Shown here: in pieces, positions 1 to 64,000 of the stretch
Position numbering within the stretch: the first letter of the stretch is position 1
How the letters are laid out: every line of letters begins with the position of its first letter
Virus record (IMG/VR): IMGVR_UViG_3300005617_000007
Span: 1-64,000 of that record
Source: a virus
DNA length: 64,000 bases
Strand: one strand, 5' to 3'
Made by a program: the position numbers and the translations under genes
The notes under the pieces: generated by a model
Told to the model about the DNA's origin: nothing
Database searches by the model: none
Seen by the model: the letters and a program-made list of their open reading frames with translations, nothing else

Positions 1-52
1 CTGTAGTCATCGCCCGGTGGGAAAGACTGCCGAGAACTGAGGAGTTGTTAAA

Positions 53-346
53 ATGTCTATCGAAATAAGTGTTTCAGATTCCGAGTTGAAGTGGCTGGAA
101 GGCCGTCGCCGGAAGCTGAACGCAATGCGCGCAAAGTATAAAGCGCGCGGCCTTGCCGAACAAAAACCAAACGTTGCGCTCTCAGGACCACCGAAGCCTC
201 ATGAGGTATGTGTATTGCTCCGCCGCCGTAAAGGACTTACCCAGAAGGAAGTCGCCGAGAAACTTGGCTGTACTCGCTTGTGGGTAGTTCAAATGGAAGC
301 GGGTGACGCGCCGATTGATCGCTTGGGCATGTTCTGGGGGCTGTAA
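53..346 (+). CDS. Small helix-turn-helix protein
   Basis: 97 aa. The N-terminal half is basic and probably helical. The C-terminal half (about residues 52-90) reads as an Xre/Cro-type HTH, with a run like LTQKEVAEKLGCTRLWVVQ that matches helices 2 and 3 of such domains. It is likely a DNA-binding regulator of early genes. The start ATG follows GAGGAG at a good distance. It lies 1 nt upstream of the primase gene and is probably co-transcribed with it. The HTH ends close to the C-terminus, so little of a dimerisation domain is present. No operator can be assigned from the sequence. Confidence 0.7.
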   Translation: MSIEISVSDSELKWLEGRRRKLNAMRAKYKARGLAEQKPNVALSGPPKPHEVCVLLRRRKGLTQKEVAEKLGCTRLWVVQMEAGDAPIDRLGMFWGL

Positions 347-347
347 A

Positions 348-2765
348 ATGGCGGTACTGAAGAAGGTTAAGCACGATACAAAAAGTGCGGTGGAGTTCCT
401 TCAGAAGTGGAGCCCCGAGGGTCCATGGGTCCTCACCGCGATTATCCCGGACGGGAAAACCGAAACAATGACCTTTCCCGCGGCCAAGTGGACGGACGCT
501 GCCGCCTGGATCGAAGGTCATCAAGGCATCAAGAATCTGTACTTTCACGTCAATCCGGTTCGGAAGGCGTTGGATAATAAAGCCTCCAAGGAAGATATTG
601 CGCGATTGGCATGGCTCCACATCGACATTGACCCGCGCGCCGGGGAGGATTTCGCCGAGGAGCGGACCCGCGCGCTGAAGATGTTGAAGAACTTCAAGCC
701 GGCGCCAACGGTCATCATCGACTCGGGCGGTGGCTATCAGGGCTTTTGGAAACTCCAGCCAAGCGAACGCCTGGAAATCAACGGCGTGGTCGAGAAGGCT
801 CAGGAACTCGAAGCCTACAACATTCAGCTGGAGAAGCTATTCCAGGCGGACCATTGCCACAACGTAGACCGCATCATGCGGCTACCGGGCACCATTAACG
901 TTCCGACAGCGAAGAAGATCAAGAAAGGGCGCCAGCCTACATTGTCCACGCTTGTAGAATGGAACGATGCGGCGCTGTACACCATTGACCAGTTTATCCC
1001 GGCGCCGCGGGTTCAATCACGTGATCAAGGGCTCGCGAGCGGTCCGCCCAAAGTCAGAGTGACGGGCAATGTCGCTGATATCGGGACGGAGGAGCTGAAG
1101 GAGTGGGCCCAACAGAACGGCAAGGCGATCACGGACCATACCCTGGCGCTGATCGCGACCGGACAGGACCCGCTCGACCCGACGAAATACCAATCACGAT
1201 CTGAGGCGCTGTTCAGAGTCTGTTGCGACCTCGTGCGCGCCGAAGTTCCGCCGGAAATGATCTATGCGGTCATCACCGGATCGAATGAGATTGCGGTCAG
1301 TGTCCGCGATAAACCGGACCCAGAAGGCTATGCGCTGCGGCAGATCGAACGCGCGCTTGAAGAAGCCATCGACCCGATGCTGCGCAAACTGAACGAAAAG
1401 CATGCGGTCATTTCTGACATCGGCGGGAAGTGCCGAATTATCAGCGAGGTCATGGACCCTTCGCTACAGCGGACGAAGATCAGCAAGCAATCGTTTGAGG
1501 ACTTCCGCAACCGTTACCGCCACATCAAGGTGATTGTTGGGCGTACCGAAGCCGGCGCGCCGGTCGAGAAGGCCGCGGGAAACTTTTGGATTGATCACCC
1601 GAATCGCCGCCAGTTTGACACCATTGTTTTCTCGCCGGGTCGCGATGTTCCCGACGCTTACAACCTCTGGCGTGGATTCGCCTGCGATTCGCTCCCGGGC
1701 GATAAGCACAAGGGCTTCATGCAGCATCTATTCCTCAACGTCTGCTCGGGGAATCAGGAGCACTATGACTACCTGGTAGGCTGGATGGCTCGGACCGTTC
1801 AGCACCCGGACGGCCCGGGAGAGGTCGCCGTGGTGCTCCGCGGGAAGCGCGGAACCGGCAAGAGCTTCTTTGCCAAGAAGTTCGGGGCCTTGTTTGGGCG
1901 GCACTACCTTCAGGTGTCGGACTCGAAGCATTTGGTGGGCTCTTTCAACGCCCACCTCCGCGATACCGTCGTGCTGTTCGGTGATGAAGCCTTCTTCGCC
2001 GGAGACAAGAAACATGAATCAGTTCTGAAAACGCTGATCACGGAAGAACACCTGGTGATCGAAGGCAAGGGCGTAGACGCCGAGGCGGCGCCGAACTATA
2101 CGCACCTGATGCTCGCCTCGAACGAAAACTGGGTGGTGCCCGCCGGTCTCGATGAACGCCGCTTTTTCGTGATGGAAGTTGGCGAGGGGAAGAAACAGGA
2201 CCACAACTATTTCAAGAAATTGTCGTTGGAGCTGGATGAAGGCGGCTTCGAGAACCTGCTGCACTTCCTCCTGACCTATGACCTGAGCAAATACGAAGTC
2301 CGCGCCGTCCCCCAAACGAAGGCGTTGCAGGATCAGAAAATATTGAGCATGGACCCCGAAATTCAGTGGTTGTTCGAGAAGTTCTGGGAGGGTCGGATAT
2401 TGCGCGGCGACCAGGAGTGGCGGGAAAAGGTCATCAAAGATTTCCTGTATGACGACTACGTTATGGACCTCAAGGACCAGGGCCGCAACTTCCGTATGAG
2501 TCGGACCGGGTTTGGCAAATTCCTCCTCCGCGCGTTCCCGCCGGGCCATCCGGTCTCGAAACAGGAGACGGTTGAAGTGCCCTGGACGAATGACACCGGC
2601 TTCGAGGTACTGGTCAAGAAACGCATGTATGTGATCTATCTCCCGCCGGTTGATCTTTGCAGAGAACATTGGGACACTAACTTTGGTGGGCCGTTCGATT
2701 GGCCCAAGCTGGACGCGGTTCAAACGCAGTTGGTGCCCCCGGATGAGGAACCGATTCCATTTTGA
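348..2765 (+). CDS. Primase-helicase fusion (AEP-like N-terminus, DUF5906-type SF3 helicase)
   Basis: 805 aa from ATG 348; an upstream in-frame codon at 303 lies inside the preceding gene and was rejected. The N-terminal third has AEP primase features: HIDIDP at residues 91-96 (paired catalytic acids), an SGGGYQGFWK segment, and an RIMRLPGTIN segment. The C-terminal half is an AAA+/SF3 helicase: Walker A GKRGTGKS near residue 500, Walker B VVLFGDEAFF, sensor ASNEN, and arginine finger DERRFF. This layout is known from phage NrS-1-type primase-polymerases. It would prime and unwind phage DNA at the fork. Whether it also acts as the polymerase cannot be told from the sequence, but no classical polymerase is present in the window. 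Confidence 0.85.
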   Translation: MAVLKKVKHDTKSAVEFLQKWSPEGPWVLTAIIPDGKTETMTFPAAKWTDAAAWIEGHQGIKNLYFHVNPVRKALDNKASKEDIARLAWLHIDIDPRAGEDFAEERTRALKMLKNFKPAPTVIIDSGGGYQGFWKLQPSERLEINGVVEKAQELEAYNIQLEKLFQADHCHNVDRIMRLPGTINVPTAKKIKKGRQPTLSTLVEWNDAALYTIDQFIPAPRVQSRDQGLASGPPKVRVTGNVADIGTEELKEWAQQNGKAITDHTLALIATGQDPLDPTKYQSRSEALFRVCCDLVRAEVPPEMIYAVITGSNEIAVSVRDKPDPEGYALRQIERALEEAIDPMLRKLNEKHAVISDIGGKCRIISEVMDPSLQRTKISKQSFEDFRNRYRHIKVIVGRTEAGAPVEKAAGNFWIDHPNRRQFDTIVFSPGRDVPDAYNLWRGFACDSLPGDKHKGFMQHLFLNVCSGNQEHYDYLVGWMARTVQHPDGPGEVAVVLRGKRGTGKSFFAKKFGALFGRHYLQVSDSKHLVGSFNAHLRDTVVLFGDEAFFAGDKKHESVLKTLITEEHLVIEGKGVDAEAAPNYTHLMLASNENWVVPAGLDERRFFVMEVGEGKKQDHNYFKKLSLELDEGGFENLLHFLLTYDLSKYEVRAVPQTKALQDQKILSMDPEIQWLFEKFWEGRILRGDQEWREKVIKDFLYDDYVMDLKDQGRNFRMSRTGFGKFLLRAFPPGHPVSKQETVEVPWTNDTGFEVLVKKRMYVIYLPPVDLCREHWDTNFGGPFDWPKLDAVQTQLVPPDEEPIPF

Positions 2766-2974
2766 GCGAGACACTGGAAGCGACAAAGCGGGAGCTGGCT
2801 GAAGCCGGTATTGCGTACCGGGTCGAGAACGGGAAGCGGCACTATAAGGTCCGCTTCACGGTCTGTGGTAAGGCTTGCATGGTGACCTGTTCGCGCTCGG
2901 CGAGCGACCACCGCGCGATCTTGAACGCCCGCCTGCAAGTACGGCGCGAAATCCGAACGGCGATGAATCAATGA
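2762..2974 (+). CDS. Small basic protein, unknown function
   Basis: 70 aa. It starts at TTG 2762, overlapping the primase stop (TTGA), so translation is probably coupled. The body (ENGKRHYKVRF...CSRSASDHRAILNARLQVRREI) resembles many small phage proteins with a compact alpha/beta, HicA- or dsRBD-like pattern, but I see no defined active site. The basic C-terminus suggests nucleic-acid binding (inference). The gene ends just before a promoter. Confidence 0.55.
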   Translation: MSETLEATKRELAEAGIAYRVENGKRHYKVRFTVCGKACMVTCSRSASDHRAILNARLQVRREIRTAMNQ

Positions 2975-2981
2975 AAATTAC

Positions 2982-3011
2982 TTTACTTTTACGAACTCAC
3001 ACAACTATACT
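2982..3011 (+). promoter_or_regulatory. Phage early-type promoter P1 (TTTACT-N18-TATACT)
   Basis: -35-like TTTACT at 2982-2987 and -10-like TATACT at 3006-3011, spacer 18, within ACTTTACTTTT...CTATACTTT. It is the same extended motif as at least seven other intergenic sites in this window. It would fire just upstream of the small genes at 3027 and 3229 and the GHKL-like gene at 3445. Confidence 0.65.
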
Positions 3012-3026
3012 TTCCCGGCGGCGAAC

Positions 3027-3278
3027 ATGAGCCTGATTATGGAACAACGATACTCACTTGGACAGGAACTCACCCATCATGAATTGCGAGAAGCCTACAA
3101 AGCTATATTCCAACGCGACCTCCCGCGGGGCGCCAAATCGGCGGACGTTGCGCGCGGGCTCGCGGCGTCCTATGGCAACCGCTTTGAATTCGAGGTCAAC
3201 CGCCTCCGAGGTTATGCTTGGAATAATCATGAAGTGGTATCTCCTGATTCCGGTTGCAATCGTATGGATGGTATATAG
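3027..3278 (+). CDS. Small hypothetical protein
   Basis: 83 aa. ATG 3027 lies only about 9 nt after the predicted transcription start, so ATG 3042 (MEQRYSLGQEL...) may be the true start; neither has a strong Shine-Dalgarno. The sequence ELREAYKAIFQRDLPRGAKSADVARGLAASYGNRFEFEVNRLRG looks like a small helical domain of the DUF2924 type often found in phages (tentative). The 3' end overlaps the next gene by 50 nt in another frame. Confidence 0.5.
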   Translation: MSLIMEQRYSLGQELTHHELREAYKAIFQRDLPRGAKSADVARGLAASYGNRFEFEVNRLRGYAWNNHEVVSPDSGCNRMDGI

Positions 3279-3420
3279 CGCGATTGCCAGCTATTTCGAC
3301 CGCCCGACGGTGCTGCGCGATCCTTTGAGTGGTGATTGCGTTGAGATCGTCCAGCCCTCGGACCAGCATTACACCTGCGACAATCTTCCACCCAAGTACG
3401 TGTGCGCATACAAGTATTAA
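3229..3420 (+). CDS. Small membrane-anchored protein
   Basis: 63 aa from ATG 3229. It begins MKWYLLIPVAIVWMVYSAIASYF, one N-terminal hydrophobic segment, followed by a short polar tail with three cysteines (CVEIV, YTCDN, YVCAY). It is likely an inner-membrane or exported small protein, and the cysteines could form a disulfide in the periplasm (inference). The start lies inside the preceding reading frame, an arrangement seen repeatedly in this early region. Confidence 0.5.
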   Translation: MKWYLLIPVAIVWMVYSAIASYFDRPTVLRDPLSGDCVEIVQPSDQHYTCDNLPPKYVCAYKY

Positions 3421-3428
3421 CCACCAAC

Positions 3429-3440
3429 AGAAATGGAGCA
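3429..3440 (+). promoter_or_regulatory. Conserved leader/RBS motif AGAAATGGAGCA (copy 1)
   Basis: Exact copy of the recurrent 12-nt leader, four bases before ATG 3445. The GGAG core serves as Shine-Dalgarno. The internal ATG at 3433 is in frame with the gene but is part of the leader. Confidence 0.7.
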
Positions 3441-3444
3441 AACC

Positions 3445-4626
3445 ATGTCATATGTCGTATTCCGCAATAAGGGGGTCATTGACCCGCGGTCCATCACTAC
3501 CTTCGGCGCCAGCTCGAAGGAGAACAAGGGAGCCATTGGCTTTTTCGGAACCGGGCTGAAGTACGCCGTTGCAATCCTCCTCCGGGAAGGCTGTGAGATC
3601 AGCATTCTGTCGGGCAATAAGCGTCTCGACTTCGGGTCACGCAAAACCAAAATCCGGGTTGATTCCTTTGACTTGGTGACAATGAACAAGCGCGCTATCG
3701 GCTTCACCACCGAACTCGGCAAGACCTGGGAAGTTTGGCAAGCGATGCGCGAGCTGTATTGTAACATGCTCGACGAACGCGGCGAGGCCGTCGAGGTCGA
3801 GAACTTCCCCGAGCCTGACCCGGAATCCACGCAGATCATCGTTCGCGGGGAGAAGTTCACCGACGCCTGGGCCTCTCGCTCCGACATCATCCTGAGCACC
3901 GACGCGATTGAGAAAAATGAGTCAGTCCATATCCACCCGGGGCAATCGCAATATGTCTTTTACCGCGGGATCAGGGCCTATAAGCTCAACACTCCGTCGA
4001 GCTTTACCTACAACATTCAACGGAAGTGCGAGCTGACCGAAGATCGCACCCTGAAGTATTCCTGGGACGCTGATGCAGCGATCCGTAAAGGCTTCTGCGA
4101 ATCGAAAACGCCAGCCCTGATTCAGCGCGCGGTGACGGCGCCCAAACAGACCTATGAGAACACGATGACGTTCGAGGGCTGCTTGCCATCGAAGGAGTTC
4201 ATTGGGATCGTCCGGGACCTCGCGAACAAACGCGACATTCACCTCAACCGCAGCGCGCTCGAAGCGGTCCGTGTTTGGGCTTCGGACGAATTGCACGCCG
4301 GCCCGGCGCTTCAGCTTGATCCGGTAGAATCGGCGATGCTTCAGAAGGCGATCAACTTCAATATCGCGATGGGGTACGCCGTCAGTGATTACCCGATAGT
4401 TGTCACTGAATTCCTCGGCGAGGGCGTGTTGGGCCGCGCCGAGAATGGGACCATCTTTGTAAGCCGTCGAACGTTTATGATGGGGACGAAGATGCTTGCC
4501 GGAACCCTGGCGGAGGAGTATTTTCACCTCAAGTTCAACACCTACGATGAAACCCGCTCCTTCCAGAATTTCCTGGTTGACGCGATCATGACCCTGGGCG
4601 AAAAGCTACTTGGAGAACCGCTGTGA
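3445..4626 (+). CDS. GHKL-like ATPase with a C-terminal EExxH segment, unknown function
   Basis: 393 aa from ATG 3445. Near the N-terminus is a glycine-rich loop, GAIGFFGTGLKYAVAILL (G32-K39 core), resembling the G2 lid box of Hsp90/MutL-type GHKL ATPases. An N-box-like ELYCNMLDE (E103, N107, D110) follows. In ordinary GHKL proteins the N-box comes first, so this would be a permuted Bergerat-type fold. The C-terminus contains AEEYFHLKFN (E357, E358, H361), which could bind metal. Similar unassigned ATP-binding proteins occur in other tailed phages. The role is unknown; host-takeover or anti-defence functions are possible but not shown. Confidence 0.6.
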   Translation: MSYVVFRNKGVIDPRSITTFGASSKENKGAIGFFGTGLKYAVAILLREGCEISILSGNKRLDFGSRKTKIRVDSFDLVTMNKRAIGFTTELGKTWEVWQAMRELYCNMLDERGEAVEVENFPEPDPESTQIIVRGEKFTDAWASRSDIILSTDAIEKNESVHIHPGQSQYVFYRGIRAYKLNTPSSFTYNIQRKCELTEDRTLKYSWDADAAIRKGFCESKTPALIQRAVTAPKQTYENTMTFEGCLPSKEFIGIVRDLANKRDIHLNRSALEAVRVWASDELHAGPALQLDPVESAMLQKAINFNIAMGYAVSDYPIVVTEFLGEGVLGRAENGTIFVSRRTFMMGTKMLAGTLAEEYFHLKFNTYDETRSFQNFLVDAIMTLGEKLLGEPL

Positions 4627-4967
4627 CCATGAAACCAACTGTGAATCTCAACCCGGAGGCCGTCGCGATAGCGCGACAAATCCACGATGTGGCAAACAAC
4701 TTCCTTGTCGAGCGGAAGCGCATCCACGAGAAGGCGAACGAAGATTGCGAACGGCTCGGCGCCGACCGTCAAGCCGTTATGGGCGCGATGTTTGATCAGT
4801 TGTTCATTGCGCAGGGCCTTCCGCTTTCGCTGAAGGATCAGTATTCACTTGACATGAGTTATGCGGCTGATCACGGTCTCGCCTTCCTTCGCCCCATTGA
4901 GTTCGACCAACCGCAGGGCAGCTTCGACTTAGGCGAAATGCTCCGCAATCAACAAACCCAGCACTGA
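4623..4967 (+). CDS. Hypothetical protein
   Basis: 114 aa. GTG 4623 overlaps the previous stop and has GGAG seven bases upstream; ATG 4629 is the alternative. The N-terminal half is helical and charged (IHDVANNFLVERKRIHEKANEDCERL), compatible with a short coiled coil. No family recognised. It sits between the GHKL-like ATPase and a MazG-like enzyme in an apparent operon. Confidence 0.55.
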   Translation: MTMKPTVNLNPEAVAIARQIHDVANNFLVERKRIHEKANEDCERLGADRQAVMGAMFDQLFIAQGLPLSLKDQYSLDMSYAADHGLAFLRPIEFDQPQGSFDLGEMLRNQQTQH

Positions 4968-4976
4968 GGACAGGAT

Positions 4977-5624
4977 ATGGAAACTCAACAAACGATTACG
5001 GCGTGGGGTGTTGCGACCTTCGGCCCAAACAAGCCCCTGGCTATCGCAACCCGCGCCAACGTCGAAATGTCCGAGTTGTTGAACGCTCTCAGCAATCTGG
5101 CCGAGACCGGCGACGCTGAATTGTACGAACAGCGCCGGATCGCTTGCGGCGTCGAGTGCGCTGACGTGGTCATTATGGTCATGCAGGTCTCCGAGCTTCT
5201 GGGCGCCGATCTTCTCAGCGAAATTAACAAGAAGATGGCGATCAACCGCCGCCGCAAATGGATCACGCTTCCCTCGGGTCAGCGTCAGCATGAGGACGGA
5301 CCGAACCCGATTGGTGACAACGAGTTCAAGGAGCCCGGAAGCGGTCTGATCATGGAAATGGATCAGTGGTACATTCTCGCGGATTCGGGCAGTGCGTACT
5401 ATCCGAAGGGGTTTGCCTCCTCGGACGAAGCCATTGCTTGGGCGAAATCCCCGGCGGGCGTCGAAGCCGGCGCGGATAAAGCCGTGGTGCCTCATTTTGT
5501 CAATGGACACTGGGAGGAGGTTGACGGCGTCAACATTATGCGCGGCGGCGATCTATTCAGCTTCTGGGAAAGCGATGACCCGGAGTTCTTAAACGAAGTT
5601 CAGAAAATGCGTGGTGCTGTATGA
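4977..5624 (+). CDS. MazG-like nucleotide pyrophosphohydrolase with C-terminal extension
   Basis: 215 aa. The N-terminal ~95 residues fit the all-alpha NTP pyrophosphatase fold: VEMSELLNAL...ECADVVIMVMQVSELLGADLLSEINKKMAINRRRKW, with the E..E and ECAD acid pairs that hold Mg2+. Such enzymes hydrolyse (d)NTPs to the monophosphate. The ~110-residue C-terminal part (MDQWYILADSGSAYYPKGFASSDEAIAWA...) is a separate domain I do not recognise. In a phage with modified thymine it could prune canonical dNTPs or alarmones (inference). A second MazG-like gene lies at 15177. Confidence 0.7.
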   Translation: METQQTITAWGVATFGPNKPLAIATRANVEMSELLNALSNLAETGDAELYEQRRIACGVECADVVIMVMQVSELLGADLLSEINKKMAINRRRKWITLPSGQRQHEDGPNPIGDNEFKEPGSGLIMEMDQWYILADSGSAYYPKGFASSDEAIAWAKSPAGVEAGADKAVVPHFVNGHWEEVDGVNIMRGGDLFSFWESDDPEFLNEVQKMRGAV

Positions 5625-6100
5625 CAACGGTGATGGAAGGGGTTGAAGTCAAACTGGGGCGGCTCGATACCGATTGGCGCAAGTTCGCGGTCATTGTCCA
5701 GGTCCATTCGTCTCTGAAGCCCGGTTTCAAGGCCAATTGTGAAATCGACCCGGGTGAAGCGGGCAGTCAGGCCAATCTCCTGAAGATGGTCGGCGCCGCG
5801 GGAGGAGCCGGGGCGGAGTATCTGGCCGATAAGTACGGCGACGCGCTCGACCCAACCACCTGCGTCATCTACGCCCAGCGCGCGTTTCTCGAAGAAATGA
5901 AGCTGTGCGCCGAACTCGCCAAGGAGGTCCCGGCGAAGCTGAAGCGGCTCGACTCCAACAAGTTCGCGCTACAGAACAATGAGCTGGAATTGTTCGACCG
6001 CCTTCAGTGGTTGGTCAACCACGACGAAAAGCTGACGCCGAACGAAGTGCACGCCCTCGATACTATGTTGGGCCGTCTCCACGGAGAACAGCTGGGATGA
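5621..6100 (+). CDS. Hypothetical protein
   Basis: 159 aa, ATGA overlap with the MazG-like gene. Mixed alpha/beta in appearance, with no signal peptide, membrane segment or metal motif. A glycine/alanine-rich stretch (MVGAAGGAGAEYL) lies in the middle and an acidic helical region at the end. Function unknown. The tight overlap on both sides implies coupled translation. Confidence 0.55.
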   Translation: MTTVMEGVEVKLGRLDTDWRKFAVIVQVHSSLKPGFKANCEIDPGEAGSQANLLKMVGAAGGAGAEYLADKYGDALDPTTCVIYAQRAFLEEMKLCAELAKEVPAKLKRLDSNKFALQNNELELFDRLQWLVNHDEKLTPNEVHALDTMLGRLHGEQLG

Positions 6101-6843
6101 GAACCTGCGTTTGTCACGGCTTTAGGGCCCTGGGCGAAGCTGCCCCGGGCCTATGGGTTTGCCCCGAACACGGCAAGACCGGGCACGGTTCCTTTATGAC
6201 TCTGTTCACTGAGTATCGGGAACAGCTGGGATTTATCGACAAAGATTCATTCTGGGACCTCTGTCAAGGCGTCCTCGTGACTGAGCGCGTTCGCGCGAAA
6301 AACCAGGACCGGATTTATTTTGATGAGGACGATCTTTTCAAGGACGTGTCTCAGCATATCGAATCGCTCTCAGCGACGGCTTTGCCGTTGAAGCCGGTCC
6401 GGGTTAAAATGCCAGGACTTTTCGCTGGAGCGAATATCATGGCACTGGTTTATTTCTTGGTCAATCTCATCAGTCTGATTACGCTCGGGTTGTGGGCCCT
6501 GATTCCTGAACCCACCTCGCTGTTCTGGGTCGCCTCAATGATCGGCTCGGGAGCGTCAACGCTCTTTGCCCTCGTGCTGGAGCTACGCCGGCCCCGGCCT
6601 ATGATCCAGGGCATCGGGGATTCGCTGAGGGCGGTCTATCTGCCCAAGGACGTTCCCCCGGCGGGCGCTGAACAGCTTGTGGGCCGTCTGGTACTTTGGA
6701 CGGCGATGTTCAAGATTGATAAGGGTCCGCATAAAGGCGAATGGGCCATGCAGGCGGAGGACCCTCAGTTGCCGGTTTGGATACCCTTGACCGAATTAGT
6801 TGTACAAGAGCGTCGCCGGGGTTTACTTTTTAAGCGTTGGTAA
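6097..6843 (+). CDS. Membrane protein with N-terminal Cys/His cluster
   Basis: 248 aa from ATG 6097 (ATGA overlap). The first ~25 residues hold CVCHGF...VCPEH, a possible zinc-binding knuckle. After a soluble segment come two hydrophobic helices around residues 110-160 (IMALVYFLVNLISLITLGLW and LFWVASMIGSGASTLFALVL). The C-terminal ~85 residues are soluble. It is probably an inner-membrane protein with both ends in the cytoplasm (inference). No family recognised. Confidence 0.55.
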   Translation: MRTCVCHGFRALGEAAPGLWVCPEHGKTGHGSFMTLFTEYREQLGFIDKDSFWDLCQGVLVTERVRAKNQDRIYFDEDDLFKDVSQHIESLSATALPLKPVRVKMPGLFAGANIMALVYFLVNLISLITLGLWALIPEPTSLFWVASMIGSGASTLFALVLELRRPRPMIQGIGDSLRAVYLPKDVPPAGAEQLVGRLVLWTAMFKIDKGPHKGEWAMQAEDPQLPVWIPLTELVVQERRRGLLFKRW

Positions 6844-6850
6844 CTATACT
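6822..6850 (+). promoter_or_regulatory. Phage early-type promoter P2 (TTTACT-N17-TATACT)
   Basis: TTTACT 6822-6827 and TATACT 6845-6850, spacer 17. The -35 lies within the last codons of the membrane protein gene. It is followed by the conserved leader AGAAATGGAGCA at 6866-6877 and ATG 6883, the best-formed promoter-leader unit in the window. Confidence 0.75.
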
Positions 6851-6865
6851 TTTCAGACCTACACT

Positions 6866-6877
6866 AGAAATGGAGCA
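6866..6877 (+). promoter_or_regulatory. Conserved leader/RBS motif AGAAATGGAGCA (copy 2)
   Basis: Exact 12-nt copy, about 9 nt downstream of the expected start site of promoter P2. GGAG lies seven bases before ATG 6883. Confidence 0.7.
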
Positions 6878-6882
6878 CCACA

Positions 6883-7188
6883 ATGAAAGTTATACCGACC
6901 GCGAACCCCGGCCACGGCTTCTTCGGAACCATCGTTGACTTCAAGAAGGTCAAACAGATCGCGGAGACTCACTGGACTCTCGCGTTCAACCAAATCGCTG
7001 AAGCCGTTCCGACCGCGACGCCGGTTGAAATTCGTAATTATCTGGACAGTGTGTACGGTCGCCATTCCGCTGATGAGGTGGTCAATGGTCGGTCGCTCAA
7101 GGTCCAGATCGAATCCAGGCGTGCTCGCTTCTTGAAACATTTCGCTGCCATCCAGCGCCAAACTGCTGATGGTTGCTTCGAGGTCTGA
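6883..7188 (+). CDS. Hypothetical protein
   Basis: 101 aa, first gene after promoter P2 and leader copy 2. It is predominantly helical and basic (VDFKKVKQIAETHWTLAFNQIAEAVPTATPVEIRNYLDSVYGRHSADEVV). No signal peptide and no recognised motif. Position directly behind a strong promoter suggests an abundant early protein. Confidence 0.6.
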   Translation: MKVIPTANPGHGFFGTIVDFKKVKQIAETHWTLAFNQIAEAVPTATPVEIRNYLDSVYGRHSADEVVNGRSLKVQIESRRARFLKHFAAIQRQTADGCFEV

Positions 7189-7189
7189 A

Positions 7190-7480
7190 ATGGACGAAGC
7201 CGAACGCCGCCGCAAGATCGAAGCAATCATGGGGAAACACGGCCTGCCGCCGACGCACCCCAATTGTCGCTCGATAGTCAAGATGACCTGCAATCCGCAA
7301 TCACCAAGCTGGGTGTTCGAGGTATTTTGCCATAACCTCGAACGCGAGCTGATGCAAGTCGCGCTTGAAAACGGAACCCCGGTGCCCGATCCTGACCGCC
7401 TCCCCGTCTCCTGGGACGGGTTGGAGTCTTTGTTGGGCGCCGATACTATGAAACGGATCAGAAACGGAGAAGAAACATGA
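7190..7480 (+). CDS. Hypothetical protein
   Basis: 96 aa from ATG 7190, immediately after the preceding stop. It starts with a charged helix (MDEAERRRKIEAIMGKHG), followed by a core with cysteines (PNCRSIVKMTCNP, VFCHNLE). It ends in an ATGA overlap with the next gene. Function unknown. Confidence 0.55.
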   Translation: MDEAERRRKIEAIMGKHGLPPTHPNCRSIVKMTCNPQSPSWVFEVFCHNLERELMQVALENGTPVPDPDRLPVSWDGLESLLGADTMKRIRNGEET

Positions 7481-8097
7481 TTGAAGAACTGACCAACCCC
7501 GAGTCCATCGACAACTGCGGCGTCGATAACCTGGCTCACGAAATGCGCCAACGCCTCGCCGAGAAGCGCGAGAAAGGCTACAGCGGCTGGCATAGTCAGA
7601 AAGAGTGCCCGCCCTCGCGCCTCGCGACCCGCTTCATTGCCAAGGTCGCCAAGGGTGAATACATCGACGCGGCGAACTATCTCATGATGCTGTTTAATCG
7701 CCCCGACGCGGCGGAAGCCCATATCATTAAAGCCTTCGACGAACACGTGTATGACGTTCACTCGCGGCTCGATAAGGCGTTGGTTGAGAAGTCGAAGCTG
7801 TCCACCGAAGTCGAGCTGACGAAGGTAGCAAACAAGAATCTCCAAGAGGTCCTGGATGCTACCCGGCGCGAACTCGAAGTCACCAAGGCTAATCTATCCC
7901 GCGCGCTCGGATACATCGACCGCGTAACGGAAGCGGAGCCGCCCGCGGCGAACTTCCAGCATGAGCGCGAGGCTTCTGTTGGCGCTGTTTATGAGCGCAC
8001 GGTCTCGGGTTATCCTCGCCGCGGTCCGGTTTTGGATCACGGTATTCAGTACGATAGTTTCCAGGGTGTCTCCGATACCATGAAACGCTTTCGTTAG
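7477..8097 (+). CDS. Phage protein with conserved WHS..ECPP..LA segment and coiled coil
   Basis: 206 aa. The N-terminal ~85 residues contain RQRLAEKREKGYSGWHSQKECPP...GEYIDAANYLMML, a pattern shared by many small phage proteins of unknown function that pair a GW....C segment with D.AN..MML. Residues 90-150 form a likely coiled coil (DKALVEKSKLSTEVELTKVANKNLQEVLDATRRELEVTKANL). The C-terminal tail is basic. No catalytic motif is evident. Confidence 0.55.
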   Translation: MIEELTNPESIDNCGVDNLAHEMRQRLAEKREKGYSGWHSQKECPPSRLATRFIAKVAKGEYIDAANYLMMLFNRPDAAEAHIIKAFDEHVYDVHSRLDKALVEKSKLSTEVELTKVANKNLQEVLDATRRELEVTKANLSRALGYIDRVTEAEPPAANFQHEREASVGAVYERTVSGYPRRGPVLDHGIQYDSFQGVSDTMKRFR

Positions 8098-8107
8098 AAA
8101 TGGAGCA
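8096..8107 (+). promoter_or_regulatory. Conserved leader motif AGAAATGGAGCA (copy 3)
   Basis: Exact copy overlapping the end of the preceding gene (its TAG stop lies at 8095-8097). Unlike other copies it is 36 nt before the next start (ATG 8144), which has its own AAAGG. It may therefore be a remnant, or a leader whose original gene was replaced. Confidence 0.5.
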
Positions 8108-8143
8108 AACAAACCCCTAACCCCACTGTAAAGGTAAATTATT

Positions 8144-8869
8144 ATGGACTGGAAAACTTTGTTGCCGCAGTTGCTGCTGACTGTCGGTGTGATCTTCCTC
8201 GGGGCGTTCGCTCACGCTCTAAAAACCTACCTGCGGGGCGGCATCGACTCCCTGCGCGAGTATTGGGGGCCCAACAGCTGGCGTCCGACGCTTTGGACGC
8301 TGTTCACGATCTTCGGCGGCGCTATCGCGTCGGCGTTGAGCGGGGCGGTCAGTACGTCCTCGGCGGAAGGCTTGCTGGCCTTGTTCTTCATGGGATTTAC
8401 CATCAACAGTGCGGTCAACACGCCGTCCTCGCAGGTGAAAACCACGACGGGCGCACCGGGTACGCCGCTGGCGGCTATCCTCGGGGCTCTGCTTCTGGTT
8501 GGGCTATTCGTCCCGAGCGGGGCACAGGCTTCGACGCAAGTTGTACTTGATTGTCAAGCTCCAACTACGCGGACGGACAACAGCGTGTTTGCTGCAACCG
8601 AAATCGCGGGCTACACTTTCGGATACACGCAACCCGCAACGGTTCGCGTTCCGTTATTGCCCGCGGTTCAGGCGCCTCCTTGCCATAAGGTTGTACCGAT
8701 TGCAAAGGGTCAGTGCTTTAAGGCCGGGACGGTGTTTGACGTTACTGTTACCGACAATCAACTGATTCCGCTCACCTCGGACCCGGCGACGGCGACGCTG
8801 TCGGAGGATGTTTGTAACAACCTCCCCAAGCCGAACAAACCAACCAATGTTCTGATTTCCCACGATTGA
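8144..8869 (+). CDS. Multi-pass membrane protein with exported C-terminal domain
   Basis: 241 aa. Residues 1-95 contain about three hydrophobic helices (LLPQLLLTVGVIFLGAF; LWTLFTIFGGAIASALSGAV; GLLALFFMGFTINSAV), holin-like in spacing. A second hydrophobic segment ending VPSGAQAS at about residue 128 looks like an internal signal-peptide-like junction. The remaining ~110 residues are a beta-rich, cysteine-containing domain (four Cys) typical of periplasmic or surface modules. It is followed by a terminator, so it ends a transcription unit. Function unknown; lysis timing, superinfection exclusion or envelope modification are possible. Confidence 0.55.
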   Translation: MDWKTLLPQLLLTVGVIFLGAFAHALKTYLRGGIDSLREYWGPNSWRPTLWTLFTIFGGAIASALSGAVSTSSAEGLLALFFMGFTINSAVNTPSSQVKTTTGAPGTPLAAILGALLLVGLFVPSGAQASTQVVLDCQAPTTRTDNSVFAATEIAGYTFGYTQPATVRVPLLPAVQAPPCHKVVPIAKGQCFKAGTVFDVTVTDNQLIPLTSDPATATLSEDVCNNLPKPNKPTNVLISHD

Positions 8870-8910
8870 TTGGTTGGTTGTTAAAATTGTTTGGTTATTG
8901 TAAATAAGGC

Positions 8911-8933
8911 TCGGGGCTTCGGCCCCGATCTTT
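8911..8933 (+). terminator. Rho-independent terminator
   Basis: Stem TCGGGGC / GCCCCGA with a TTCG tetraloop (8911-8928), followed by a short T-rich tail. It ends the P2 transcription unit after the membrane protein gene. Confidence 0.75.
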
Positions 8934-8973
8934 CGGCGGTGGAATAGTGCGGAAGAAAAGAAAAGGAGAGTAT

Positions 8974-9228
8974 GTGTGCAACTGTATCGCTTATCCATTC
9001 CCGCACCGCTTTGGTGGCGGTAAATGTACAGGTCAACAGATCGCTGAAGCCTATTTCGAGAATCACGGCGGCTTCGGGTACTGTAAAGACTGTCACTGTT
9101 TTTCACGTGATCGCCGTTTCGGCGACATCTTTTGCGAAGTAGTCAACGGCCAGGAAACCCCGGAGCAATGCCCGGTGGTCCAGGAGCTTATTGCGTCGGA
9201 AGAAATCAAAATGAGGACCAAGAAATGA
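8974..9228 (+). CDS. Cys/His-rich putative zinc-binding protein
   Basis: 84 aa from GTG 8974, chosen because AAGGAG at 8963-8968 is ideally spaced; GTG 8947 is an in-frame alternative. It begins CNCIAYPFPHRFGGGKCTG and continues with YCKDCHCF, FCEV and QCPV, so at least eight cysteines could bind one or two zinc ions. The PFPHRFGGGKC signature recurs in short phage proteins of unknown role. It overlaps the exonuclease start by ATGA, suggesting coupled expression. Confidence 0.6.
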   Translation: MCNCIAYPFPHRFGGGKCTGQQIAEAYFENHGGFGYCKDCHCFSRDRRFGDIFCEVVNGQETPEQCPVVQELIASEEIKMRTKK

Positions 9229-9773
9229 GCGATGTGAACCTAACAGACGTCATGATTGACATCGAAACAATGGGTGTAAACCGCGACGCCGCAGTGATTC
9301 AGATCGGTGCGCTGGTATTCGACTGGCAGACCGGAATGATGCCCCCTGATATCTTCCGCGAGGACGTTGACCTGATGTCCTCGATTATGGCCGGCGGTGA
9401 AACGGATCGCCTGACGACGGCCTGGTGGCGCGAACAAGAAGGGCTCGACCAAATTGAGCCCAAGCAGATCGGCGTGGTGCTTCACGCGCTGAGCAACTGG
9501 CTCGGGCAGTACCCGACGATTGAACGTGTTTGGGCGAAGGGTCCAACCTTTGATCTGACCGTGCTCGAAGGCTACTATGACCGCCTGGGAATCAAGCGCC
9601 CCTGGCGTTACAATCAGCCGCGCGATACCCGGACGGTGATTGACCTCGCTCGGACTATCGGTGTTTGGGCGGAACCCGAAGGCGGGGACCCCAAGCATGA
9701 TGCGGCGGAGGATTGCCGGCGTCAATGTATCCAGTTGGTGAGCGCGCTGAACCATTTAAGAATTATTGGATAA
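9225..9773 (+). CDS. DEDDh 3'-5' exonuclease (Rv2179c/DexA-like)
   Basis: 182 aa from ATG 9225. Exo I is MIDIETMG (D12, E14), Exo II GPTFDLTVLEGYY, and Exo III HDAAEDCRRQ, so all four acids and the histidine of the DEDDh RNase T fold are present. A WWREQ segment and DTRT before Exo III match the small exonucleases grouped with T4 DexA and Rv2179c. It would remove 3' nucleotides from single-stranded DNA or RNA, in repair, host DNA degradation or RNA turnover. The length fits a stand-alone exonuclease, and no polymerase domain is attached. Confidence 0.85.
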   Translation: MSDVNLTDVMIDIETMGVNRDAAVIQIGALVFDWQTGMMPPDIFREDVDLMSSIMAGGETDRLTTAWWREQEGLDQIEPKQIGVVLHALSNWLGQYPTIERVWAKGPTFDLTVLEGYYDRLGIKRPWRYNQPRDTRTVIDLARTIGVWAEPEGGDPKHDAAEDCRRQCIQLVSALNHLRIIG

Positions 9774-9777
9774 CAAC

Positions 9778-9805
9778 TTTACTTTTCGAGCGGTCTCACT
9801 ATACT
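9778..9805 (+). promoter_or_regulatory. Phage early-type promoter P3 (TTTACT-N16-TATACT)
   Basis: TTTACT 9778-9783 and TATACT 9800-9805, spacer 16, in ACTTTACTTTTCGAG...CACTATACTTCT. It is followed by a variant of the leader (AGGAAATGGAT at 9820-9830) and ATG 9837. Confidence 0.75.
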
Positions 9806-9836
9806 TCTCGAACAGACTGAGGAAATGGATTAGATC

Positions 9837-10112
9837 ATGAAGGCTTTTGTTTTGCTAATGTTGCTCACCGGGATCGCGCACGCGGAGGACGCCTTCATGC
9901 CTCGCGTTATTCCGACGCGCTACTACACCCACCCGGTCGAGCCCGGCAAGGGTGATGTCATCGACGTAGCGCGCTGTAAGCTCGATGCGAAAACGGACGA
10001 AGCGCAACACGCCTGTTACAAGATTCTCCCCGGTGATGTCGGTGAGATGCTGTGGCGTGTTGACCGTGGCGAAATCCAGAAACCTATCGTCATTCACCTT
10101 TACCGATACTGA
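9837..10112 (+). CDS. Secreted small protein
   Basis: 91 aa. Clear Sec signal peptide MKAFVLLMLLTGIAHA with cleavage after AHA. The mature ~75 residues contain two cysteines (ARCKLD, HACYKI) that could form a periplasmic disulfide. First gene behind promoter P3 and therefore probably an early product acting in the envelope. No known family. It lies in a run with another envelope protein (10309). Confidence 0.6.
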   Translation: MKAFVLLMLLTGIAHAEDAFMPRVIPTRYYTHPVEPGKGDVIDVARCKLDAKTDEAQHACYKILPGDVGEMLWRVDRGEIQKPIVIHLYRY

Positions 10113-10124
10113 GGACCCTCAAGG

Positions 10125-10322
10125 ATGAACGCTGTACGCATAGTGGCCATAACTCCTCCGCTCGGGGATTATCTCAGCGGCGAGTTCAAGGCATTTTACG
10201 ATGGCGACCTGACCCAACGGGAGTTGGCGAAGATCGTACAAAACTGTTTCAATTTTCAAGAACGTCAGGGCCAAGCTCCCCATCGTTTCGATTACCCGGA
10301 GATACAACATGAAAGCGCGTAA
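10125..10322 (+). CDS. Hypothetical small protein
   Basis: 65 aa. Central segment FKAFYDGDLTQRELAKIVQNCFNFQERQGQ is helical and resembles a short HTH-like unit without being diagnostic. It overlaps the start of the PEP-CTERM protein by 14 nt. Function unknown. Confidence 0.5.
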   Translation: MNAVRIVAITPPLGDYLSGEFKAFYDGDLTQRELAKIVQNCFNFQERQGQAPHRFDYPEIQHESA

Positions 10323-10962
10323 CAATCTGTTCATCGGTGGGGCAACGGTTGCCGCCCTGCTCGCGATCCTCCTACTGTCCAAGTGCGCGGTCGATAGCTA
10401 CAAAGCCCAAGCAGAGGACCGGCTGCGACCCGTTGCCCCCGGCGGCTTGACAGCGGTCGAGGTCTCGCGTCACGGCGAGCCCGTCCCCTCGCTCGACGTA
10501 AAGCCGATGACCGCGGAGGAGCGCGCCCAGCGCCTCGCCTCGGAACGCATGTACAAAAAGTTAAACGACGATATGGCGAGCGGTCGCCGCGCGCCGAACA
10601 AGATGGGCGTCTATGAGAAGGAGGACCCGAGCGGCTGGACCGTCTATCAGGGTCCGCCACCGTTCGATCCAAAGCCTGAAGCCCAAGCAACGACATTCAC
10701 CCCCGAGGAGACCATGACGCCCTTCGACGAAGGAGTGATTGGGCAGGACATCGTTGTCACTCATAACGACATCGCGGGCTGGTTTCCTCCGAGCTATTAC
10801 GGTGGAGGCGGGGGCTATGTTGTCCAGACCTGTCCCGACTGTTGCGAGACCCTGCCAACGACACCCGGAACCGTCGCGAGCGTCCCGGAACCCTCAGCGA
10901 TCTATCTGTTGGGCTCAGGGCTTGTCGCTTTATTTTGGTCAAGACGCAAAAAGATTCATTAG
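10309..10962 (+). CDS. Envelope protein with C-terminal PEP-CTERM sorting signal
   Basis: 217 aa. A basic N-terminus and hydrophobic helix (residues ~7-25, LFIGGATVAALLAILLLSKC) target it to the membrane. The middle is proline- and acid-rich. The last 26 residues are a textbook PEP-CTERM signal: VPEPS (V192-S196), a transmembrane helix (IYLLGSGLVALFW) and a basic tail SRRKKIH. In bacteria such signals are recognised by exosortase (EpsH-type) for surface sorting with exopolysaccharide. A phage copy suggests a host with exosortase and a role at the cell surface, or mimicry of host sorted proteins. No catalytic domain is visible. Transcribed from P3. Confidence 0.7.
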   Translation: MKARNNLFIGGATVAALLAILLLSKCAVDSYKAQAEDRLRPVAPGGLTAVEVSRHGEPVPSLDVKPMTAEERAQRLASERMYKKLNDDMASGRRAPNKMGVYEKEDPSGWTVYQGPPPFDPKPEAQATTFTPEETMTPFDEGVIGQDIVVTHNDIAGWFPPSYYGGGGGYVVQTCPDCCETLPTTPGTVASVPEPSAIYLLGSGLVALFWSRRKKIH

Positions 10963-10967
10963 TTGAC

Positions 10968-10995
10968 TTTACTTTTCCGACGGCTCCACTATACT
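10968..10995 (+). promoter_or_regulatory. Phage early-type promoter P4 (TTTACT-N16-TATACT)
   Basis: TTTACT 10968-10973 and TATACT 10990-10995, spacer 16. The sequence around it (ACTTTACTTTTCCGACGG...CCACTATACTTCT) is nearly identical to P3. Leader copy at 11010-11021. Confidence 0.75.
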
Positions 10996-11009
10996 TCTTA
11001 TACAGATTA

Positions 11010-11021
11010 AGAAATGGAGCA
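11010..11021 (+). promoter_or_regulatory. Conserved leader/RBS motif AGAAATGGAGCA (copy 4)
   Basis: Exact copy downstream of P4. ATG 11027 has the standard spacing but opens only a 24-codon frame; the longer coding frame is shifted (see the ORF at 11035). Confidence 0.65.
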
Positions 11022-11034
11022 CGGAAATGAAAGT

Positions 11035-11145
11035 TTGGTTGCCCTGGTTATCGTTGCCGTTGGTGCGTGTCACTTCACCTCGGAAGCGTCGGGAAAGCTG
11101 AAGCAACAAGCGCAAGATCGCGCGGAGCTTCTGGCGAACATCTAA
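11035..11145 (+). CDS. Very small lipoprotein-like ORF, start uncertain
   Basis: 36 aa from TTG 11035. The frame is open from ATG 11014 inside the leader. It reads VALVIVAVGAC followed by a polar helix (GKLKQQAQDRAELLANI), which looks like a signal peptide with a lipobox-like VGAC. The ATG with correct leader spacing (11027) is in a different frame and stops after 24 codons. Either the gene uses TTG or a single-base change separates an MK start from the lipoprotein frame. Low confidence. Confidence 0.35.
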   Translation: MVALVIVAVGACHFTSEASGKLKQQAQDRAELLANI

Positions 11146-11153
11146 GCAACACG

Positions 11154-11165
11154 AGAAATGGAGCA
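11154..11165 (+). promoter_or_regulatory. Conserved leader/RBS motif AGAAATGGAGCA (copy 5)
   Basis: Exact copy. The best-spaced start is ATG 11173; ATGs at 11158 (inside the leader) and 11167 are in the same frame. Confidence 0.65.
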
Positions 11166-11172
11166 CATGGAC

Positions 11173-11343
11173 ATGAATGCCGCCACAGACCAAGCTATGC
11201 CGGACGAAAAGCCGGCGGCGCCTCGCGTTGTAGTAACCACGGAACGTCGGAAACCCGTTGATCTCAGCAAGACTCTCTTGTTGGACGATGACGGAATTCC
11301 ACTTGAAAACCATCGGCGCCGCCGCACGGATACTCAGCTATGA
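11173..11343 (+). CDS. Small hypothetical protein
   Basis: 56 aa from ATG 11173; 11158 and 11167 are in-frame alternatives too close to the Shine-Dalgarno. Polar, proline- and arginine-containing, ending ENHRRRRTDTQL, probably largely disordered with a basic tail. ATGA overlap with the next gene. Function unknown. Confidence 0.5.
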   Translation: MNAATDQAMPDEKPAAPRVVVTTERRKPVDLSKTLLLDDDGIPLENHRRRRTDTQL

Positions 11344-11696
11344 AAACACCAATCACAATTCGAGCCGTCCCCAAATTTTATCTGGAGCCGTCGGTATTGG
11401 TAGTTGAAGGATTGCTTCGCCTCTCCGCGCTCCACTATGACGCTTCATGCGTCTCCGCGGGTAAATGCGGCGGTCACCTCTGGGGCTGGAACAATTGCAT
11501 CAGGGGACCCGAACCGATACCTTGCGGCGCGACGGCGCGCGAGCTTGACCTGACCCTGAAGATACTTGAAGCGGCTCCGTCAGTCGATTTCGATATTCAT
11601 GAGCGATTCGCTCTGAATGATTTCCGTTCCGATCTTCGCCGGGCGCTGACCGCGGCGGAGGAATACTGCTCTGATAAAGTTGTGGTGCTAGAATGA
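11340..11696 (+). CDS. Hypothetical protein
   Basis: 118 aa, ATGA overlap on both sides. Contains SVSAGKCGGHLWGWNNCIRGPEPIPCG in the middle with three cysteines and aromatic residues, flanked by helical segments. Similar short proteins recur in phage early regions without known function. Confidence 0.5.
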   Translation: MKTPITIRAVPKFYLEPSVLVVEGLLRLSALHYDASCVSAGKCGGHLWGWNNCIRGPEPIPCGATARELDLTLKILEAAPSVDFDIHERFALNDFRSDLRRALTAAEEYCSDKVVVLE

Positions 11697-11905
11697 TTTG
11701 TGAGAATCGCAATTGTCGTTATCACCTCCCGTTTGACGGTCGGGAGCCGCGAGTTCAAGTTGAGGAGCCCGATCAGACTGACCCCGATCTTAGGGTGATC
11801 AATATAGTCGAGCGGTTCCGTTGGATTACCACAGGTGGTCGCGAATTCTTTCTGTGCAAAGAATGTAGTGTTCAACAAGAAAAGGAGAAACATCAATATG
11901 TGTGA
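11693..11905 (+). CDS. Small putative zinc-finger protein
   Basis: 70 aa. CENRNCRYH near the N-terminus and CKEC near the C-terminus provide a possible four-ligand zinc site around a short beta core (INIVERFRWITTGGREFFLC). Coupled to its neighbours by ATGA overlap. Function unknown. Confidence 0.5.
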   Translation: MICENRNCRYHLPFDGREPRVQVEEPDQTDPDLRVINIVERFRWITTGGREFFLCKECSVQQEKEKHQYV

Positions 11906-12158
11906 AGTCCGCATCGTAAAATACAACCACCCGTTCAAGAAGGACTCCGGGGTGCGCATCGACCTCGCTGGGTATCAGAGCCAAATCAAGACGGTCGAGG
12001 AACACCAGAACGTCCCGGACGCCGAAAAGTCGGCGGAAGATTGGCACAAACTCACCGGCTGGAACGTGGTCACCTACGTCGAGGAAGAAGTTGTTGAACT
12101 GAAGTTGTCAAAATCAGGCCTGGCCGACGATGCGCGGGACGGCGGCACTCATGATTAA
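11898..12158 (+). CDS. Hypothetical protein
   Basis: 86 aa from ATG 11898, which has AAAGGAG upstream; the frame is open further upstream but without a good start. Charged, mixed alpha/beta (MCEVRIVKYNHPFKKDSGVRIDLAGYQ...VVTYVEEEVVELKL). No motif recognised. Overlaps the next gene by 8 nt. Confidence 0.5.
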   Translation: MCEVRIVKYNHPFKKDSGVRIDLAGYQSQIKTVEEHQNVPDAEKSAEDWHKLTGWNVVTYVEEEVVELKLSKSGLADDARDGGTHD

Positions 12159-12414
12159 CACTGAGTTCATTCGCCTGGCCGTAAAGCAAAACAAACTTAA
12201 CGCGCTGACGGGCACTGATCTTCTTCAGATCGCGGATGAACTCGACAAACACCGGAAGCGGTTTGGGCCTACTCGACTGACCAAGGCCCTTTGCTTCCTC
12301 GGAATACACCTGCGCGGTCGAACGGACGGCGGCTGTATGTATAATAGCTGTTATTGCCTGCTTTGTCGGCGCGACGCCTCGGGCGATCTTATCGTGATTG
12401 AGGAGAAGGACTGA
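12151..12414 (+). CDS. Small cysteine-containing hypothetical protein
   Basis: 87 aa from ATG 12151. A basic helical N-terminal half is followed by GGCMYNSCYCLLCRRD, four cysteines in 12 residues, suggesting a metal site. Translation of the next gene starts directly after its stop. Function unknown. Confidence 0.5.
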   Translation: MINTEFIRLAVKQNKLNALTGTDLLQIADELDKHRKRFGPTRLTKALCFLGIHLRGRTDGGCMYNSCYCLLCRRDASGDLIVIEEKD

Positions 12415-12702
12415 ATGAACGGAAAAGCCGCCAAACGCATCCGCCGGGCCGCTCGAATCCTCGCTGGCTACGGCGCCCGCTATCGCACGACGATACTCAG
12501 GCTGAAGCGCGAGTATGGCCGGGAACCATACCACGTCCGAACGGCGAAGAAGTCGGTTTGGGAGAGTCACCGCGCGAACGCCGTCAAGTCGCACCGATAC
12601 GATGTCCACCCGGCTATCATGAACAAAGAGGTTTATGGCCATACTGATGAGGAAGGAAACTATTGGCGCGTTCCCGGAATTGAAGGACAACCGAAACCAT
12701 GA
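12415..12702 (+). CDS. Small basic hypothetical protein
   Basis: 95 aa, very rich in Arg and Lys at the N-terminus (KAAKRIRRAARILAGYGARYRTTILRLKREYGRE), so nucleic-acid binding is plausible (inference). The start abuts the previous stop. No family recognised. Confidence 0.5.
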   Translation: MNGKAAKRIRRAARILAGYGARYRTTILRLKREYGREPYHVRTAKKSVWESHRANAVKSHRYDVHPAIMNKEVYGHTDEEGNYWRVPGIEGQPKP

Positions 12703-13118
12703 CCCGCAAGATTGCTGTTCAGAATAAGCTGATCAAATACGTTCGGTCACGCTACCCGCTGATCAAGCCGGTATCGACCCAGGGCCTGTTCAACTACCGC
12801 TGCCACGAGAACTGCGTGCAATACGCTATCGACCACGCGGCGGACCTCCCCGGGCTCGAAATCTTCGAGTGTATCTACATTGACGACATAGCCCAACCAA
12901 CGCTACATTACCTCAACTTCGATCCGGTCGCGGGCAAGTACCTCGAAACAACGCTGGGATGGCAAGCGGAGCACTATGAGTTCTATGTGATACGCCGCAT
13001 CCACCCGAGCGATTGGCCCCGCATCCTGCGCGAGTTCGAGAACTCCCTGGACGCCTGGCGCGATCAGTTCACAACCTGGTGGGATCGGTCTGTGTTGGGC
13101 ATTCGGAGGATTCTATGA
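12699..13118 (+). CDS. Hypothetical protein with possible papain/transglutaminase-like Cys-His pattern
   Basis: 139 aa, ATGA overlap with the previous gene. RCHENCVQYA (C35, H36, N38), then PTLHYLN (H70), then KYLETTLGW (E83) gives a Cys-His-acid order like that of papain- or NlpC-type folds, often written CHxN...HY...D.T.G in phage proteins. The spacing is plausible, but no family match can be claimed. Could be a small cysteine hydrolase or a non-enzymatic relative. Confidence 0.5.
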   Translation: MTRKIAVQNKLIKYVRSRYPLIKPVSTQGLFNYRCHENCVQYAIDHAADLPGLEIFECIYIDDIAQPTLHYLNFDPVAGKYLETTLGWQAEHYEFYVIRRIHPSDWPRILREFENSLDAWRDQFTTWWDRSVLGIRRIL

Positions 13119-13363
13119 CACAACTATTCGTTATCGAATCGCGGAGGCGTATGCTGATCAATACTGATCCGCAACGCCGTTGCTACAACGGTTGTCACTT
13201 CAGTTCTGAACTTGTTTGGACTGAATGGGAAGTCTTGAATTGCAATGTAACCCCGGAGACCGTCGAAGACAAATTGAAGTTCTGGCGGGAGTTGAATGAC
13301 TACGCGGTCAGCCAACGCGGCGAGGGCGCAAAATCTGAATTCCAATCGAGGATACAAGAATGA
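13115..13363 (+). CDS. Hypothetical protein
   Basis: 82 aa from ATG 13115 (ATGA overlap). Compact beta-rich start (TQLFVIESRRRMLINTDPQRRCYNGCHFSSELVWTEWEVL) and a helical C-terminus. Unknown function. Confidence 0.5.
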   Translation: MTQLFVIESRRRMLINTDPQRRCYNGCHFSSELVWTEWEVLNCNVTPETVEDKLKFWRELNDYAVSQRGEGAKSEFQSRIQE

Positions 13364-13470
13364 GCTACGTTGCTTACACCATCATCGGTCTCCTGGTCCT
13401 CGAACAGGTCCTGGATTTCGCTATCGTCTACGTGTCAATGCGCCAGCTGCGCCGGGGGCCTTTCCTGTGA
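13360..13470 (+). CDS. Very small single-pass membrane protein
   Basis: 36 aa. ATG 13360 overlaps the previous stop (ATGA), and its own stop overlaps the next GTG start (GTGA), so it is embedded in a coupled chain of genes. Nearly all of it is one hydrophobic helix (VAYTIIGLLVLEQVLDFAIVY) followed by a basic tail (RQLRRG), predicting an inner-membrane peptide with a cytoplasmic C-terminus. Confidence 0.5.
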   Translation: MSYVAYTIIGLLVLEQVLDFAIVYVSMRQLRRGPFL

Positions 13471-14075
13471 GCAAACGCGATCTGTTCGACCGCGGAGTGA
13501 TCCGCATAACCAAATTCTGCGAAGCCAATAACCTGATCGTGCCCGAGGTCCGCGTGAGCACGCCGGATGAATGGCGGATACCCGGTCACTGTGCGTATTA
13601 TCGCCCAACATACATAGCAATCTGCCTCGAACGCTGTGCGCATATCGGAACCGGCGGGGCGTCCTGGTCCTATCCGGGGTACACCGTGGACCGCGAGCCC
13701 TACGGCGTCCTGGCGCATGAGATCGGGCACCACGTCGATGTCGTGTTGGGCAATGTAAAGAACGGCAACGCCTATAATTCCGAATTCAGCAAGAACATTC
13801 GCAAAGCCTCGGGCGAGGAAAAGCTGACGAACTACTGCCCAAACGACGGCGAATGGTTCGCTGAAATGATGCGCCTCTTTATAACCAACCCCGATCTGCT
13901 CCGGCTAACTCGCCCAATCACGTTCCGCGAGCTATCGAAGTGGCTCAAGCCGGTCGAGACACGGCCCTATGACGAGGTGCTGATTAAGGCCCCGGCACGG
14001 ACCTTTGAAGCGGTTCATAAGAAGATACTGAAGGCGGAAGCCGCCGCGGAGAAAGCCCATGCGCCGGCCCGTTGA
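13467..14075 (+). CDS. Zincin-like metallopeptidase
   Basis: 202 aa from GTG 13467 (GTGA overlap). Contains VLAHEIGHHVD, an HEXXH motif with H84, E85 and H88. Downstream NDGEWFAEMMRLFITNPDLL supplies a glutamate helix that could give the third zinc ligand, as in gluzincins. No signal peptide, so it acts in the cytoplasm. It may cleave a host or phage protein; the substrate is unknown. The C-terminal 30 residues are helical and alanine-rich. It overlaps the next gene by 17 nt. Confidence 0.7.
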   Translation: MSKRDLFDRGVIRITKFCEANNLIVPEVRVSTPDEWRIPGHCAYYRPTYIAICLERCAHIGTGGASWSYPGYTVDREPYGVLAHEIGHHVDVVLGNVKNGNAYNSEFSKNIRKASGEEKLTNYCPNDGEWFAEMMRLFITNPDLLRLTRPITFRELSKWLKPVETRPYDEVLIKAPARTFEAVHKKILKAEAAAEKAHAPAR

Positions 14076-14454
14076 GCTCATTACGTTCCTGGAGGGATCG
14101 CTGAAGGGTCAGCGCGCCTGTATTACGTTCGAGGATGATCACCACATTCGCGTGACGCCGCTCCTCGGCGATCCGCTGGTGTCGCTTCCGATCCAGAAGC
14201 CCCTGAATGCAGATATTCGCCGCGAAGGCTCGAACCTCGTGGACACGATCCAATTACAGGTCGGCGATAAGGTTCACTACCAACCCGAGCACTACGGCGA
14301 CGCGCGCTGGGAGAATGGGATGGTGAAAGAGATTCGCCCCGGGAGAACCGACGGCGTTTGGGTAGTTTACAACTGTAACAACGAATGGGACCGCTACTGG
14401 GACTACACTGGGGCGCTCACCAACCTTTCTGATCTGAAAATGGGGTGGAAGTAA
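14059..14454 (+). CDS. Hypothetical protein with SH3-like C-terminal region
   Basis: 131 aa. Two beta-rich parts are visible: residues 1-65 (ITFLEGSLKGQRACITFEDDHHIRVTPLLGDPLVSLP), and residues 66-131 starting LQVGDKVHYQPEHYGDARWENGMVKEIRP, which looks like an SH3/Tudor-like barrel found in phage proteins. ATGA-type overlap with the next gene. Function unknown. Confidence 0.5.
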   Translation: MRRPVELITFLEGSLKGQRACITFEDDHHIRVTPLLGDPLVSLPIQKPLNADIRREGSNLVDTIQLQVGDKVHYQPEHYGDARWENGMVKEIRPGRTDGVWVVYNCNNEWDRYWDYTGALTNLSDLKMGWK

Positions 14455-14651
14455 TGGCCAAAGCCAAAGTGGTAAACATTGTTCATTCGCTCAAATATAC
14501 GGCGCCTGGCGGAAATCGCCTGGAGTTCACCAACGCTCCGCTCGATATGGCTGCGACGATGCTGATCACGTCTATGACGAAGGAAGCCCGCGCAAAGGTA
14601 TTGGCCGAGCTTCAAGAACAGGTGAAAGCCGATGAGCAAGCACCAACATAG
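14454..14651 (+). CDS. Small hypothetical protein
   Basis: 65 aa from ATG 14454. Lysine-rich N-terminus (AKAKVVNIVHSLKYTAPGGNRLEF) and helical C-terminus (MTKEARAKVLAELQEQVKADEQ). Overlaps the following short zinc-ribbon ORF by 20 nt. Unknown function. Confidence 0.45.
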   Translation: MAKAKVVNIVHSLKYTAPGGNRLEFTNAPLDMAATMLITSMTKEARAKVLAELQEQVKADEQAPT

Positions 14652-14769
14652 CTTCCTCGGGAAGATATTCAACTGGAGCTACTGCGTCAAATGCGGGCTC
14701 CTCACTCTCAAAAATGAGGCCACTCGCAAAGCGATGAAGGCCCCCTGTCGCGGAGCTGATGATGCATAA
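14632..14769 (+). CDS. Very small putative zinc-ribbon protein
   Basis: 45 aa, MSKHQHSFLGKIFNWSYCVKCGLLTLKN followed by a basic tail with one more Cys. CxxC preceded by histidines could bind zinc. Such mini zinc-ribbon proteins are common in phage early operons. The start lies inside the previous gene and the stop inside the next one. Supported mainly by context and codon pattern. Confidence 0.45.
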   Translation: MSKHQHSFLGKIFNWSYCVKCGLLTLKNEATRKAMKAPCRGADDA

Positions 14770-15127
14770 TCGACTGTTTCAACCGTCTGATATAAAGCTG
14801 GAGAACGAAGGCAAGACGTTTGAGACTCGCTTCTATAGCGCGAGCGCCGAGCATATCCAGAACGGTCGAACCTGGAAGATGATCTATTGCCCCTACTGTA
14901 TTGCGTCGGTAAAAACGTTCAATGTCGGACTCCGTATGTTTGGCAAACGCTGCTTCTGCGGCGCGCTTTTCGGATCGTCTGGCCTCGCTTTCCGCTTTAT
15001 CGAATCACCCCACCCGGTCGAAGTCCTCCGCGACCTCGCAACCGTAGTGGCTAATGAAAACGGCCTCGAAGTCGATCACGAAGCCTTTGACGAAGTCAAG
15101 CGCAAGCTCGATAACCCCCAGGGCTGA
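14759..15127 (+). CDS. Hypothetical protein with Cys4-type pattern
   Basis: 122 aa. CPYCIASVKTFNVGLRMFGKRCFCGALFG gives two CxxC/CxC pairs 18 residues apart, a likely zinc ribbon. C-terminal region is an acidic helix pair (EVLRDLATVVANENGLEVDHEAFDEVKRKL). Followed by a strong inverted repeat at 15119-15148. Function unknown. Confidence 0.5.
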   Translation: MMHNRLFQPSDIKLENEGKTFETRFYSASAEHIQNGRTWKMIYCPYCIASVKTFNVGLRMFGKRCFCGALFGSSGLAFRFIESPHPVEVLRDLATVVANENGLEVDHEAFDEVKRKLDNPQG

Positions 15128-15148
15128 TGAAACAGACCATCAGCCCTG
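15119..15148 (+). promoter_or_regulatory. Perfect 11-bp inverted repeat (RNA hairpin)
   Basis: CAGGGCTGATG (15119-15129), loop AAACAGAC, CATCAGCCCTG (15138-15148). It overlaps the end of the preceding gene and is not followed by a T tract, so it is not a classical terminator. It may be an RNA processing or attenuation stem before the MazG-like gene. Confidence 0.5.
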
Positions 15149-15176
15149 CCACTTTAAAATGAAAAGGAGCACCACC

Positions 15177-15650
15177 ATGAGCAATAATGGTCACACTATT
15201 CACTCCGTTCGGGCCTTTCACGAGGCATTCGGACACCCGGCGCCGTCGAAACCGACCGTTTCTGAACGCGGAATTCGCGAATTGCGGGTGAAATTGATCG
15301 CGGAGGAGCTGGGTGAGCTGTGTTTAGCCCTCGGAGTCAGCCTTCATTTACACGTCGATGTGCAGAAATCTGACGAAATCTACTTCAAAGCGGTCGCCGT
15401 TACTCCAGATGAAAAAGTCGATTTAGTGGAAGCGGCGGATGCCCTTGCTGACCTCGATTACGTCGTTCAGGGTAGCAACCTGGTCTTTGGGCTTCCGGCG
15501 GAGGCCCTTGCGGCTGAAGTTCACCGCTCGAACATGTCGAAGCTAGGCGCTGATGGCCTTCCGATCCGTCGCGAGGACGGAAAAATCATGAAGGGTCCGA
15601 ACTATTCCCCGCCGGACCTCGCACCTATTATTATTGCGGCCGGTCTGTAA
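15177..15650 (+). CDS. MazG-like/PRA-PH-type nucleotide pyrophosphohydrolase
   Basis: 157 aa from ATG 15177, preceded by GAAAAGGAGCACC, a variant of the conserved leader. RELRVKLIAEELGELCLALG carries the EExxE Mg2+ motif, and VDLVEAADALADLDYVVQGSNLVFGLP the second EAxDxxxD motif. The C-terminal SNMSKLGADGLPIRREDGKIMKGPNYSPPDL is typical of phage MazG-like/phosphoribosyl-ATP pyrophosphatase-like proteins that end in KGPNYxPPD. It is predicted to hydrolyse a nucleoside triphosphate. Last gene before the large intergenic element A. Confidence 0.85.
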   Translation: MSNNGHTIHSVRAFHEAFGHPAPSKPTVSERGIRELRVKLIAEELGELCLALGVSLHLHVDVQKSDEIYFKAVAVTPDEKVDLVEAADALADLDYVVQGSNLVFGLPAEALAAEVHRSNMSKLGADGLPIRREDGKIMKGPNYSPPDLAPIIIAAGL

Positions 15651-15704
15651 ATCCCCCACTAAGTATAGTTAGCTGTCACTTACTAACTTTACTTCACGTT
15701 TTAT

Positions 15705-15735
15705 AAGCCCTTGATTCTAAGGGCTTTCGTCTTTT
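15705..15735 (+). terminator. Rho-independent terminator
   Basis: Stem AAGCCCTT (15705-15712), loop GATTCT, AAGGGCTT (15719-15726), then TCGTCTTTTC. It closes the early transcription unit just before intergenic element A. Confidence 0.75.
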
Positions 15736-15750
15736 CTCTACTCAACAACT

Positions 15751-16112
15751 ACTTGACTTACTCACGTTTTACTCCAATTTTGGTATACTTCTCTTGACTT
15801 CATTTTAAGTCAAGTACATGGTTTTCCTGTTAGGGATCATCGACTTAAAACTTGTCTACTTGACTTACTTGACTTACTTGGGTTCATTTTAAAATCTCCC
15901 GTCAAATCGGTTGCGGGGGTTTCGACGGGTCACGAGAGGCCCAAGACGGCACCCGGGGATTCTAGTCAAGTAAGTTAAGTAAGTTAAGTAATAATAATAA
16001 TAATAATAATATAATAAAGACTTATCAATGACTTAGGTGCTACTTGACTTCTATACTTTATTTTCCTGAAGTATACCAATATTGAAGTAATGCTGGACGA
16101 AGTCAAGTAGAC
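15751..16112 (+). repeat. Intergenic element A: iterated ACTTGACTT/AAGTCAAGT repeats with ATA tract
   Basis: No gene is visible between 15651 and 16276. This 362-bp part contains about eight copies of CTTGACTT or its complement. They include a hairpin CTTGACTT-CATTTT-AAGTCAAG (15793-15814), direct repeats TTGACTTAC at 15860-15880, and an opposing series AAGTAAGTT at 15967-15990. A 12-bp long-range dyad pairs GTCTACTTGACT (15854-15865) with AGTCAAGTAGAC (16101-16112). An ATA-trinucleotide run (about 15989-16017) resembles a DNA-unwinding element. Conserved blocks, including AGACTTATCAATGACTTAGG, recur in element B (46869-47211). Candidate replication origin or regulatory site. Confidence 0.75.
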
Positions 16113-16191
16113 GCGACTAGATGCACCGAAGCCCTGTGTTGGGCTCCCTATCCTGGTGCGTCTGTCGTGATCTACGCGCGCGAGCCCGAGG

Positions 16192-16220
16192 TTGCCGGAT
16201 CGAAGTGGTTGGGCTATAAT
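16192..16220 (+). promoter_or_regulatory. Sigma70-type promoter for the morphogenesis operon
   Basis: TTGCCG (16192-16197), 17-bp spacer, perfect TATAAT (16215-16220). It lies in the non-coding stretch between element A and the terminase small subunit and differs from the TTTACT family. It would start the packaging/head operon. Confidence 0.6.
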
Positions 16221-16276
16221 GCGAGCCAAGACAAAGCGTGATGCTGCGTCACATATTCGAGCCCCGAGGAAGCGTG

Positions 16277-16822
16277 ATGCCGAATCGCAGTGAAATGATG
16301 ACCCCAAAGCCGCCGGTTGAGTTCACCCCCGAGCGCAAAGAGTTATTCCTGGCCGCGTTGCGTGAATGCGGTTATGACACCTTGTCCGCCGAAGCCGCGG
16401 GCGTCTCCCCTCGCACAGTCCAAGATCACAAGAAGCGTGACCCTGAGTTTGCGGCCCGTTGTATCGAGGCGAAGGACGCAAACACGGATGAGTTAGCCAA
16501 GGAGGCGTACCGCCGGGCTTTCCAGGGCGTCGAGACGCCGGTGATTGGTGGTAAGTTCAAGGATGAGATTGTTACTCACATTCAGGTGTACAGCGATTCG
16601 CTGACGCAATTCTTGTTGAAATCCCGTCGCGATGAATTCAAAGGCGTTGACAAGTCGAGTGCTGACCAAGGTCGCGTCGGCGGGGTCATGGTTGTACCCG
16701 CGAAGGGTATGACCGTTGCCGATTGGGAATCAGGCTATGGCGAGCTTGCGAAGGGTAACACCGGACGGCCCGCCGCTCCTCCGCCACCGGGGCATAAGCC
16801 CAAGGGGGAGGTCTCGCGATGA
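16277..16822 (+). CDS. Terminase small subunit
   Basis: 181 aa from ATG 16277, preceded by GAGGAAG; GTG 16238 is an in-frame upstream alternative. An N-terminal HTH (RKELFLAALRECGYDTLSAEAAGVSPRTVQDHKKRDPEFAARC) would bind the packaging site. A helical middle (DELAKEAYRRAFQGVETPV) and YSDSLTQFLLKSRRDEF are typical of small terminases that oligomerise and hand DNA to the large subunit. The C-terminus is proline/glycine-rich. ATGA overlap with the large terminase gene supports the call. Confidence 0.85.
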   Translation: MPNRSEMMTPKPPVEFTPERKELFLAALRECGYDTLSAEAAGVSPRTVQDHKKRDPEFAARCIEAKDANTDELAKEAYRRAFQGVETPVIGGKFKDEIVTHIQVYSDSLTQFLLKSRRDEFKGVDKSSADQGRVGGVMVVPAKGMTVADWESGYGELAKGNTGRPAAPPPPGHKPKGEVSR

Positions 16823-18354
16823 GTGAGCTTGCGGACGCTATTGCCGAGACCATCGAACGTCCGAAGGAGCCGGGCATTGAATGGTATGTCAACGATGACG
16901 GCGAGTTGTGCGCCCAGTATTGGGACGGCGCGACCTACCACCATTGTGCTTGGGCTCCTCAGCCCGGGTCGCAAGAGGCGTTCTTGGCTTGTCCAGTGTT
17001 CGAGGTCCTGTATGAAGGGACGCGAGGCCCGGGCAAGACCGATTGCTTGCTCATGGACTTCCTCCAACACGTTGGTAAGGGGTTCGGAGCCGAATGGCGC
17101 GGCATCCTGTTCCGTCAAACCTATCCGCAGCTGACTGACGTTATCGCCAAGACGCAGAAATGGTTTCGCCTGATCTTCCCCGGCGCGAAGTTCAACAAGG
17201 TCGAACACACCTGGACCTTCCCCGACGGCGAACAGCTCCTGCTGCGCCACATGAAAACCCAGGATGACTATTGGAACTACCACGGCCACGCCTATCCCTG
17301 GATTGGTTGGGAGGAGCTTTGCAACTGGCCTGATGATAAGTGTTACACCGTTATGATGTCGTGCTCGCGCTCGACGAAGCCTGGAATGCCGCGTTGTTAT
17401 CGCGCCTCCACCAATCCCTATGGTCCAGGGCATAACTGGGTCAAGCGTCGGTTTCGCCTTCCGCAGAGTCGCGGCAAGGTTATTGTTGACGACTACAAGG
17501 ACGGCGAGCTTCAGCCGCCTCGGGTCGCCATCCATGGTTCGATCTATGAAAACAAAATACTTCTTCACGCTGACCCCGATTACATCCAAAAGATCAGGGC
17601 CGCGGCGCGGAACCCGAGCGAACTGAAAGCCTGGCTTGACGGCTCCTGGGACATTCTCGCCGGGGGCATGTTCGATGATATCTGGAATGGCGAAATACAC
17701 GTTGTTCCGTCGCTGCCATTGACCATGATCCCTCGCGGTTGGAAGATTGACCGCAGCTTTGACTGGGGTAGCTCGGCGCCCTTCAGCGTCTGCTGGTGGG
17801 CCGAATCTAATGGTGAGCCGTTCGAGTATCAAGGCCGCATGTATGGCAAGCTCAAGGGCGACACCTACCAGATTGCTGAATGGTATGGCTGGTCAGGTAC
17901 TCGGAACGAAGGCGTGAAAATGCTCGCTGTCGAAGTCGCCCAAGGCATCAAGGATCGCGAGGAGGATTGGGGCATCCATAATCGGGTCAAGCCAGGTCCG
18001 GCTGATGCTTCGATCTTCGACACTGAGAATGGTAACAGCATCGAAGCGGACATGCGCAAGAAGGGTGTGCGCTGGCAGGCTGCTGATAAGGGTCCGGGCT
18101 CGCGGAAGCAGGGTTGGGAAATGATCAGGAAAGCGCTGAAGGGCGCGTTGCCTATGCCCAACGGTCTCCCGCGTGAGATGCCTGGTCTGTTCGTGTTCGA
18201 TACTTGTTTGCAGTCGCAAGAGCTGATCCCGACTCTCCAGCGCGATGACAAGGACCTCGACGATGTGGATACAGAGACTGAGGACCACATCGGCGATGCC
18301 TGGCGCTATCGTGTACGGAAGAAACTGCGCGGTGTCGCGACTGGTAAGATGTAA
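16819..18354 (+). CDS. Terminase large subunit
   Basis: 511 aa. Walker A YEGTRGPGKT (residues 65-74) and Walker B WIGWEEL (161-167, with E165/E166) form the packaging ATPase. The nuclease domain shows DRSFDWG (D315), a middle acid in GPADASIF, and HIGDAWRYR (D493), matching RNase H-fold terminase nucleases. It cuts concatemeric DNA and pumps it into the prohead through the portal. The length is normal for the family. Relatives of YuA are circularly permuted (headful packaging), but this cannot be verified here. Confidence 0.95.
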   Translation: MSELADAIAETIERPKEPGIEWYVNDDGELCAQYWDGATYHHCAWAPQPGSQEAFLACPVFEVLYEGTRGPGKTDCLLMDFLQHVGKGFGAEWRGILFRQTYPQLTDVIAKTQKWFRLIFPGAKFNKVEHTWTFPDGEQLLLRHMKTQDDYWNYHGHAYPWIGWEELCNWPDDKCYTVMMSCSRSTKPGMPRCYRASTNPYGPGHNWVKRRFRLPQSRGKVIVDDYKDGELQPPRVAIHGSIYENKILLHADPDYIQKIRAAARNPSELKAWLDGSWDILAGGMFDDIWNGEIHVVPSLPLTMIPRGWKIDRSFDWGSSAPFSVCWWAESNGEPFEYQGRMYGKLKGDTYQIAEWYGWSGTRNEGVKMLAVEVAQGIKDREEDWGIHNRVKPGPADASIFDTENGNSIEADMRKKGVRWQAADKGPGSRKQGWEMIRKALKGALPMPNGLPREMPGLFVFDTCLQSQELIPTLQRDDKDLDDVDTETEDHIGDAWRYRVRKKLRGVATGKM

Positions 18355-18413
18355 ACAACTTGCCGGCGCGCGTCAGGCCGGCGAGAATAGCAACCGATCC
18401 GAGGAGCTGAATT

Positions 18414-18782
18414 ATGACCGATCAAATTTGTCCACGCGCTCGTGAGAACGGGGCGACCCTCTCGATGATGAAGCCCCCGTTCAACGGCGAAATGGTTTGG
18501 CGGGATAACGACACTTGCAGTTATTGCGGGAGCTACAACCCCGATCAGTTGATGGCGCGTCTCGAAGCTGGTGACATTCAGCTTGGTCCGACCGACAAGG
18601 ATTACAAAGTGTACATTGAGAACAGCGGTGGCGAGCCCTTGTCCGCCATCAAGTTCTACTTCCAACACTTTGATGAAGAGCAGAAACACCGCTTCATCGA
18701 ACTTCACAACGAAGGCAAGCTCAAGATCGGTATGCCGGGGCATTTCTACCGCCTGCCGTTCTTCTGCCGTCGCGAAGATTAA
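18414..18782 (+). CDS. Hypothetical zinc-ribbon-containing phage protein
   Basis: 122 aa. CSYCGSYNPDQLMARLEAGDIQLGPTDKDYKVYI, a CxxC knuckle followed by a conserved acidic stretch, then FYFQHFDEEQKHRFIELHNEGKLKIGMPGHFYRLPFFC. This protein type is often found beside terminase genes in siphoviruses. Its role is unknown; a second metal ligand pair may be His/Cys at the C-terminus. Confidence 0.6.
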   Translation: MTDQICPRARENGATLSMMKPPFNGEMVWRDNDTCSYCGSYNPDQLMARLEAGDIQLGPTDKDYKVYIENSGGEPLSAIKFYFQHFDEEQKHRFIELHNEGKLKIGMPGHFYRLPFFCRRED

Positions 18783-18806
18783 TCCACTTAACTTTGAGGA
18801 TTTACC

Positions 18807-20630
18807 ATGAGCACCATCGGCTATTCCAAAACAGAAGTATTGCGCCTTTTGGCTTTGAAGAACTCAGGCACCCAGATTTTCAATACAGTTGATACTTATG
18901 TTGTCGATGGTGTTAATTACAAATACGATGTCACCAACAATATCCTGACTCCAATTAGCTCGGACCAAGCCGCCATCGGCCTATCCAATCACAACCGTAG
19001 TCATGGCCTTCTCGGCCAGCTGGGTTCGACCAATCGTTGGGTTATTGTTATTGCTGGTCAATCGAACGGAGAAGGCAATGGTATTATGCCGGCCAATTTG
19101 CCGCTTTCGATTCCCGGTTGTATGATGCTCGCGAAAGATAATGTCTACCGCAACCTCACCGAACCATCCCACAATCGGTACGCGGGCGCGGTAGACAACT
19201 GGACGCCGAACGCGGGAAACCCAGCCAACGCGCGCTACTCATTGGCGTTAGATTTAGCAAATTGGCTCAAGCGTCTCACCGGGGCTGATGTTTTGATCCT
19301 TCCGTGTGCGGTCGGTTCCACTTTCATTCCGGGATGGCTGCAGAACGCTTATGATGACCCGCCGGTGCTCACTTCTTTGTTTGGGCAGATGCGCGACCGC
19401 GTGAACTTGGCATGTCAGGGCGATTTCTCTCGCTTGATTATCCTTCACCACGGTCATGAAGGGGAAACCGGCGGGACGGCTCAGACTCGGGCTACAAATT
19501 ATGTATCTTTGATTTCAGCCTATCGTTATTGGTTTGGTAACGTGCCTGTCATCATTCCACAGTTGGCTCCCCATACTGATCCCGCTGTTACTCTCGCTTT
19601 AGCGATTGGAGCAGATAGCCAGCGCCAGCTTGACCAAGATTACGGAGACAGTTCTGTTATTGCTTCGGCGTTCGGTACTTCGTCGTGGAAAACAATTAAC
19701 AACGGACTCACAGCAGCGGCACCGGAGTGGTATATCAGCGGAAATACAGCAACCTCAAATTTCACGAGCATTGCTGGCGGCGTTCGCATGACGACGTTAG
19801 GCGGAGACGGTAATGGGCTTGCTCTTACGCACGATTATGTAATTGGTCGCGCATACAAGATAAGTTTCAGGGCGAATTGTACGGTTGGGGCGTTTAAGAT
19901 CGCTTTGAACTTGGTCAACCCAGCTTCTGGATGGACGCTTGACGGAGTAGCCCAAGCAACGCAATCGAGCGGCTTGACCGGCGATCACTTATATGAATTT
20001 ACCTTTGTCGCAACCGCAGGAACTTCATTTGCTATACAACGCAACGCGGGAGGTACAACCACAACTTGTGATTTCACGCAAATGGTGATTCAAGAAGCCT
20101 CGACCGCGAAAACGTCAAAGGTGTTTGTATACCCGACGTGGGATGTGGCTATGAACGGTTCGACCGATGGTTACCACCTAGCTACTGCTGGTCAGAAGGA
20201 GAATGGACGCCGTGCCGCTCTGGTGATTGCGAATCGGATCATGGGGTTGCCTAACCTTCGGGTCATCGACGGTAGTGGAAACAACGTGCCTCATGTCGGC
20301 CATCCTCACTTAACCAGTGCCCGGAACGTTTCGGGAAGTACAACTGTCGTGAGTTGTTTCTTCAACCAAGTCCTTGCAAACAAAGGCGCTGATAACTTGT
20401 GGTTGGTTGAAGTTGCGGGGGTTGCCCAAACGATTAGCTCTGTTGTCATAAATGCGGACACGACGCGGGTTGATATTACCCTGTCGGCGCCGATTACCGC
20501 CGGAAGCGCGACGGTAAGCTATGCTGCAATGCAGGAGAACTCGGATGGCTCCGCATTTACAAACTTCCTTCGCAATGCGGAAGGTTTGCCGCCGGTGCGG
20601 TTTTATCGGTATCCTGTAGCCGCTGCTTAA
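18807..20630 (+). CDS. Sialate O-acetylesterase-like (SASA/SGNH) virion-associated protein
   Basis: 607 aa. VIVIAGQSNGEGNG (catalytic S86 in GQSN) is the signature of SASA/SGNH carbohydrate esterases. STDGYHLATAGQ supplies the D454/H457 pair. Between them, residues ~295-430 form a beta-rich insert like a lectin/CBM jelly roll. The last ~110 residues (VPHVGHPHLTSARNV...SATVSYAAMQEN) look like a fibronectin/Ig-type module. The N-terminal ~65 residues may be the virion anchor. It probably removes O-acetyl groups from capsule or O-antigen during adsorption. Position between terminase and portal is unusual, and its AT-richer codons suggest separate acquisition. Confidence 0.75.
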   Translation: MSTIGYSKTEVLRLLALKNSGTQIFNTVDTYVVDGVNYKYDVTNNILTPISSDQAAIGLSNHNRSHGLLGQLGSTNRWVIVIAGQSNGEGNGIMPANLPLSIPGCMMLAKDNVYRNLTEPSHNRYAGAVDNWTPNAGNPANARYSLALDLANWLKRLTGADVLILPCAVGSTFIPGWLQNAYDDPPVLTSLFGQMRDRVNLACQGDFSRLIILHHGHEGETGGTAQTRATNYVSLISAYRYWFGNVPVIIPQLAPHTDPAVTLALAIGADSQRQLDQDYGDSSVIASAFGTSSWKTINNGLTAAAPEWYISGNTATSNFTSIAGGVRMTTLGGDGNGLALTHDYVIGRAYKISFRANCTVGAFKIALNLVNPASGWTLDGVAQATQSSGLTGDHLYEFTFVATAGTSFAIQRNAGGTTTTCDFTQMVIQEASTAKTSKVFVYPTWDVAMNGSTDGYHLATAGQKENGRRAALVIANRIMGLPNLRVIDGSGNNVPHVGHPHLTSARNVSGSTTVVSCFFNQVLANKGADNLWLVEVAGVAQTISSVVINADTTRVDITLSAPITAGSATVSYAAMQENSDGSAFTNFLRNAEGLPPVRFYRYPVAAA

Positions 20631-20646
20631 TACTCGGGGACATAAC

Positions 20647-22260
20647 ATGTCAAACAAGAAAGATCCAAAGAGCCCGGCCACTACCTCCGCCGCGCATGAC
20701 TGCATGATGCCGCGCTGGGTGCTACTTGAGACCTTGTTGGGCGGAACGGAGGCCATGCGCGCCGCGGGCGAGACCTATGCCCCGAAGTACAGTCAGGAGA
20801 CGGATCAGAACTATGCGGCCCGGATCGCCGGGGCGGTTCTGCTCAATATGACAGAGCAAACGCTGGAAAACTTGGTTGGGAAGCCATTCATTGAGGAAAT
20901 TAAGGTCAATGATGACGTTCCTCCAGCCATCGTTGAACCGATCCTGGAGGATGTCGATTTACAGGGTAACTCCCTGGACGTGTTTGCGCGGCGTTGGTTC
21001 CGTGAGGGTATCGCCAAGGCGTTCGCTCACGTCCTGGTCGATATGCCCCGCCTTCAACCCAAGGTCGAGGGTCAGCCGCGTACTTTGGCTGATGATCGGA
21101 AGGAAGGTGTGCGCCCCTATTGGTCCCTGATCAAACCTGAATGCGTCCTGTTCGCCGAGGCCCAAGTTGTCGAGGGCGTCGAGGTACTGATGCACGTCCG
21201 CATCCTCGAAACCTACACGGTGCGTGACGGCTTTGCTGAAGTGAGCAAGGTACGCATCCGCGTCCTTGAACCCGGCCTGGTCGAGCTATGGGAACCGCAC
21301 CCGACGAAGAAACGCGACGGCGAGCCTGAGTGGTTCATGGCCGATAGCTGGGCAACCGGCATTGATTACATTCCGCTGGTGACGTTCTACGCCAACCGCG
21401 AAGCCTTCATGGAGGGTAAGCCCCCGCTGACGGACCTCGCGTGGTTGAACGTTGCTCATTGGCAATCGACCTCGGACCAGCGTCACATCCTGACGGTCGC
21501 GCGCTTCCCGATGCTCGCTTGCTCGGGCGCTTCGGGTGAGGACGGCACTGCAGTAGTTGTTGGGCCGAACCAAATCCTGTACAACCCCGACCCAAATGGC
21601 AAGTTTTACTACGTGGAACACACCGGCGCCGCGATTGAAGCCGGTCGCAAGGACCTCGAAGCCCTTGAAGTACAGATGGCGGGCTATGGCTCTCAGTTTC
21701 TGAAGGAGCGCCCGGGCGATCAGACGGCGACGGGTCGCGCTATCGACTCGGCGGAAGCCTCCAGCGACCTCGCAGCAATGGTTGTTATCTTCGAGGACTC
21801 GATTGCGTCAGCTCTACAGATGACTGCGGATTGGATGAAGCTCCCAGAGGGCGGCACGGTCGAGTTGGTGAAAGATTATGACGTGGCTGAGGTTGATTCC
21901 GCGGGCCTGGATACTTTGAACAAGGCACGCGACCGCCGCGACATCAGCCGCGTTGCCTACCTCGAAGAACTCCGCCTGCGCGGCCTATTGTCCGAGGACT
22001 TCGACGCCGAGGAGGATGCCCAAGAACTTCAGGACGAAGCGACCGAAGCCCTTGGTGCCGCGGGTATCGAACTTGATCCAACCGGCAAGCCGATCCTGCC
22101 GAAAGTGGACCCGCTCACTGGCGAACCTGTCAATCAGTTCCCCGGTTCCACGCCTCCGGCTGGCGATCCGAATGCGCCGAAAGGCCCAGCCGCGAAGAAA
22201 CCAGCGGCCAAAAAGCCTGCTGCTAAGAAGGCGCCAGCGAAGAAAAAGGCCATTAAATAA
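20647..22260 (+). CDS. Portal protein (DUF4055 type)
   Basis: 537 aa. The N-terminus and core (WVLLETLLGGTEAMRAAGETYAPKYSQETDQNYAARI...NMTEQTLENLVGKPF) match the DUF4055 family of siphovirus portals, which form the dodecameric DNA gate at the capsid vertex. A glutamine/alanine-rich helical region (ASSDLAAMVVIFEDSIASALQMTADWM) follows. The C-terminus is unusual: repeated AAKKP units make a strongly basic, histone-H1-like tail that may contact packaged DNA. The stop overlaps the start of the head morphogenesis gene (TAATG). Confidence 0.9.
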   Translation: MSNKKDPKSPATTSAAHDCMMPRWVLLETLLGGTEAMRAAGETYAPKYSQETDQNYAARIAGAVLLNMTEQTLENLVGKPFIEEIKVNDDVPPAIVEPILEDVDLQGNSLDVFARRWFREGIAKAFAHVLVDMPRLQPKVEGQPRTLADDRKEGVRPYWSLIKPECVLFAEAQVVEGVEVLMHVRILETYTVRDGFAEVSKVRIRVLEPGLVELWEPHPTKKRDGEPEWFMADSWATGIDYIPLVTFYANREAFMEGKPPLTDLAWLNVAHWQSTSDQRHILTVARFPMLACSGASGEDGTAVVVGPNQILYNPDPNGKFYYVEHTGAAIEAGRKDLEALEVQMAGYGSQFLKERPGDQTATGRAIDSAEASSDLAAMVVIFEDSIASALQMTADWMKLPEGGTVELVKDYDVAEVDSAGLDTLNKARDRRDISRVAYLEELRLRGLLSEDFDAEEDAQELQDEATEALGAAGIELDPTGKPILPKVDPLTGEPVNQFPGSTPPAGDPNAPKGPAAKKPAAKKPAAKKAPAKKKAIK

Positions 22261-23468
22261 TGGCTACCGCCAACGAGGAGTACCGTGATGCGGCGATTCG
22301 GCACCAGATCGGTGTGCGTCGCTACAGCTCAGGCTTAACCCTTCGGATCGCGCAATTGCTCGAACTCGCTGACCGCGATCTTGTTGAGCAGTTGCGTACT
22401 CGCCTGGCGCGCTTCGAGGGCAAACCCATCGACTTCACCGGCGAACGCTGGCAAGCCCTTCTGGCGGACATTCGGACCGCGCGCGCCGCGACCATGGCCG
22501 AATACCGGAACATGAGCAAGCCTGAGCTGTCGGACCTTGGAAAGCTCGAAGCAGCCAAGGAGGTGGATATATTGCTCGCCTCCATTCCGATCCAGGTTGA
22601 TTTCGCCTCCGTCGCGGTTGATCAGTTGCGCGCCATAGCGACTTCGCGCCCCTTTCACGGTCGGTTGTTGGGTGATTGGTACAAGACTCTGGAACAGCAG
22701 GACCAGGTGCGCTTGACGCAGGCCCTTCAGATCGGTATGGCCAACGGCGAGCCTGTTGACGATATTGTCCGGCGCATCGTCGGGACCCGAGCGAACAAGT
22801 ACAGTGACGGCATTCTGTCGATCACTCGGCGTGACGCCCAAACAATCGTCCGTACTGCGGTGAATCACGTTTCCAATACGGCGCGCGAGTACGTCTGGGA
22901 CGCGAACCAAGATGTGATCACCGCGCGTATCTGGCACGCCACGCTCGACGGTCGCACCTCGGCGATCTGTCGAGCCCGGGACGGTTGCGCCGCGCCGGTC
23001 GGCGATAATGAGTTGCCCGCGGGCCTGATCGCCCTCAGTCCTCCGAACGCGAAGCCGCCGGCTCATATGAATTGCCGCTCCATCATGGTCGCGTATATTG
23101 ACGGCGTTGGCCTCATCGGTAAGCGTCCGACCGTGACGGATACCCGGACGCCCGACAAGCGCGAAATTGACTTCAGGAAACAGGCCCGCGCCGATGGCGT
23201 CCCCATCCAGGACGTTCGCGCTGCTTGGGCTGCTCAGAACATTGGCCGGGTTCCCGCGGCGACAACATATCAGGAGTTCTTGAAGCGCCAGCCCGCGGCG
23301 TTCCAGGATCAGGTGTTGGGCCAAACCAAGGGTGCCTTGTTCCGTCGGGGTGATCTCACGGTACAAGAATTTGTAGACCGTCGTGGAAACGAATTGACCC
23401 TGTCACAGCTCGCCGCGACGAAGCCTGAAGCCTTTGTCCGCGCGGGACTTGACCCCGCAACTTTCTAG
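22260..23468 (+). CDS. Phage head morphogenesis protein (Mu F/SPP1 gp7-like)
   Basis: 402 aa. The diagnostic C-terminal domain is DVITARIWHATLDGRTSAICRARDG...PPAHMNCRSIMVAYI, with the two-cysteine and histidine pattern of minor head proteins of the Mu gpF/SPP1 gp7 family. The N-terminal half is helical and charged. These proteins bind the portal and are internal to the capsid, aiding assembly and DNA ejection. A ~100-residue C-terminal extension follows the conserved domain. Position after the portal is standard. Confidence 0.9.
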   Translation: MATANEEYRDAAIRHQIGVRRYSSGLTLRIAQLLELADRDLVEQLRTRLARFEGKPIDFTGERWQALLADIRTARAATMAEYRNMSKPELSDLGKLEAAKEVDILLASIPIQVDFASVAVDQLRAIATSRPFHGRLLGDWYKTLEQQDQVRLTQALQIGMANGEPVDDIVRRIVGTRANKYSDGILSITRRDAQTIVRTAVNHVSNTAREYVWDANQDVITARIWHATLDGRTSAICRARDGCAAPVGDNELPAGLIALSPPNAKPPAHMNCRSIMVAYIDGVGLIGKRPTVTDTRTPDKREIDFRKQARADGVPIQDVRAAWAAQNIGRVPAATTYQEFLKRQPAAFQDQVLGQTKGALFRRGDLTVQEFVDRRGNELTLSQLAATKPEAFVRAGLDPATF

Positions 23469-23531
23469 GGCTACAATCCGCCTTGCGTGATGCACCCGGC
23501 GAGTGATTCGCTGATACTTGAGGATACCAAC

Positions 23532-24293
23532 ATGGAATTCGATTTCACCCCCGTCGAGTCTGTCGACAAAGTCCCTGAACAATTTCGTTCGCTCTACTCG
23601 ACCACTCCAGGTGAGGACGGCAAATTTGGTATCGCCGACAATCTGAAGCCCGTCGCCGAAGCCATCAACGGTTTCAACAAATCCAACAAGCAACTTCGGA
23701 ACGATCTCAAAACCAAGGCGGTTGATCTTTCGCCCCTGGCCGAGTTCGGCGACAGCCCTGCCACGATCAAGGAAAACATCGTGAAAGCGATTGCCGAGGC
23801 CGCTGGCACGAAAGGGACCGACGTTGAAAAGAAAATCGAAGGCGTGAAGGCGGGCTTGGCCCAAGCACACGCGGCGGAACTCGCGAAGCGCGATGCCCGC
23901 GCCAAGGGTCTCCAAGATCAGCTGTACAGTCTATTGGTCGAGAACAACGCCACCGCGGCGGTCGCTGAATTGAAAGGCGTCCCCGAGCTGTTGTTGCCCT
24001 TCATCAAGAACCAAGTCAAGGTCATGGAAGAAGATGGTCAGTTCAAAGTGACCGTCATCGACGGAGCCGGCGAGGTTCGCTATGGCGCCACCGGATCGCC
24101 TATGACGATCAAGGAACTTGTTGTTGAGATGAAGGCCAATGAGAAGTATGGCCGGTTGTTCGAGTCTGAACAGCAACAAGGCGGCGGAGGCTTCCCGGCG
24201 AACGGCGCCCGGAAACTCCCACCGCAGCAAGGTCAGCAGCTGACCTCCACGCAGAAGATCGCGGCAGGTTTGAACAAGCAAAATCGTCGTTAA
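23532..24293 (+). CDS. Scaffolding protein
   Basis: 253 aa from ATG 23532 (TGAGG upstream). Highly charged and helical (KKIEGVKAGLAQAHAAELAKRDARAKGLQDQLYSLLVENNATAAVAEL), with a glutamine/glycine-rich C-terminal region before a basic end (STQKIAAGLNKQNRR). Composition, size and location directly upstream of the capsid gene fit a scaffold. A terminator separates it from the capsid gene. No protease domain is visible. Confidence 0.75.
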   Translation: MEFDFTPVESVDKVPEQFRSLYSTTPGEDGKFGIADNLKPVAEAINGFNKSNKQLRNDLKTKAVDLSPLAEFGDSPATIKENIVKAIAEAAGTKGTDVEKKIEGVKAGLAQAHAAELAKRDARAKGLQDQLYSLLVENNATAAVAELKGVPELLLPFIKNQVKVMEEDGQFKVTVIDGAGEVRYGATGSPMTIKELVVEMKANEKYGRLFESEQQQGGGGFPANGARKLPPQQGQQLTSTQKIAAGLNKQNRR

Positions 24294-24296
24294 TCG

Positions 24297-24325
24297 AAAG
24301 CCCCCAACAAGGGGCTTTTCTTTTG
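24297..24325 (+). terminator. Rho-independent terminator between scaffold and capsid genes
   Basis: Stem AAAGCCCC (24297-24304), loop CAACAA, GGGGCTTT (24311-24318), then TCTTTTG. It would reduce read-through into the capsid gene, which has its own putative promoter downstream. Confidence 0.75.
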
Positions 24326-24353
24326 TAGCAAGTGCGATTATACTGAGCGCACT
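24316..24353 (+). promoter_or_regulatory. Putative capsid promoter with dyad over the -10
   Basis: TATACT at 24339-24344 with a weak TTTTCT at 24316-24321 (spacer 17, within the terminator tail). A dyad AGTGCG (24331-24336) and CGCACT (24348-24353) brackets the -10 and could be an operator or an RNA stem. The 5' leader before ATG 24470 would be about 120 nt and contains further GC-rich dyads. Confidence 0.45.
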
Positions 24354-24469
24354 TTGGTGAAAGCCCAAAGCTCCAGGCCCCCAAGAGTGATTCGGAAAGG
24401 GCCGCGACCCCGGGTGATCCGGTCACGGCTGAACCGCAGAATTTCTTTGTCCACTTTGGAGGGCCAATC

Positions 24470-25402
24470 ATGGCTTCTGTAACGCTCGCTGAATCCGCCA
24501 AGCTCGCCCAGGATGAACTGGTTGCTGGCGTCATCGAAAACATCATCACCGTAAACCGCATGTATGACGTGCTGCCCTTCGACGCAATCGACGGTAACAG
24601 CTTGGCGTACAACCGTGAAAACGTCCTCGGCGACGTGATCATGGCAGGTGTTGGCACCACTTTCTCCGGCGCTGGCGCTGGTAAAGCGGCTGCAACCTTC
24701 ACCAAGGTCAACTCGAACCTGACCACGATCATGGGTGATGCGGAAGTCAACGGCCTGATCCAAGCCACTCGCTCCGGCGACGGTAACGATCAAACCGCTA
24801 CGCAGATCGCCTCGAAAGCGAAAAGCGCGGGCCGCAAATTCCAAGATCAGCTGATCAACGGTCTCGGTTCCGGTAACGAAATCGCCGGTCTGATCCAACT
24901 CTGCGCCGCTGGCCAGAAAGTTGCGACGGGTAACAACGGTGGCGCTCTGTCCTTCGACTTCCTCGACCAGCTCATGGACTTGGTTGTGGACAAAGACGGC
25001 CAGGTGGATTATATCACCATGCATGCCCGCACTCTGCGTAGCTACAAGGCGCTGTTGCGTGCACTCGGTGGTGCGTCGATCAACGAAGTTGTCGAGTTGC
25101 CTTCTGGCGCTGAAGTTCCGGCGTACAGTGGTTGCCCGATCTTCCGCAACGACTACATTCCCACCAACCAAGTTAAAGGCACCGGCTCGGCGCAAACCAC
25201 GATCTTCGCGGGTACGTTCGATGACGGTTCACGCACCCACGGTATCGTCGGCCTGACCGCTGCGACCGCCTCGGGTATCCAGGTTGTTGACGTCGGCGAG
25301 AAGGAAGATGCCGATGAACACATCTGGCGCGTGAAGTGGTATGCTGGTCTCGCGTTGTTCAGCGAGAAAGGCCTGGCCTGCGCGGACGGCATCACCAACT
25401 AA
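24470..25402 (+). CDS. Major capsid protein
   Basis: 310 aa, no processed N-terminal delta domain evident. Composition and segments such as LPFDAIDGNSLAYNRENVLGDV, RKFQDQLINGLGSGNEI and HARTLRSYKALLRALGG agree with HK97-fold major capsid proteins of small-capsid siphoviruses of this group. Its position after the scaffold, its own leader and a strong terminator right after it all indicate high expression. Codon use looks optimised (many CTG, AAC, GGT). Confidence 0.85.
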   Translation: MASVTLAESAKLAQDELVAGVIENIITVNRMYDVLPFDAIDGNSLAYNRENVLGDVIMAGVGTTFSGAGAGKAAATFTKVNSNLTTIMGDAEVNGLIQATRSGDGNDQTATQIASKAKSAGRKFQDQLINGLGSGNEIAGLIQLCAAGQKVATGNNGGALSFDFLDQLMDLVVDKDGQVDYITMHARTLRSYKALLRALGGASINEVVELPSGAEVPAYSGCPIFRNDYIPTNQVKGTGSAQTTIFAGTFDDGSRTHGIVGLTAATASGIQVVDVGEKEDADEHIWRVKWYAGLALFSEKGLACADGITN

Positions 25403-25436
25403 GCCCTCCCGGGGGCTTTGCCCAAGATGTACCCGA

Positions 25437-25470
25437 AGGGCGGGCCGGTCTAACTGGTCCGCCCTTTTGT
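25437..25470 (+). terminator. Strong rho-independent terminator after the capsid gene
   Basis: Stem AAGGGCGGGCC (25437-25447) pairs with GGTCCGCCCTT (25456-25466) with one G-U pair, followed by TTGTTTG. Confidence 0.8.
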
Positions 25471-25495
25471 TTGATCCCTTTTCAGGAGTCACATC

Positions 25496-26074
25496 ATGCC
25501 AGCATATTTAGTTACAATGGACCGCAACAAATCCGGTCACAATCTTCCTGAAGGCGCGGACGCCCAAGTTGTATTCGCTGCCGACGCAACCGCTGCCAAA
25601 GAAATTTGCTCTGCCCGCTATGATGGGGATGGTCTTGCTTGGGCGAATGACACCACGGTCACGGCCATTGTTGCCGGAACCAATTGGGTGGGCTGGTCCT
25701 TCAATGTCCGCATCAGCGGCGGCTTCGGCGTTGGTGGGGCTGATCCGGCGGAAGTCACTGTAGTCGGCGACGTGACCAACGACACTATCGACGAAATCGG
25801 TGCGGCCTTGGTTGTTGCCTTGAACGCCCTCCCGGTCATCGCCAACGCGGCGTACAACTCGACCTCGCAAGTGCTCACGGTTGCGGGTATCGCCGACAAC
25901 ATCGGCGACAAAAAGTTGTTCGTGTCCATCACTCCTCCGAACGGCAAGGGTGCGATCCCGTCGCTGGTCGGCACTATCGTGGATGGCGGTATCGCTGGCG
26001 CAGTTCTCTCGGTAGTATTACCGGCGGACGCTGCCGTGATTCCGATTTCGCTGGCCGCGGTTAAACAAGTTTAA
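25496..26074 (+). CDS. Virion structural protein, possible capsid decoration
   Basis: 192 aa, rich in Ala, Val and Gly, beta-rich throughout (VTAIVAGTNWVGWSFNVRISGG, EVTVVGDVTNDTIDEIGAALVVALNAL, VLTVAGIADNIGDKKLFVSITPP). No signal peptide. Location directly after the capsid gene and this composition suggest a decoration or minor head protein. The identification is by context. Confidence 0.55.
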   Translation: MPAYLVTMDRNKSGHNLPEGADAQVVFAADATAAKEICSARYDGDGLAWANDTTVTAIVAGTNWVGWSFNVRISGGFGVGGADPAEVTVVGDVTNDTIDEIGAALVVALNALPVIANAAYNSTSQVLTVAGIADNIGDKKLFVSITPPNGKGAIPSLVGTIVDGGIAGAVLSVVLPADAAVIPISLAAVKQV

Positions 26075-26096
26075 TTTCGACAGAACGGAGAACATC

Positions 26097-26699
26097 ATGT
26101 CAGCACCAATTAAAGTTCGCGTTGTACTGATCGGCCATTACGCCGGCCAGACAGTTAAGCTCAACAAGTTTGAGTTCTTTCAAGGCAAGCTCGACCTGGT
26201 TGGCCCACCCACCGATGTAGCGATGGACCTCCAATTTTTGGAGCGTAGCTATCAAGCCTACCCGGAAGGGCACCCAGCCTTGGTCGGTCTCTCGACCGCG
26301 GCGGCTCAAATCAACCAGGAGAACGGCGATGGCCTCGGTGATCTTCAGACCAATCAAGAGTCCGACCCGGCAGCAACGCTTTCAGGCAATAGTGAGTCCG
26401 ACGGGACAGGGTCTGAAGCCGGTGGTGCAGCACCAAACGGCGGCGAGTCAACTGGCTCCGAAGCCGGGCAAACCGGGGGTGTTTCCAACGGGGACGGACA
26501 ACCGGCGGAGCTGAACCAGCGTCTGTTGAAGGCCGTCCACAGTCTCGATCCCGAGAACGATGCGCACTGGACTGCGGCAGGTCAACCGGCTATCCAAGCC
26601 CTACAAGGCTTGTACGGTTCGACCGGCTTCACCCGCGCTGATGTCGAAGGCGTCGCCCCGGGCTTCAATCGGGAAGCCGCGCGCGGCCCGAAAGAGTAA
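26097..26699 (+). CDS. Virion-associated protein with Gly/Ser/Glu linker
   Basis: 200 aa. N-terminal ~65 residues form a small beta domain. Residues ~75-135 are low-complexity Gly/Ser/Glu/Asn (ESDGTGSEAGGAAPNGGESTGSEAGQ), probably disordered. The last ~60 residues (NQRLLKAVHSLDPENDAHWTAAGQPAIQALQGLYGSTGFTRADVEGVAPGF) form a conserved helical module seen in phage head-completion or capsid-proximal proteins. Function unassigned. Confidence 0.55.
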   Translation: MSAPIKVRVVLIGHYAGQTVKLNKFEFFQGKLDLVGPPTDVAMDLQFLERSYQAYPEGHPALVGLSTAAAQINQENGDGLGDLQTNQESDPAATLSGNSESDGTGSEAGGAAPNGGESTGSEAGQTGGVSNGDGQPAELNQRLLKAVHSLDPENDAHWTAAGQPAIQALQGLYGSTGFTRADVEGVAPGFNREAARGPKE

Positions 26700-26729
26700 T
26701 CAATCAACCTTTCCTGCAGGAGAGTTATC

Positions 26730-26897
26730 ATGGCAAAGAACGGAACCACAATGAGTCGCGCAAGCGACTTCGTGAGCAAGTCGAAAGGCGCGCATCACGG
26801 TCCGAGCAACAAGCACATCGTTCACGGCGGTCATCACGTTGCCCGTCCGTCCGGCCCTGTCGGTCCCATCAAGGGCTCGGATAAGGGCGGCGTGTAA
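26730..26897 (+). CDS. Small basic His-rich protein
   Basis: 55 aa from ATG 26730 with AGGAG upstream. Contains SKSKGAHHGPSNKHIVHGGHHVARP, rich in His, Lys and Gly and probably disordered. Its stop overlaps the next ATG (TAATG). It may be a minor head protein or bind DNA or metal (inference). Confidence 0.5.
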   Translation: MAKNGTTMSRASDFVSKSKGAHHGPSNKHIVHGGHHVARPSGPVGPIKGSDKGGV

Positions 26898-27421
26898 TGT
26901 TCGGACTCGACTGGCAGAAGTTTGCGCTGGTCGGTGTAGCCGTCCTGATTGTTGGGCTTCTCCTCGGGGGGTTCGGCATTTGGGGCGGCTATTCATACGC
27001 CTGGAAAAAGGCGACGGCGGAGAACCTGGAGCGCGAGCGCGAGCTGACGCGACAGTTGAACGAAGCCAACACCAAGAATCGTACAATGGAGAAGGATCAT
27101 GCACAAACCGTCGCGGACCTTCGCGCCCAATTCCAGCTTGAGTCCGGGATCGAAAAGACCAAGGACCAAGCCACTATTACTGATCTGCGCACTGGCAATA
27201 AGCGGTTGCGCCTCGCAGTGTCCAACTGCAATGCAACCGGACCCAGTACGCCTGGAGTCACCCCCGCCGGAACTGATGGTGCCGGTACAGCCGAACTTTC
27301 GGGAGAGGCTTCAGCGTCTCTCTGGGGAATCGCCGCCGACGCCGACGGCGCCGCCCGCCAACTGACCAAGCTCCAAGAGTGGGCGTTGTCAGCCGTTAAA
27401 CTGTGTGGAGCACCGAAATGA
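26897..27421 (+). CDS. Rz: i-spanin (Rz-like)
   Basis: 174 aa. N-terminal transmembrane helix (FALVGVAVLIVGLLLGGFGIWGGYSY), then a long periplasmic coiled coil (KATAENLERERELTRQLNEANTKNRTMEKDHAQTVADLRAQ). The C-terminal region RTGNKRLRLAVSNCNATG...GIAADADGAARQLTKLQEWA matches the Rz lysis family. It pairs with the outer-membrane o-spanin encoded within it (27138-27365) to fuse the membranes at lysis. It precedes the holin, the reverse of the lambda order. Confidence 0.85.
   Translation: MFGLDWQKFALVGVAVLIVGLLLGGFGIWGGYSYAWKKATAENLERERELTRQLNEANTKNRTMEKDHAQTVADLRAQFQLESGIEKTKDQATITDLRTGNKRLRLAVSNCNATGPSTPGVTPAGTDGAGTAELSGEASASLWGIAADADGAARQLTKLQEWALSAVKLCGAPK
27138..27365 (+). CDS. Rz1: o-spanin (Rz1-like) lipoprotein nested in Rz
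   Basis: 75 aa from TTG 27138 (ATG 27099 is an in-frame alternative), entirely inside the Rz gene in another frame. Basic n-region (SPGSKRPRTK), hydrophobic core LLLICALA and lipobox ISGC, so a lipidated Cys and outer-membrane sorting are predicted. The mature part is proline-rich (ESPPPELMVPVQPNF, SPPTPTAPPAN), typical of Rz1. The nested arrangement is known for several phage spanin pairs. Confidence 0.8.
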   Translation: MSPGSKRPRTKPLLLICALAISGCASQCPTAMQPDPVRLESPPPELMVPVQPNFRERLQRLSGESPPTPTAPPAN

Positions 27422-27756
27422 ACAAAGAATTCTGGCAACACCAGTGGGATCGTCTGTACAAACGCATGACGCCCTTCTTCGATCTGACCGCCTGGGTCCT
27501 CCTCTTGCTCGCGCTGATCCCGCTGTTGATCATCGACCGGCCCATGCTCTTTACCCTGCTGCAATGGTCCGCGTTCGGCCTCGCGCTGGCGGCGAACAGC
27601 GTTGTGGTCTGCCGGCTACTTCTTCCCCAGGTCGATTTAACAGAGTGGATCGAAGCCGCGCGCGGGGGCTCGCTATCCGCTGCCGTCGTTGTGTTCGGCG
27701 TCTGCTTCCTTCTGGCCTCGCTGTTCGTCGGGCTAGTGCTATGGGCAAAGGCCTGA
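27418..27756 (+). CDS. Holin
   Basis: 112 aa from ATG 27418 (ATGA overlap with Rz). Three hydrophobic helices are visible: TAWVLLLLALIPLLIIDRP, LLQWSAFGLALAANSVVVCRLLL and LSAAVVVFGVCFLLASLFVGLVLW. The charged N-terminus contains WQHQWDRLYKRM. Size, topology and position between spanin and endolysin genes indicate a holin that permeabilises the inner membrane. Overlaps the endolysin start by 16 nt. Confidence 0.8.
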   Translation: MNKEFWQHQWDRLYKRMTPFFDLTAWVLLLLALIPLLIIDRPMLFTLLQWSAFGLALAANSVVVCRLLLPQVDLTEWIEAARGGSLSAAVVVFGVCFLLASLFVGLVLWAKA

Positions 27757-28442
27757 TCCTGCTATGCCTGATTGCCGGGGGTGCCCTAGCCGCGGACGTT
27801 CGCAGCTATATCCCGGAGCAGGCGAAGCTGTACGCATCGACGCTCGCCGCGGTCCAGGGTGTCGCTTGGGCTTCCGCGCCTGAGCCATGGACCCTCGGCG
27901 GTCAAGTCGAGCAAGAAAGCTGCATCACCCTCACGCATAAACGCTGCTGGAATCCCCGGGCCGAACTCAAGACCAGCCGTGAATACGGTTTCGGCTTCGG
28001 CCAAATCACCATCGCCTATAAGGCGGACGGCTCCGAGCGGTTCAACAATTTCAAAGGCCTGAAGGCCCAACACGCATCCCTCAAGGACTGGGCCTGGGAG
28101 AATCGCTATGACCCCAAGTTCCAGCTCGATGCGCTTGTTGAAATGGATCGTACTTTGTTCACGCAGATTCGCGACGCCGCGACGCCGACCGATCAGCTGG
28201 CCTTTATGCTGGCCGGGTACAATGGCGGTCAAGGCGGAGTCCTTCAGGATCGCCGGTTGTGTAGCAATACCGGAACCTGCGACGCTCGTCGCTGGTTCGG
28301 GAACGTTGAAACAACCAGTCTCAAAACGCGCCGGGTCAACCCCGGATATGGACAAAGCGCGTATGATATCAACCGCGGATATGTTCGGCTGATTCTCCAG
28401 GTTCGCCGAGACAAATACAAAGTCTTTTGGGAGGCTGAATAA
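27741..28442 (+). CDS. Endolysin, lysozyme-like/SLT fold, exported
   Basis: 233 aa from ATG 27741. N-terminal Sec or SAR-type signal MGKGLILLCLIAGGALAADV. Catalytic-domain features: QVEQESC with E59 as likely acid, GFGFGQIT (85-90), and AGYNGG later, as in soluble lytic transglycosylase/lysozyme folds. It cleaves the peptidoglycan glycan strand after holin triggering or export. Cysteines (C61, C69 and RRLCSNTGTCDARRW) could form periplasmic disulfides. Length fits a single-domain Gram-negative phage endolysin. Confidence 0.85.
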   Translation: MGKGLILLCLIAGGALAADVRSYIPEQAKLYASTLAAVQGVAWASAPEPWTLGGQVEQESCITLTHKRCWNPRAELKTSREYGFGFGQITIAYKADGSERFNNFKGLKAQHASLKDWAWENRYDPKFQLDALVEMDRTLFTQIRDAATPTDQLAFMLAGYNGGQGGVLQDRRLCSNTGTCDARRWFGNVETTSLKTRRVNPGYGQSAYDINRGYVRLILQVRRDKYKVFWEAE

Positions 28443-28958
28443 ATGGCCCTGATTGTTCAAGACGATAACGGGACCGTGGAGGGCGCGAACGCCTACATCA
28501 CGGTTGCCGAGTTCAAAGCCTACCATGACGCGCGCGGAGGTTCTTATGTTGGTAAATCGGACGCGGATATTGAAAAGGCAATTATCCTCGCGACGGACTA
28601 TCTGGATGATCGCTTCAGCTATGTCGGGCGCCGCCGTAACCTTGAGCAAGATACTTCCTGGCCCCGTAACAACGCATGGGACCGTGACCGCTTTTACCAA
28701 AATGGAATTCCGTCTGCGGTCAAAGAAGCCACGGCTGAATATGCCCTTCGCGCGCTTTCAGCGGTCTTGGCGCCCGATCCGGTTGCTGATGAGACCGGCG
28801 CGGCGATCCAATCGAAATCGGAAGAAGTTGGCCCAATCAAAGAATCGGTCACTTATGTGAATGGGGCTTCATTTGCGATGCCGCGCTATCCCGCGGCGGA
28901 TCGGAAGCTGACATCAACCGGGTTGGTGCTCGCCGCCGGCCAAGTGATGAGGGGCTGA
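28443..28958 (+). CDS. Head-tail adaptor (DnaT-like/gp6 type)
   Basis: 171 aa. NAYITVAEFKAYHDARGG...DIEKAIILATDYLDDRFSYVGRR...SWPRNNAWDRDRF...IPSAVKEATAEYALRAL is the signature of the DnaT-like phage family, structurally the neck adaptor that sits below the portal. The helical bundle followed by a loop and beta tail fits. First gene of the neck module after the lysis genes. Confidence 0.8.
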   Translation: MALIVQDDNGTVEGANAYITVAEFKAYHDARGGSYVGKSDADIEKAIILATDYLDDRFSYVGRRRNLEQDTSWPRNNAWDRDRFYQNGIPSAVKEATAEYALRALSAVLAPDPVADETGAAIQSKSEEVGPIKESVTYVNGASFAMPRYPAADRKLTSTGLVLAAGQVMRG

Positions 28959-28959
28959 T

Positions 28960-29349
28960 ATGGCTCGCTTCAGTAGCGCCATAGCACTCGCCAAGAAGTT
29001 GATTGACAAGAATGGCGGACCAACCACGCTTCGTACTTTTCCCGCGGGCGTCGATGATCCTGACCATCCTTGGAAGCCCAGCGCGAAGGTTCCGGTTGAT
29101 CAAACCGGAATCCAGTGCGTGTTCCTGAACTACAGCGGGAAGGGTCGCGAAGCAAAAGTGTATGCTGATGGAACCTTGGCGCGGATCGGTGACAAGCAGG
29201 TCTACCTGTCCTGTGTTGGGCTGATTAACGATCCTGATTTGAACAGCTTCTTGATCCGCGAGGACGGAAGCATATGGAGTATTCAGGCCGCTGATCTTCT
29301 CGACCCGAACGGTGAGAAAATCATCTATGAATTATGGGTGCGCCAATGA
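28960..29349 (+). CDS. Head closure/neck protein
   Basis: 129 aa, beta-rich (TGIQCVFLNYSGKGREAKVYADGTLARIGDKQVYLSCVGL...FLIREDGSIWSIQAADLLDPNGEKIIYELWVRQ). Size, beta-barrel appearance and position between adaptor and tail terminator match head-closure (stopper) proteins. Named by context and fold pattern. Confidence 0.65.
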   Translation: MARFSSAIALAKKLIDKNGGPTTLRTFPAGVDDPDHPWKPSAKVPVDQTGIQCVFLNYSGKGREAKVYADGTLARIGDKQVYLSCVGLINDPDLNSFLIREDGSIWSIQAADLLDPNGEKIIYELWVRQ

Positions 29350-29792
29350 CAGCGTTCGATAGCGCGCGGGATGAAATACAGGCCCTGTTCAATGACTATT
29401 GGAAGGCTCAGACTCCGGCTGTGAACGGAGGAAATGTGCCCCGGGTCGAATGGCAGGGCGTAGACCCTATGGACCCGCCGCCCCCGGAAGAGCCCTTTGC
29501 GCGCCTGTTCATTAAGCATGCGACCAGTAAACAAACAACCTTCGGTCCGACCGGCTCCCGGCGTTTCAACCGTCCCGGCATAATCACGGTTCAGGTATTC
29601 GCTCCACTCAGCAAAGGCCAAGGCTTGTCTCTTGCTGAAAAATTAGGCATAATCGCCCGGGACGCATATGAGGGGCGAGGAACCGCAAGCGGTATTTGGT
29701 TTCGCAACGCTCGGATTCAAGAAATTGGCCCAAGCAAGGCGCATTTCCAATTCAACGTTGTGGTTGAGTTTCGATACGATGAGATGCGCTGA
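29346..29792 (+). CDS. Tail terminator (DUF4128-like)
   Basis: 148 aa from ATG 29346 (ATGA overlap). The pattern DEIQALFNDYWK...VEWQGVDPMDPPPPEEPFARLFIKH...GSRRFNRPGIITVQVFAPLSKG...LAEKLGIIARDAYEG...GIWFRNARIQEIG matches phage tail terminator proteins. These cap the tail tube and join it to the neck. Confidence 0.75.
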   Translation: MTAFDSARDEIQALFNDYWKAQTPAVNGGNVPRVEWQGVDPMDPPPPEEPFARLFIKHATSKQTTFGPTGSRRFNRPGIITVQVFAPLSKGQGLSLAEKLGIIARDAYEGRGTASGIWFRNARIQEIGPSKAHFQFNVVVEFRYDEMR

Positions 29793-29827
29793 TTGCATCG
29801 CCCCAGACAACTTTTAGGAGCACCGAC

Positions 29828-31354
29828 ATGGCGAACAAGATTGATTCAAACGTAACTGGTTTGCGGTACGCGGAGGAAACCAGCATCAAGGTTCTCCCGG
29901 TGACTCCAATCTGGTATCCCGGTGAGCCGAATGGCTACAACGACTTTGGCGGTCAGCTGAAGTTGCTTGCGCGGAATCCGATCAACCCGAGCCGCCAACG
30001 CAAGAAAGGCGTCATCACCGACCTCGACGCCTCCGGCGGTTTCGGTCAGGACTTGACCCAAACCAACTTTACCCGTTTGATGCAAGGTTTTTTCTTCGCA
30101 GACATTCGTGAGAAGCTAACCACAGCGCCGATGAACTCCGTTGCCCTGGCTTTGACCGGCGTCACTACGGTGGACGATACCTATGCAGCGGCCTCCGGTC
30201 TCGGCGGCTTCGCGCTTGACGATCTGATTCTGGCCTCGGGCTTCGTCCAGGCGGCAAACAACGGCCTCAAGACGGTCACGGCTTCGACCTCTGGCACCGT
30301 GGTTGTCGCAGAGAACCTGGCCGATGAAACCCCGGCGGCTACCGCCAAGCTCCAGAAGGTCGGCCACCGTTTTGCTTCGGCGACGCTGGATGTGGTTGTC
30401 AGTGGATCGTACCCGCGCCTCAATCGCGCTTCAGGCACCTTCGACTTCACCACGCTCGGTTTGATCCCCGGAGAATGGATTTTCATTGGCGGTGATAGCT
30501 CCACGCTCCGTTTCACCAACGCTCTGAACAACGGCTTCGCCCGCGTTCGCGCGGTCGCCGCGGCGTATATCGAACTGGACAAGACTGCTTCGACGATGGC
30601 GGCTGAAACCGGCACTGGCAAAACGGTTCAAATCTTCTTCGGTAACGTGATCAAGAACGAAAAGACCCCGAGCCTGGTCAAGCGTCGCACGTACCAGCTG
30701 GAACGTACCTTGGGCAATGACGCTGACGGCGTGATGTCCGAGTATCTGGTGGGCGCGGTTCCGAACGAAATGGCGCTTCAGATCAAGCAGGCCGATAAGG
30801 TCACGGCTGATCTCAGCTTCGTTGCGACGGATAATGAACAGCGCGCGGGCGTGGTTGGCGTGAAAACCGGCACCCGTCCTGACCTGGTCGATTCTCCGGC
30901 GTTCAATACCAGCTCGGACTTCAGCCGGATCAAGATGCACTTGATCACCGCCGGTAACACGAACCCCTCGCCGCTGTTCGCGTTCCTGACCGAACTGACC
31001 GTGACGATTAACAACAACGTGACGCCCAACAAGGCGGTCGCTGTGTTGGGCGCGTTTGACGTTACCGCAGGCACCTTCGAGGTATCTGGTAATGTCACGG
31101 CGTATTTTGCAGACATCGCCGCGGTCCAAGCTGTGCGTAACAACTCCGATGTCACCCTGGACTTCGCGCTGGTTAAAAACAACGCTGGTCTGGTGTTCGA
31201 TATTCCGTTGATCGCGCTCGGCGATGGCCGTTTGAACGTTGAGCAGGATCAGCCCATCACGCTGCCCCTCTCGACCGACGCCGCGGAAGGCGCGCAGGGT
31301 CATACCTTGCTGTTCAATGAACTCCCTTACCTTCCGAACCTCGCTGACGTATAA
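29828..31354 (+). CDS. Major tail tube protein
   Basis: 508 aa. Starts TGLRYAEETSIKVLPVTPIWYPGEPNGYNDFGG, a typical beginning for the Phage_tail_2/tube family of long tail tube proteins, with repeated beta domains and a VSGNVTAYF-type segment near the C-terminus. Large for a tube protein, so extra surface domains are likely on the outside of the tail. Followed by a terminator. Position after the tail terminator gene is canonical. Confidence 0.8.
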   Translation: MANKIDSNVTGLRYAEETSIKVLPVTPIWYPGEPNGYNDFGGQLKLLARNPINPSRQRKKGVITDLDASGGFGQDLTQTNFTRLMQGFFFADIREKLTTAPMNSVALALTGVTTVDDTYAAASGLGGFALDDLILASGFVQAANNGLKTVTASTSGTVVVAENLADETPAATAKLQKVGHRFASATLDVVVSGSYPRLNRASGTFDFTTLGLIPGEWIFIGGDSSTLRFTNALNNGFARVRAVAAAYIELDKTASTMAAETGTGKTVQIFFGNVIKNEKTPSLVKRRTYQLERTLGNDADGVMSEYLVGAVPNEMALQIKQADKVTADLSFVATDNEQRAGVVGVKTGTRPDLVDSPAFNTSSDFSRIKMHLITAGNTNPSPLFAFLTELTVTINNNVTPNKAVAVLGAFDVTAGTFEVSGNVTAYFADIAAVQAVRNNSDVTLDFALVKNNAGLVFDIPLIALGDGRLNVEQDQPITLPLSTDAAEGAQGHTLLFNELPYLPNLADV

Positions 31355-31359
31355 TCGCA

Positions 31360-31380
31360 GGGGGCTTCGGCCCCCTTCTT
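31360..31380 (+). terminator. Rho-independent terminator after tail tube gene
   Basis: Stem GGGGGC (31360-31365), TTCG loop, GCCCCC (31370-31375), then TTCTT. Limits transcription into the low-copy tail chaperone and tape measure genes. Confidence 0.75.
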
Positions 31381-31401
31381 ACATCTACGGAGAAACAGAG
31401 A

Positions 31402-31863
31402 ATGAGCCTGTACAATACGTTCAAAACGTCCAAGAGCCTCGAAACCGAAGGCGTGTGGTTAGAGTATGGCAAGGCGAGCGACGGCGTCACGCCGCTGCGC
31501 ATCCGCATCGCGCGCTCCGGCGGCGATAACAAAGCCTACACGAAGGCCATGGAGCGCGCTGCCAAGCCGTTCCGCAAGTCAATTCAAGCCGGTACATTTA
31601 CGAATGACCAGGCGACCGAACTGCAAAAGAACTGTTTTGTTGACCATTGTATTCTCGATTGGATGGGCGTCGAGGACGAAACCGGCAAGACTCTCACCTT
31701 CAACCGTGAGAACGTCCTGAAGGTCATGAATGACCTCCCGGACCTGTATGCCGACCTCGTTGACCAAGCGGCTTCAATCGCGTTATTCCGCGAAGAAGTC
31801 CTGGAAGCCGACCTGGGAAACTCTGGGCGGTCCTCGCTTACGGATTCGAGCAAGGGCCAGTAG
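31402..31863 (+). CDS. Tail assembly chaperone (gpG-like)
   Basis: 153 aa. Charged helical protein (SGGDNKAYTKAMERAAKPFRKSIQAGTFTNDQATELQKNCFVDHCILDWMGVEDETGKTLTF). It lies between tail tube and tape measure genes as lambda G does. Such chaperones coat the tape measure protein during tail assembly. The 3' end contains a slippery heptamer (31815-31821) that gives the longer GT-type fusion. Confidence 0.85.
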   Translation: MSLYNTFKTSKSLETEGVWLEYGKASDGVTPLRIRIARSGGDNKAYTKAMERAAKPFRKSIQAGTFTNDQATELQKNCFVDHCILDWMGVEDETGKTLTFNRENVLKVMNDLPDLYADLVDQAASIALFREEVLEADLGNSGRSSLTDSSKGQ

Positions 31864-32153
31864 AGGGAAAGATTATTGAGCAATGTTTCCGGTTCGGGCT
31901 CCCTTTGCCCGACCGGATACAGAACGCGCCGGAGTTATTCTTGGGGCTTGAGCTGTATTACAGCGGCTTCATTGATTTGACTTCGACCCGTTCGGTGGGC
32001 TTCTCCCTCGGGCCGATCTCCCTGCTGATGATGATTGACTATTGTGAAGCGGTCGAGATTTATGGGGAACAGCGTGAGGACTTTCTTTGGCTGGTGACCC
32101 GGCTTGATGCTAAGTACCTTGAGTGGAGTGCCAACCGTGCCAAGCCTGTATGA
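31402..32153 (+). CDS. Tail assembly chaperone -1 frameshift fusion (gpGT-like)
   Basis: Join of 31402..31821 and 31821..32153, about 250 aa. The -1 frame after the slippery site is open and reads LWAVLAYGFEQGPVEGKI, then IEQCFRFGLPLPDRIQNAPE and LFLGLELYYSGFIDL, continuous up to TAA 32151-32153. It has no good independent start, only TTG 31905. This reproduces the conserved G/GT frameshift of siphovirus tail chaperones, in which a few percent of ribosomes slip (ratio not determinable here). Confidence 0.8.
31815..31821 (+). promoter_or_regulatory. Programmed -1 ribosomal frameshift site G GGA AAC
   Basis: Canonical X XXY YYZ heptamer in the correct phase (codons GGA 31816-31818 and AAC 31819-31821) near the 3' end of the chaperone gene. 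It differs from the lambda site GGGAAAG in the last base only. The downstream GGGCGGTCC region may form a stimulatory structure. Confidence 0.85.
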
Positions 32154-32580
32154 CTTTGGTCGCCGCATCAAAGTTCGAGCCGCGGGTGTAGCGAAGAACG
32201 CTGACACCCTGGTTAGAAAAGTTGCGCTTGTCGCCGACCAAGCCGTTGTATCAGGCACTCCGGTCGATACGGGACGCGCCCGAAGCAACTGGATTGCTAC
32301 CTTGGGCGCCGCCCCGGATACCGAAATTGAGCCCTATGTCCCCGGTGAGTTGGGCTCGACCGCCGCCGCCAATACCCAAGCCGCTATTGATCAAGCCGAA
32401 ACCGTCATTGCGGGTTATACTTCCGGCCAAGAAATCCATATTACAAATAATGTCCCGTACATCCAGGATTTGAATGATGGATCGTCCGCCCAAGCGCCAG
32501 CCGGCTTCGTCGAAGAAGCTGTGTTGGAGGCGGTCGATGCGGTGACACGCGCTCATATTATTTCTGACCAGTACGTTTGA
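32137..32580 (+). CDS. HK97 gp10-like tail completion/neck protein
   Basis: 147 aa from GTG 32137 with GGAG eight bases upstream, overlapping the end of the chaperone fusion. VALVADQAVVSGTPVDTGRARSNWIA...NVPYIQDLNDGSSAQAPAGFVEEAVLEA contains the TPVDTG.....W and QAP.GFVE patterns of the HK97-gp10-like/minor tail family. Its placement after the chaperones rather than in the neck cluster is slightly unusual. Confidence 0.7.
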   Translation: MPSLYDFGRRIKVRAAGVAKNADTLVRKVALVADQAVVSGTPVDTGRARSNWIATLGAAPDTEIEPYVPGELGSTAAANTQAAIDQAETVIAGYTSGQEIHITNNVPYIQDLNDGSSAQAPAGFVEEAVLEAVDAVTRAHIISDQYV

Positions 32581-32595
32581 GCCCGGAGATAGGTT

Positions 32596-35490
32596 GTGGC
32601 CACTGAACGCATTGACATTGTCATCCAGGAGCAGGGCAGCAAGGTTGTCAAGCGTAACCTGGAGGACATAGGCGACACCGCGAAGAAATCTGCGGACGGT
32701 CTCGACCTGCTCAAGAAGGCGCTGGCCGGCGTTCTCGCTTTCCTCGCAATTGACAAAGTCAAACAGTATGCTGATGCCTGGTCCGCCGCCGCGGGTCAAA
32801 TCGCTATCGCGACGAAATCGACGAACGAAGCCAAGACCGTTACTGAACAGCTGTTCGCCGCGGCGCAACGAACTCGGGTTGGTTTCAGCGACGTGGTTGA
32901 CCTATACTCCCGAGCCGCGCGAGCGGGTTCTGACTTGGGCGCATCCCAGGCCCAAATCATCAAGTTCACTGAGGGCGTCGGTAAGGCGCTCGCTGTTCAG
33001 CATACGTCCTCCACGCAGGCTTCCGGGGCTCTACTCCAATTGGGTCAGGCGCTCGGCGGTGCGAAGATTCAAGCCCAAGAATTCAACTCGTTGATCGACG
33101 GCGCGCCGGTGATCCTCCAAACGGTCGCCCGAGGTATGGACGCGACTGGGGGCAGTATTGGCAAGCTGACCCAGATGGTTAAATCGGGTCAGGTTAGCAA
33201 CAAACAATTCTTTGAAGCCTTCTTGAAAGGATCGGCGCAGCTGGATGAGGACTTTGCCAAGTCGGTAACGACGATTGGTCAAGGCTTCATCGTTATCGAC
33301 AACGCGATCACCAAATATATTGGTGAGCTGAATGAGTCGATTGGAGCCAGTAAAGCCTTCGGCGCCGCGGCGCGCTTCATTGCCGAGAACATCGACCAGA
33401 TTGCGACGATTGCGTTGTCAGTCGGCGCCGCGCTCGCCGTCGCCTTCGCCCCGGCGGTGATTTTCAAATTCATGCAGGCGCTTCAAGCCCTGTTCACGCT
33501 CATCTACTCGAACCCGTTCATTGCCCTCGCCGCGGCGATAGCCGCTGCCACCGTCTACCTGGCGCGCTTCGGCGACGAAATGGATGCTGGTATCGACGGG
33601 GTGACCAGCGTCAACGACGTGCTCCGGGCCTTCGGCGAAGCCGCCGTGGCCGCGTTCGGAGTCGCGCGCGCTGCCGCGGGCGAGTTCTTCACCTGGTTGG
33701 GCGGGATCGCTTCGACCGCTTTCCAAGCCGTTACCTCCTCGACCGATCAGGCAACGAAGGATTGGGCCAACAGCTATTCTCAATTTTATCAGGGGGTGGG
33801 CACCGGGTTCGCGGGCATATTGAAAGCCGTCGCGCGGACCTTCGACGCTATCGGCGGGCTCCTGATCGGATTCTACAACGCGGTGGTCGCGACCTTCTCG
33901 GCGATTCCGACCTTGCTGATTGCTCCGTTCAAGATGGCATACAACGCCGTGTTGACAACGATGGAGGACCTGAGCAACGTTGTCATCGGGAAAATCAACG
34001 AGGTTCGCAAAGCTGTTGGGAAGGACCCGATTGAGCTTGTTAAGTTCGACAAAGCTGAATTTGCGGACGCAGGCAAATCGTTCGGCGAGATTTTCAACGA
34101 GGGCTTCCAATCCCAAGGCGGAGCCCTTGAGAAGTTTGTCGATGACCAATTGAAGCGCGCCGAACAGATCGGGAAGGATCGGCTGGCCGCGGTAAAAACT
34201 GAAGCCCCGGCGGACCTGACCAAACCGATTGGGAAGCCTACCCAATTCACCGATCCGCAGGCGGAGAAGGCGCTGGAGAAACTTCAGAATCAGCTCCGCT
34301 CGCTCCTGAACACCATTTACCCGGTAGATGGTGCGATGCTCGAAATGAAAAAGGCCCAGGACATCTTGACCCAATCGGTCGAGAAGGGTCTGATCAGCCG
34401 GGAGAAAGAAGCGCAGTATTTGGAACTTGTCAAGCTCCATTATCAAGACGTGATCGACCCTATCGGGAAGCTCAACCGCGAAATGGACCAGCAGACAAAG
34501 CTGTTGGGCATGTCGGCGGACGCCCGCGAAGTCGAAAGCCAGATGATGTCGATTCAACAGGACCTCCAGAATCAAGGCATCATCCTCTCGGCGGCGGAAT
34601 CGGCGGCGATCCGCGAACGCCTCGTGGCTATGCAGGACTTGAACAAGGTAGTACAAGCCCAAGACGCTTTGCTGTCGAATTCGGTCAAGCAGCGCGAAGG
34701 CTTTACCACCCAGCTTCAGGCTATCCAGGCCCTGCTCGCTGATCCGTCCTCGGGCTTCACGAAAGGTGATGCCACGGACGCGCTCGCATCGCAGAACCAA
34801 GACTTGTTCGCCGGTACGCAAGAGCAGTTGGACGCGCAAATGGCGCGCTTCCAAACGATGTACGATCAAATTGACCAAATGCGTCAGGCCGATCTGATCA
34901 GCGAGCAAACTGCCCAACAGATGCGGGCGAAGGTCCAGGCGGAGACCAGCGCGGTTCAATTGAACAATGCGCAACAGTTCTTTGGCAACCTCGCCGTCCT
35001 CTCGAAGTCCGGCAATAGCAAGATCGCTGCTATTGGACGGGCCGCAGCCGTTACACAGGCGACCATTGACGGTGTCTTGGCGGTGCAAAAGGCTTTGGCG
35101 TCGGCTCCGCCTCCGGTAAACTATGCGCTGGCCGCAGCCGTCGGCGTTAGCGCCGCGGCGAACGTTGCTCAAATCGCCGGTCTCGGATTCAAGACCGGCG
35201 GTGATTTCGTTGTCGGCGGCGCGGGTGGTCAGGATTCGCAAATGGTCGCCTTCCGCGCGACGCCCGGCGAGAAAGTCAGCATTGCGACGCCTCGCCAGGT
35301 TCGCAAAGGCGATCCGAACACGAAAGATGCGCAAGCCCAACAACAGAACGGTCAGAACGGCTTGCGGATTATCAACCTGGTTGATCCCGCGTTGCTGGAG
35401 GACTTCATGAACACTCCGGCGGGCGAACAGGTGCTGATCAATACGATGCGCCGGAACCCGGCGGCGATTCAAGACATTGTGAGGAATTAA
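32596..35490 (+). CDS. Tape measure protein
   Basis: 964 aa from GTG 32596. The N-terminal tape-measure domain includes TEQLFAAAQRTRVGFSDVVDLYSRAARA...SGALLQLGQALGGAKIQAQEFNSLIDGAPVILQTVARGMD. Hydrophobic segments at ~270-325 follow (IATIALSVGAALAVAFAPAVIFKF; ALAAAIAAATVYLARF). Then come long helical coiled regions and a glycine/alanine membrane-like segment near 835-865. It sets tail length (at roughly 0.15 nm per residue this suggests about 140 nm, an inference) and helps DNA cross the inner membrane. Position and size are diagnostic. Confidence 0.95.
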   Translation: MATERIDIVIQEQGSKVVKRNLEDIGDTAKKSADGLDLLKKALAGVLAFLAIDKVKQYADAWSAAAGQIAIATKSTNEAKTVTEQLFAAAQRTRVGFSDVVDLYSRAARAGSDLGASQAQIIKFTEGVGKALAVQHTSSTQASGALLQLGQALGGAKIQAQEFNSLIDGAPVILQTVARGMDATGGSIGKLTQMVKSGQVSNKQFFEAFLKGSAQLDEDFAKSVTTIGQGFIVIDNAITKYIGELNESIGASKAFGAAARFIAENIDQIATIALSVGAALAVAFAPAVIFKFMQALQALFTLIYSNPFIALAAAIAAATVYLARFGDEMDAGIDGVTSVNDVLRAFGEAAVAAFGVARAAAGEFFTWLGGIASTAFQAVTSSTDQATKDWANSYSQFYQGVGTGFAGILKAVARTFDAIGGLLIGFYNAVVATFSAIPTLLIAPFKMAYNAVLTTMEDLSNVVIGKINEVRKAVGKDPIELVKFDKAEFADAGKSFGEIFNEGFQSQGGALEKFVDDQLKRAEQIGKDRLAAVKTEAPADLTKPIGKPTQFTDPQAEKALEKLQNQLRSLLNTIYPVDGAMLEMKKAQDILTQSVEKGLISREKEAQYLELVKLHYQDVIDPIGKLNREMDQQTKLLGMSADAREVESQMMSIQQDLQNQGIILSAAESAAIRERLVAMQDLNKVVQAQDALLSNSVKQREGFTTQLQAIQALLADPSSGFTKGDATDALASQNQDLFAGTQEQLDAQMARFQTMYDQIDQMRQADLISEQTAQQMRAKVQAETSAVQLNNAQQFFGNLAVLSKSGNSKIAAIGRAAAVTQATIDGVLAVQKALASAPPPVNYALAAAVGVSAAANVAQIAGLGFKTGGDFVVGGAGGQDSQMVAFRATPGEKVSIATPRQVRKGDPNTKDAQAQQQNGQNGLRIINLVDPALLEDFMNTPAGEQVLINTMRRNPAAIQDIVRN

Positions 35491-35491
35491 G

Positions 35492-36382
35492 ATGGCCAGC
35501 CACGTATTCACCGGGACCGCGACTGATTGGGCCGATCTGCTTGACAAGTTGATCACGCACCTCTCCTCCGGGACGATGGGAGCGGAGGCTTGGACGCAGC
35601 TCGCGCTCGATACGTCGATCACCGATGAGCGTATTGCATACCTCCAAGGCCCGGGGCTCGCCGGAACCGACCAGATTCACGTGAACATTCGACAGTTCAA
35701 GAACGTGTCTAGCGATTACTACAATTGGCAGGTCCGCGGTGCCGTCGCGTACAATGCCCTACAGCCGTTTGATCAACAGCCTGGAGTCTCGCCTGCCGCA
35801 AACCTTCCGCTGTGGCAGTCGGCGATCCCGTATTGGGTAATTGCTAACGGGCGGCGGTTCATTCTGATTGCGAAGGTCTCGACCACCTACCAGACCTTGT
35901 ACGGCGGTTTCATTTATCCGTATGCAACCTCAGATGAAATGCCCTACCCATTATTCATCGGCGCTTCAGCCTCGACGATTGTGCGCTGGTCTGAGGGCAC
36001 TTACCGGGTGGGATCGTTCTGGGACCCGACGCAGACATCAGCTTACCTGCGCCACTTCGACGGCGCGTGGCTTGAAATCGCAAACTTCCAAGCACGCACT
36101 GACACGATCCGGTCGGAGTTGACCCCGAACACCTGCTGGCCTTGGGAGCAAGATTGGTTCCTGGGTCGCAATCAGGACGGAGGCTATGGCCTGTTGGCCG
36201 CGGTTCTCCACGCCAGTTATAGTGGCGCCAACGTTTACGGCGAGCTTGAAGGTGTATTCTTTGTTTCCGGGTTCTCGAACGCGAGCGAGAACATCATGGA
36301 TATTGGAGCGGATGACTACTTGGTTGTCCAGAGTGCTTACCGTACAGGCCGGCGCGATTATGCCGCCATAAAACTTGGGTGA
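35492..36382 (+). CDS. Tail/virion structural protein
   Basis: 296 aa, beta-rich and aromatic (SSDYYNWQVRGAVAYNALQPFDQQPG, LPLWQSAIPYWVIANGRRFILIAKVSTTYQTLYGGFIYPYAT). Such proteins follow the tape measure gene in YuA-like phages and are virion components at or near the tail tip. No enzymatic motif. Related in style to the next gene (36386), which shares FVP/YPSLYLY-type segments. Confidence 0.65.
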   Translation: MASHVFTGTATDWADLLDKLITHLSSGTMGAEAWTQLALDTSITDERIAYLQGPGLAGTDQIHVNIRQFKNVSSDYYNWQVRGAVAYNALQPFDQQPGVSPAANLPLWQSAIPYWVIANGRRFILIAKVSTTYQTLYGGFIYPYATSDEMPYPLFIGASASTIVRWSEGTYRVGSFWDPTQTSAYLRHFDGAWLEIANFQARTDTIRSELTPNTCWPWEQDWFLGRNQDGGYGLLAAVLHASYSGANVYGELEGVFFVSGFSNASENIMDIGADDYLVVQSAYRTGRRDYAAIKLG

Positions 36383-36385
36383 ATT

Positions 36386-37315
36386 ATGAGCTTTTCGCTG
36401 ACTACAGCCTCCAGCATCGTTGACGTTATCTCTCAGCTGCATGCCTATGCGGTCGCTCACGCCGGTTTCTCCGACGCCGGGGACGTTACTGTGTCGGGCT
36501 CCCGGACCATGAAACGACTCCAGAAAGGGAGCGTGTACTGGCATTTCGTTCCGCGCTCGACCGGCAACGGGATCGTCGCCTTCATGGCGCTCGCGGCAAA
36601 AACAACCGACGTTGTCAGCACTACGGGCAATGGCCAGCCCTATGACACCCGGATGAGCGCCTATGCTTTCCCGGGGCCGTATCCGAGCCTATACCTGTAC
36701 AGCGAAGGCACCTGCGTCTACGCCGCGGTGGAATTGACCAACGGTATCTTCAACCATATCGCCTTCGGCAACATCGCCAAGGTCGATACCTTCACCGGCG
36801 GCGAGTTCCTGACCGCGGGTTGCTATGAATCAACCTTCGTTCAATCCGGCCAAACCTATTTCTATGATGTGACCTCGGGGAATCAAAAAGCAGTATTCAA
36901 CGGCCAACTGAATAATGGAGCTGGCAACGGCGCCGGCTTCGTTCGCGCGGCGCCGGCCTCCGGTGCTTTGGGCGATTACCGCGACTTTGCGGGCCTCGGG
37001 TTCCTCCTGAATAACCAGCGCGCCGGTATGTCTGGGCCCAATAGCATGGTTGATCGGCTGTATCGCGATTCTCCCAATGCCGCGACGCTCCGCACTCCGC
37101 TGTTTCCTATGTATGTCACGATTCTTGACCCTGCACCTGGTCTATATCGGATCGCGGGCGAACTTCCCGGCGTCCGCGGTTGCCCGAACAAGTACATTGA
37201 CCCGGCGGAGGTTATACTGACGGACTGGCAATGCTTCCCGTTGACGCAGAAGAACGCCACCGGGATCGTTTGTGCTCCTTGCGGTAACTATGGCGTGGCC
37301 TACAAAAGAGCGTAA
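36386..37315 (+). CDS. Tail/virion structural protein
   Basis: 309 aa. Contains KRLQKGSVYWHFVPRSTGNGIVAFMALA and GPYPSLYLYSEGTCVYAAVELTNGIFNHIAFGNIAKV, patterns shared by virion proteins of Gram-negative siphoviruses in this position. Beta-rich with several cysteines near the C-terminus (VRGCPNKY, WQCFPL, VCAPCGNYG). Likely a distal tail component (by context). Confidence 0.65.
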   Translation: MSFSLTTASSIVDVISQLHAYAVAHAGFSDAGDVTVSGSRTMKRLQKGSVYWHFVPRSTGNGIVAFMALAAKTTDVVSTTGNGQPYDTRMSAYAFPGPYPSLYLYSEGTCVYAAVELTNGIFNHIAFGNIAKVDTFTGGEFLTAGCYESTFVQSGQTYFYDVTSGNQKAVFNGQLNNGAGNGAGFVRAAPASGALGDYRDFAGLGFLLNNQRAGMSGPNSMVDRLYRDSPNAATLRTPLFPMYVTILDPAPGLYRIAGELPGVRGCPNKYIDPAEVILTDWQCFPLTQKNATGIVCAPCGNYGVAYKRA

Positions 37316-37317
37316 CA

Positions 37318-38976
37318 ATGGCGAACCTTCCGGGGAATCTGTACAGCCTGATCGAATGGGGAAAGACGGCGGTTGCACCGCCGTGGCTTGACCTGCCAAT
37401 TGAATTCAAGACCGCGACCGAAGGCTGGCTCATGTCCGGCCTTTTGGATTCTACCAAGACCGATACCCAGCCTGTTGCCGCCGAAGCCACCGACCATAAG
37501 CCCGGGACCGAAATGCGGAGCTTTGTGGACGATTTCTACAACCGGATTCTGATTGAGCCCGGCTACATTGACATTGGCAACTTGGTCAGTGACCAGTCTC
37601 GACCAATTTCTGTATTCAACGGCTACTTGACCAACAAGACGCTCGAACAAGTTCTGGTCTCCGGCGGCGACGGCCTTTCAATCACTCTGCCCGCGCTCCC
37701 GGCGGTATGGTTCCCACTTCAAACAATCATCATTCCGCTTGCGATCCTCGCCGAGGGTCCGGCGAGCATTCACGCCTTCCTCAACTTCGATTGGACCGGA
37801 ACGGTTGATGATGCGGTTGTCGAAATAGTCGGCGCGCGGATCGTGAGCTTGCCCTACCAGGCGGAGGCGCCGCTGAAAGAAACCCTGGAATGGTCTACTG
37901 ACGTCATGGTTTCCAACGACGGTTCCGAGCAGCGGGTGCGTCTCCGTCAAGCGGCGCGCCAGAGCTTCAATATGAGCTACCCGGTGCCCCCGGGCGAAAT
38001 GGCCCGAGCCCAGAACATCGCATATGGCTGGATCGGTCGCAAGTGGGCGATCCCGGTTTGGTCTCAAGCCCAAATAGTCCCGAACCTCATTTCAGGTGAC
38101 ATCGTTATTCCCTGCGACACGGATCACTTCGACTTCCGCGCCGGGGGATTGCTCTTGATTTGGGCTTCTGCGACTCAGAACGAAGTCATTGAAATCGACT
38201 CGATTGACGCCGCCTCGATAACGCTGACGCGTGTGTTGGGCAATAGTTATGATGCCGCGGCGATCTGTCCGGTGTACAACGGTCGCGTGACTGGGAACAT
38301 TAAGCGGACCACGACGGGCTTCCAAGGCTATCTGCAGGTGAACTATAACGTCACTGACAACATCGACCTGGCGAGCGCGGCGCCGGCTCAATACCTGGGC
38401 TATGACTTGTATTGGACCGAACAGTTGCTTGGCGATTCCGGGGAAATCACCGACGATATTTTGACCCGGGTGGATGTAGTCGATTATGAGACTGGCAAGG
38501 TGGAGTTCTATGCGCCTTGGATCAACAACCGGATCGGTCGCCCATTTACGTTCATCAACTACGGTCCCGAGGAGTCCTGGACGTTCCGTGAGTTCATTTA
38601 TCGGCGCGCCGGTAAGCTCCGCCCATTCTGGCTTCCGACGTTCGAGAACGATCTGCGACTGGACATGACTGGCTTGGTCAGCTCGGGTTTGCGTGTTATG
38701 GCGGACAACTACCGGGGGCTGGGCGACGCTCGCAACCATATCGGAATCCTTTTGGCGGATGGTTCCTGGCACGCGCGCGCAATCACCGGGACTTCCCTGG
38801 ACGATGCTGAACACATTATTATCGGGATTGATAGCCCAATCAGCGTAGACGCCAGCGAAATCCAAATGATTTCCTTCCTCGGGCTGAAGCGGTTTGATAC
38901 CGACCGGCTCGAAATCGACTGGCCCGGGAACGGTATCAGCATGGCCACAATCCGCATGGTGGAGATTAAACCGTGA
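37318..38976 (+). CDS. Distal tail/tip structural protein
   Basis: 552 aa. Beta-rich, with an N-terminal ~200-residue region and a C-terminal half containing YETGKVEFYAPWINNRIGRPFTFINYGPEESWTFREFIYRRAGKLRPFWLPTFENDLRL. That W/F-rich pattern is common to tip proteins preceding the BR0599-domain gene in YuA-, JL001- and GTA-like tails. Its role is probably equivalent to the distal tail/hub component. ATGA overlap with the next gene. Confidence 0.65.
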   Translation: MANLPGNLYSLIEWGKTAVAPPWLDLPIEFKTATEGWLMSGLLDSTKTDTQPVAAEATDHKPGTEMRSFVDDFYNRILIEPGYIDIGNLVSDQSRPISVFNGYLTNKTLEQVLVSGGDGLSITLPALPAVWFPLQTIIIPLAILAEGPASIHAFLNFDWTGTVDDAVVEIVGARIVSLPYQAEAPLKETLEWSTDVMVSNDGSEQRVRLRQAARQSFNMSYPVPPGEMARAQNIAYGWIGRKWAIPVWSQAQIVPNLISGDIVIPCDTDHFDFRAGGLLLIWASATQNEVIEIDSIDAASITLTRVLGNSYDAAAICPVYNGRVTGNIKRTTTGFQGYLQVNYNVTDNIDLASAAPAQYLGYDLYWTEQLLGDSGEITDDILTRVDVVDYETGKVEFYAPWINNRIGRPFTFINYGPEESWTFREFIYRRAGKLRPFWLPTFENDLRLDMTGLVSSGLRVMADNYRGLGDARNHIGILLADGSWHARAITGTSLDDAEHIIIGIDSPISVDASEIQMISFLGLKRFDTDRLEIDWPGNGISMATIRMVEIKP

Positions 38977-39785
38977 CCATTGATACAATTGAGCGAAGCG
39001 AGTATGACGGCAACCCCGTTGAAATCTACACGCTGGTGCGTCAGACCAATGTATGGCGGTATACCTCCGCCGACGCGGATCAAACCGTTGACGGTTTCTT
39101 GTATGTTGCCTATCCGATAAGCCGCGACAAAATCGGTCAATCTCAGGAAGTGGCCCGAGGCCCAATCAACCTCAAGATGTCCAAGTCACTCCCATTCCTC
39201 CTCCCGTATCGGTCGAGCCCGCCGTCAAGCGTAACCACGCTGTCCATTCGTCGATTCCACCAGGGGCTCGCCGAGTATGTAACGGTATGGTTGGGCCGCG
39301 TAACCAACGTGAAATTCGGGGAGCGCGACGCCGAAGTGCGGTGCGAACCTGTGTTCACTTCGCTGAAGCGTCCGGCGCTTCGCCGTCGATACCAAACCAC
39401 TTGCCCACATGTCCTTTACGGGGCGCAGTGTAGCGTCGAGCGCGCGTCATTCGCTGTTGCTGCTACTCTGATTGGGACAACCGGCACGGTGCTCACCTCG
39501 CCCACTTTCGCGTTGACCGAAGATGGCTGGTTTGCCGGCGGGTACGTCGATTGGACCACGGATGACGGCGACGTTGAGCGGCGCTTTATCGTCGATCACG
39601 TCGGCGAGGATATAACCATCAACCTCCCGTTCCAAGGCTTGGTTGGAACCGATGATGTTGTGGCGTATCCGGGGTGTGACCATATGCTTCAGACCTGCCA
39701 TGATAAATTTGACAATGAGGATAATTACGGCGGTCAGCCGTTCTATCCTGACAAGAATCCGATGAACGGCACGCCGATCTTCTGA
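38973..39785 (+). CDS. Tail tip protein with BR0599/DUF2163 domain
   Basis: 270 aa. The C-terminal CPHVLYGAQCSVERA...YPGCDHMLQTCHDKFDNEDNYGGQPFYPDKNPMNGTPIF is the signature of the phage BR0599 family (the C-terminal part of GTA gp13-like proteins). Four cysteines and a CDH...C pattern may bind metal; iron-sulfur binding has been reported for some tail hub proteins. It forms part of the tail tip hub. Confidence 0.85.
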   Translation: MTIDTIERSEYDGNPVEIYTLVRQTNVWRYTSADADQTVDGFLYVAYPISRDKIGQSQEVARGPINLKMSKSLPFLLPYRSSPPSSVTTLSIRRFHQGLAEYVTVWLGRVTNVKFGERDAEVRCEPVFTSLKRPALRRRYQTTCPHVLYGAQCSVERASFAVAATLIGTTGTVLTSPTFALTEDGWFAGGYVDWTTDDGDVERRFIVDHVGEDITINLPFQGLVGTDDVVAYPGCDHMLQTCHDKFDNEDNYGGQPFYPDKNPMNGTPIF

Positions 39786-39794
39786 GGAGGCATC

Positions 39795-40019
39795 ATGTGG
39801 TATATCGTTGTTTTCATTATTGCCTTCGCTATCGCGATGGCGATGGCGCCATCAGCGCCGGTTCCCAAGCCGCCGATCCTCTCTGATCTTCAGATTCCGA
39901 CCGCCGAGCCCGGGCGCCCGATTCCCGTAGTGTTCGGGACCGTGATTGTGAAAAGCTCGAACGTGGTCTGGTACGGCAATTTGGGGTACTCCAAAGTCAA
40001 AACGAAGTCGGGCAAATAA
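39795..40019 (+). CDS. Small membrane-like tail-tip accessory protein
   Basis: 74 aa. An N-terminal hydrophobic helix (WYIVVFIIAFAIAMAMAP) is followed by VPKPPILSDLQIPTAEPGRPIPVVFGTVIVKSSNVVWYGNLGY. This string resembles the start of many phage tail tip attachment proteins, as if the N-terminal part of that protein were encoded separately. The stop overlaps the next ATG (TAATG). Confidence 0.65.
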   Translation: MWYIVVFIIAFAIAMAMAPSAPVPKPPILSDLQIPTAEPGRPIPVVFGTVIVKSSNVVWYGNLGYSKVKTKSGK

Positions 40020-40222
40020 TGCGGGTCTATATTCGACATGCGCGCGCGATCCTTGCGGCCAACAACAGAGGTTATTGCGTCCGGGGTATGAGATTGTTTG
40101 CGGACAGGTATAATCTGGACTTTGACGACTTCCTGAAAAACGGAGTCGAAGCTGAAGTGCTCCTTGCGACCGGAGACCATCAGGCGCAAATGGTAGTTGA
40201 AGAGGCCATGAAAGATGGGTAG
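40019..40222 (+). CDS. Small tail-tip locus protein
   Basis: 67 aa. VYIRHARAILAANNRGYCVRGMRLFADRYNLDFDDFLKNGVEAEVLLATGDHQAQMVVEEA. The pattern C.RG...FF..H.LD...F...G......ATGD is a small family typically encoded immediately before the large tail tip protein in Gram-negative siphoviruses. Function unknown, probably assembly of the tip. Overlaps the next gene by 8 nt. Confidence 0.65.
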   Translation: MRVYIRHARAILAANNRGYCVRGMRLFADRYNLDFDDFLKNGVEAEVLLATGDHQAQMVVEEAMKDG

Positions 40223-42524
40223 CAGCAAGAGCGTCACGATTGGCTATAAATACTACCTTGGCATGCACATGGTGGTTTGTCACGGCCCGGTCGATGAAGT
40301 CCAGAAGATTATCGTTGGTGAGCGGGTCGCTTGGGCCGGTCAACGCTACACGCACAGTTTCATCAGCCTGACCGGGAAAAGCGGTTGGACTGAATCGGGT
40401 TCACCCCACCCCACGACGGTCTCCGAACAGATTCACGTCGAAGCGCCTGATTTGTTCGGGGGTGAGAAGAAGGAAGGCGGCGTCAGCGGTCAAGTCGATA
40501 TTATGATGGGGGAACCGACGCAGGCCAAAAACAGTTATTTGGTCGGCCAGCTCGGGTCCGTCATTCCGGCGTTCCGCGGCGTCCTGTCTATCGTTCTACG
40601 CAAATGCTACGTCAGCGCCATGTCCCCGTATCCGAAGGCATGGTCATTCAAGGTCAAGCGGATACCCGGCAAGACCTGGTATGCTGCGAAGGCGACGGTC
40701 AACGGGACCAGCGCGAACGCGGCCCATATCATCTATGAGTGTTTGACGAATAGCGACTGGGGCATGGGGTACTCCGAAGCCTCATTGGACCTCGCGAGCT
40801 TCACAGCGGTCGCCGATGCGCTCTATGCTGAAAACTTCGGGCTTTCGTTTATCCTCGCAACGGAGGATAGCATTGAGAGCTTCATCTATTCGGTAATGAG
40901 CCACGTCAACGGCATGTTCTATTGCCGCCCGGACAATGGTCAATTCGCGATTAAATTGTTGCGCGAAGATTATGACGTGGATGCCCTGGAGGAGTTCGAT
41001 GAGACCAATATTGTCTCGCTAGATAACTTCGAGCGGCCCAGCTACGCCGAAATGGTCAACGAGATTGTTGTTTCATATCGGCCCCAAGGCTTCCTGACTG
41101 ACGATTCGGTAACGGTCCAGAACCTCGCCGCGGTACAAGCTCAAGAGGGGATTGTGTCGCAGACGGTAAACTACCCAGGCATTGACAACGCGAACATCGC
41201 CGCGCGCGTCGCTATGCGCGACCTTCGCCAGAGGTCCACGCCGCTCGCGCGCGTGAAAATGAAGGTCAACCGGACGGCTTGGGACATCACCATTGGCGAC
41301 GTGATCAAGTTCTCCTGGGCGGAACACGGCGTGGTCGGAATGGTCCTGCGCGTTCTCGCAATCAACTTCGGCGATCTAACCAGCGGGACGATTCAGCTGG
41401 ACTGTATCGAAGATGTGTTTGGGCTTCCTGAGACAACTTACATTGGCAATCAGCCTTCGGGTTGGGTTGATCCGATTCAGCCACCTCAGCCCGCGGCGTA
41501 CCGTCGCGTGTTTGAGGCGTCTTACTGGGATATTCAACGGACGCTCAACCCGGCTGATTTGGCTTACCTGACGAACACCAGCGCCTTCCTCCTCGCGGCT
41601 ATCGGGGAACCCACGACGGCAACCCAGAGCTATGAGCTTTGGACACGTCCCTCCGGCGGCGTATACACGGAGGCGTCCGATGGCTCATTCTGCTTCCATG
41701 GCGCTCTTGTAACTGATATTGATTACTTGACAACGTCGGTGGTGCTGACCGGCCTCCAGGGTGATTTCACCAACTTTGATATTGGCGGCTACGCCATCAT
41801 TGAGTTCGAGCGCGTCCGCGTTGATGCTTTCGACGAAGTGACCGGCGTGTTGACCTTCGCTCGGGGTTGTCTCGATACGGTCCCGGCGAAACACGTGGCG
41901 GGCACGCGCATCTTCTTTGCCGAAGGCAATGAAGCCGCCGATCCGACGGAGTACGCAACCAGTGAGGTTCTGAACGCCCGGATACTGACGCGGACCGCGA
42001 CCGCACTGTTGTCGATTTCGGACGCCCCCGAGGATGTACTGACCCTTGTTGGGCGTTACGCCAAGCCCTATGCTCCGGGTCAGTTCAAACTGAACACGGT
42101 CTATTATCCTGACGTCATTTACAGTACCCTTACCGTGTCTTGGGCCCACAGAGACCGGACCCAGGAACTGGCAACCGTTATCGACCATACCGCTGGTAAC
42201 ATCGGCCCGGAAGTCGGAACCACATACAACGTTCGGTACTATAATGAAGTTGGTACATTAGCCAACTTGTCCTCGGGTTTGACTGGGGTCTCGAACGTTT
42301 GGACGACGGAAGTTGCTGACAGCGGTATAATGACCGTGCCTCATTCCTGGTACGATTCGAGCAGCGACGTTGACCCGTCAATGACGCCAGTAGCAAGATT
42401 GAATGGGACGATCCGCGTCAACCTTGAATCCGTGGTTGGCGGTCGCACCAGCTTTCAAGCCCACAACTTTACGGTCGAGCGCGGCGGATATGGCACGCAC
42501 TACGGCAAACGGTATGGAGCATAA
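40215..42524 (+). CDS. Tail tip attachment/host specificity protein
   Basis: 769 aa. N-terminal region GSSKSVTIGYKYYLGMHMVVCHGPVDEVQKIIVGERVAW...VSGQVDIMMGEPTQAKNSYLVGQLGSVIPAFRGVLSIVLRKCYV and a central LLREDYDVDALEEFDETNIVSLDNFERPSYAEMVNEIVVSYRP. Both are typical of the Phage-tail_3/GTA gp15-like tip proteins. The C-terminal ~350 residues are beta modules that probably present or anchor receptor-binding parts. It is the main baseplate/tip scaffold. Confidence 0.85.
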   Translation: MGSSKSVTIGYKYYLGMHMVVCHGPVDEVQKIIVGERVAWAGQRYTHSFISLTGKSGWTESGSPHPTTVSEQIHVEAPDLFGGEKKEGGVSGQVDIMMGEPTQAKNSYLVGQLGSVIPAFRGVLSIVLRKCYVSAMSPYPKAWSFKVKRIPGKTWYAAKATVNGTSANAAHIIYECLTNSDWGMGYSEASLDLASFTAVADALYAENFGLSFILATEDSIESFIYSVMSHVNGMFYCRPDNGQFAIKLLREDYDVDALEEFDETNIVSLDNFERPSYAEMVNEIVVSYRPQGFLTDDSVTVQNLAAVQAQEGIVSQTVNYPGIDNANIAARVAMRDLRQRSTPLARVKMKVNRTAWDITIGDVIKFSWAEHGVVGMVLRVLAINFGDLTSGTIQLDCIEDVFGLPETTYIGNQPSGWVDPIQPPQPAAYRRVFEASYWDIQRTLNPADLAYLTNTSAFLLAAIGEPTTATQSYELWTRPSGGVYTEASDGSFCFHGALVTDIDYLTTSVVLTGLQGDFTNFDIGGYAIIEFERVRVDAFDEVTGVLTFARGCLDTVPAKHVAGTRIFFAEGNEAADPTEYATSEVLNARILTRTATALLSISDAPEDVLTLVGRYAKPYAPGQFKLNTVYYPDVIYSTLTVSWAHRDRTQELATVIDHTAGNIGPEVGTTYNVRYYNEVGTLANLSSGLTGVSNVWTTEVADSGIMTVPHSWYDSSSDVDPSMTPVARLNGTIRVNLESVVGGRTSFQAHNFTVERGGYGTHYGKRYGA

Positions 42525-42526
42525 CA

Positions 42527-43609
42527 GTGGCATCAACTGATCCGTTCCTCGGGCTCCTGTACGGGTGGGCCTTCGGCGAAAGCGGTTGGGATACCGGCGC
42601 GGACGCTAACTGGCAGCGGATCGGGGCCACTGTCCAGATCGGCGTTAAATCCAAGGCGATGGACATTGTTGACATCGTCACGCCGTCTCCGCTCGACCGA
42701 TACATTGTGCCCTCTGGCGCTACCGGCGTGTTCGCCGGTAAAACCAACCAGATTGCTTATTATCGGAATTCCACGTGGTATTTCATAATTCCGCAGGATG
42801 GCTGGAACGCCTATGTCCATGATGTAGACCAAATGGTGGTCTATAAATCGACTCCGGCGACTTGGGTTGCGTTTGGCGCGCCCGTTACTGGTGCTGGGTT
42901 CTCTGACGATCCGAATGACGGCGGCTATTATGTCCGCAAGCTAAATGCTTGGGTCGATGGTCGAAGCCTCGTGCCCATTATCAATACACAGGCCGGGACT
43001 ACCTACACGGCTGTGGCGAATGATCGCAACGCGATTTTGCGGATGACCAGCTCATCGCCCAACACAGTTACGATCCCCCTGAACAGCGCGGTGTCCTACC
43101 CGATTGGAACACAGATCACGGTCACGCAGGCCGGGACCGGCATCACTTCGATAGTCGGCGCAGGCGGCGTAACGATCAATGCCCCCGAAGCCTTGACGAT
43201 GTATCGCCGCTATGGCTACATCAGGTTGATGAAGGTCGGAACCGATACCTGGGACCTTGTTGAAACCGATGGTGGTGCTGGCGGTAACGGTGGGAACCCG
43301 ACAACTTCAATTGGCTATTCGTCCACGCTAACGATTGACTGGCGCGTCAACAACAAATTCTTCGTTCCGTTGAACGGTAATACCACGATTGACTTCACCG
43401 GCGGCTTCGACGGCCAACAGATCAACCTCCGCGTGAAGCAAGATGCCGCCGGCGGGCGGACGATCAGCTGGGGTTCACATATTCGTTTCGGGACGGACTT
43501 GACCGGCATAAGTCTCTCGACCAGCCCGAACAAGATAGACTACATGGGCTTCATTTATTGCGCAGCAGATGACAAATATGATGCTGTTGCGTTGATCAGG
43601 GGTTTCTAA
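42527..43609 (+). CDS. Tail fibre-like protein with DUF2793 domain
   Basis: 360 aa from GTG 42527, immediately after the tip gene. The N-terminal ~125 residues contain QDGWNAYVHDVDQMVVYKSTPATWVAFG, the DUF2793 module found in tail and virion proteins. Two beta-rich repeats follow, including NTVTIPLNSAVSYPIGTQITVTQAGTGITSIVGAGGVTINAP, a pattern common in fibre shafts and appendages. Likely an adsorption appendage. Confidence 0.75.
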   Translation: MASTDPFLGLLYGWAFGESGWDTGADANWQRIGATVQIGVKSKAMDIVDIVTPSPLDRYIVPSGATGVFAGKTNQIAYYRNSTWYFIIPQDGWNAYVHDVDQMVVYKSTPATWVAFGAPVTGAGFSDDPNDGGYYVRKLNAWVDGRSLVPIINTQAGTTYTAVANDRNAILRMTSSSPNTVTIPLNSAVSYPIGTQITVTQAGTGITSIVGAGGVTINAPEALTMYRRYGYIRLMKVGTDTWDLVETDGGAGGNGGNPTTSIGYSSTLTIDWRVNNKFFVPLNGNTTIDFTGGFDGQQINLRVKQDAAGGRTISWGSHIRFGTDLTGISLSTSPNKIDYMGFIYCAADDKYDAVALIRGF

Positions 43610-43610
43610 T

Positions 43611-44768
43611 ATGACTGTACGTTATTTCTCCTCCAGTGACGCGGGCGCTCCCGTCCTAAACGGTAACAATGGATCATTGATCACGTTGCTGGACGCCTGT
43701 CTGGTGAATGGTTACGGTTCGGTGGCTATTACCTCGATCACGCAGGCGGCGGGCGTCGCGACGGTCACGACTACGGCACCCCATGGCTATGGTTCTGTGC
43801 CCAAGACCCGTATCTTGATTGCCGGGGCGACTCCGGCGGCGTACAACGGCGAATTCGATTGCACTATCACCGGCTTGAACACCTTCACCTATGCGGTCCC
43901 CGGCGGAACGGCGAGCCCGGCGACGGGTACGATCACCGCGAAGAAAAACGGTTGCGGCTGGACGAAAGCCTTCAGTGCAACGAACCAGGCCGCTTACAAA
44001 ATGCCGGTCGGATCGAACGGCCATTATTTGTTGGTCAACGACGCCGGCACCGCGAACGTTGCGACCCTGAAAGGTTGCGAGGTTGCCTATGACGCATCGA
44101 CGGGTCTGAATTACTTTCCTTCGCCGTCACAACAAGGCGGTAATGGTAACTTATGGATGTTTAAAAGCGCCACGGCTAACTCGACGGCGCGGCCTTGGAT
44201 TCTCATTTGTAATGGAAACTTGTTTCACCTTCTTGCGGATAACTCCAGCGACGCATCGACCGGGGGCGGTATCTCCTTTGGGCAGATTAACTCGTATTCC
44301 AGCGGCGACGCCTATGCTACTATTCTGACTGGTTACACCGCGGCGGCGAATACGGCTCAAAACATCAATACGATTGTGGCTAACTTGCAGACAACCCAAT
44401 TGGGTAGTTATCTGGCCCGTTCGTACACCCAGATTGGTTCATCTATTAGCTGTTGCCGTATATCAGATAGTGCCCGCTCGGGTAACTCGACGCTAACTGG
44501 TAGCGGCACGCTTCCCTATCCGCATGCCCCCGACGGTGCGTTGTCCTTGGGCGCGATCTGGTGTGGTGAACAAGTTCCTCCCGGTTTCGCCGCCGCTCTT
44601 TGCGTCCGCGGATTGGTCCCCGGTATCTGGTCATCCAATCAGACCCGTCCCAACGGACATTTGGAGTACATTACCGGAACCACAGGCGACTTATTGAACA
44701 AGATTTTCGTGGCTCACAACATTTACAGTACGGGCCAAATCCACCTTGAAGTTTCGGACACCTGGTGA
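43611..44768 (+). CDS. Tail appendage/virion protein, paralog 1
   Basis: 385 aa. Begins MTVRYFSSSDAGAPVLNGNNGSLITLLDACLVNGYGS and ends IHLEVSDTW. The middle has TVTTTAPHGYG and GATPAAYNGEFDCTITGLNTFTYAV, a beta module known from phage virion proteins that precede or replace fibres. The gene at 44772 has the same start, module order and end, so the two are tandem paralogs. Expected to sit on the tail or capsid exterior. Confidence 0.7.
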   Translation: MTVRYFSSSDAGAPVLNGNNGSLITLLDACLVNGYGSVAITSITQAAGVATVTTTAPHGYGSVPKTRILIAGATPAAYNGEFDCTITGLNTFTYAVPGGTASPATGTITAKKNGCGWTKAFSATNQAAYKMPVGSNGHYLLVNDAGTANVATLKGCEVAYDASTGLNYFPSPSQQGGNGNLWMFKSATANSTARPWILICNGNLFHLLADNSSDASTGGGISFGQINSYSSGDAYATILTGYTAAANTAQNINTIVANLQTTQLGSYLARSYTQIGSSISCCRISDSARSGNSTLTGSGTLPYPHAPDGALSLGAIWCGEQVPPGFAAALCVRGLVPGIWSSNQTRPNGHLEYITGTTGDLLNKIFVAHNIYSTGQIHLEVSDTW

Positions 44769-44771
44769 TTT

Positions 44772-45899
44772 ATGACTGTACGTGTTTACCGTTCGACTGA
44801 TCCCAACGCCCCCTCGCTGAATGGCTTGGTTGGGTCCTTGATTAACGTCCTCGACGCCTGTCTGGTAAATGGCTATGGCTCCTTGGCCACTACCTCCCTG
44901 ACACAGTCCGGGGGAATCGCGACGGTCACAACTTCGGTTGCTCATGGTTTGACCGGAACCCCGAAGGTGCTGATTTCCGGGGTCACGCCCGCCGCCTATA
45001 ACGGCGAATACACAATCACCGTAACGGGGGCAAGTACCTTCACCTATGCCGTCGCTGGTAGCCCCGCAACGGCAAGCGTACAAGGCACCGTAGGCAAGGC
45101 GTCCTCGGGCTGGACGAAGCCCTACACCGGAACCAACCTTGCTGCGTACAAACAGCCGGCGGGCTCGAACGGCTTCTATTTGATGGTGGACGATAATACA
45201 ACCGCGACTTCCGCGCGGATGACCGGCTATGAAACTATGTCCGCCGTGAATACCGGCACCGGCCTCTTTCCCACAGCTGTTCAATCAGCCGGCGGAGGTT
45301 ATTTGGTTAAATCCAACGCAGCCTCCTCGGCGTCTCGCGATTGGACCCTCATTTGTAATGGGAAGTTGTTCTATTTGTTCATCAACCAAGCCGCCCAAGC
45401 TCTGTGGACCACAGCGGTTGCGTTTGCGTTCGGTGATATCACGTCTTACAAATCCGGTGACGCTTACCACACTATCATTATCCCCTGTACGTCGGCCACG
45501 GCAACGTCTACTTCGTTGCTGGTCCTATCAACTAATGCCAATACAATTACTACAGGTCATTGGATGGCACGGACTTTCGCCCAGACCGGAACCGCGGTGA
45601 CGTGTTCAAAGTACACCGATGCGGCCCGCTCCTTCGCGAGCGCGAACATGGGCGTGAACGGTGTTACCTATCCGAACGGAGCTGATGGCGCGATAATTCT
45701 GGCGCCGGTAGGTATCGGTGAAACAGCCTCGCACCGCGGGATTATGCCTGGGCTGTGGAACATTTGCCACCCGGACCCGTTGTCTCACGGTGACTTCTAT
45801 ATCCCGGCAACTGGTGATCTAGTTGGCAAAACGTTCGAGTATTTCCACAATAATGCGGTCGGCCAAGCCTGCCTCATTGAAACTTCGGACACCTGGTGA
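44772..45899 (+). CDS. Tail appendage/virion protein, paralog 2
   Basis: 375 aa. Paralog of the preceding gene: MTVRVYRSTDPNAPSLNGLVGSLINVLDACLVNGYGS at the start, TPAAYNGEYTITVTGASTFTYAV in the middle, and IETSDTW at the end. The N-terminal half is well conserved and the C-terminal half diverges, as expected for host-range variation. The stop overlaps the next start. Confidence 0.7.
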   Translation: MTVRVYRSTDPNAPSLNGLVGSLINVLDACLVNGYGSLATTSLTQSGGIATVTTSVAHGLTGTPKVLISGVTPAAYNGEYTITVTGASTFTYAVAGSPATASVQGTVGKASSGWTKPYTGTNLAAYKQPAGSNGFYLMVDDNTTATSARMTGYETMSAVNTGTGLFPTAVQSAGGGYLVKSNAASSASRDWTLICNGKLFYLFINQAAQALWTTAVAFAFGDITSYKSGDAYHTIIIPCTSATATSTSLLVLSTNANTITTGHWMARTFAQTGTAVTCSKYTDAARSFASANMGVNGVTYPNGADGAIILAPVGIGETASHRGIMPGLWNICHPDPLSHGDFYIPATGDLVGKTFEYFHNNAVGQACLIETSDTW

Positions 45900-46318
45900 T
45901 GGCGACGATTACGACAAAATGCAGTGCTCCTCCTGGCTTCTATCGGGCGGACCGGATCGCGCGCTATGCTGTAACGGTGAAACAGGCCTGGAAGAAATAT
46001 GATGAGCCGTTGCCCTGGTGGAAACGGCTTGAGATCAATACTCAACAAAACAACCAAGCCTATCTGAACGTGGATCGCCTCGGGAACCTCCGCGGGATCA
46101 CGCAGATTGGTTCTGGATTGGGCGCGACGGTTGCCCCGTTCGTCCAAATCTACCTCTACCACAGGCCCTCGGGTCAATTGATCGGTATGGCGCGGAGCGA
46201 CGCCACCGGGGCTTTTTCGTTCTCGGGGTTAGATCGGAATTCCAATGACTACTTTATTGTGGCTGTGGACTTCCCCTACAATACCCAGACTTATGACCGG
46301 CTGTATCCGAAACTATGA
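45899..46318 (+). CDS. Virion-associated protein with Ig-like C-terminal domain
   Basis: 139 aa from ATG 45899 (GTG 45896 in-frame alternative). C-terminal FVQIYLYHRPSGQLIGMARSDATGAFSFSGLDRNSNDYFIVAVD resembles a carboxypeptidase-regulatory-like/CNA-B beta-sandwich. The N-terminal region is basic and tryptophan-containing (TVKQAWKKYDEPLPWWKRL). It is probably an accessory tail or capsid appendage. Confidence 0.6.
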   Translation: MATITTKCSAPPGFYRADRIARYAVTVKQAWKKYDEPLPWWKRLEINTQQNNQAYLNVDRLGNLRGITQIGSGLGATVAPFVQIYLYHRPSGQLIGMARSDATGAFSFSGLDRNSNDYFIVAVDFPYNTQTYDRLYPKL

Positions 46319-46488
46319 GCTACACACCACCCGATGGGGTCACTATTGTTATCGCGTTCGCGCCGACGCCGATCTATAACCCGCCGGACGGTAACAGCGT
46401 CATTGTTGACCTGGAGTCCGACGGCTCCGGCGCGCCGGCTGGATTCTCGAACAAGCAGTCATCGTTCATGCTCCTTGCCCCGGGATAA
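46315..46488 (+). CDS. Small protein at the end of the tail module
   Basis: 57 aa, ATGA overlap with the preceding gene. MSYTPPDGVTIVIAFAPTPIYNPPDGNSVIVDLESDG followed by a Gly/Ser-rich end. It contains two PPDG(V/N) repeats and a beta-like composition, so it may be a small virion component. No known family. Confidence 0.45.
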   Translation: MSYTPPDGVTIVIAFAPTPIYNPPDGNSVIVDLESDGSGAPAGFSNKQSSFMLLAPG

Positions 46489-46492
46489 AATT

Positions 46493-46521
46493 TTGCGGAT
46501 CAGTACCCGACCCGGTACTAT
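46493..46521 (+). promoter_or_regulatory. Putative sigma70 promoter upstream of 46553 gene
   Basis: TTGCGG (46493-46498), 17-bp spacer, TACTAT (46516-46521), followed by a TGAGG Shine-Dalgarno before ATG 46550/46553. Weak but well spaced. Confidence 0.35.
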
Positions 46522-46552
46522 ACGCGCCATACAAACATTTTGAGGTTGTATG

Positions 46553-46864
46553 ATGCCCCTTTCCCCGGACGAAATCGAAGCCATTGCCAAAAGAGCCGCC
46601 CGGTTGGAGCTTCAAAACCACCCGGTTTTAACGCGCGATGACGTCACGGATGTGGTCGCTGAGGCCGTAAAACAGACATTGCTACAGCTCGGCGTCGATT
46701 TTTCGCAGCCGATTGAGATGCAAAGGGACTTTCAGCACCTCCGTCAGTGGCGTCGAGCAGGCGAAGAACTCCGAAGTAAGGGCATGTTGGCCATCCTGAC
46801 CATCTTCCTAACTGGGGTTGTTGGGCTTATCGTTGTGGGCCTCAAGCAGTGGATTTCCAAATAA
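46553..46864 (+). CDS. Small membrane protein (DUF6127-like)
   Basis: 103 aa from ATG 46553 (46550 is an adjacent ATG). Cytoplasmic N-terminal region with DEIEAIAKRAARLELQ...DVVAEAVKQTLLQLGVD, then EMQRDFQHLRQWRRAGEELRSKG, and a single C-terminal transmembrane helix (MLAILTIFLTGVVGLIVVGL) with a short KQWISK tail. This arrangement is frequent near the end of siphovirus structural modules. Function unknown; a lysis-accessory or superinfection role is possible. Confidence 0.6.
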   Translation: MPLSPDEIEAIAKRAARLELQNHPVLTRDDVTDVVAEAVKQTLLQLGVDFSQPIEMQRDFQHLRQWRRAGEELRSKGMLAILTIFLTGVVGLIVVGLKQWISK

Positions 46865-46868
46865 TGCG

Positions 46869-47211
46869 CTTGACTTATCGTGTTTTTACTTCAATTCTGC
46901 TATACTTTTCCGCTAGTCAAGTAGATGTTTTTCTGTGTAAAACGTCAAGGCTTTCATGCGCTTAAAACTTGTCTACTTGACTTACTTGACTTACTCCACT
47001 TCAAATCGAAATCTCCCGATGAATGCGCCCGAGAGAACTCAGCGCCGGCTCCGGGTAGCATTGCAGGGTTTCTAGTTAAGTAAGTTAAGTAAGTTAAGTA
47101 ATAATAATAATAATTATATATTAAAAGAGACTTATCAATGACTTAGGACCTACTTGACCTGTTTACTTTTTAAAACCGAAGTATAGTGAATTCAGAGTAA
47201 GTCGAGTAGAC
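46869..47211 (+). repeat. Intergenic element B: second copy of the ACTTGACTT/AAGTCAAGT element
   Basis: 343 bp with no gene between 46865 and 47291. Same order of blocks as element A: CTTGACTTA...TTTTACT...TATACTT at the left; CTTAAAACTTG plus GTCTACTTGACT (46971-46982) and TTGACTTAC direct repeats; an AAATCTCCCG block; a TCTAGTTAAG block with AAGTAAGTT direct repeats; and an ATA trinucleotide tract (about 47100-47115). Then come AGACTTATCAATGACTTAGG and a closing AGTCGAGTAGAC (47200-47211), one mismatch from the complement of GTCTACTTGACT. The segment between the two opposing repeat arrays is divergent from A. Confidence 0.75.
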
Positions 47212-47273
47212 ATGAAAAGCCGCGAGCGTTACCCGAGCCGGCCCGGTATTATCTCTGGGCGTTGAGTACACAC

Positions 47274-47284
47274 AGAAATGGAGC
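47274..47284 (+). promoter_or_regulatory. Conserved leader/RBS motif AGAAATGGAGC (copy 6)
   Basis: Eleven of 12 leader bases, eight bases upstream of GTG 47292. It sits downstream of element B. A weak TTTACT-N14-TATAGT pair at 47162-47187 has poor spacing for a promoter. Confidence 0.6.
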
Positions 47285-47291
47285 CACAAAA

Positions 47292-49016
47292 GTGACCCAG
47301 CAATATGAAATCGCCCCCGGCCAGTTTTACGAATTCAAAACCGATCCCTTCAATCATCAGCGCGCTGAGTGGGAACGCTCCCGCGAAGAAGTCGCCCGGG
47401 CTATCTTCTGGGAACAGGGCACTGGTAAGTCGAAGCTCACCATTGACACCGCCTGTTGGCTATGGCTCCGCGGACTTATTGACGGGGTGCTGGTAGTCGC
47501 TCCGAACGGCGTACACCGCAATTGGGTCGCCGACGAAATCCCGGCGCACGTCCCCGACGCTGTTATGAAATCCGTCCGCGCCTTCCATTATCAAGCCCCC
47601 AAGGCCGATTCCAAATGGCACGCTCGCGCCGTGAAGGAAGTCATCAACCACAACGGCTTTGCCTGGCTGACGATCAGCTATGAAGCCTTCATGACGAACG
47701 GGGGAAAGCGCGCGCTGATCGACTTCATGGACAAGCGCAAGCTCCTGTACGTCCTCGACGAAGGGCATTGGATCAAGACCCCGGACACCGACCGGACGAA
47801 GTCAATATTGAAATCGGCGAAGTATGCCCCCTTCAGACGCATCCTGACCGGAACCCCGATTGCTCAGGGTCCGTTCGATGCCTACACTGAAATCACGTTC
47901 CTTGATGAAGCCTACTGGCAGCGCGCCGAGCTTTCGACCTTTGTGGAGTTCAAAAAGCACTTCGGAATATGGAAGAAGGGTTGGAACCCGAACGCCATGA
48001 ACTACAAGACGAAGCAGCGCACAGGTGCCGAGTACGATGTGTTGTTGGGCTATCGCCGCCTGGACGAATTGAACACACTCCTTCAGCCCATATCCTCTCG
48101 CGTCACGAAGGATGACGTGTTGGACCTTCCGCCGAAGCTCTACCAGAAACGCTACTTCACAATGACCCCGGAGCAGGCGAAGCTCTACCGGGACATGAAG
48201 GAGGAATATATTGTCTGGATCGAAACCGGCGGATTGGAGAAGGAGGCCGAACAGCTCGAACTCCTCCCGGCGCCCGAAGGCGCTTGCCCAAGCTGCAAGG
48301 GGACGAAGGAAATACAGGCTGATGGTTATATTTACCCATGCCCCGATTGCTTCGGTAATGAGGCCCAACAGGAGGGCGATACACCAATCATAGCGGCGCT
48401 GGCTATGGTTCGGCTTCTCCGGCTTCAGCAGATCACTTGCGGGTATATCCCGACCGATGATCAAGAGGAGCCAATGTACATTATCCCCGGCGCGAACCGG
48501 CGCCTGGAGCAACTGGTTGAGTTGGTCGAGAACTCCGCCCACAAGGTAATCGTCTGGGCTCGCTTCCAGATGGACATCACGCTGATTATCGACGCCCTGA
48601 CCGCGAAAGGCATCAAGGCCGTTCGGTATGACGGACAGGTGAACGATGACCAGCGCGCGTTCAACAAGGAAATCTTTCAAGGGGAGCGGACGCTGTACCA
48701 CAAAGGTCAAGTGGTTGGGCGCGAGCCCGTCCCGCCGGAGGAGCAGGCCCAGGTATTCGTTGGCAACCCAGCGGCTGGCGCAACCGGCCTTACTTTGACC
48801 GCGGCCAAAATGGTCATATACTACTCGAACAGCTTCAAATTGATTGATCGCCTCCAGTCGGAGGATCGGGCGCACCGGATCGGTCAAACCAACCAGGTGT
48901 TGTACGTTGATCTTGTCGGCGAGGACACTGTGGATGAAAAGATCGTAACGGCCCTGAGAGAAAAGTTCAATATTGCGAGCCAGATCACCGGCGACAGAAT
49001 GAAGGAATGGCTATGA
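47292..49016 (+). CDS. SNF2-family DEAD-like helicase with zinc-finger insertion
   Basis: 574 aa from GTG 47292, chosen by leader spacing; the frame is open upstream. Motif I EQGTGKS (G43-S47), motif II LDEGH (D156-H159), LTGTPI, and C-terminal GLTLTAAKMVIYYSNSFKLIDRLQSEDRAHRIGQ (motifs V and VI with the HRIGQ arginine finger). An inserted CPSCKG...CPDC (C332, C335, C350, C353) forms a likely zinc ribbon in the second half. It is a double-stranded DNA translocase likely acting in replication or recombination. Similar helicases are common in siphoviruses. Confidence 0.9.
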   Translation: MTQQYEIAPGQFYEFKTDPFNHQRAEWERSREEVARAIFWEQGTGKSKLTIDTACWLWLRGLIDGVLVVAPNGVHRNWVADEIPAHVPDAVMKSVRAFHYQAPKADSKWHARAVKEVINHNGFAWLTISYEAFMTNGGKRALIDFMDKRKLLYVLDEGHWIKTPDTDRTKSILKSAKYAPFRRILTGTPIAQGPFDAYTEITFLDEAYWQRAELSTFVEFKKHFGIWKKGWNPNAMNYKTKQRTGAEYDVLLGYRRLDELNTLLQPISSRVTKDDVLDLPPKLYQKRYFTMTPEQAKLYRDMKEEYIVWIETGGLEKEAEQLELLPAPEGACPSCKGTKEIQADGYIYPCPDCFGNEAQQEGDTPIIAALAMVRLLRLQQITCGYIPTDDQEEPMYIIPGANRRLEQLVELVENSAHKVIVWARFQMDITLIIDALTAKGIKAVRYDGQVNDDQRAFNKEIFQGERTLYHKGQVVGREPVPPEEQAQVFVGNPAAGATGLTLTAAKMVIYYSNSFKLIDRLQSEDRAHRIGQTNQVLYVDLVGEDTVDEKIVTALREKFNIASQITGDRMKEWL

Positions 49017-49366
49017 GCCGTGTATTTGTTGTACAGAATCAGCACAAGTGGGATCGGGAAAAGCAAGTATTCAATCCCAAGTTCGATCTCACCCCCGCCG
49101 AAAGCTACGGTCAATTGGTCTATCTCCTCAGCCCAACAGCAGCCCCATTCCGGTCGGCGCCTATCGTCGCGGAGCTTCGGGACAAACTGAAGGACTTCGG
49201 CGCGGATGATCATTTGCTGTTGGTCGGCAACCCGGTTCTGATTGGTTTCGCCGTCGCTATCGCTGCCAGTATGAACGGCGGAAAAGTGTCATTGCTCCAG
49301 TGGAGCGGTAAAGATCAAAGATACATAAATGTGGAAGCGGCTGGCCTCTTTACTTCTGAAAATTGA
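49013..49366 (+). CDS. Hypothetical protein
   Basis: 117 aa from ATG 49013 (ATGA overlap with the helicase). VFVVQNQHKWDREKQVFNPKFDLTPAESYGQLVYLLSPTAAPF...HLLLVGNPVLIGFAVAIAASMNGGKVSLLQWSGKDQRYI. The family appears next to helicase genes in many siphoviruses, with alternating beta strands and a conserved VGNP.LI. Unknown function. Confidence 0.6.
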   Translation: MSRVFVVQNQHKWDREKQVFNPKFDLTPAESYGQLVYLLSPTAAPFRSAPIVAELRDKLKDFGADDHLLLVGNPVLIGFAVAIAASMNGGKVSLLQWSGKDQRYINVEAAGLFTSEN

Positions 49367-49377
49367 TGCCGTATAGT
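49349..49377 (+). promoter_or_regulatory. Phage early-type promoter P5 (TTTACT-N17-TATAGT)
   Basis: TTTACT 49349-49354 and TATAGT 49372-49377, spacer 17. It overlaps the end of the preceding gene and is followed by leader AGAAATGGAGCA (49404-49415) and ATG 49420. Confidence 0.65.
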
Positions 49378-49403
49378 TCCCACTCCTGAACCCCTACGCC
49401 CCG

Positions 49404-49415
49404 AGAAATGGAGCA
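49404..49415 (+). promoter_or_regulatory. Conserved leader/RBS motif AGAAATGGAGCA (copy 7)
   Basis: Exact copy four bases before ATG 49420. The leader-internal ATG (49408) is in frame with the gene. Confidence 0.7.
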
Positions 49416-49419
49416 TTTT

Positions 49420-49977
49420 ATGTCAACTGAACCCACTGAATCCTATCTGGACTATGTCCAACCCGAGACCGCCGCAAGTGGTGACCTCGCCCAACTCTCA
49501 AAGCTCGCTGAACTGCAAGCCGGCGCCGAAGCCGAAGTGAAGCGGATCGAAGCCGAATTGAACAAAGCCAAAGAAGTCCTTCGCGATTTCGCCGAACGTC
49601 AGGTGCCTGAACTCATGGACCAGATCGGTATGGCTTCGTTCAAAACCGCCTCCGGCCTGACTGTTGAAGTCGCCGAGACGATCCGCGCCAGTATCCCGAA
49701 AGCGGTTGCCCCGCGTTCCTTTGCCTGGTTACGCGAGCACGGCCATGCGGCCTTGATCAAGCGTGTCGTGACCCTCAGCTTCGGCAAGAATGAAGATGAG
49801 AAGGCCGATGACCTCCGCGCGCGCCTGACCGCCGAAGGCTTTGAAGTCGAGGACCAGACCTCAGTACATGCTCAGACGCTCGGCGCCTGGGTGAAAGAAA
49901 AACTAAGCAAGGGTGAGGAAATCCCCCTGGAGCTGTTTGGCGTACACCGCCAGCGCGTATCGCGCATCAAGGTTTAA
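49420..49977 (+). CDS. Coiled-coil protein of the replication/recombination locus
   Basis: 185 aa. Residues 25-65 form a coiled coil (LSKLAELQAGAEAEVKRIEAELNKAKEVLRDFAERQVPELMDQIG). A compact domain follows: MASFKTASGLTVEVAETIRASIPKAVAPRSFAWLREHGHAALIKRVVTLSFGK...LGAWVKEKLSKGEEIPLELFGVHRQRVSRIKV. This two-part protein is found beside ssDNA-binding-type genes in siphoviruses. Function not established. Confidence 0.6.
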   Translation: MSTEPTESYLDYVQPETAASGDLAQLSKLAELQAGAEAEVKRIEAELNKAKEVLRDFAERQVPELMDQIGMASFKTASGLTVEVAETIRASIPKAVAPRSFAWLREHGHAALIKRVVTLSFGKNEDEKADDLRARLTAEGFEVEDQTSVHAQTLGAWVKEKLSKGEEIPLELFGVHRQRVSRIKV

Positions 49978-50139
49978 TGTCCGGGAGGTCGGGGGAGCGG
50001 AGGTGATGGGCCTCTCCCCTGGCCCGACGGGCACCAAAATTACCGCCACCAGGTTAAGTGTGGGACAGCCGGAGAGTACGGCGTGACTTTTCGACCGGGG
50101 GTCATTAAATAACCCGCTCACTTTGATAGGAAATACATC
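49978..50139 (+). other. Non-coding 162-bp leader upstream of the putative SSB gene
   Basis: No reading frame with a credible start. Contains CCGGGAGG, a GC-rich stretch with dyads such as GGGCCTCTCCCC, and near its end CCGGGGGTCATTAAATAACCC, a small hairpin (GGGT..ACCC). Ends with TTTGATAGGAAATAC before ATG 50140. Possibly a structured mRNA leader; no promoter of the TTTACT family is recognisable here. Confidence 0.4.
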
Positions 50140-50967
50140 ATGGCTACTGAAAAAGCAAGCAAAGAAGTCGGCGCGAAAGCGTCAACCGATCTATCCACCA
50201 ACGTGGATTACGAAGCGTATGCTGGCGCGGGTTTCGAGAACCAAACCAGTGATGACTATGCTATTCCGTTCCTCCAGATTCTCCAGGCTCTGAGCCCCCA
50301 GATTCAGGAAAACGAAGCGTTGCGTCAAGGCATGATCATCAATACCGTTACCGGCGAAGTGTTCGAGGCCAAAAACGGTATCGCGTTTGTTCCAGCTACC
50401 ACCAACCATTGCTACGTCGAGTGGAAACCCCGCGACGCAGGCGGTGGCTTCGTCGGTATCCATGAAGTTCAAAGCGAGCTGGTGCGCGCTTGTATCTCTG
50501 GTCAAGACTTCGGCGTGTACAAGACCCCGGATGGTAATGAGCTGTTGGAAACGTTCTATGTATACGGGATCGCGGTGATGGACGATGGCAGCACCTGCCA
50601 AGCCGTTCTCTCATTCAGCTCGACCAAGATCAAGAAATACAAAGCCTGGCAGACCAAAGCCAAGACGATTCAGATTGCGCTCCCCGACGGTCGCCGCATT
50701 CCGGCTCCGCTGTTCGCGCATCGCTATCGCCTGAAAACGGTCTCCGAGAAAAACACCAAGGGTCAGTTCTACAACTGGGACATTACCTTTGATGGCGAAA
50801 ACGCGCTGGCGTGCCGTCTCGCGCCGTCTGATCCCCTGTTCCAGGAAGCGGTTGCTGTAAAAGCCTTGATTGATAGCGGTAAGGCTCGCGCAGCGTATGA
50901 ATCGCAGGCCCCGGGCTCGGGTGATGATACTGAGCAAGGTTCCGAACCCGGCAAGCCGAAATTCTGA
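50140..50967 (+). CDS. Putative ssDNA-binding/recombination-associated protein
   Basis: 275 aa. YAGAGFENQTSDDYAIPFLQILQALSPQ...GMIINTVTGEVFEAKNGIAFVPATTNHCYVEWKPRDAGGGFVGIH...QAVLSFSSTKIKKYKAWQTKAKTIQI is a conserved phage family with a beta-barrel core that behaves by context like a single-strand binding protein. The acidic C-terminus (GDDTEQGSEPGKPKF) recalls SSB tails. Location between helicases supports a replication role, but direct evidence is lacking. Preceded by a ~160-bp non-coding leader and followed by a terminator. Confidence 0.6.
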   Translation: MATEKASKEVGAKASTDLSTNVDYEAYAGAGFENQTSDDYAIPFLQILQALSPQIQENEALRQGMIINTVTGEVFEAKNGIAFVPATTNHCYVEWKPRDAGGGFVGIHEVQSELVRACISGQDFGVYKTPDGNELLETFYVYGIAVMDDGSTCQAVLSFSSTKIKKYKAWQTKAKTIQIALPDGRRIPAPLFAHRYRLKTVSEKNTKGQFYNWDITFDGENALACRLAPSDPLFQEAVAVKALIDSGKARAAYESQAPGSGDDTEQGSEPGKPKF

Positions 50968-50988
50968 TCACGCTCGCTGCGGACCTTT

Positions 50989-51011
50989 AGGGGGCTTCGG
51001 CCCCCTCTTTT
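50989..51011 (+). terminator. Rho-independent terminator
   Basis: Stem AGGGGGC (50989-50995), TTCG, GCCCCCT (51000-51006), then CTTTTT. Ends the transcript of the putative SSB gene. Confidence 0.85.
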
Positions 51012-51014
51012 TCG

Positions 51015-51026
51015 AGAAATGGAGCA
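51015..51026 (+). promoter_or_regulatory. Conserved leader/RBS motif AGAAATGGAGCA (copy 8)
   Basis: Exact copy just after the terminator and eight bases before ATG 51035. No promoter of the TTTACT family lies between terminator and leader, so this gene may depend on read-through or the leader may act after processing. Confidence 0.65.
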
Positions 51027-51034
51027 CGCCCATC

Positions 51035-52234
51035 ATGTCAAATTGGTCACCCCAGCAGGTCCACGCGCTTGATGCTGTTGGGCGCTGGTTACAAACTAAA
51101 GACAAACCGTTCTTTCAGCTTGCCGGATACGCCGGCACCGGGAAGACAACGTTGGCCAAGCACCTCGCTTCGACCGTCAAGGGTCCCGTCTACTTCGCAG
51201 CGTACACCGGGAAGGCGGCACACGTTCTGACCAAAGCCGGCGCGACGAATGTCAGCACAATCCATAAGCTGATCTATACGCCCAAAGATAAATCACAGCA
51301 ACGGCTGAAGGACCTCGAAGCCGAACGCGCGAAATTCATGGCGCAGAGTCCTCCGCCCAAAACACTGATCGAGAAAGTTGAAGCCGCGATCCACGCCGAG
51401 AAGATGAACTTGGCGCGTCCGATGTTTCAGCTGAATATGGAAAGCCCCCTGTTTGAAGCCGCGCTCCTGGTTGTGGACGAATACTCCATGATTGACGAAG
51501 TGATGGGTGAGGACCTTCTGAGCTTCAAGTGCCCAATCCTCCTCCTCGGCGATCCGGGACAGCTCCCGCCGGTAAAGGGCAACAGCTATTTCACCGGCAA
51601 GCCTGATCTGCTCCTGACCGAAATCCACCGCCAGGCGACCGATAACCCGATCATCTGGATGTCCAAGGAGATTCGGGAAGGCCGCGAGCTACGCCCAGGC
51701 ACCTACGGCGAAAGCCGTGTGGTGCCGCAGGCACGTATGCCCCGGGAAGAACTCGCCGCCGCGGTCCTCGCTACAGACCAGCTCCTTGTTGGGCGTAACG
51801 CCACCCGCACAAGCTCGAACGGTCGCACCCGGGAATTGCTGAAGCGGTCCTCGACGCTACCGCAGGAAGGCGACAAACTTGTCTGTCTTCGGAACAACCA
51901 CGATATTGGTTTGTTGAACGGACAAATCTGGAGGGCTCGGGTTGATAGCGTATTCGACGGCGAACACGTCATCATGGATATTGAAAGCGATGACAGCGCG
52001 CGCGTCGAGGTAATTGCCCACGCCGATTATTTCCACGGCAAGCAGCCCGAGTATTGGGCGCGGAAGGACGCCGAGGAATTTGACTATGGTTATGCCCTCA
52101 CGGTTCATAAATCGCAGGGGTCCCAATGGAATAACGTGCTGTTGTTTGATGAGTGGCATGGCAAGGATCGGCGTCAATGGCTTTACACCGCCGTTACCCG
52201 CGCCGCCGAGCGCATCGACATCGTTATGATGTAG
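51035..52234 (+). CDS. SF1 helicase (RecD/Dda-like)
   Basis: 399 aa from ATG 51035. Walker A GYAGTGKTT (31-39), Walker B VVDEYSM, motif III LGDPGQLPPV, IHRQ (motif IV), and C-terminal YALTVHKSQGSQWNNVLLFDE and LYTAVTRAAERI (motifs V and VI). Domain order and size are those of RecD2/Dda-type 5'-3' DNA helicases. Likely used in replication fork progress or recombination. Confidence 0.9.
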   Translation: MSNWSPQQVHALDAVGRWLQTKDKPFFQLAGYAGTGKTTLAKHLASTVKGPVYFAAYTGKAAHVLTKAGATNVSTIHKLIYTPKDKSQQRLKDLEAERAKFMAQSPPPKTLIEKVEAAIHAEKMNLARPMFQLNMESPLFEAALLVVDEYSMIDEVMGEDLLSFKCPILLLGDPGQLPPVKGNSYFTGKPDLLLTEIHRQATDNPIIWMSKEIREGRELRPGTYGESRVVPQARMPREELAAAVLATDQLLVGRNATRTSSNGRTRELLKRSSTLPQEGDKLVCLRNNHDIGLLNGQIWRARVDSVFDGEHVIMDIESDDSARVEVIAHADYFHGKQPEYWARKDAEEFDYGYALTVHKSQGSQWNNVLLFDEWHGKDRRQWLYTAVTRAAERIDIVMM

Positions 52235-52256
52235 CCCAAACGACAGGAGCGCAGCT

Positions 52257-54119
52257 ATGATAGATACCTCACATTTCAGCCTTAATCGCGGAGCCCGTCG
52301 CATGCATGGTCCTCAAGTACCTTACTCACAAGAATTACACGCCCAAAAATATCGCGGTGAACGCGAATCCTTCCGGGAGGCAATGAACCGGGTTGCGTCA
52401 GCCCTCAAAGACGATGATGCTCACTTCGCGGATTTCCGCGACACGCTACTGAATATGCGCTTCCTCCCGGCGGGCCGTATCCAGTCAGCGGTTGGATCGA
52501 CAAGACAGGTAACGCCGTACAACTGTTATGTCTCGGGAACGATTGAAGATGCCTTCGTTGACGGTCCCTCAAGTATTATGGGGCGCGCCTCCGAAGCCGC
52601 GGCGACGATGCGGATGGGCGGCGGGATCGGATACGATTTCAGCACCCTCCGTCCGCGCGGCGACCTGATCCGCAAGCTCCAGTCTCACTCCTCCGGTCCA
52701 ATCAGTTTCATGCACATCTATGACGCGGTTTGTAAATGCGTCGCGTCCTCCGGCCACCGCCGTGGCGCACAAATGGGGGTCCTCCGCGTGGACCACCCGG
52801 ATATTGAAGAATTCATTCACGCCAAGCAGCCCGGTAAAGAAGTTCAGCCGCTCTGGAACATGGTCGCCGACCTTCCAGAAGGTCCCGAAAAGGCCCAGCT
52901 TGTACAATCCCTACAACAGACCCTCAAGCTCACCGGCTTCAACGTCTCCGTCGCAATCACCGACCAGTTCATGGAGTGCATCATCAGCGGCAAGCCGTTT
53001 CCTCTGACGTTCGAGGGCCGGACCTATCGCGAAGTTGACGCCGCCGCGCTCTGGGATTCAATCATGCGGGGAACCTGGGACTGGGCGGAGCCCGGCGTGC
53101 TTTTTATCGACGCAATCAACCGGATGAACAACCTGTATTATTGCGAGACGATAGCCGCGACGAATCCGTGCGGGGAACAGCCCCTGCCGCCGAACGGTGC
53201 GTGTTTGTTGGGCTCTTTCAACCTGGCTCAGTACATTCACAAATCCGGGAATGAATACGCCTTCGATTGGGACCAATTCAAGGAGGACATTCCAATTGTC
53301 GTGCGCGCAATGGACAACGTCGTTGACCGCGCGATCTATCCGCTGGAGGCCCAGAAACTCGAAGCCCAAAGCAAGCGGCGCATGGGGCTCGGGATCACCG
53401 CGCTGGCCAATGCTGCGGAAGCCCTGGGCAAGCCCTACGGTTCTCAATCCTTCCTCGCCTTCGAGGCGGAGGTGCTGGATACGCTGCGTGATGAGACCTA
53501 TCTGGCCAGCTCGCTTATCGCGAAGGACAAGGGGTCATTCCCGCTGTTCGACGCCGAGAAGTATCTGGCCGGTGAATTCGTCAGGACGCTTCGTGATGAT
53601 GTCAAGGCGTCGATCAAGAAACACGGCATGCGTAACTCGCATTTGACTTCGATCGCTCCGTGCGGAACAATCAGCCTATGTGCTGACAATATCTCCTCCT
53701 CGATTGAGCCGGTGTTCGCATACGCCTTCGACCGTACCGTGCAGGAATTCGACGGCCCGCGGATCGAAACGGTGACGGACTACGGCGCCCGCGTGTTCGG
53801 CGTTCGGGGCAAGACCGCTGACAAGGTAACGGTCCAGGAGCATGTCAGTGCTTTGGTAGTCGCCGCCCAGCGCGTCGATAGCGCCGTGAGCAAGACCTGC
53901 AACGTGCCTTCGGATATTGGTTGGGAGGATTTCAAGGGCGTCTATACCTCCGCCTGGGAAGGCGGCGCCAAAGGTTGTACCACCTTCCGGCTCGGCGGTA
54001 AGCGCGCGGGAATCCTCGTGTCCAAAGATGATGGCGCCGATACCGCGGACGAAAAGCCTGCGGAAGCGGAAAGCTATTGCCGCATTGATCCGGCCTCGGG
54101 CCGTCGGGAGTGCGAATGA
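52257..54119 (+). CDS. Class II (B12-dependent) ribonucleotide reductase
   Basis: 620 aa. FLPAGRIQSAVGSTRQVTPYNCYVSG (active-site C90), NPCGEQPLPP (N303, C305, E307), APCGTISL, and a C-terminal cysteine pair in SYCRIDPASGRREC (C608, C619) for re-reduction. No small subunit gene accompanies it, and the lack of a radical-generating subunit plus sequence style indicate the adenosylcobalamin-dependent class. It makes deoxynucleotides for phage replication and works whether or not oxygen is present. ATGA overlap with the UDG-like gene. Confidence 0.9.
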   Translation: MIDTSHFSLNRGARRMHGPQVPYSQELHAQKYRGERESFREAMNRVASALKDDDAHFADFRDTLLNMRFLPAGRIQSAVGSTRQVTPYNCYVSGTIEDAFVDGPSSIMGRASEAAATMRMGGGIGYDFSTLRPRGDLIRKLQSHSSGPISFMHIYDAVCKCVASSGHRRGAQMGVLRVDHPDIEEFIHAKQPGKEVQPLWNMVADLPEGPEKAQLVQSLQQTLKLTGFNVSVAITDQFMECIISGKPFPLTFEGRTYREVDAAALWDSIMRGTWDWAEPGVLFIDAINRMNNLYYCETIAATNPCGEQPLPPNGACLLGSFNLAQYIHKSGNEYAFDWDQFKEDIPIVVRAMDNVVDRAIYPLEAQKLEAQSKRRMGLGITALANAAEALGKPYGSQSFLAFEAEVLDTLRDETYLASSLIAKDKGSFPLFDAEKYLAGEFVRTLRDDVKASIKKHGMRNSHLTSIAPCGTISLCADNISSSIEPVFAYAFDRTVQEFDGPRIETVTDYGARVFGVRGKTADKVTVQEHVSALVVAAQRVDSAVSKTCNVPSDIGWEDFKGVYTSAWEGGAKGCTTFRLGGKRAGILVSKDDGADTADEKPAEAESYCRIDPASGRRECE

Positions 54120-54616
54120 AGCCGCTGCTAGTGGGCCAGGCTCCGGGGCCCAACACAGACCCGGACCTGCCACTGGCGCCCTTCCCGCGGTCCTCCGCGG
54201 GAGGTCGGCTTGCCGAGTTCGCCGGCCTTACCGCTGACGAATATCTCGACCTGTTCGACCGTACCAACCTGCTCCATACGTTCCCGGGACGCACCAAGCG
54301 CGACGATAAGTGGCCGGCGCGGCACGCGGAGATAGCCGCCAGCGCCATGAAGCCCTTGTTGGGCGGTCGCTCGCTGATCCTTGTTGGGCGTAATGTCGCT
54401 GAAGCCTTCGGTTATCCGGCCCAACACCTCGACTTCCACCAGTGGTTCTTCGACCCCAAGTGGAAGTATTCTGTTTCAGTGGTCCCGCATACCTCGGGGC
54501 GGTCGCACTGGTATCGTAAACCGGGGAACATGGAACTGGCCAAGAACTACTGGGAAGAAGCCATCAGACGTTTCGGTGGCAGCGAAGTTAATTTGCGGTT
54601 GGTTAAAAAAGTTTAG
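54116..54616 (+). CDS. Uracil-DNA glycosylase superfamily-like protein
   Basis: 166 aa from ATG 54116. VGQAPGPNTDPDLPLAPFPRSSAGGRL (motif I-like GQAPGP) and VPHTSGRSHWYRKPGN (motif II-like HTSGRS with N138) follow the UDG superfamily pattern GxxPG...HPSG...N. The catalytic Asp of family 1 is not in the usual place, so activity is uncertain. In a phage with hydroxymethyl-dU-derived bases it could process a modified base, guard host uracil repair, or have lost activity. Confidence 0.6.
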   Translation: MKPLLVGQAPGPNTDPDLPLAPFPRSSAGGRLAEFAGLTADEYLDLFDRTNLLHTFPGRTKRDDKWPARHAEIAASAMKPLLGGRSLILVGRNVAEAFGYPAQHLDFHQWFFDPKWKYSVSVVPHTSGRSHWYRKPGNMELAKNYWEEAIRRFGGSEVNLRLVKKV

Positions 54617-54625
54617 TCAAACCAC

Positions 54626-54654
54626 TTTACTTTTTCGGCGGTTGGTCCTAAGAT
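54626..54654 (+). promoter_or_regulatory. Phage early-type promoter P6 (TTTACT-N17-TAAGAT)
   Basis: TTTACT 54626-54631 and a weaker -10 TAAGAT 54649-54654, spacer 17. Followed by the leader at 54691-54702. Confidence 0.55.
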
Positions 54655-54690
54655 TCGATTCACGGTTGAACAAACGCCGAACCAAACCCG

Positions 54691-54702
54691 AGAAATGGAG
54701 CA
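54691..54702 (+). promoter_or_regulatory. Conserved leader/RBS motif AGAAATGGAGCA (copy 9)
   Basis: Exact copy, ATG 54709 seven bases downstream. Preceded by P6. Confidence 0.7.
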
Positions 54703-54708
54703 AACAAA

Positions 54709-55386
54709 ATGAAATCAGTTACCTTCAATGAAATCGCGTACACCTCGAAATCGCTTGAAAAGATGTCTGGACCTGAACTGGTCGCCCTCCACAACGAGGT
54801 AGTTGGTAGTTTTACCGCCCACACCCTCAAACTCGTTACCCGTTTTGCTGACAAAGTCTCCGCTGTTAAACGTACCTGGAACGCGCTTCAATCGCTTCCG
54901 GCTCCGGTCGAAGTCGCCGCCGTCGGCGTTACCTCGAAAGAGACTGCGGTGGCTGTCGGTAAAAAGCAACTTGAGAAAGTTCTGAAGGAAGCCGTTGCGG
55001 TCAAGGCCAAAGCCTTCCGCGGCACGAACCTCGCACCCGATGATCACAAGGCTCCTCGCCCATGCCGCGCCGGCTCGAAACAAGCCGCGTTGGTTGACCT
55101 CCTCCAAACCAAAGGCGGTGTGACGATGGAACAACTGATCGCCGGTCTCGCGTTCGGCAAAAAACCCTGGATTGAAGCCACCGTTCGCTCGGGCTTCGGT
55201 TGGGACCTGAAACAGAAAGGCTACGGCGTCCAATCCTTTGTGGATGAAGAAGGCGTTGAGCGTTTTGAACTGGTAGTCACCCTAGGCTATTCTGTGCCGG
55301 CCCATACGCCGTTGCGCGGAAAAGCGAAGGCCCAAGCTGCCGCCCAGGCCAAGCAGACTTCTCTGTTTGACCCGGTGACAGAATAA
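54709..55386 (+). CDS. DUF3489-like winged-helix protein, paralog 1
   Basis: 225 aa. The C-terminal module RAGSKQAALVDLLQTKGGVTMEQLIAGLAFGKKPWIEATVRSGFGWDLKQKGYGVQS matches the DUF3489 style (a winged-helix-like domain with a conserved G[ST]K.A..V..L and a W-containing third helix). A ~110-residue helical N-terminal extension (SPELVALHNEVVGSFTAHTL-like) precedes it. Likely a DNA-binding protein. The paralog at 55475 has its own promoter-leader unit. Confidence 0.65.
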   Translation: MKSVTFNEIAYTSKSLEKMSGPELVALHNEVVGSFTAHTLKLVTRFADKVSAVKRTWNALQSLPAPVEVAAVGVTSKETAVAVGKKQLEKVLKEAVAVKAKAFRGTNLAPDDHKAPRPCRAGSKQAALVDLLQTKGGVTMEQLIAGLAFGKKPWIEATVRSGFGWDLKQKGYGVQSFVDEEGVERFELVVTLGYSVPAHTPLRGKAKAQAAAQAKQTSLFDPVTE

Positions 55387-55401
55387 AAATAACGTACCCG
55401 C

Positions 55402-55430
55402 TTTACTTTTTCTGCTCGATATTTTACGGT
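55402..55430 (+). promoter_or_regulatory. Phage early-type promoter P7 (TTTACT-N17-TACGGT, weak -10)
   Basis: TTTACT 55402-55407 in CTTTACTTTTTCTGC. The best-spaced -10 (TACGGT, 55425-55430) is weak, but the -35 block is identical to the other members. Followed by leader 55457-55468. Confidence 0.45.
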
Positions 55431-55456
55431 TGAACCTCCGTCCATTATCGGACGCT

Positions 55457-55468
55457 AGAAATGGAGCA
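55457..55468 (+). promoter_or_regulatory. Conserved leader/RBS motif AGAAATGGAGCA (copy 10)
   Basis: Exact copy. ATG 55475 follows at seven bases; an earlier in-frame codon at 55430 was rejected. Confidence 0.7.
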
Positions 55469-55474
55469 TACGTT

Positions 55475-55936
55475 ATGAACTTTTCAACAGATAGTAAGCA
55501 AAAACCCCCGCCGTTTCAACCGGAACGGCGAAAGAGCAGTGACCGCCGGGCCGATACTCGGCGCCACGTCGCCGCTCGAATCTTTCTGCGTGGTACGAAC
55601 CTTCAGCCGCCCGGATACCCGCTCAAATCCTGCCTTGCTGGCACCAAGCAGTCCATTCTCGTGGATATGTTGCGGAAACCGGAAGGCGCGACGATGAGCG
55701 AGCTGATTGAGGCGCTTTCTGGGGGCTCGCGGCCTTGGACTGAGGCCACTGTCCGCTCCGGGTTCGGATGGGACTTGAAACAGAAGGGCTATGGCGTTCG
55801 CTCGGAATTTGACTCAACGGGTCAGGAGCACTTTCACCTGATCATGCCGAAGGGTTGCCGAATTCCAAAGCATGCGACCGAAAGAACGCCCTTGCGGCGT
55901 CGGACCGCGCACAAACCGTCCAAAACAAAACACTAA
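55475..55936 (+). CDS. DUF3489-like winged-helix protein, paralog 2
   Basis: 153 aa from ATG 55475. Shares with the preceding gene the core LKSCLAGTKQSILVDMLRKPEGATMSELIEAL...PWTEATVRSGFGWDLKQKGYGV, about 30 residues of which are nearly identical. The N-terminal ~45 residues are basic and disordered-looking (KPPPFQPERRKSSDRRADTRRH). Probably nucleic-acid binding. Terminated by a hairpin. Confidence 0.65.
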   Translation: MNFSTDSKQKPPPFQPERRKSSDRRADTRRHVAARIFLRGTNLQPPGYPLKSCLAGTKQSILVDMLRKPEGATMSELIEALSGGSRPWTEATVRSGFGWDLKQKGYGVRSEFDSTGQEHFHLIMPKGCRIPKHATERTPLRRRTAHKPSKTKH

Positions 55937-55943
55937 AAGATTG

Positions 55944-55967
55944 GGAGGGCTCTGGCCCTCCTCTTTT
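55944..55967 (+). terminator. Rho-independent terminator
   Basis: Stem GGAGGGC (55944-55950), TCTG loop, GCCCTCC (55955-55961), then TCTTTTC. Separates the DUF3489-like unit from the hypermodification genes. Confidence 0.75.
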
Positions 55968-55978
55968 CGGGAGCCCGC

Positions 55979-56851
55979 ATGAGCCGTAATTACGAAAGGC
56001 TGGACATTGAAACGTTCGGCGATCACCTCTTGACCAGCTATGACCTCGACCCGATTTATGTTGCGCTTGTAGACGCTCGACAAAATGGGGCTTACAATCT
56101 TGCTCAGGTACAGCGTTGGCTTATCGCCTATTGGTGCTACTACCACGCAGGCGTCGCGAGCTTTCTGAGCGAACACGAAGGGAATGACTTCTGGTTCTGG
56201 ATGCGCGAGGCCGCGTTGAATGAACGCGAGTCGCCGGCTGGAGGTCGCTGGCCGCGGGGGCATGAGCGCCGTCACTTCCGGGCGAAGATAGCGACTGACG
56301 CGGTGGAAGCCCTACGCCAACGCTACGGCAATCAGCCGGAGAACATGGTATATTACATGTATGCGACCAATGATCAGATACCGCTCACGATGGGGCTGGT
56401 ATCTTCTCGGGCTCAAAGCCACTGGGGCTTCGGTCCATGGATTGGGTTCAAGATCGCAGACATGATCGACCGTGTGTTGGGCGTTCGGGTTGATTTCGAC
56501 GCCGCCGCAGTATTCATGTTCAAGGACCCGGAGAAGGCGGCGATGATGCTCTGGGAACAGCGTGAGGCGCACAAGTACCCGGAAGGGGCGAAGCCGAAGC
56601 GCGAGGTTATCTTGAAAGGTGTCACAGCCTATCTTGAAAAGACCTTTGCAAAGCACCGCGCGCCGCCGCTCGGCGACCGCGCCATCAACATTCAGGAGGT
56701 TGAGACCGTTCTGTGTAAGTGGAAAAGCCACATGAATGGTCACTATCCGCTCTGGAACGATATTGACGAAATAAACAACGGATTGGAGCCCTGGGTGTCG
56801 GATAGCCCGGCGGCTGCACAGTTTCTCGATTGCATGCCCAAAAGGAAATAG
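55979..56851 (+). CDS. aGPT-type pyrophosphorylase, clade 2-like (thymine hypermodification)
   Basis: 290 aa. The pattern [48 protein letters not shown]...[17 protein letters not shown] is that of the predicted alpha-glutamyl/putrescinyl thymine pyrophosphorylase family, clade 2. These phage enzymes displace pyrophosphate from activated hydroxymethyl-dU in DNA with an amino-acid or polyamine group. It would install the side chain, possibly glycine by analogy with phage M6. A second, diverged member is encoded at 60287. Heads the hypermodification operon. Confidence 0.75.
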
Positions 56852-56853
56852 TG

Positions 56854-57165
56854 ATGACCATAGTCAAAATGAGCGGCGCCCGAGTCGCCGAATTACAACG
56901 CCTGGAACAAGCCGTGCGGATGGCGCGAGAGGAGTTAGAGAAATACACGGAGGCCAGCTTGGTTGAATCCCCGGCGAAGCCCGGGGACATTGTCGAAATC
57001 ACCGGCTATTCGTATCGCGGAAGCAGTATGCAAGTTGTGCGCATAGCCTTAATCAGCGAGGGCCGCGGGCAATTCCACTGGCGCGCAACCGGGTTTGTGC
57101 TCAAGAAAGACGGCACCCCGGGCCTGAATCACGCCGAGACCTATTGGGAGATTGAACCGTGCTAG
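56854..57165 (+). CDS. Hypothetical protein in hypermodification operon
   Basis: 103 aa from ATG 56854 with AAGGAA upstream. A helical N-terminal third (SGARVAELQRLEQAVRMAREELEKYTE) is followed by a compact domain (PGDIVEITGYSYRGSSMQVVRIALISEGRGQFHWRATGFVLKKDG). It may be an SH3-like fold. Overlaps the PLP enzyme by 7 nt, suggesting coupled expression. Function unknown. Confidence 0.55.
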   Translation: MTIVKMSGARVAELQRLEQAVRMAREELEKYTEASLVESPAKPGDIVEITGYSYRGSSMQVVRIALISEGRGQFHWRATGFVLKKDGTPGLNHAETYWEIEPC

Positions 57166-58007
57166 TCAACAATACTCCGCTGGAGACCTACCAGCTCAAC
57201 GGCATTCCGATCCTCGTCAAGCGCGAGGACCTTTGCGCCCCGTTCCCGGGGCCGTCCTTCAGTAAGATGCGAGGGGTGGTTGCTCATATCGAAGCGCGAG
57301 ACGAAAAGTTTATTGGCGTGCTCGACACATTCCACTCCAAGGCCGGTTGGTGCGTGAGCTACGTCTGTCAGCAGCTCGGGAAGGTCGCCGTGAACTTCTG
57401 GCCGCGCTATAAAGCGGACCCCGCTGAGGGCTTCCCGAGGAAGCAGCAACAGTATGCCCACGGCTTCGGCGCCCAGATGGTAACGCTACAGGCCGGGCGT
57501 TCCTCCGTCCTGTTCCACCAAGCGAAGAAACAATTGGCCGCGGGTTGGTCCGATTCCTACCTGATGCCCAACGCGCTGAAGCTCCCCGAGTCGATCACCG
57601 AAAACGCCGTGGAAGCTGAACGGACGTGTCTGTTGGGCAATATCCCGCTGACCGGAATTCTGGTGCTCAGTATCAGTTCGGGGACCGTCGCCGCGGGCGT
57701 CCTGAAGGGCTTCCATTATGCCGGTTTCCTGAAGAATTATCAGGTCATACTCCACATGGGTTATTCGCGGAGCGAGGAGGCCACCCGGAAATATATTGAA
57801 AGTTGTGTTGGTTTCCCGCTCGGGCCTAACATTCAATTCGTTGACGAAGGCTACGGCTACGCCGACGCCGCGCGCGACATTGATGTGCCCTTCCCATGTA
57901 ACAAGTTCTATGACGCGAAGGCGTGGAAGTTCCTCAGCAAGCCCGAAGTCCTGGCCGGCCTGGTAGCGACCGGAAAGCCAATAGTTTTCTGGAATATCGG
58001 CGATTAA
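57159..58007 (+). CDS. Fold-type II PLP enzyme of the hypermodification pathway
   Basis: 282 aa from GTG 57159. VKREDLCAPFPGPSFSKMRGVVAHIEAR has the lysine (K36) in the position of the PLP Schiff-base lysine of ACC deaminase/cysteine-desulfhydrase-like enzymes. FHSKAGWCVSYVCQQLG corresponds to their GG.QSN segment, and LSISSGTVAAGVLKG to the phosphate-binding loop. In M6-like pathways a PLP enzyme decarboxylates the amino acid already attached to the thymine; that role is inferred from the neighbours. Length is slightly short for the family. Confidence 0.75.
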   Translation: MLVNNTPLETYQLNGIPILVKREDLCAPFPGPSFSKMRGVVAHIEARDEKFIGVLDTFHSKAGWCVSYVCQQLGKVAVNFWPRYKADPAEGFPRKQQQYAHGFGAQMVTLQAGRSSVLFHQAKKQLAAGWSDSYLMPNALKLPESITENAVEAERTCLLGNIPLTGILVLSISSGTVAAGVLKGFHYAGFLKNYQVILHMGYSRSEEATRKYIESCVGFPLGPNIQFVDEGYGYADAARDIDVPFPCNKFYDAKAWKFLSKPEVLAGLVATGKPIVFWNIGD

Positions 58008-58023
58008 ATCCAAGTAATAATAG

Positions 58024-58053
58024 TTTACTTCTCGCCCCGTCCTGGAGTAGACT
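58024..58053 (+). promoter_or_regulatory. Phage early-type promoter P8 (TTTACT-N18-TAGACT)
   Basis: TTTACT 58024-58029 and TAGACT 58048-58053, spacer 18. Followed by AGGAGA and a TTG start at 58080, so here the leader motif is replaced by an ordinary Shine-Dalgarno. Confidence 0.6.
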
Positions 58054-58079
58054 TTTTCTCATTCATAGGAGATACCCCC

Positions 58080-59528
58080 TTGCAATCCGAATCTGACCAC
58101 ACCGAATGGCTCAAAGGCGATACTGGTGAACAAGCCCAGGAAGCCTACAATTATTTCATGCGTCCCGATCCTAACCAGCGGGAATTCCTCGGACCAATTG
58201 AAGAGGAATTCGATGAGCTGACCGGGATGACGGCGCGTTTCCGTCTCGCCAAAGTGGGTATGATCCGCAACGCTCCCGTCGAGTCGATGCGTGAGGTCAA
58301 GGTGTATTTGGGTTTCAATGACAAGACCTACGTGCCGCACCTTCGGATACCGAACGCGAAGCCGTTGCAGGGTTGGTATCAGGACCGGGATAACAACAAG
58401 CAGGGCTCGCGCCCGCGCCCTTGTTTCTCCGAAGCGATCCTGACGGAACCCTATGGCGGCTATTGTACCGTGGGTTGCGCCTTCTGCTACGTCAACAGCG
58501 GCTTCCGCGGTTATCGGGGCTCAGGTTTGATAAGTGTCCCGTTGAACTATGGCGATCAGGTACGGAAGATGCTGAGCAAGACCCGCGCTTCAGCTGCCGG
58601 CTATTTCAGCAGCTTCACTGACCCCTTCCTCCCGATTGAGGACGTTTACCATAACACCCAGCGCGGCGCCGAGGCGTTCACTGACTTGGGCCTCCCGGTG
58701 TTCTTTCTCAGCCGTCTGTCCTATCCGGGTTGGGCGTTCGATCTGCTGAAAAAGAATCGCTACAGCTACGCCCAGAAATCGTTGAACACCGGCAATCCCG
58801 AGGACTGGCAAAAGTTGAGCCCTGGGGCGATTAGTCTTGATGCCCACCTCGAAGAAGTCCGCGAGCTTCGCCGCCAGGGCATCTATACCTCGATTCAGTG
58901 CAATCCAGTAGTGCCTGGGATCGTAACCCATGACGATATTCGTTGCCTGTTTGAAAAGCTCGCCGCGGTCGGTAACAACCACGTCATCGTCAAATTCGTT
59001 GAAGCCGGCTATTCATGGGCTCCGGCGATGACCGAACGCCTGACAAAGCGGTTCGGGCCGGCGCGGGCGAAAGCCTTTCAAGACTTGTTCACGGAGAACC
59101 AGGCCGGTGCCCAACGCACCATCGTCGAATCGTACCGGCTCGAAGCCCATGCGCTGTACCAGAAGTGGGCGACCGAATTGGGTATGACCTATGCGACCTG
59201 TTATGAGTATCGTCGCGGGAAGCCCGGGACCTCCGAACCTAAATGGTTGTCTGTTGGGCGCGAATACACCACGGCGGATCAGTGCCACGGCCAGAAGGTT
59301 CCGATGTACACCCGGGACAAGGTCGCTGATCTATTCGAGGAAGTCGCCGAGTGCGCGCCGTCGGGTTGTCTCCACTGCGGCGACGAAACCGAAGGAAAAG
59401 GCGCTTGCGGTTCCGAGATATTCGGCGTGGCCAAGGCCCTCCGTTCACCGGACTACAAGCACAAGATCGAACGCGCCCCGGTTGTTCAGGAGCCGGCTCA
59501 GTTCATCGAAATAAAACAAATAGATTAA
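58080..59528 (+). CDS. Radical SAM enzyme of the hypermodification pathway
   Basis: 482 aa from TTG 58080 with AGGAGA upstream. The CTVGCAFC motif (C129, C133, C136) is the canonical CX3CX2C for the [4Fe-4S] cluster. SPL-like downstream segments (GYFSSFTDPFLPIEDVYHNTQRGAEAF, VFFLSRLS, IQCNPVVPGIV) form the TIM barrel. A C-terminal cluster CAPSGCLHCGDETEGKGAC may bind an auxiliary cluster. In phage M6 a radical SAM isomerase rearranges glycine-derived side chains to C-C-linked groups; the same role is proposed here. Confidence 0.85.
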   Translation: MQSESDHTEWLKGDTGEQAQEAYNYFMRPDPNQREFLGPIEEEFDELTGMTARFRLAKVGMIRNAPVESMREVKVYLGFNDKTYVPHLRIPNAKPLQGWYQDRDNNKQGSRPRPCFSEAILTEPYGGYCTVGCAFCYVNSGFRGYRGSGLISVPLNYGDQVRKMLSKTRASAAGYFSSFTDPFLPIEDVYHNTQRGAEAFTDLGLPVFFLSRLSYPGWAFDLLKKNRYSYAQKSLNTGNPEDWQKLSPGAISLDAHLEEVRELRRQGIYTSIQCNPVVPGIVTHDDIRCLFEKLAAVGNNHVIVKFVEAGYSWAPAMTERLTKRFGPARAKAFQDLFTENQAGAQRTIVESYRLEAHALYQKWATELGMTYATCYEYRRGKPGTSEPKWLSVGREYTTADQCHGQKVPMYTRDKVADLFEEVAECAPSGCLHCGDETEGKGACGSEIFGVAKALRSPDYKHKIERAPVVQEPAQFIEIKQID

Positions 59529-59552
59529 GCAACACCCGAAAAGGAGCACGAC

Positions 59553-60290
59553 ATGAAATTCATAAACATCCGGGGCTGTAATGGCTCCGGCAAAACAACT
59601 CTCCTCCGCTCGCTCGCGACCGATCCGCTATGCCAGGTTCAGTCTATCGTCATGCCCGCGCATGATTGTCGCATACCCGTCACCTATATTCCAAACGGGC
59701 TCGCAATTATTGGTGACTACACCCGCGCGGCGGCGGGCGCGACCACAGCTGGTTGCGACCGGATAAAAACTCAACAAGCCGCCAAAGACATTTTGGAATT
59801 CGTCGCGCGCGATCCGCAGGTGGATTTCATTCTATTCGAGGGCGTTGTAGTAAGCACTATCTATGGCCCTTGGCGCGATTGGTCGCGTGCCAACGGAGGC
59901 ATGGCCTGGGCGTTCCTCGACACTCCGCTGGAGATATGCTTGGGCCGGATTCAGGAGCGTAACGGCGGCAAGCCTATCAAAGAGGATCAGGTGGCCGATA
60001 AGCACCGCACGATAGCGCGAGTACGAGACAAAGCTATGTTTGATGGCGAGGCTGTTTGCGATCTTCATTGGCAGACGGCTTTGCGTGATATCAAAGCGTT
60101 GATAAATTTTATGCGTCACCCTATTGACCCAGAGGTGCGAAACCACCACAAATCAGTTCTCCCTGATAGTCCATGGGTCACTGAGTACCCGGCGCCCCTT
60201 CAGAAAAGTTCGATTCAGAATACAACATGCTGCGACAAGCCCAACATCAGTCCTCGGGGCGTCTGTATCTCCTGTGGAGCACCGCAATGA
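59553..60290 (+). CDS. P-loop kinase, predicted 5-hydroxymethyl-dU DNA kinase
   Basis: 245 aa. GCNGSGKTT (residues 8-16) is a clear Walker A. ILFEGVVVSTIYGPWRDWS resembles a Walker B/acidic strand, and LDTPLEICLGRIQERNGGKPIKEDQV a lid region. The C-terminus carries TCCDKPNISPRGVCISCG, a Cys4 zinc knuckle. It lies between the radical SAM gene and an aGPT gene, so it fits the hmdU DNA kinase that phosphorylates the hydroxymethyl group before displacement. GAAAAGGAGCAC before the start is a variant of the common leader. Confidence 0.75.
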   Translation: MKFINIRGCNGSGKTTLLRSLATDPLCQVQSIVMPAHDCRIPVTYIPNGLAIIGDYTRAAAGATTAGCDRIKTQQAAKDILEFVARDPQVDFILFEGVVVSTIYGPWRDWSRANGGMAWAFLDTPLEICLGRIQERNGGKPIKEDQVADKHRTIARVRDKAMFDGEAVCDLHWQTALRDIKALINFMRHPIDPEVRNHHKSVLPDSPWVTEYPAPLQKSSIQNTTCCDKPNISPRGVCISCGAPQ

Positions 60291-61210
60291 GCCCAAGAAC
60301 CGAAGCCCTCAGCCGCTTTATGAAAGCGCGCCACAACATCTATCTGAAGCGGATCGGAGGTTGGCCCGGTCCGTGGACCGATGACCCGGTGCTTCGTGAC
60401 GGTCGGTTCTGTAACATCTTCCGGGAACTCGACACGGTGACCATTTGGGTTCGCGAGAATATCCGCGAGCCCTACGCCGATCACCCGAACCTCTGGTTGA
60501 TGCTTTGTATCGCTCGCTACATTAACTGGCCCCCAACGCTCGCCGCCCTGATCGAATCGAAGGCTTGGCCGAGTCACCCGGAGTTCACCCCGGAGTATTT
60601 GACCACGGCGCTCGAAGGGCTCGCGGCGATGGGTCACAAGGTCTACACCGGCGCGTACATGATCCGCGCGGAGTCCGATCCGAACAAACCATGGTACGTT
60701 TGGACTAAGCACCGTTATATTGCTGAAATCGTTATCGGTCGCTTGTGGGAATATCGGGATCAGTTTGAGTGCCGGCTTGAATCTCCGGCGACGCTTGAAG
60801 ATGTTTGGGACTTATTTCAGGAGCCTTATTTCATCGGCTGGGGTCCCTTCATGGCCTATGAGGTAGTGACTGACCTCCGTCATACCCGCTACCTCCGCGA
60901 CGCCCCGGACATTATGACTTGGGCCAATGCTGGTCCCGGCGCAATCCGCGGGCTGAATCGGTTGTATGGTCGGGAATTGAACACGCAGCCGAAGAAGGAG
61001 CAGACCAACAACGAAATGTTTCTGCTCATGGAACAAATGAACGCCAACCCGATGCTCTGGCCGGAGAAGTGGCCGCGGCTCGAAATGCGCGACGTGGAAC
61101 ACTCGCTTTGCGAGTTTGATAAGTACGAACGTGTTCAAGCCGGAGACGGCAAGATGCGCTCGAAATATGACTGGCGCAAAGCCACTGACCTTACCAGAAA
61201 CGGAGAATAG
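60287..61210 (+). CDS. aGPT-type/hmdU kinase helical-domain family protein
   Basis: 307 aa from ATG 60287 (ATGA overlap with the kinase). HNIYLKRIGGWPGPWTDDPVLRDGRFCNIFRELDTVTIWVREN, then WGPFMAYEVVTDLRHTRYLRDAPDIMTWANAGPGAIRGLNRLYGR, and C-terminal LEMRDVEHSLCEFDKYERV. These match the clade of alpha-glutamyl/putrescinyl thymine pyrophosphorylases related to the helical domain of hmdU DNA kinases. Coupling to the kinase suggests it acts with it, either as transferase or as the DNA-recognition partner. Confidence 0.75.
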   Translation: MSPRTEALSRFMKARHNIYLKRIGGWPGPWTDDPVLRDGRFCNIFRELDTVTIWVRENIREPYADHPNLWLMLCIARYINWPPTLAALIESKAWPSHPEFTPEYLTTALEGLAAMGHKVYTGAYMIRAESDPNKPWYVWTKHRYIAEIVIGRLWEYRDQFECRLESPATLEDVWDLFQEPYFIGWGPFMAYEVVTDLRHTRYLRDAPDIMTWANAGPGAIRGLNRLYGRELNTQPKKEQTNNEMFLLMEQMNANPMLWPEKWPRLEMRDVEHSLCEFDKYERVQAGDGKMRSKYDWRKATDLTRNGE

Positions 61211-61212
61211 AA

Positions 61213-61791
61213 ATGGCCTCGATTCGCTTGAATACGTGGATGAAAGATGAATTGCTCTCTCGCCTCGCAAAAGCTGGATTTGACGATAAAGATAAGGCGA
61301 TCAACGCCGACTTTCTCAAATTCGGAAACGATATTTACAACAAGGTTTATCCGAAGAAGATACAAGAATCTATGAACGCAATGCCAGAAGGGGCCTTGCC
61401 GACGGACGATGATTTGCGTATCCGTTTCGAGGGGATTGATAACAATTGGTCTCGCGTTAGTTTCGGGGAACACCGCCGGATATTCGATAAACACCGCAGT
61501 AATATCGCGTTGGTATTGGCTAACAATGATCCAATGAGCGAACGTTATGCGGTTCTTTGTAAACGCCGCAACGATCATAACGAAGCCCGCGAACACGCCA
61601 GGCGCTCCGCTCGCGCTGTCCTCGATAGCGTTAGCACCGTCAAGAAGCTCTGTGAAGTATGGCCTGAAATCGCGCCCTTCTGCGCAGATTTCCTCCCCGG
61701 CGAAGGCAAGGTGAATCTGCCCGCACTCCCAATCCAAGACCTCAACAAACAGTTCGGCCTCCCGCCGGAGAAGAAAGGAGCCAAGAAATGA
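61213..61791 (+). CDS. Nmad5-like nucleotide-modification-associated protein
   Basis: 192 aa. LNTWMKDELLSRLAKAGFDD..., YNKVYPKKIQESMNAMPEGALP, IDNNWSRVSFGEHRRIF, and the C-terminal helix AREHARRSARAVLDSVSTVKKLCEVWPEIAPFCADFLP fit the uncharacterised Nmad5 family, which is defined by association with phage base modification. Activity is unknown. It sits between an aGPT gene and the dUMP hydroxymethylase with ATGA overlap, so it is probably part of the pathway or of protection against it. Family assignment from memory, moderate confidence. Confidence 0.6.
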   Translation: MASIRLNTWMKDELLSRLAKAGFDDKDKAINADFLKFGNDIYNKVYPKKIQESMNAMPEGALPTDDDLRIRFEGIDNNWSRVSFGEHRRIFDKHRSNIALVLANNDPMSERYAVLCKRRNDHNEAREHARRSARAVLDSVSTVKKLCEVWPEIAPFCADFLPGEGKVNLPALPIQDLNKQFGLPPEKKGAKK

Positions 61792-62858
61792 AAGTGATTC
61801 GTGCCCGTAACGTCCATCAAGCCTTACCCGAGGCGATCCGCCAGCTGAAGCTGGAAGGCGTCGCCCGCGATTCGCGCAATGGACCCGTCCTGGTGTTCCC
61901 GGAGCCGGTCACGACGGTCTATGAGCGCCCGGCGGAGCGCGTTCTGTTTTGGGCCGAACGCGACGCCAACCCGTTCTTTCACCTGGTCGAATCGCTCTGG
62001 ATGTTGGGTGGACGCAATGACGTGGAATTCGTTGCCCGGTACGTCGAGCGCATGCGCTCCTTCAGTGATGACGGCGTAACCTTCCATGGAGCCTACGGCT
62101 GGCGCTGGCGCAAACATTTCCTGTTCGATCAGCTCCCTGTTATTATCGACGCGCTGAAGAAGGACCCGACCGACCGCCGCCAGGTTCTTTCGATGTGGGA
62201 CGCGCGCGCTGACTTGGGCCGTCTCGGCAAGGACCTTCCCTGCAATCTCCAGGCCATTTTCCAGATCGCTCCCGATGGCCGGTTGGATATGACCGTGACC
62301 AATCGCTCCAACGATATTATATGGGGAGCCTACGGCGCCAACGCGGTTCATTTCAGCTATCTTCACGAGTATGTCGCCCGGGGCGTCGGCGTCGAGCAGG
62401 GGATATATCGTCAGGTGTCGGCGAACTTTCACGCCTATACCGAAGTGTTGAAGACAATGGAAATTCTCGCGGAGCATGCCAACTTCGACGTTCCCGGAAT
62501 GACCGTGATGGACCCCTACGCTTGGCGCAAGGGCATGCCCGAGGTCGAGCCCTACCCGCTGATCAGTACCGATCTGGAGCAGTGGCGCGATGATCTGGAA
62601 ATGTTCATGGATAACCCGACTGCAATGGGTTTGCGTGATCCTTTCTTCCGTCGGGTCGCGGTTCCGATGATGCTGGCCCACGCAGCGTTCAAGAAAACCG
62701 GACAAGGGGAAATCCGCTTTGATGAAGCTCAACAACACCTCGACAACGTCAAGGCGACTGATTGGCAGCTGGCTGGAAAGGAGTGGATTGAGCGGCGGCG
62801 TCGGGCTTATCTTGAGCGCCAGGCTAAAGCGAATGATAACGGAGTCGCATATGAATAA
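61788..62858 (+). CDS. dUMP hydroxymethylase (thymidylate synthase homolog)
   Basis: 356 aa. DRRQVLSMWDARADLGRLGKDLPCNLQAIFQIAPDGRLDMTVTNRSNDIIWGAYGANAVHFSYLHEYVARGVGVEQGIYRQVSANFHAY contains the catalytic cysteine (C152) and the RSNDIIWGAYGAN loop. In canonical thymidylate synthases the corresponding loop reads RSxDxxLGxPFN. The GAYGAN variant is typical of phage dUMP/dCMP hydroxymethylases that add formaldehyde from methylene-THF without reduction. It would supply 5-hydroxymethyl-dUMP. The flanking modification genes support this over plain thymidylate synthesis. Confidence 0.85.
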   Translation: MKVIRARNVHQALPEAIRQLKLEGVARDSRNGPVLVFPEPVTTVYERPAERVLFWAERDANPFFHLVESLWMLGGRNDVEFVARYVERMRSFSDDGVTFHGAYGWRWRKHFLFDQLPVIIDALKKDPTDRRQVLSMWDARADLGRLGKDLPCNLQAIFQIAPDGRLDMTVTNRSNDIIWGAYGANAVHFSYLHEYVARGVGVEQGIYRQVSANFHAYTEVLKTMEILAEHANFDVPGMTVMDPYAWRKGMPEVEPYPLISTDLEQWRDDLEMFMDNPTAMGLRDPFFRRVAVPMMLAHAAFKKTGQGEIRFDEAQQHLDNVKATDWQLAGKEWIERRRRAYLERQAKANDNGVAYE

Positions 62859-63414
62859 ATTCTTGCAGGTCCTCGCGACTCGGGAGGCCGGCGCGGTGCG
62901 CCGGTGTCATATAATCCCCCATCACGGTCAGTATAACATCGCCCAACACAGTTATGGTGCGCTGTCGCTGCTCCTCCTGCTTCACCCCGGGCCGTCGCTC
63001 GCGCTGATCAAGGCCGTACAGTGGCACGATGTCGGCGAACGCTGGTTGGGTGATATGCCGGCCCCGGCGAAGTATTCCAACCCCGACCTGGGCCGCGTTT
63101 ATGAGGAGGCTGAACAAGCGATCCTCGAAACGCTTGAATTGGCTCAGGTCTTGACAGAGGAGGAAACTCAGTGGCTCAAGGCCGTTGACACGCTCGACCT
63201 CTGGCTGTGGTGCTGGGAAGAACACCGCCTTGGCAACAAGCGCGTCCAGCAAATGTTCCAGGTTTGTTTCGACGTACTAATGAAACGCCATGACGAAGGT
63301 ACGCTGCCGGGTGAGGTCCGCTTCTTCGTGGACAACTTCAACTCGAACCGCGGGCGCCTGTCGGACTTCTTCGAGGAAGCAATGGCCGATGGACCTGGAA
63401 AAGCTCGCGGCTGA
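62851..63414 (+). CDS. HD-domain 5'-deoxynucleotidase (YfbR-like)
   Basis: 187 aa from ATG 62851. RRCHIIPHHGQYNIAQHSYGAL with H33 and QWHDVGERWLGDMPAPAKY with H59/D60 make the HD metal site. AVDTLDLWLWCWEEHRLGNKRVQQMF supplies the last acid. Same architecture as E. coli YfbR, which dephosphorylates deoxynucleoside 5'-monophosphates. In this context it could remove dTMP or recycle dUMP and so bias the pool toward hydroxymethyl-dU (inference). Overlaps its neighbours on both sides. Confidence 0.8.
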   Translation: MNKFLQVLATREAGAVRRCHIIPHHGQYNIAQHSYGALSLLLLLHPGPSLALIKAVQWHDVGERWLGDMPAPAKYSNPDLGRVYEEAEQAILETLELAQVLTEEETQWLKAVDTLDLWLWCWEEHRLGNKRVQQMFQVCFDVLMKRHDEGTLPGEVRFFVDNFNSNRGRLSDFFEEAMADGPGKARG

Positions 63415-63604
63415 TTGGAAGTCCGAGCCCTCCCTGAAATATGCCGCATATGATACGGTGGAGGAGCTTGCTGAACAGCTGGTTAAGGTCCATAAGTCCT
63501 TGATGGGTCCTGACGCCATGCTGGTCGGATATCTTTACCAACAACAAACTCGCCGATTGCGAGAAGCCCTGAAGGAGTTAGAACATGTCAAGCGCCAACG
63601 ATAA
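63389..63604 (+). CDS. Small hypothetical protein
   Basis: 71 aa from ATG 63389, overlapping both neighbours. Helical (LEKLAADWKSEPSLKYAAYDTVEELAEQLVKVHKSLMGPDAMLVGYLYQQQTRRLREALKELEHV). No motif recognised. Its tight packing between the HD and DUF3310 genes suggests a role with nucleotide metabolism. Confidence 0.5.
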   Translation: MDLEKLAADWKSEPSLKYAAYDTVEELAEQLVKVHKSLMGPDAMLVGYLYQQQTRRLREALKELEHVKRQR

Positions 63605-64000
63605 ACAAGTTGACGGGAGCCACTACCAGGCTCAATTTCAACACTGGGACTGGGTGGTGTATAACAGCATCGGCTATATCGAAGGCTGCGCCACCAAATA
63701 TGTCGCGCGGAATCGCAAGAAATATCCTGACCCAACTATCGACCTGACCAAGGCGCTCCACTACATCGAAAAGCTCCGCGAGCTGTTCTTGTTGGGCGTC
63801 GCGAAGCCTCGCAACCGTTTCGCGCTTTGGCTCTATCGCCTGACGCATCGTAACATTCCGCCGTTGACCCTCATCTGTTGGGGCCGTCAGCTCGCGGTAT
63901 CGGTTGAGGAGTTCGGAGAGGCCAATGATTTGACCCCGGACGAAATGATGGTGTGTACGCTCCTCGCTTTCTGGGGTGATGAAACCGACCTCGATGCCGC
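63585..64000 (+). CDS. DUF3310-type phage protein, truncated by window end
   Basis: Starts at ATG 63585 and is still open at base 64000 (138 complete codons seen). The N-terminal VDGSHYQAQFQHWDWVVYNSIGYIEGCATKYVARNRKKY...DLTKALHYIEKLRELFLLG is the diagnostic DUF3310 module (often annotated as nucleotide kinase from homology to T7 gp1.7). The continuation (PRNRFALWLYRLTHRNIPPLTLICWGRQLAVSVEEFGEANDLTPDEMMVCTLL) extends beyond the domain. Confidence 0.75.
   Translation, partial: MSSANDKQVDGSHYQAQFQHWDWVVYNSIGYIEGCATKYVARNRKKYPDPTIDLTKALHYIEKLRELFLLGVAKPRNRFALWLYRLTHRNIPPLTLICWGRQLAVSVEEFGEANDLTPDEMMVCTLLAFWGDETDLDA

Follow-up and report, generated by a model that had tools for sequence, protein, structure and literature searches.

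Many environmental bacteria mark proteins for the cell surface and the biofilm matrix with a PEP-CTERM tag, and exosortase sorting is linked to the formation of flocs and biofilms in such bacteria. Haft et al. (2006) defined PEP-CTERM proteins, the substrates of this pathway, by a tail at the C-terminus with no extra hydrophobic segment, and reported signal peptides in 97% of them (PMC1569441). In the same study basic residues were scarce in these proteins, Cys made up about 0.4% and Ser/Thr/Asn were raised, and a lack of homology outside the tail is typical of the class (PMC1569441). The exosortase (EpsH, TIGR02602) was proposed to act on the outer side of the inner membrane (PMC1569441). No study of phage-encoded PEP-CTERM proteins or substrates was found in the part of the literature that was covered.

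The gene described here was found in a window of 64,000 nucleotides, positions 1 to 64,000 of the 67,064-bp IMG/VR virus record IMGVR_UViG_3300005617_000007. Judged by TerL and the syntenic early genes, the virus is a tailed phage of the Mesyanzhinovviridae (YuA-like). Its TerL is about 75.6% identical to those of Pseudomonas YuA-like phages and 75.8% identical to that of Sphaerotilus phage SN1 (Mesyanzhinovviridae, Yuavirus), and its primase is up to 80% identical to IMG/VR relatives. With the Yuavirus/Vojvodinavirus phages of this family (YuA, SN1, FP1) it shares a TerL identity of ~75%, and its genes to the left and right of the cassette discussed below are ordered as in these phages. The GC content is 56%, against 63-66% in the relatives measured. 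A search for the host via TerL in GTDB genomes was set aside, its 4 matches all lying in metagenome bins (Chthonomonas, Microbacteriaceae and Anaerolinea titles) that resemble misbinning. Positions 57159-60290, which encode a PLP-type enzyme (57159), a radical-SAM-like protein (58080, recognised by eye) and a 5-hmdU DNA kinase (59553, PF18748, E 3.6e-18), look like a thymidine DNA hypermodification cassette, of the kind described for YuA/M6-type phages. Right after the terminase, 18807-20630 carries a SASA-type carbohydrate esterase domain (PF03629, E 5.3e-10), and its product may be a surface-polysaccharide deacetylase.

A preliminary description of this DNA had proposed a PEP-CTERM protein at 10309-10962, and these coordinates proved exact (plus strand, 217 aa). 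Its ATG start is preceded by a GGAG site at a distance of 8 nt, and the C-terminal sequence of the product is VPEPSAIYLLGSGLVALFWSRRKKIH. The protein opens with MKARNN and closes with CPDCCETLPTTPGTVAS-VPEPS-AIYLLGSGLVALFWS-RRKKIH. VPEPS (aa 192-196) is followed by a short hydrophobic transmembrane helix (aa 197-211) and by RRKK, which ends 2 residues short of the C-terminus, so that the whole domain occupies 10882-10959 on the plus strand. Searches with both published models bear out the proposed sorting signal, with 24.0 bits for TIGR02595 (curated cut-off 16) and 23.4 bits for PF07589 (curated cut-off 20.7). The match ends at aa 215 of 217, in line with the distance from the C-terminus of no more than about 10 residues that marks the class, and in a six-frame search it was the only one in the virus record (28.1 bits, E 3.4e-7). 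A home-made profile built from 29 tails on other viral contigs scored the protein at 26.8 bits, with the next ORF of the window at 6.4, the best shuffled ORF at 9.4 (n=23,284) and the best reversed ORF at 7.2. Since this score lies far above those of the shuffled ORFs, a chance match is excluded as the origin of the tail.

Other assignments were tried and rejected. An LPXTG sorting signal scored 10 bits, under the model cut-off, and the named PEP-CTERM families (PepA, FxDxF, THxN, NF038129 and others) matched the tail only, at 12-23 bits against cut-offs of 50-125. In the case of the floc-forming PepA (NF033554), the C-terminal 26 residues alone match, at 21.5 bits against a cut-off of 80, and the protein is not a member of that family. 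The whole protein had no homologue in INPHARED (E up to 10), IMG/VR or PHROGs, and an exact-peptide scan of 84,980 GTDB species genomes found no bacterial relative.

The tail had been called a textbook PEP-CTERM domain, and this holds for the tail itself, but not for the N-terminal helix, which seems to have no usable signal-peptidase site, nor for the composition of the body. The N-terminal hydrophobic helix was placed by hydropathy at aa 7-24 (10327-10380, plus strand), and an AF2 model of low overall confidence has a helix at 5-38. Counted from the end of the hydrophobic core, the nearest A-x-A comes 13 residues later, with K, D and K in between. By the same measure, a crude home-made heuristic and not SignalP, 99 comparison proteins gave a median distance of 0, with 9 or more in 3 of them. 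The helix is therefore probably an uncleaved signal anchor. The predicted periplasmic segment (aa 25-191; 10381-10881, plus strand) is rich in Pro and charged residues, and direct reading finds in it YYGGGGGY (aa 163-170) and CPDCC (aa 175-179). The AF2 model, made without relatives (pLDDT 48.6), shows a helix at either end, a short one in the centre and a small hairpin; the remainder is unstructured, and most of the periplasmic segment is disordered. A hydropathy scan detected no transmembrane segment between the N-terminal helix and the tail, as the class definition has it. By the positive-inside rule, both ends of this two-helix protein would be cytoplasmic and the middle periplasmic, with the PEP motif on the outer side of the inner membrane.

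Lys and Arg together make up 9.1% of the body, compared with a mean of 1.8% in the bodies of the comparison proteins and 10.4% in this phage's own proteins; a value as high was seen in 3/110 comparison proteins, those of contigs L139, L135 and L034. Cys stands at 1.8-2.4%, and Ser+Thr+Asn is low (15.2%). The few basic residues, very low Cys and raised Ser/Thr/Asn towards which the class tends, a tendency and not a requirement, are thus not seen here. In comparison with known exosortase substrates, the protein shares the VPEP motif, the short helix, the terminal basic cluster, the lack of an internal transmembrane segment and the lack of homology beyond the tail, whereas it differs in being phage-encoded, in its uncleaved-looking helix and in a body rich in Lys/Arg and Cys and poor in Ser/Asn. 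It is of atypical build for the class. Whether the protein is freely exported to the surface is doubtful, because it seems to have no usable signal-peptidase site and has a body unlike that of PEP-CTERM substrates.

The gene is the last of a small cassette. Its left boundary is a conserved Rv2179c-like 3'-5' exonuclease (9228-9773, plus strand; PF16473, E 2.7e-31), syntenic in SN1, FP1, L022 and L079. This is followed on the same strand by a promoter-like repeat, TTTACTTTTC-N-CACTATACTTCT (9778-9808, an exact match to the shared pattern), by genes for a small predicted secreted protein (9837-10112, 91 aa) and a small predicted cytosolic protein (10125-10322, 65 aa), by the PEP-CTERM gene, whose start the latter overlaps by 14 nt, and by a second copy of the repeat (10968-10998, same pattern), which closes the cassette and begins the next unit. 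The promoter that had been postulated (P3) is accordingly present as a repeated sequence: the two copies are near-identical, the pattern occurs 2 times in the window against 0 expected from shuffles, and there is a third, related copy at 6822. The PEP-CTERM gene may be expressed early, as was also suggested before. The secreted partner is likewise upheld, in that the 91-aa protein of the same cassette has a plausibly cleavable signal peptide (site IAHA|ED). It had no relatives in the collections searched, PHROGs among them, and NF046088 (EppA) was rejected as its identity, the weak match covering the signal region only and falling far under the cut-off. The 65-aa protein had no match in PHROGs, Pfam or NCBIfam.

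For most genes before ~9.77 kb, and for several from 12.7 kb onwards, SN1, FP1 and several IMG/VR relatives have counterparts, but none was found in these phages for the genes in between. The region differs in every relative examined, and the genes directly after the exonuclease in SN1 and FP1 are unrelated to those of the cassette and not of such a membrane type. With conserved flanks and an interior that lacks counterparts, the cassette is an accessory insertion of this lineage. The PEP-CTERM tail was absent from the YuA-like relatives examined; this result comes from the home-made profile and not from TIGR02595, which matched none of 25 relatives but also missed its positive control. GC3 of the PEP-CTERM gene (0.71) falls among the values of the core genes of this phage (0.67-0.75), so the gene looks resident rather than fresh debris.

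Several neighbouring genes were also noted. Just after the repeat at 10968, 11014-11145 is a possible tiny lipoprotein-like ORF (VIVAVGAC-HFTSE), which may be spurious, as its ATG overlaps sequence that is non-coding at the other promoter copies. The 241-aa product of 8144-8869, upstream in the same region, had no match; it has several hydrophobic helices and an extracytoplasmic C-terminal part that contains Cys, and is possibly another envelope protein. A zincin-like protein (LAHEIGHHVD) is encoded at 13431-14075, with a sub-threshold match to PF07737 (17.3 bits, cut-off 27.4), and in Bordetella phage FP1 this variable region includes a gene annotated as SprT-like.

The preliminary description had named no established role for the tail in phages; that the tail is foreign to phages does not hold. 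A motif scan found the PEP-CTERM motif on at least 120 IMG/VR contigs, and the scans combined gave at least 119 ORFs in which the tail is in frame and close to the stop codon. Part of these contigs may derive from host genomes or from the flanks of prophages. Several are clearly phage, the gene standing with a portal and a major head protein (L030/L072), with a portal and TerL (L050/L068) or with TerL (L061). On L034 it directly follows a primase that shares 46% identity with the window primase over 783 positions; its 180-aa product (L034:672-1214), which begins at the primase end, has the tail and no N-terminal signal. The 228-kb IMG/VR contig L135 has two PEP-CTERM genes (2509-4835) and, nearby, a TROVE/Ro60-like gene (domain recognised by eye), and the first of the two proteins carries YFRGGGGY ahead of VPEPS, a Gly-rich stretch comparable to the YYGGGGGY of the window protein. 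These phage proteins, L139 included, resemble the window protein in the tail, and L034, L135 and L139 also in their high Lys/Arg. The relationship is limited to the tail and a few preceding residues, and most of the others differ in having ordinary, cleavable signal peptides. A tblastn search of INPHARED with a 32-aa consensus tail found nothing, which is a weak test, as short hydrophobic queries are hard for BLAST. The window protein is not singular, but one of a recurring and apparently undescribed group of phage-borne PEP-CTERM proteins.

No exosortase was found in this virus record, nor in any of 36 other PEP-CTERM-bearing viral records tested (0/36), so the pathway would have to be that of the host. 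The reading tentatively preferred, with somewhat less than even confidence, is that of a lineage-specific, moron-type gene for an inner-membrane cargo protein, the tail of which interacts with the exosortase of the host and changes the envelope of the infected cell. The N-terminal helix would insert with its N-terminus in the cytoplasm and about 165 residues would be placed in the periplasm, so that the PEP motif would come to lie where the inner membrane borders the periplasm, before the short helix and the cytoplasmic RRKK. There the host exosortase would cut or transfer the protein. After a cut at PEP the C-terminal end would be loose and the protein would still be held in the membrane by its N-terminal helix, an outcome unlike surface release. 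As this helix is probably uncleaved, the product would likely stay tied to the inner membrane, near the exosortase/EPS machinery, and this location suggests an envelope role. The secreted protein at 9837, under the same promoter, might join in modifying the envelope. Superinfection exclusion is the commonest known benefit of accessory phage membrane proteins, and would be the most likely benefit to the phage here. The preliminary description had offered exclusion and matrix interference as ideas. Its observation is confirmed and its interpretation is partly supported, dependence on exosortase and a part in exclusion being inferences.

It is also conceivable, if rather unlikely, that this is a plain two-helix inner-membrane phage protein, for instance one of superinfection exclusion that is anchored at both ends, with a tail that resembles or descends from PEP-CTERM and goes unprocessed, the exosortase being missing or indifferent. 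In a host without exosortase, the tail would simply be a second anchor. The uncleaved look of the N-terminal helix, the phage-like Lys/Arg content and the body unlike that of PEP-CTERM substrates fit such a protein, and the relatives infect Pseudomonas aeruginosa and Bordetella, genera that are not known for exosortases. A precedent for inner-membrane exclusion is SieA of P22 (PMC10883804), the likeness being one of architecture (an inner-membrane protein from a non-structural accessory gene), with no sequence relationship claimed. Set against this are a tail that scores well over the curated cut-offs and has its motif, helix and basic cluster correctly ordered and C-terminally spaced, and the lack of any similar ORF in the relatives examined, which would fit a host-specific need.

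The lack of a homologue in sequenced relatives could indicate a host gene acquired by chance and without function for the phage, and PEP-CTERM genes are among the fastest-turning-over in their hosts (PMC1569441). This origin is nevertheless improbable in view of the intact frame, the phage-like GC3, the compact promoter-bounded operon and the overlap with the preceding gene; the body is unlike that of host PEP-CTERM proteins, and the scan of bacterial genomes returned no relative. Still less credence is given to an exosortase decoy, in which a substrate tied to the membrane by its other end occupies or jams the host enzyme during infection and blocks PEP-CTERM sorting and EPS export, loosening the matrix or surface. 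An above-cut-off tail joined to an N-terminal anchor of uncleavable look, and a body unlike that of exported substrates, would suit this design, but the prediction of N-terminal cleavage is crude, and the ordinary signal peptides of most other phage PEP-CTERM proteins do not conform to it.

Beyond the preferred reading of an inner-membrane cargo protein lies a broader proposition, which at present seems quite doubtful: phages of exosortase-bearing hosts would exploit the PEP-CTERM/exosortase pathway, and a doubly anchored substrate would tie up or redirect the exosortase, changing the surface or matrix. If phages routinely carry such proteins and use the host enzyme, the pathway would be a point of phage action on the matrix. 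The tail would then also be a mark for host prediction, as a phage that carries it should infect an exosortase-positive Gram-negative host.

Follow-up and report, generated by a model that had tools for sequence, protein, structure and literature searches.

A predicted M6-type thymidine hypermodification cluster, probably from an undescribed Mesyanzhinovviridae phage

Decoration of thymine in the DNA of Pseudomonas phage M6 is a protection from restriction enzymes. The order of the M6 reactions was reportedly established by Lee et al. in 2018 and 2022, and is said to run from hmdUMP synthesis and incorporation in place of dT, through the action of a kinase on 5-hmdU in DNA, to glycine transfer, radical SAM isomerization of the glycine from N- to C-linked, and PLP-dependent decarboxylation to 5-NedU. 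M6 has 5-NedU in its DNA, which withstands 48.4% of the type II enzymes it was tested against (PMC6449724); the same cassette is given for SN1 and other phages of the M6-like kind in PMC9476957. Pseudomonas phage PaMx11 yields 5-NmdU, according to Wen et al. (2024) as cited in PMC11946847; its genes run in the order transferase, FAD lyase, acetyltransferase, kinase, HMUDK_hel, hydroxymethylase.

The stretch of DNA analyzed here (the window, 64,000 bases) is bases 1–64000 of a 67,064-base virus record. When the window is joined with the last 3 kb, the two ends of the record are seen to carry an exact 70-base direct terminal repeat. Repeats of this kind mark an assembly that closes into a circle, and the record is therefore probably a complete genome of about 67.0 kb. 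It is collinear with M6 along most of its length, with protein identities of 29–89% per ORF. Among described phages it is closest to Yuavirus, Vojvodinavirus (Bordetella phages), and Stenotrophomonas phages, with nucleotide identity of ~73–77% in short stretches only. These comparisons suggest that the phage is probably an undescribed, Rabinowitzvirinae-like member of the Mesyanzhinovviridae.

Eight tightly packed ORFs, all on the plus strand, span 55979–62858 from first start to last stop. They are given here with the gene that follows them; percentages are protein identities to M6 (NC_007809), and the starts at 56854 and 60284 were picked by alignment and context rather than as the first possible start codon.

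55979–56851, plus strand: amino acid:DNA transferase (ADDT; formerly aGPT-PPlase); PF18724, E=7.5e-29; M6 gp051 orthologue, 70.5%
56854–57165, plus strand: 103-aa ORF between the transferase and PLP genes, absent from the first-pass annotation
57159–58007, plus strand: PLP-dependent fold-type II enzyme; PALP PF00291, E=8e-6; M6 gp052 orthologue, 67.7%
58080–59528, plus strand: radical SAM enzyme; Radical_SAM, E=0.006; PHROG 9252, E=1.5e-289; M6 gp053 orthologue, 78%
59553–60290, plus strand: P-loop 5-hmdU DNA kinase; PF18748, E=3.6e-18; M6 gp054 orthologue, 75% over 187 aa
60284–61210, plus strand: HMUDK_hel protein (formerly aGPT-PPlase1); PF18723, E=6.2e-52; M6 gp055 orthologue, 66%
61213–61791, plus strand: Nmad5-domain protein; PF18757, E=5.5e-32; M6 gp056 orthologue, 32%
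61788–62858, plus strand: dUMP 5-hydroxymethylase of the thymidylate synthase superfamily; PHROG 5131, E=7e-153; M6 gp058 orthologue, 74%
62851–63414, plus strand: HD-domain 5'-deoxynucleotidase-like protein; PF12917, E=2.9e-12; M6 gp059 orthologue, 64%

Seven of the eight ORFs in the block fall in the expected families by Pfam and PHROGs, and gene order and strand are those of M6 gp051–gp058, an agreement far beyond chance. Identity to M6 is 66–78% for six of the seven shared proteins, with Nmad5 as the exception. The first-pass annotation had placed seven hypermodification genes in this block and read them as an M6-equivalent set; ORFs, Pfam, PHROGs, and the M6 order confirm the placement, and both orthology and synteny tie it unambiguously to the M6 cluster. 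Scans of the region for promoters, terminators, and tandem repeats were empty or gave nothing better than shuffled sequence.

With gene presence, order, orthology, and active-site residues observed here, and with the reactions and the identity of the base taken from M6, we propose that the block is very probably an M6-type thymidine hypermodification pathway making 5-NedU. The thymidylate synthase homologue would generate 5-hydroxymethyl-dUMP, which would be carried to the triphosphate and take the place of T in replication. The P-loop kinase and HMUDK_hel would then phosphorylate the hydroxymethyl group at selected sites in DNA, and the single amino acid:DNA transferase would join glycine through its nitrogen. 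Conversion of the N-linked to a carbon-linked glycine by the radical SAM enzyme, followed by decarboxylation of this C-linked glycine by the PLP enzyme, would yield 5-(2-aminoethyl)deoxyuridine (5-NedU).

At the entry point of this pathway, the hydroxymethylase matches the Pfam thymidylate synthase family (E=2.5e-19), and both motifs by which it was first recognized as a dUMP hydroxymethylase are exact: C152 is in place and GAYGAN lies at residues 180–185, with N185 as the dU-type Asn seen in an M6-type cluster. A dCMP deaminase is also present, to feed dUMP, and the HD-domain protein probably shapes the dNTP pool.

For the 55979–56851 product, PF18724 membership is joined by solved homologues, as for the glycine transferase of an M6-type cluster. 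It is 71% identical to PDB 25qc, a solved Yuavirus-type amino acid:DNA transferase whose own identity to M6 gp051 is 96.5%, and is related to PDB 8z2m, the glycinyltransferase PaMx11 gp46. We predict that this protein attaches glycine to phosphorylated 5-hmdU in DNA. The kinase call likewise stands, on PF18748 and a Walker A motif, GCNGSGKT, at residues 8–15. Both PF18748 in the kinase and PF18723 in HMUDK_hel score above their cut-offs, as in the kinase/HMUDK_hel pair of an M6-type cluster. The kinase also carries an extra C-terminal tail of roughly 58 aa with four cysteines, for which no match was found in the fetched loci.

Two aGPT-type pyrophosphorylases had been claimed for the block. 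One of these, at 55979–56851, is indeed the transferase; for the other, at 60284–61210, family membership makes a helical domain that partners the 5-hmdU DNA kinase the better reading. Pfam places this protein in the 5-hmdU DNA kinase (PF18723), and a single polypeptide of Bacillus phage Goe26 holds both HMUDK_hel (residues 312–597) and kinase (residues 35–193). The solved transferases, moreover, match only the 55979–56851 protein. That 60284–61210 could instead encode an amino acid transferase or pyrophosphorylase in its own right, the second in the block, is unlikely in our judgment, although the older names aGPT-PPlase1 and 2 are still in use (PMC9476957) and comparison of the two family profiles gives a faint colinear similarity (E 0.008, probability 4.7). 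The predicted HMUDK_hel structure is all-helical (pLDDT 91.7), and a fold search with it returned only non-significant matches, the best of which, the queuine salvage enzyme DUF2419 and OGG1, also lean toward a second transferase. The old name implies that HMUDK_hel and the transferase share a distant ancestor, and they may do so.

The radical SAM and PLP genes separate M6 (5-NedU) from PaMx11 (5-NmdU), and both are present in the window. The radical SAM protein scores below the curated cut-off of Pfam Radical_SAM, and the CX3CX2C motif attributed to it is exact: CTVGCAFC occupies residues 129–136, with C129, C133, and C136 invariant across 31 radical SAM sequences. This motif, the match to PHROG 9252, and the close identity to M6 gp053 are as found in the radical SAM isomerase of an M6-type cluster, and the protein is predicted to be the N-to-C glycine isomerase acting on DNA. 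A second set of residues, C374, C402-H403, C425, C430, C433, and C443, is also invariant in the same 31 sequences. It could form a second metal site, either an auxiliary Fe-S cluster or zinc, and is of biochemical interest.

The PLP enzyme also scores below its curated cut-off, that of PALP PF00291. Its assignment to fold-type II stands because the M6 gp052 orthologue passes that cut-off (39.5 versus 35) and a profile built from 29 PLP relatives and run against the PDB finds ACC deaminase (E=5e-4) and tryptophan synthase beta. Within the family, K36 of an FSKxR motif, the predicted Schiff-base lysine of a fold-type II decarboxylase, is invariant, as is a loop containing S173, S174, and T176. 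We predict that this enzyme decarboxylates the C-linked glycine adduct.

PHROG and RefSeq annotations carry the names "DNA repair photolyase" and "threonine dehydratase", which would place these two genes outside base modification altogether. We regard that reading as extremely improbable: the names are inherited from superfamily matches, M6 has both genes and makes 5-NedU, and in most IMG/VR relatives the pair belongs to a single unit that also includes transferase, kinase, and hydroxymethylase. The first-pass annotation had named profile searches as the check on this point, and the closest relatives they returned were M6/YuA proteins rather than members of unrelated pathways. Of 50 IMG/VR loci fetched with the window's radical SAM protein, 36 could be tested (at least 900 bases upstream), and all 36 also have the PLP gene; because the loci were collected with this sequence, the census covers its relatives, not all hypermodifying phages. 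GenBank phages hold the two genes in nearly equal numbers of records, each being at least 80% covered in 66 records. Rhizobium phage I72, considered as a PLP-less variant, was rejected, as its PLP gene spans the record start. The bacterial and archaeal genome set contained only four loci, all in metagenome-assembled genomes.

The Nmad5-like protein noted at first pass is present (PF18757), but its place as a core pathway step did not hold. Nmad5 was found in 7 of 19 neighborhoods with long flanks and not detected in the other 12, where HMUDK_hel often directly abuts the hydroxymethylase gene; Sonora, a lyase-type phage, has it as well. Judged by this distribution, the PLP/radical SAM chemistry can do without Nmad5, which is an accessory, optional protein rather than a core step. 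A fold search with its model (pLDDT 84) gave no significant match among solved structures. A Tmn-related report describes an nmad5 gene whose deletion left the phenotype unchanged (PMC11846954); the protein is a distant one, from a Dhillonvirus, and with a deletion of no phenotypic consequence we did not transfer its function to the window's Nmad5.

The same core could, in principle, lead to a base other than 5-NedU, for example if the C-linked glycine intermediate stays or if the product of the 103-aa ORF or of another gene acts on the amine. Close relatives do swap tailoring genes, with Sonora and PaMx11 carrying an FAD lyase, and the 103-aa ORF is an extra, unmatched gene within the block: it has no Pfam family above the curated cut-off, no PHROG match, and no counterpart when 50,697 phage records are searched by tblastn. 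We nevertheless consider a different end product quite improbable, since both tailoring enzymes are 68–78% identical to those of M6 and keep all invariant residues, and since homologues of the PaMx11 FAD lyase gp47 and acetyltransferase gp48 were not found anywhere in the 67,064-base record (tblastn, E≤0.01). No FAD lyase lies beside the transferase, where a PaMx11-type cluster has one; PLP and radical SAM genes occupy the slot of the PaMx11-type lyase and acetyltransferase genes. It also seems very unlikely that the 103-aa ORF, the kinase tail, or the divergent Nmad5 takes the thymine derivative one step past 5-NedU or halts it one step before. 5-NedU itself is the product that we favor.

The system itself is already known: the cluster is clearly one more instance of it, carried by a relative of M6, the phage from which it was elucidated, and it gives the M6-type group a probably complete, divergent genome. 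It also opens a natural comparison, in which close phages keep a core of hydroxymethylase, kinase, and transferase and exchange the tailoring genes alone, either PLP plus radical SAM or an FAD lyase. Nmad5, usually counted in the pathway, is dispensable by our census.

Among the named systems, M6 (Yuavirus; 5-NedU) is matched gene for gene across the seven, and the likeness extends into both flanks, with ribonucleotide reductase, UDG-like, and DUF3489 genes upstream and the HD nucleotidase and DNA polymerase downstream. Unlike M6, the window's phage has the 103-aa ORF after the transferase, the cysteine-containing kinase tail, a poorly conserved Nmad5, and two tandem copies of its DUF3489-type gene. 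Bordetella phage CN1 and Stenotrophomonas phage Bhz59 (Rabinowitzvirinae) show the same seven-gene order, with 63–80% identity for six proteins save the Bhz59 kinase (50%) and only 39–40% for Nmad5; CN1 differs in having another short ORF in the 103-aa slot and a two-subunit ribonucleotide reductase. PaMx11 and Stenotrophomonas phage Sonora, of the 5-NmdU type, have transferase, kinase, HMUDK_hel, and hydroxymethylase in common with the window, whereas an FAD-dependent lyase, joined in PaMx11 by an acetyltransferase, replaces PLP and radical SAM. Sonora has the HMUDK_hel closest to that of the window (71%), and yet between its transferase and kinase lies an FAD-lyase homologue.

The first 70 bases of the window recur exactly as record bases 66995-67064, a direct terminal repeat indicating that the genome is circularly closed and complete at about 66,994 bases.

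Across residues 374-443 of the radical SAM enzyme (window 58080-59528), C374, C402, C425, C430, C433 and C443 form a second cysteine set, invariant in 31 relatives, which suggests an auxiliary metal site. The kinase C-terminal tail (window 60113-60290) contains four cysteines (CC...CISC), possibly a small zinc site. This tail is not present in phage M6, in Bordetella phage CN1 or in the fetched IMG/VR relatives.

Further genes of the window are as follows.

54709-55386, DUF3489-type gene, first of a tandem pair
55475-55936, DUF3489-type gene, second of the pair
56854-57165, 103-aa ORF inside the + strand cluster
13296-14075, protein with a zinc-metallopeptidase motif (HEIGHH)
43611-44768, tail-region protein, first of an adjacent similar pair
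44772-45899, tail-region protein, second of that pair

The DUF3489-type pair lies immediately upstream of the cluster and is likely a tandem duplication; M6 has a single such gene (gp049) at the corresponding place. Searches of Pfam, PHROG families and phage records returned no above-threshold match for the 103-aa ORF, whose slot in CN1 is occupied by a different short ORF. The HEIGHH protein, with only a sub-threshold Pfam match, has no M6 counterpart. The neighbouring tail-region proteins, visibly similar to each other, have neither an M6 match nor a Pfam family and are probably receptor-binding or tail-fibre parts.

The PLP/radical SAM set also occurs in Rhizobium phages, on two fetched sequences.

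L060, 4219-5103
L006 (Rhizobium phage RHph_I72), 1-6416

Here the PLP, radical SAM, transferase and kinase genes are all present as in the window, but in a different order. Because this reordered set comes with a myovirus-like structural module, the hypermodification pathway is one that moves between phage families.
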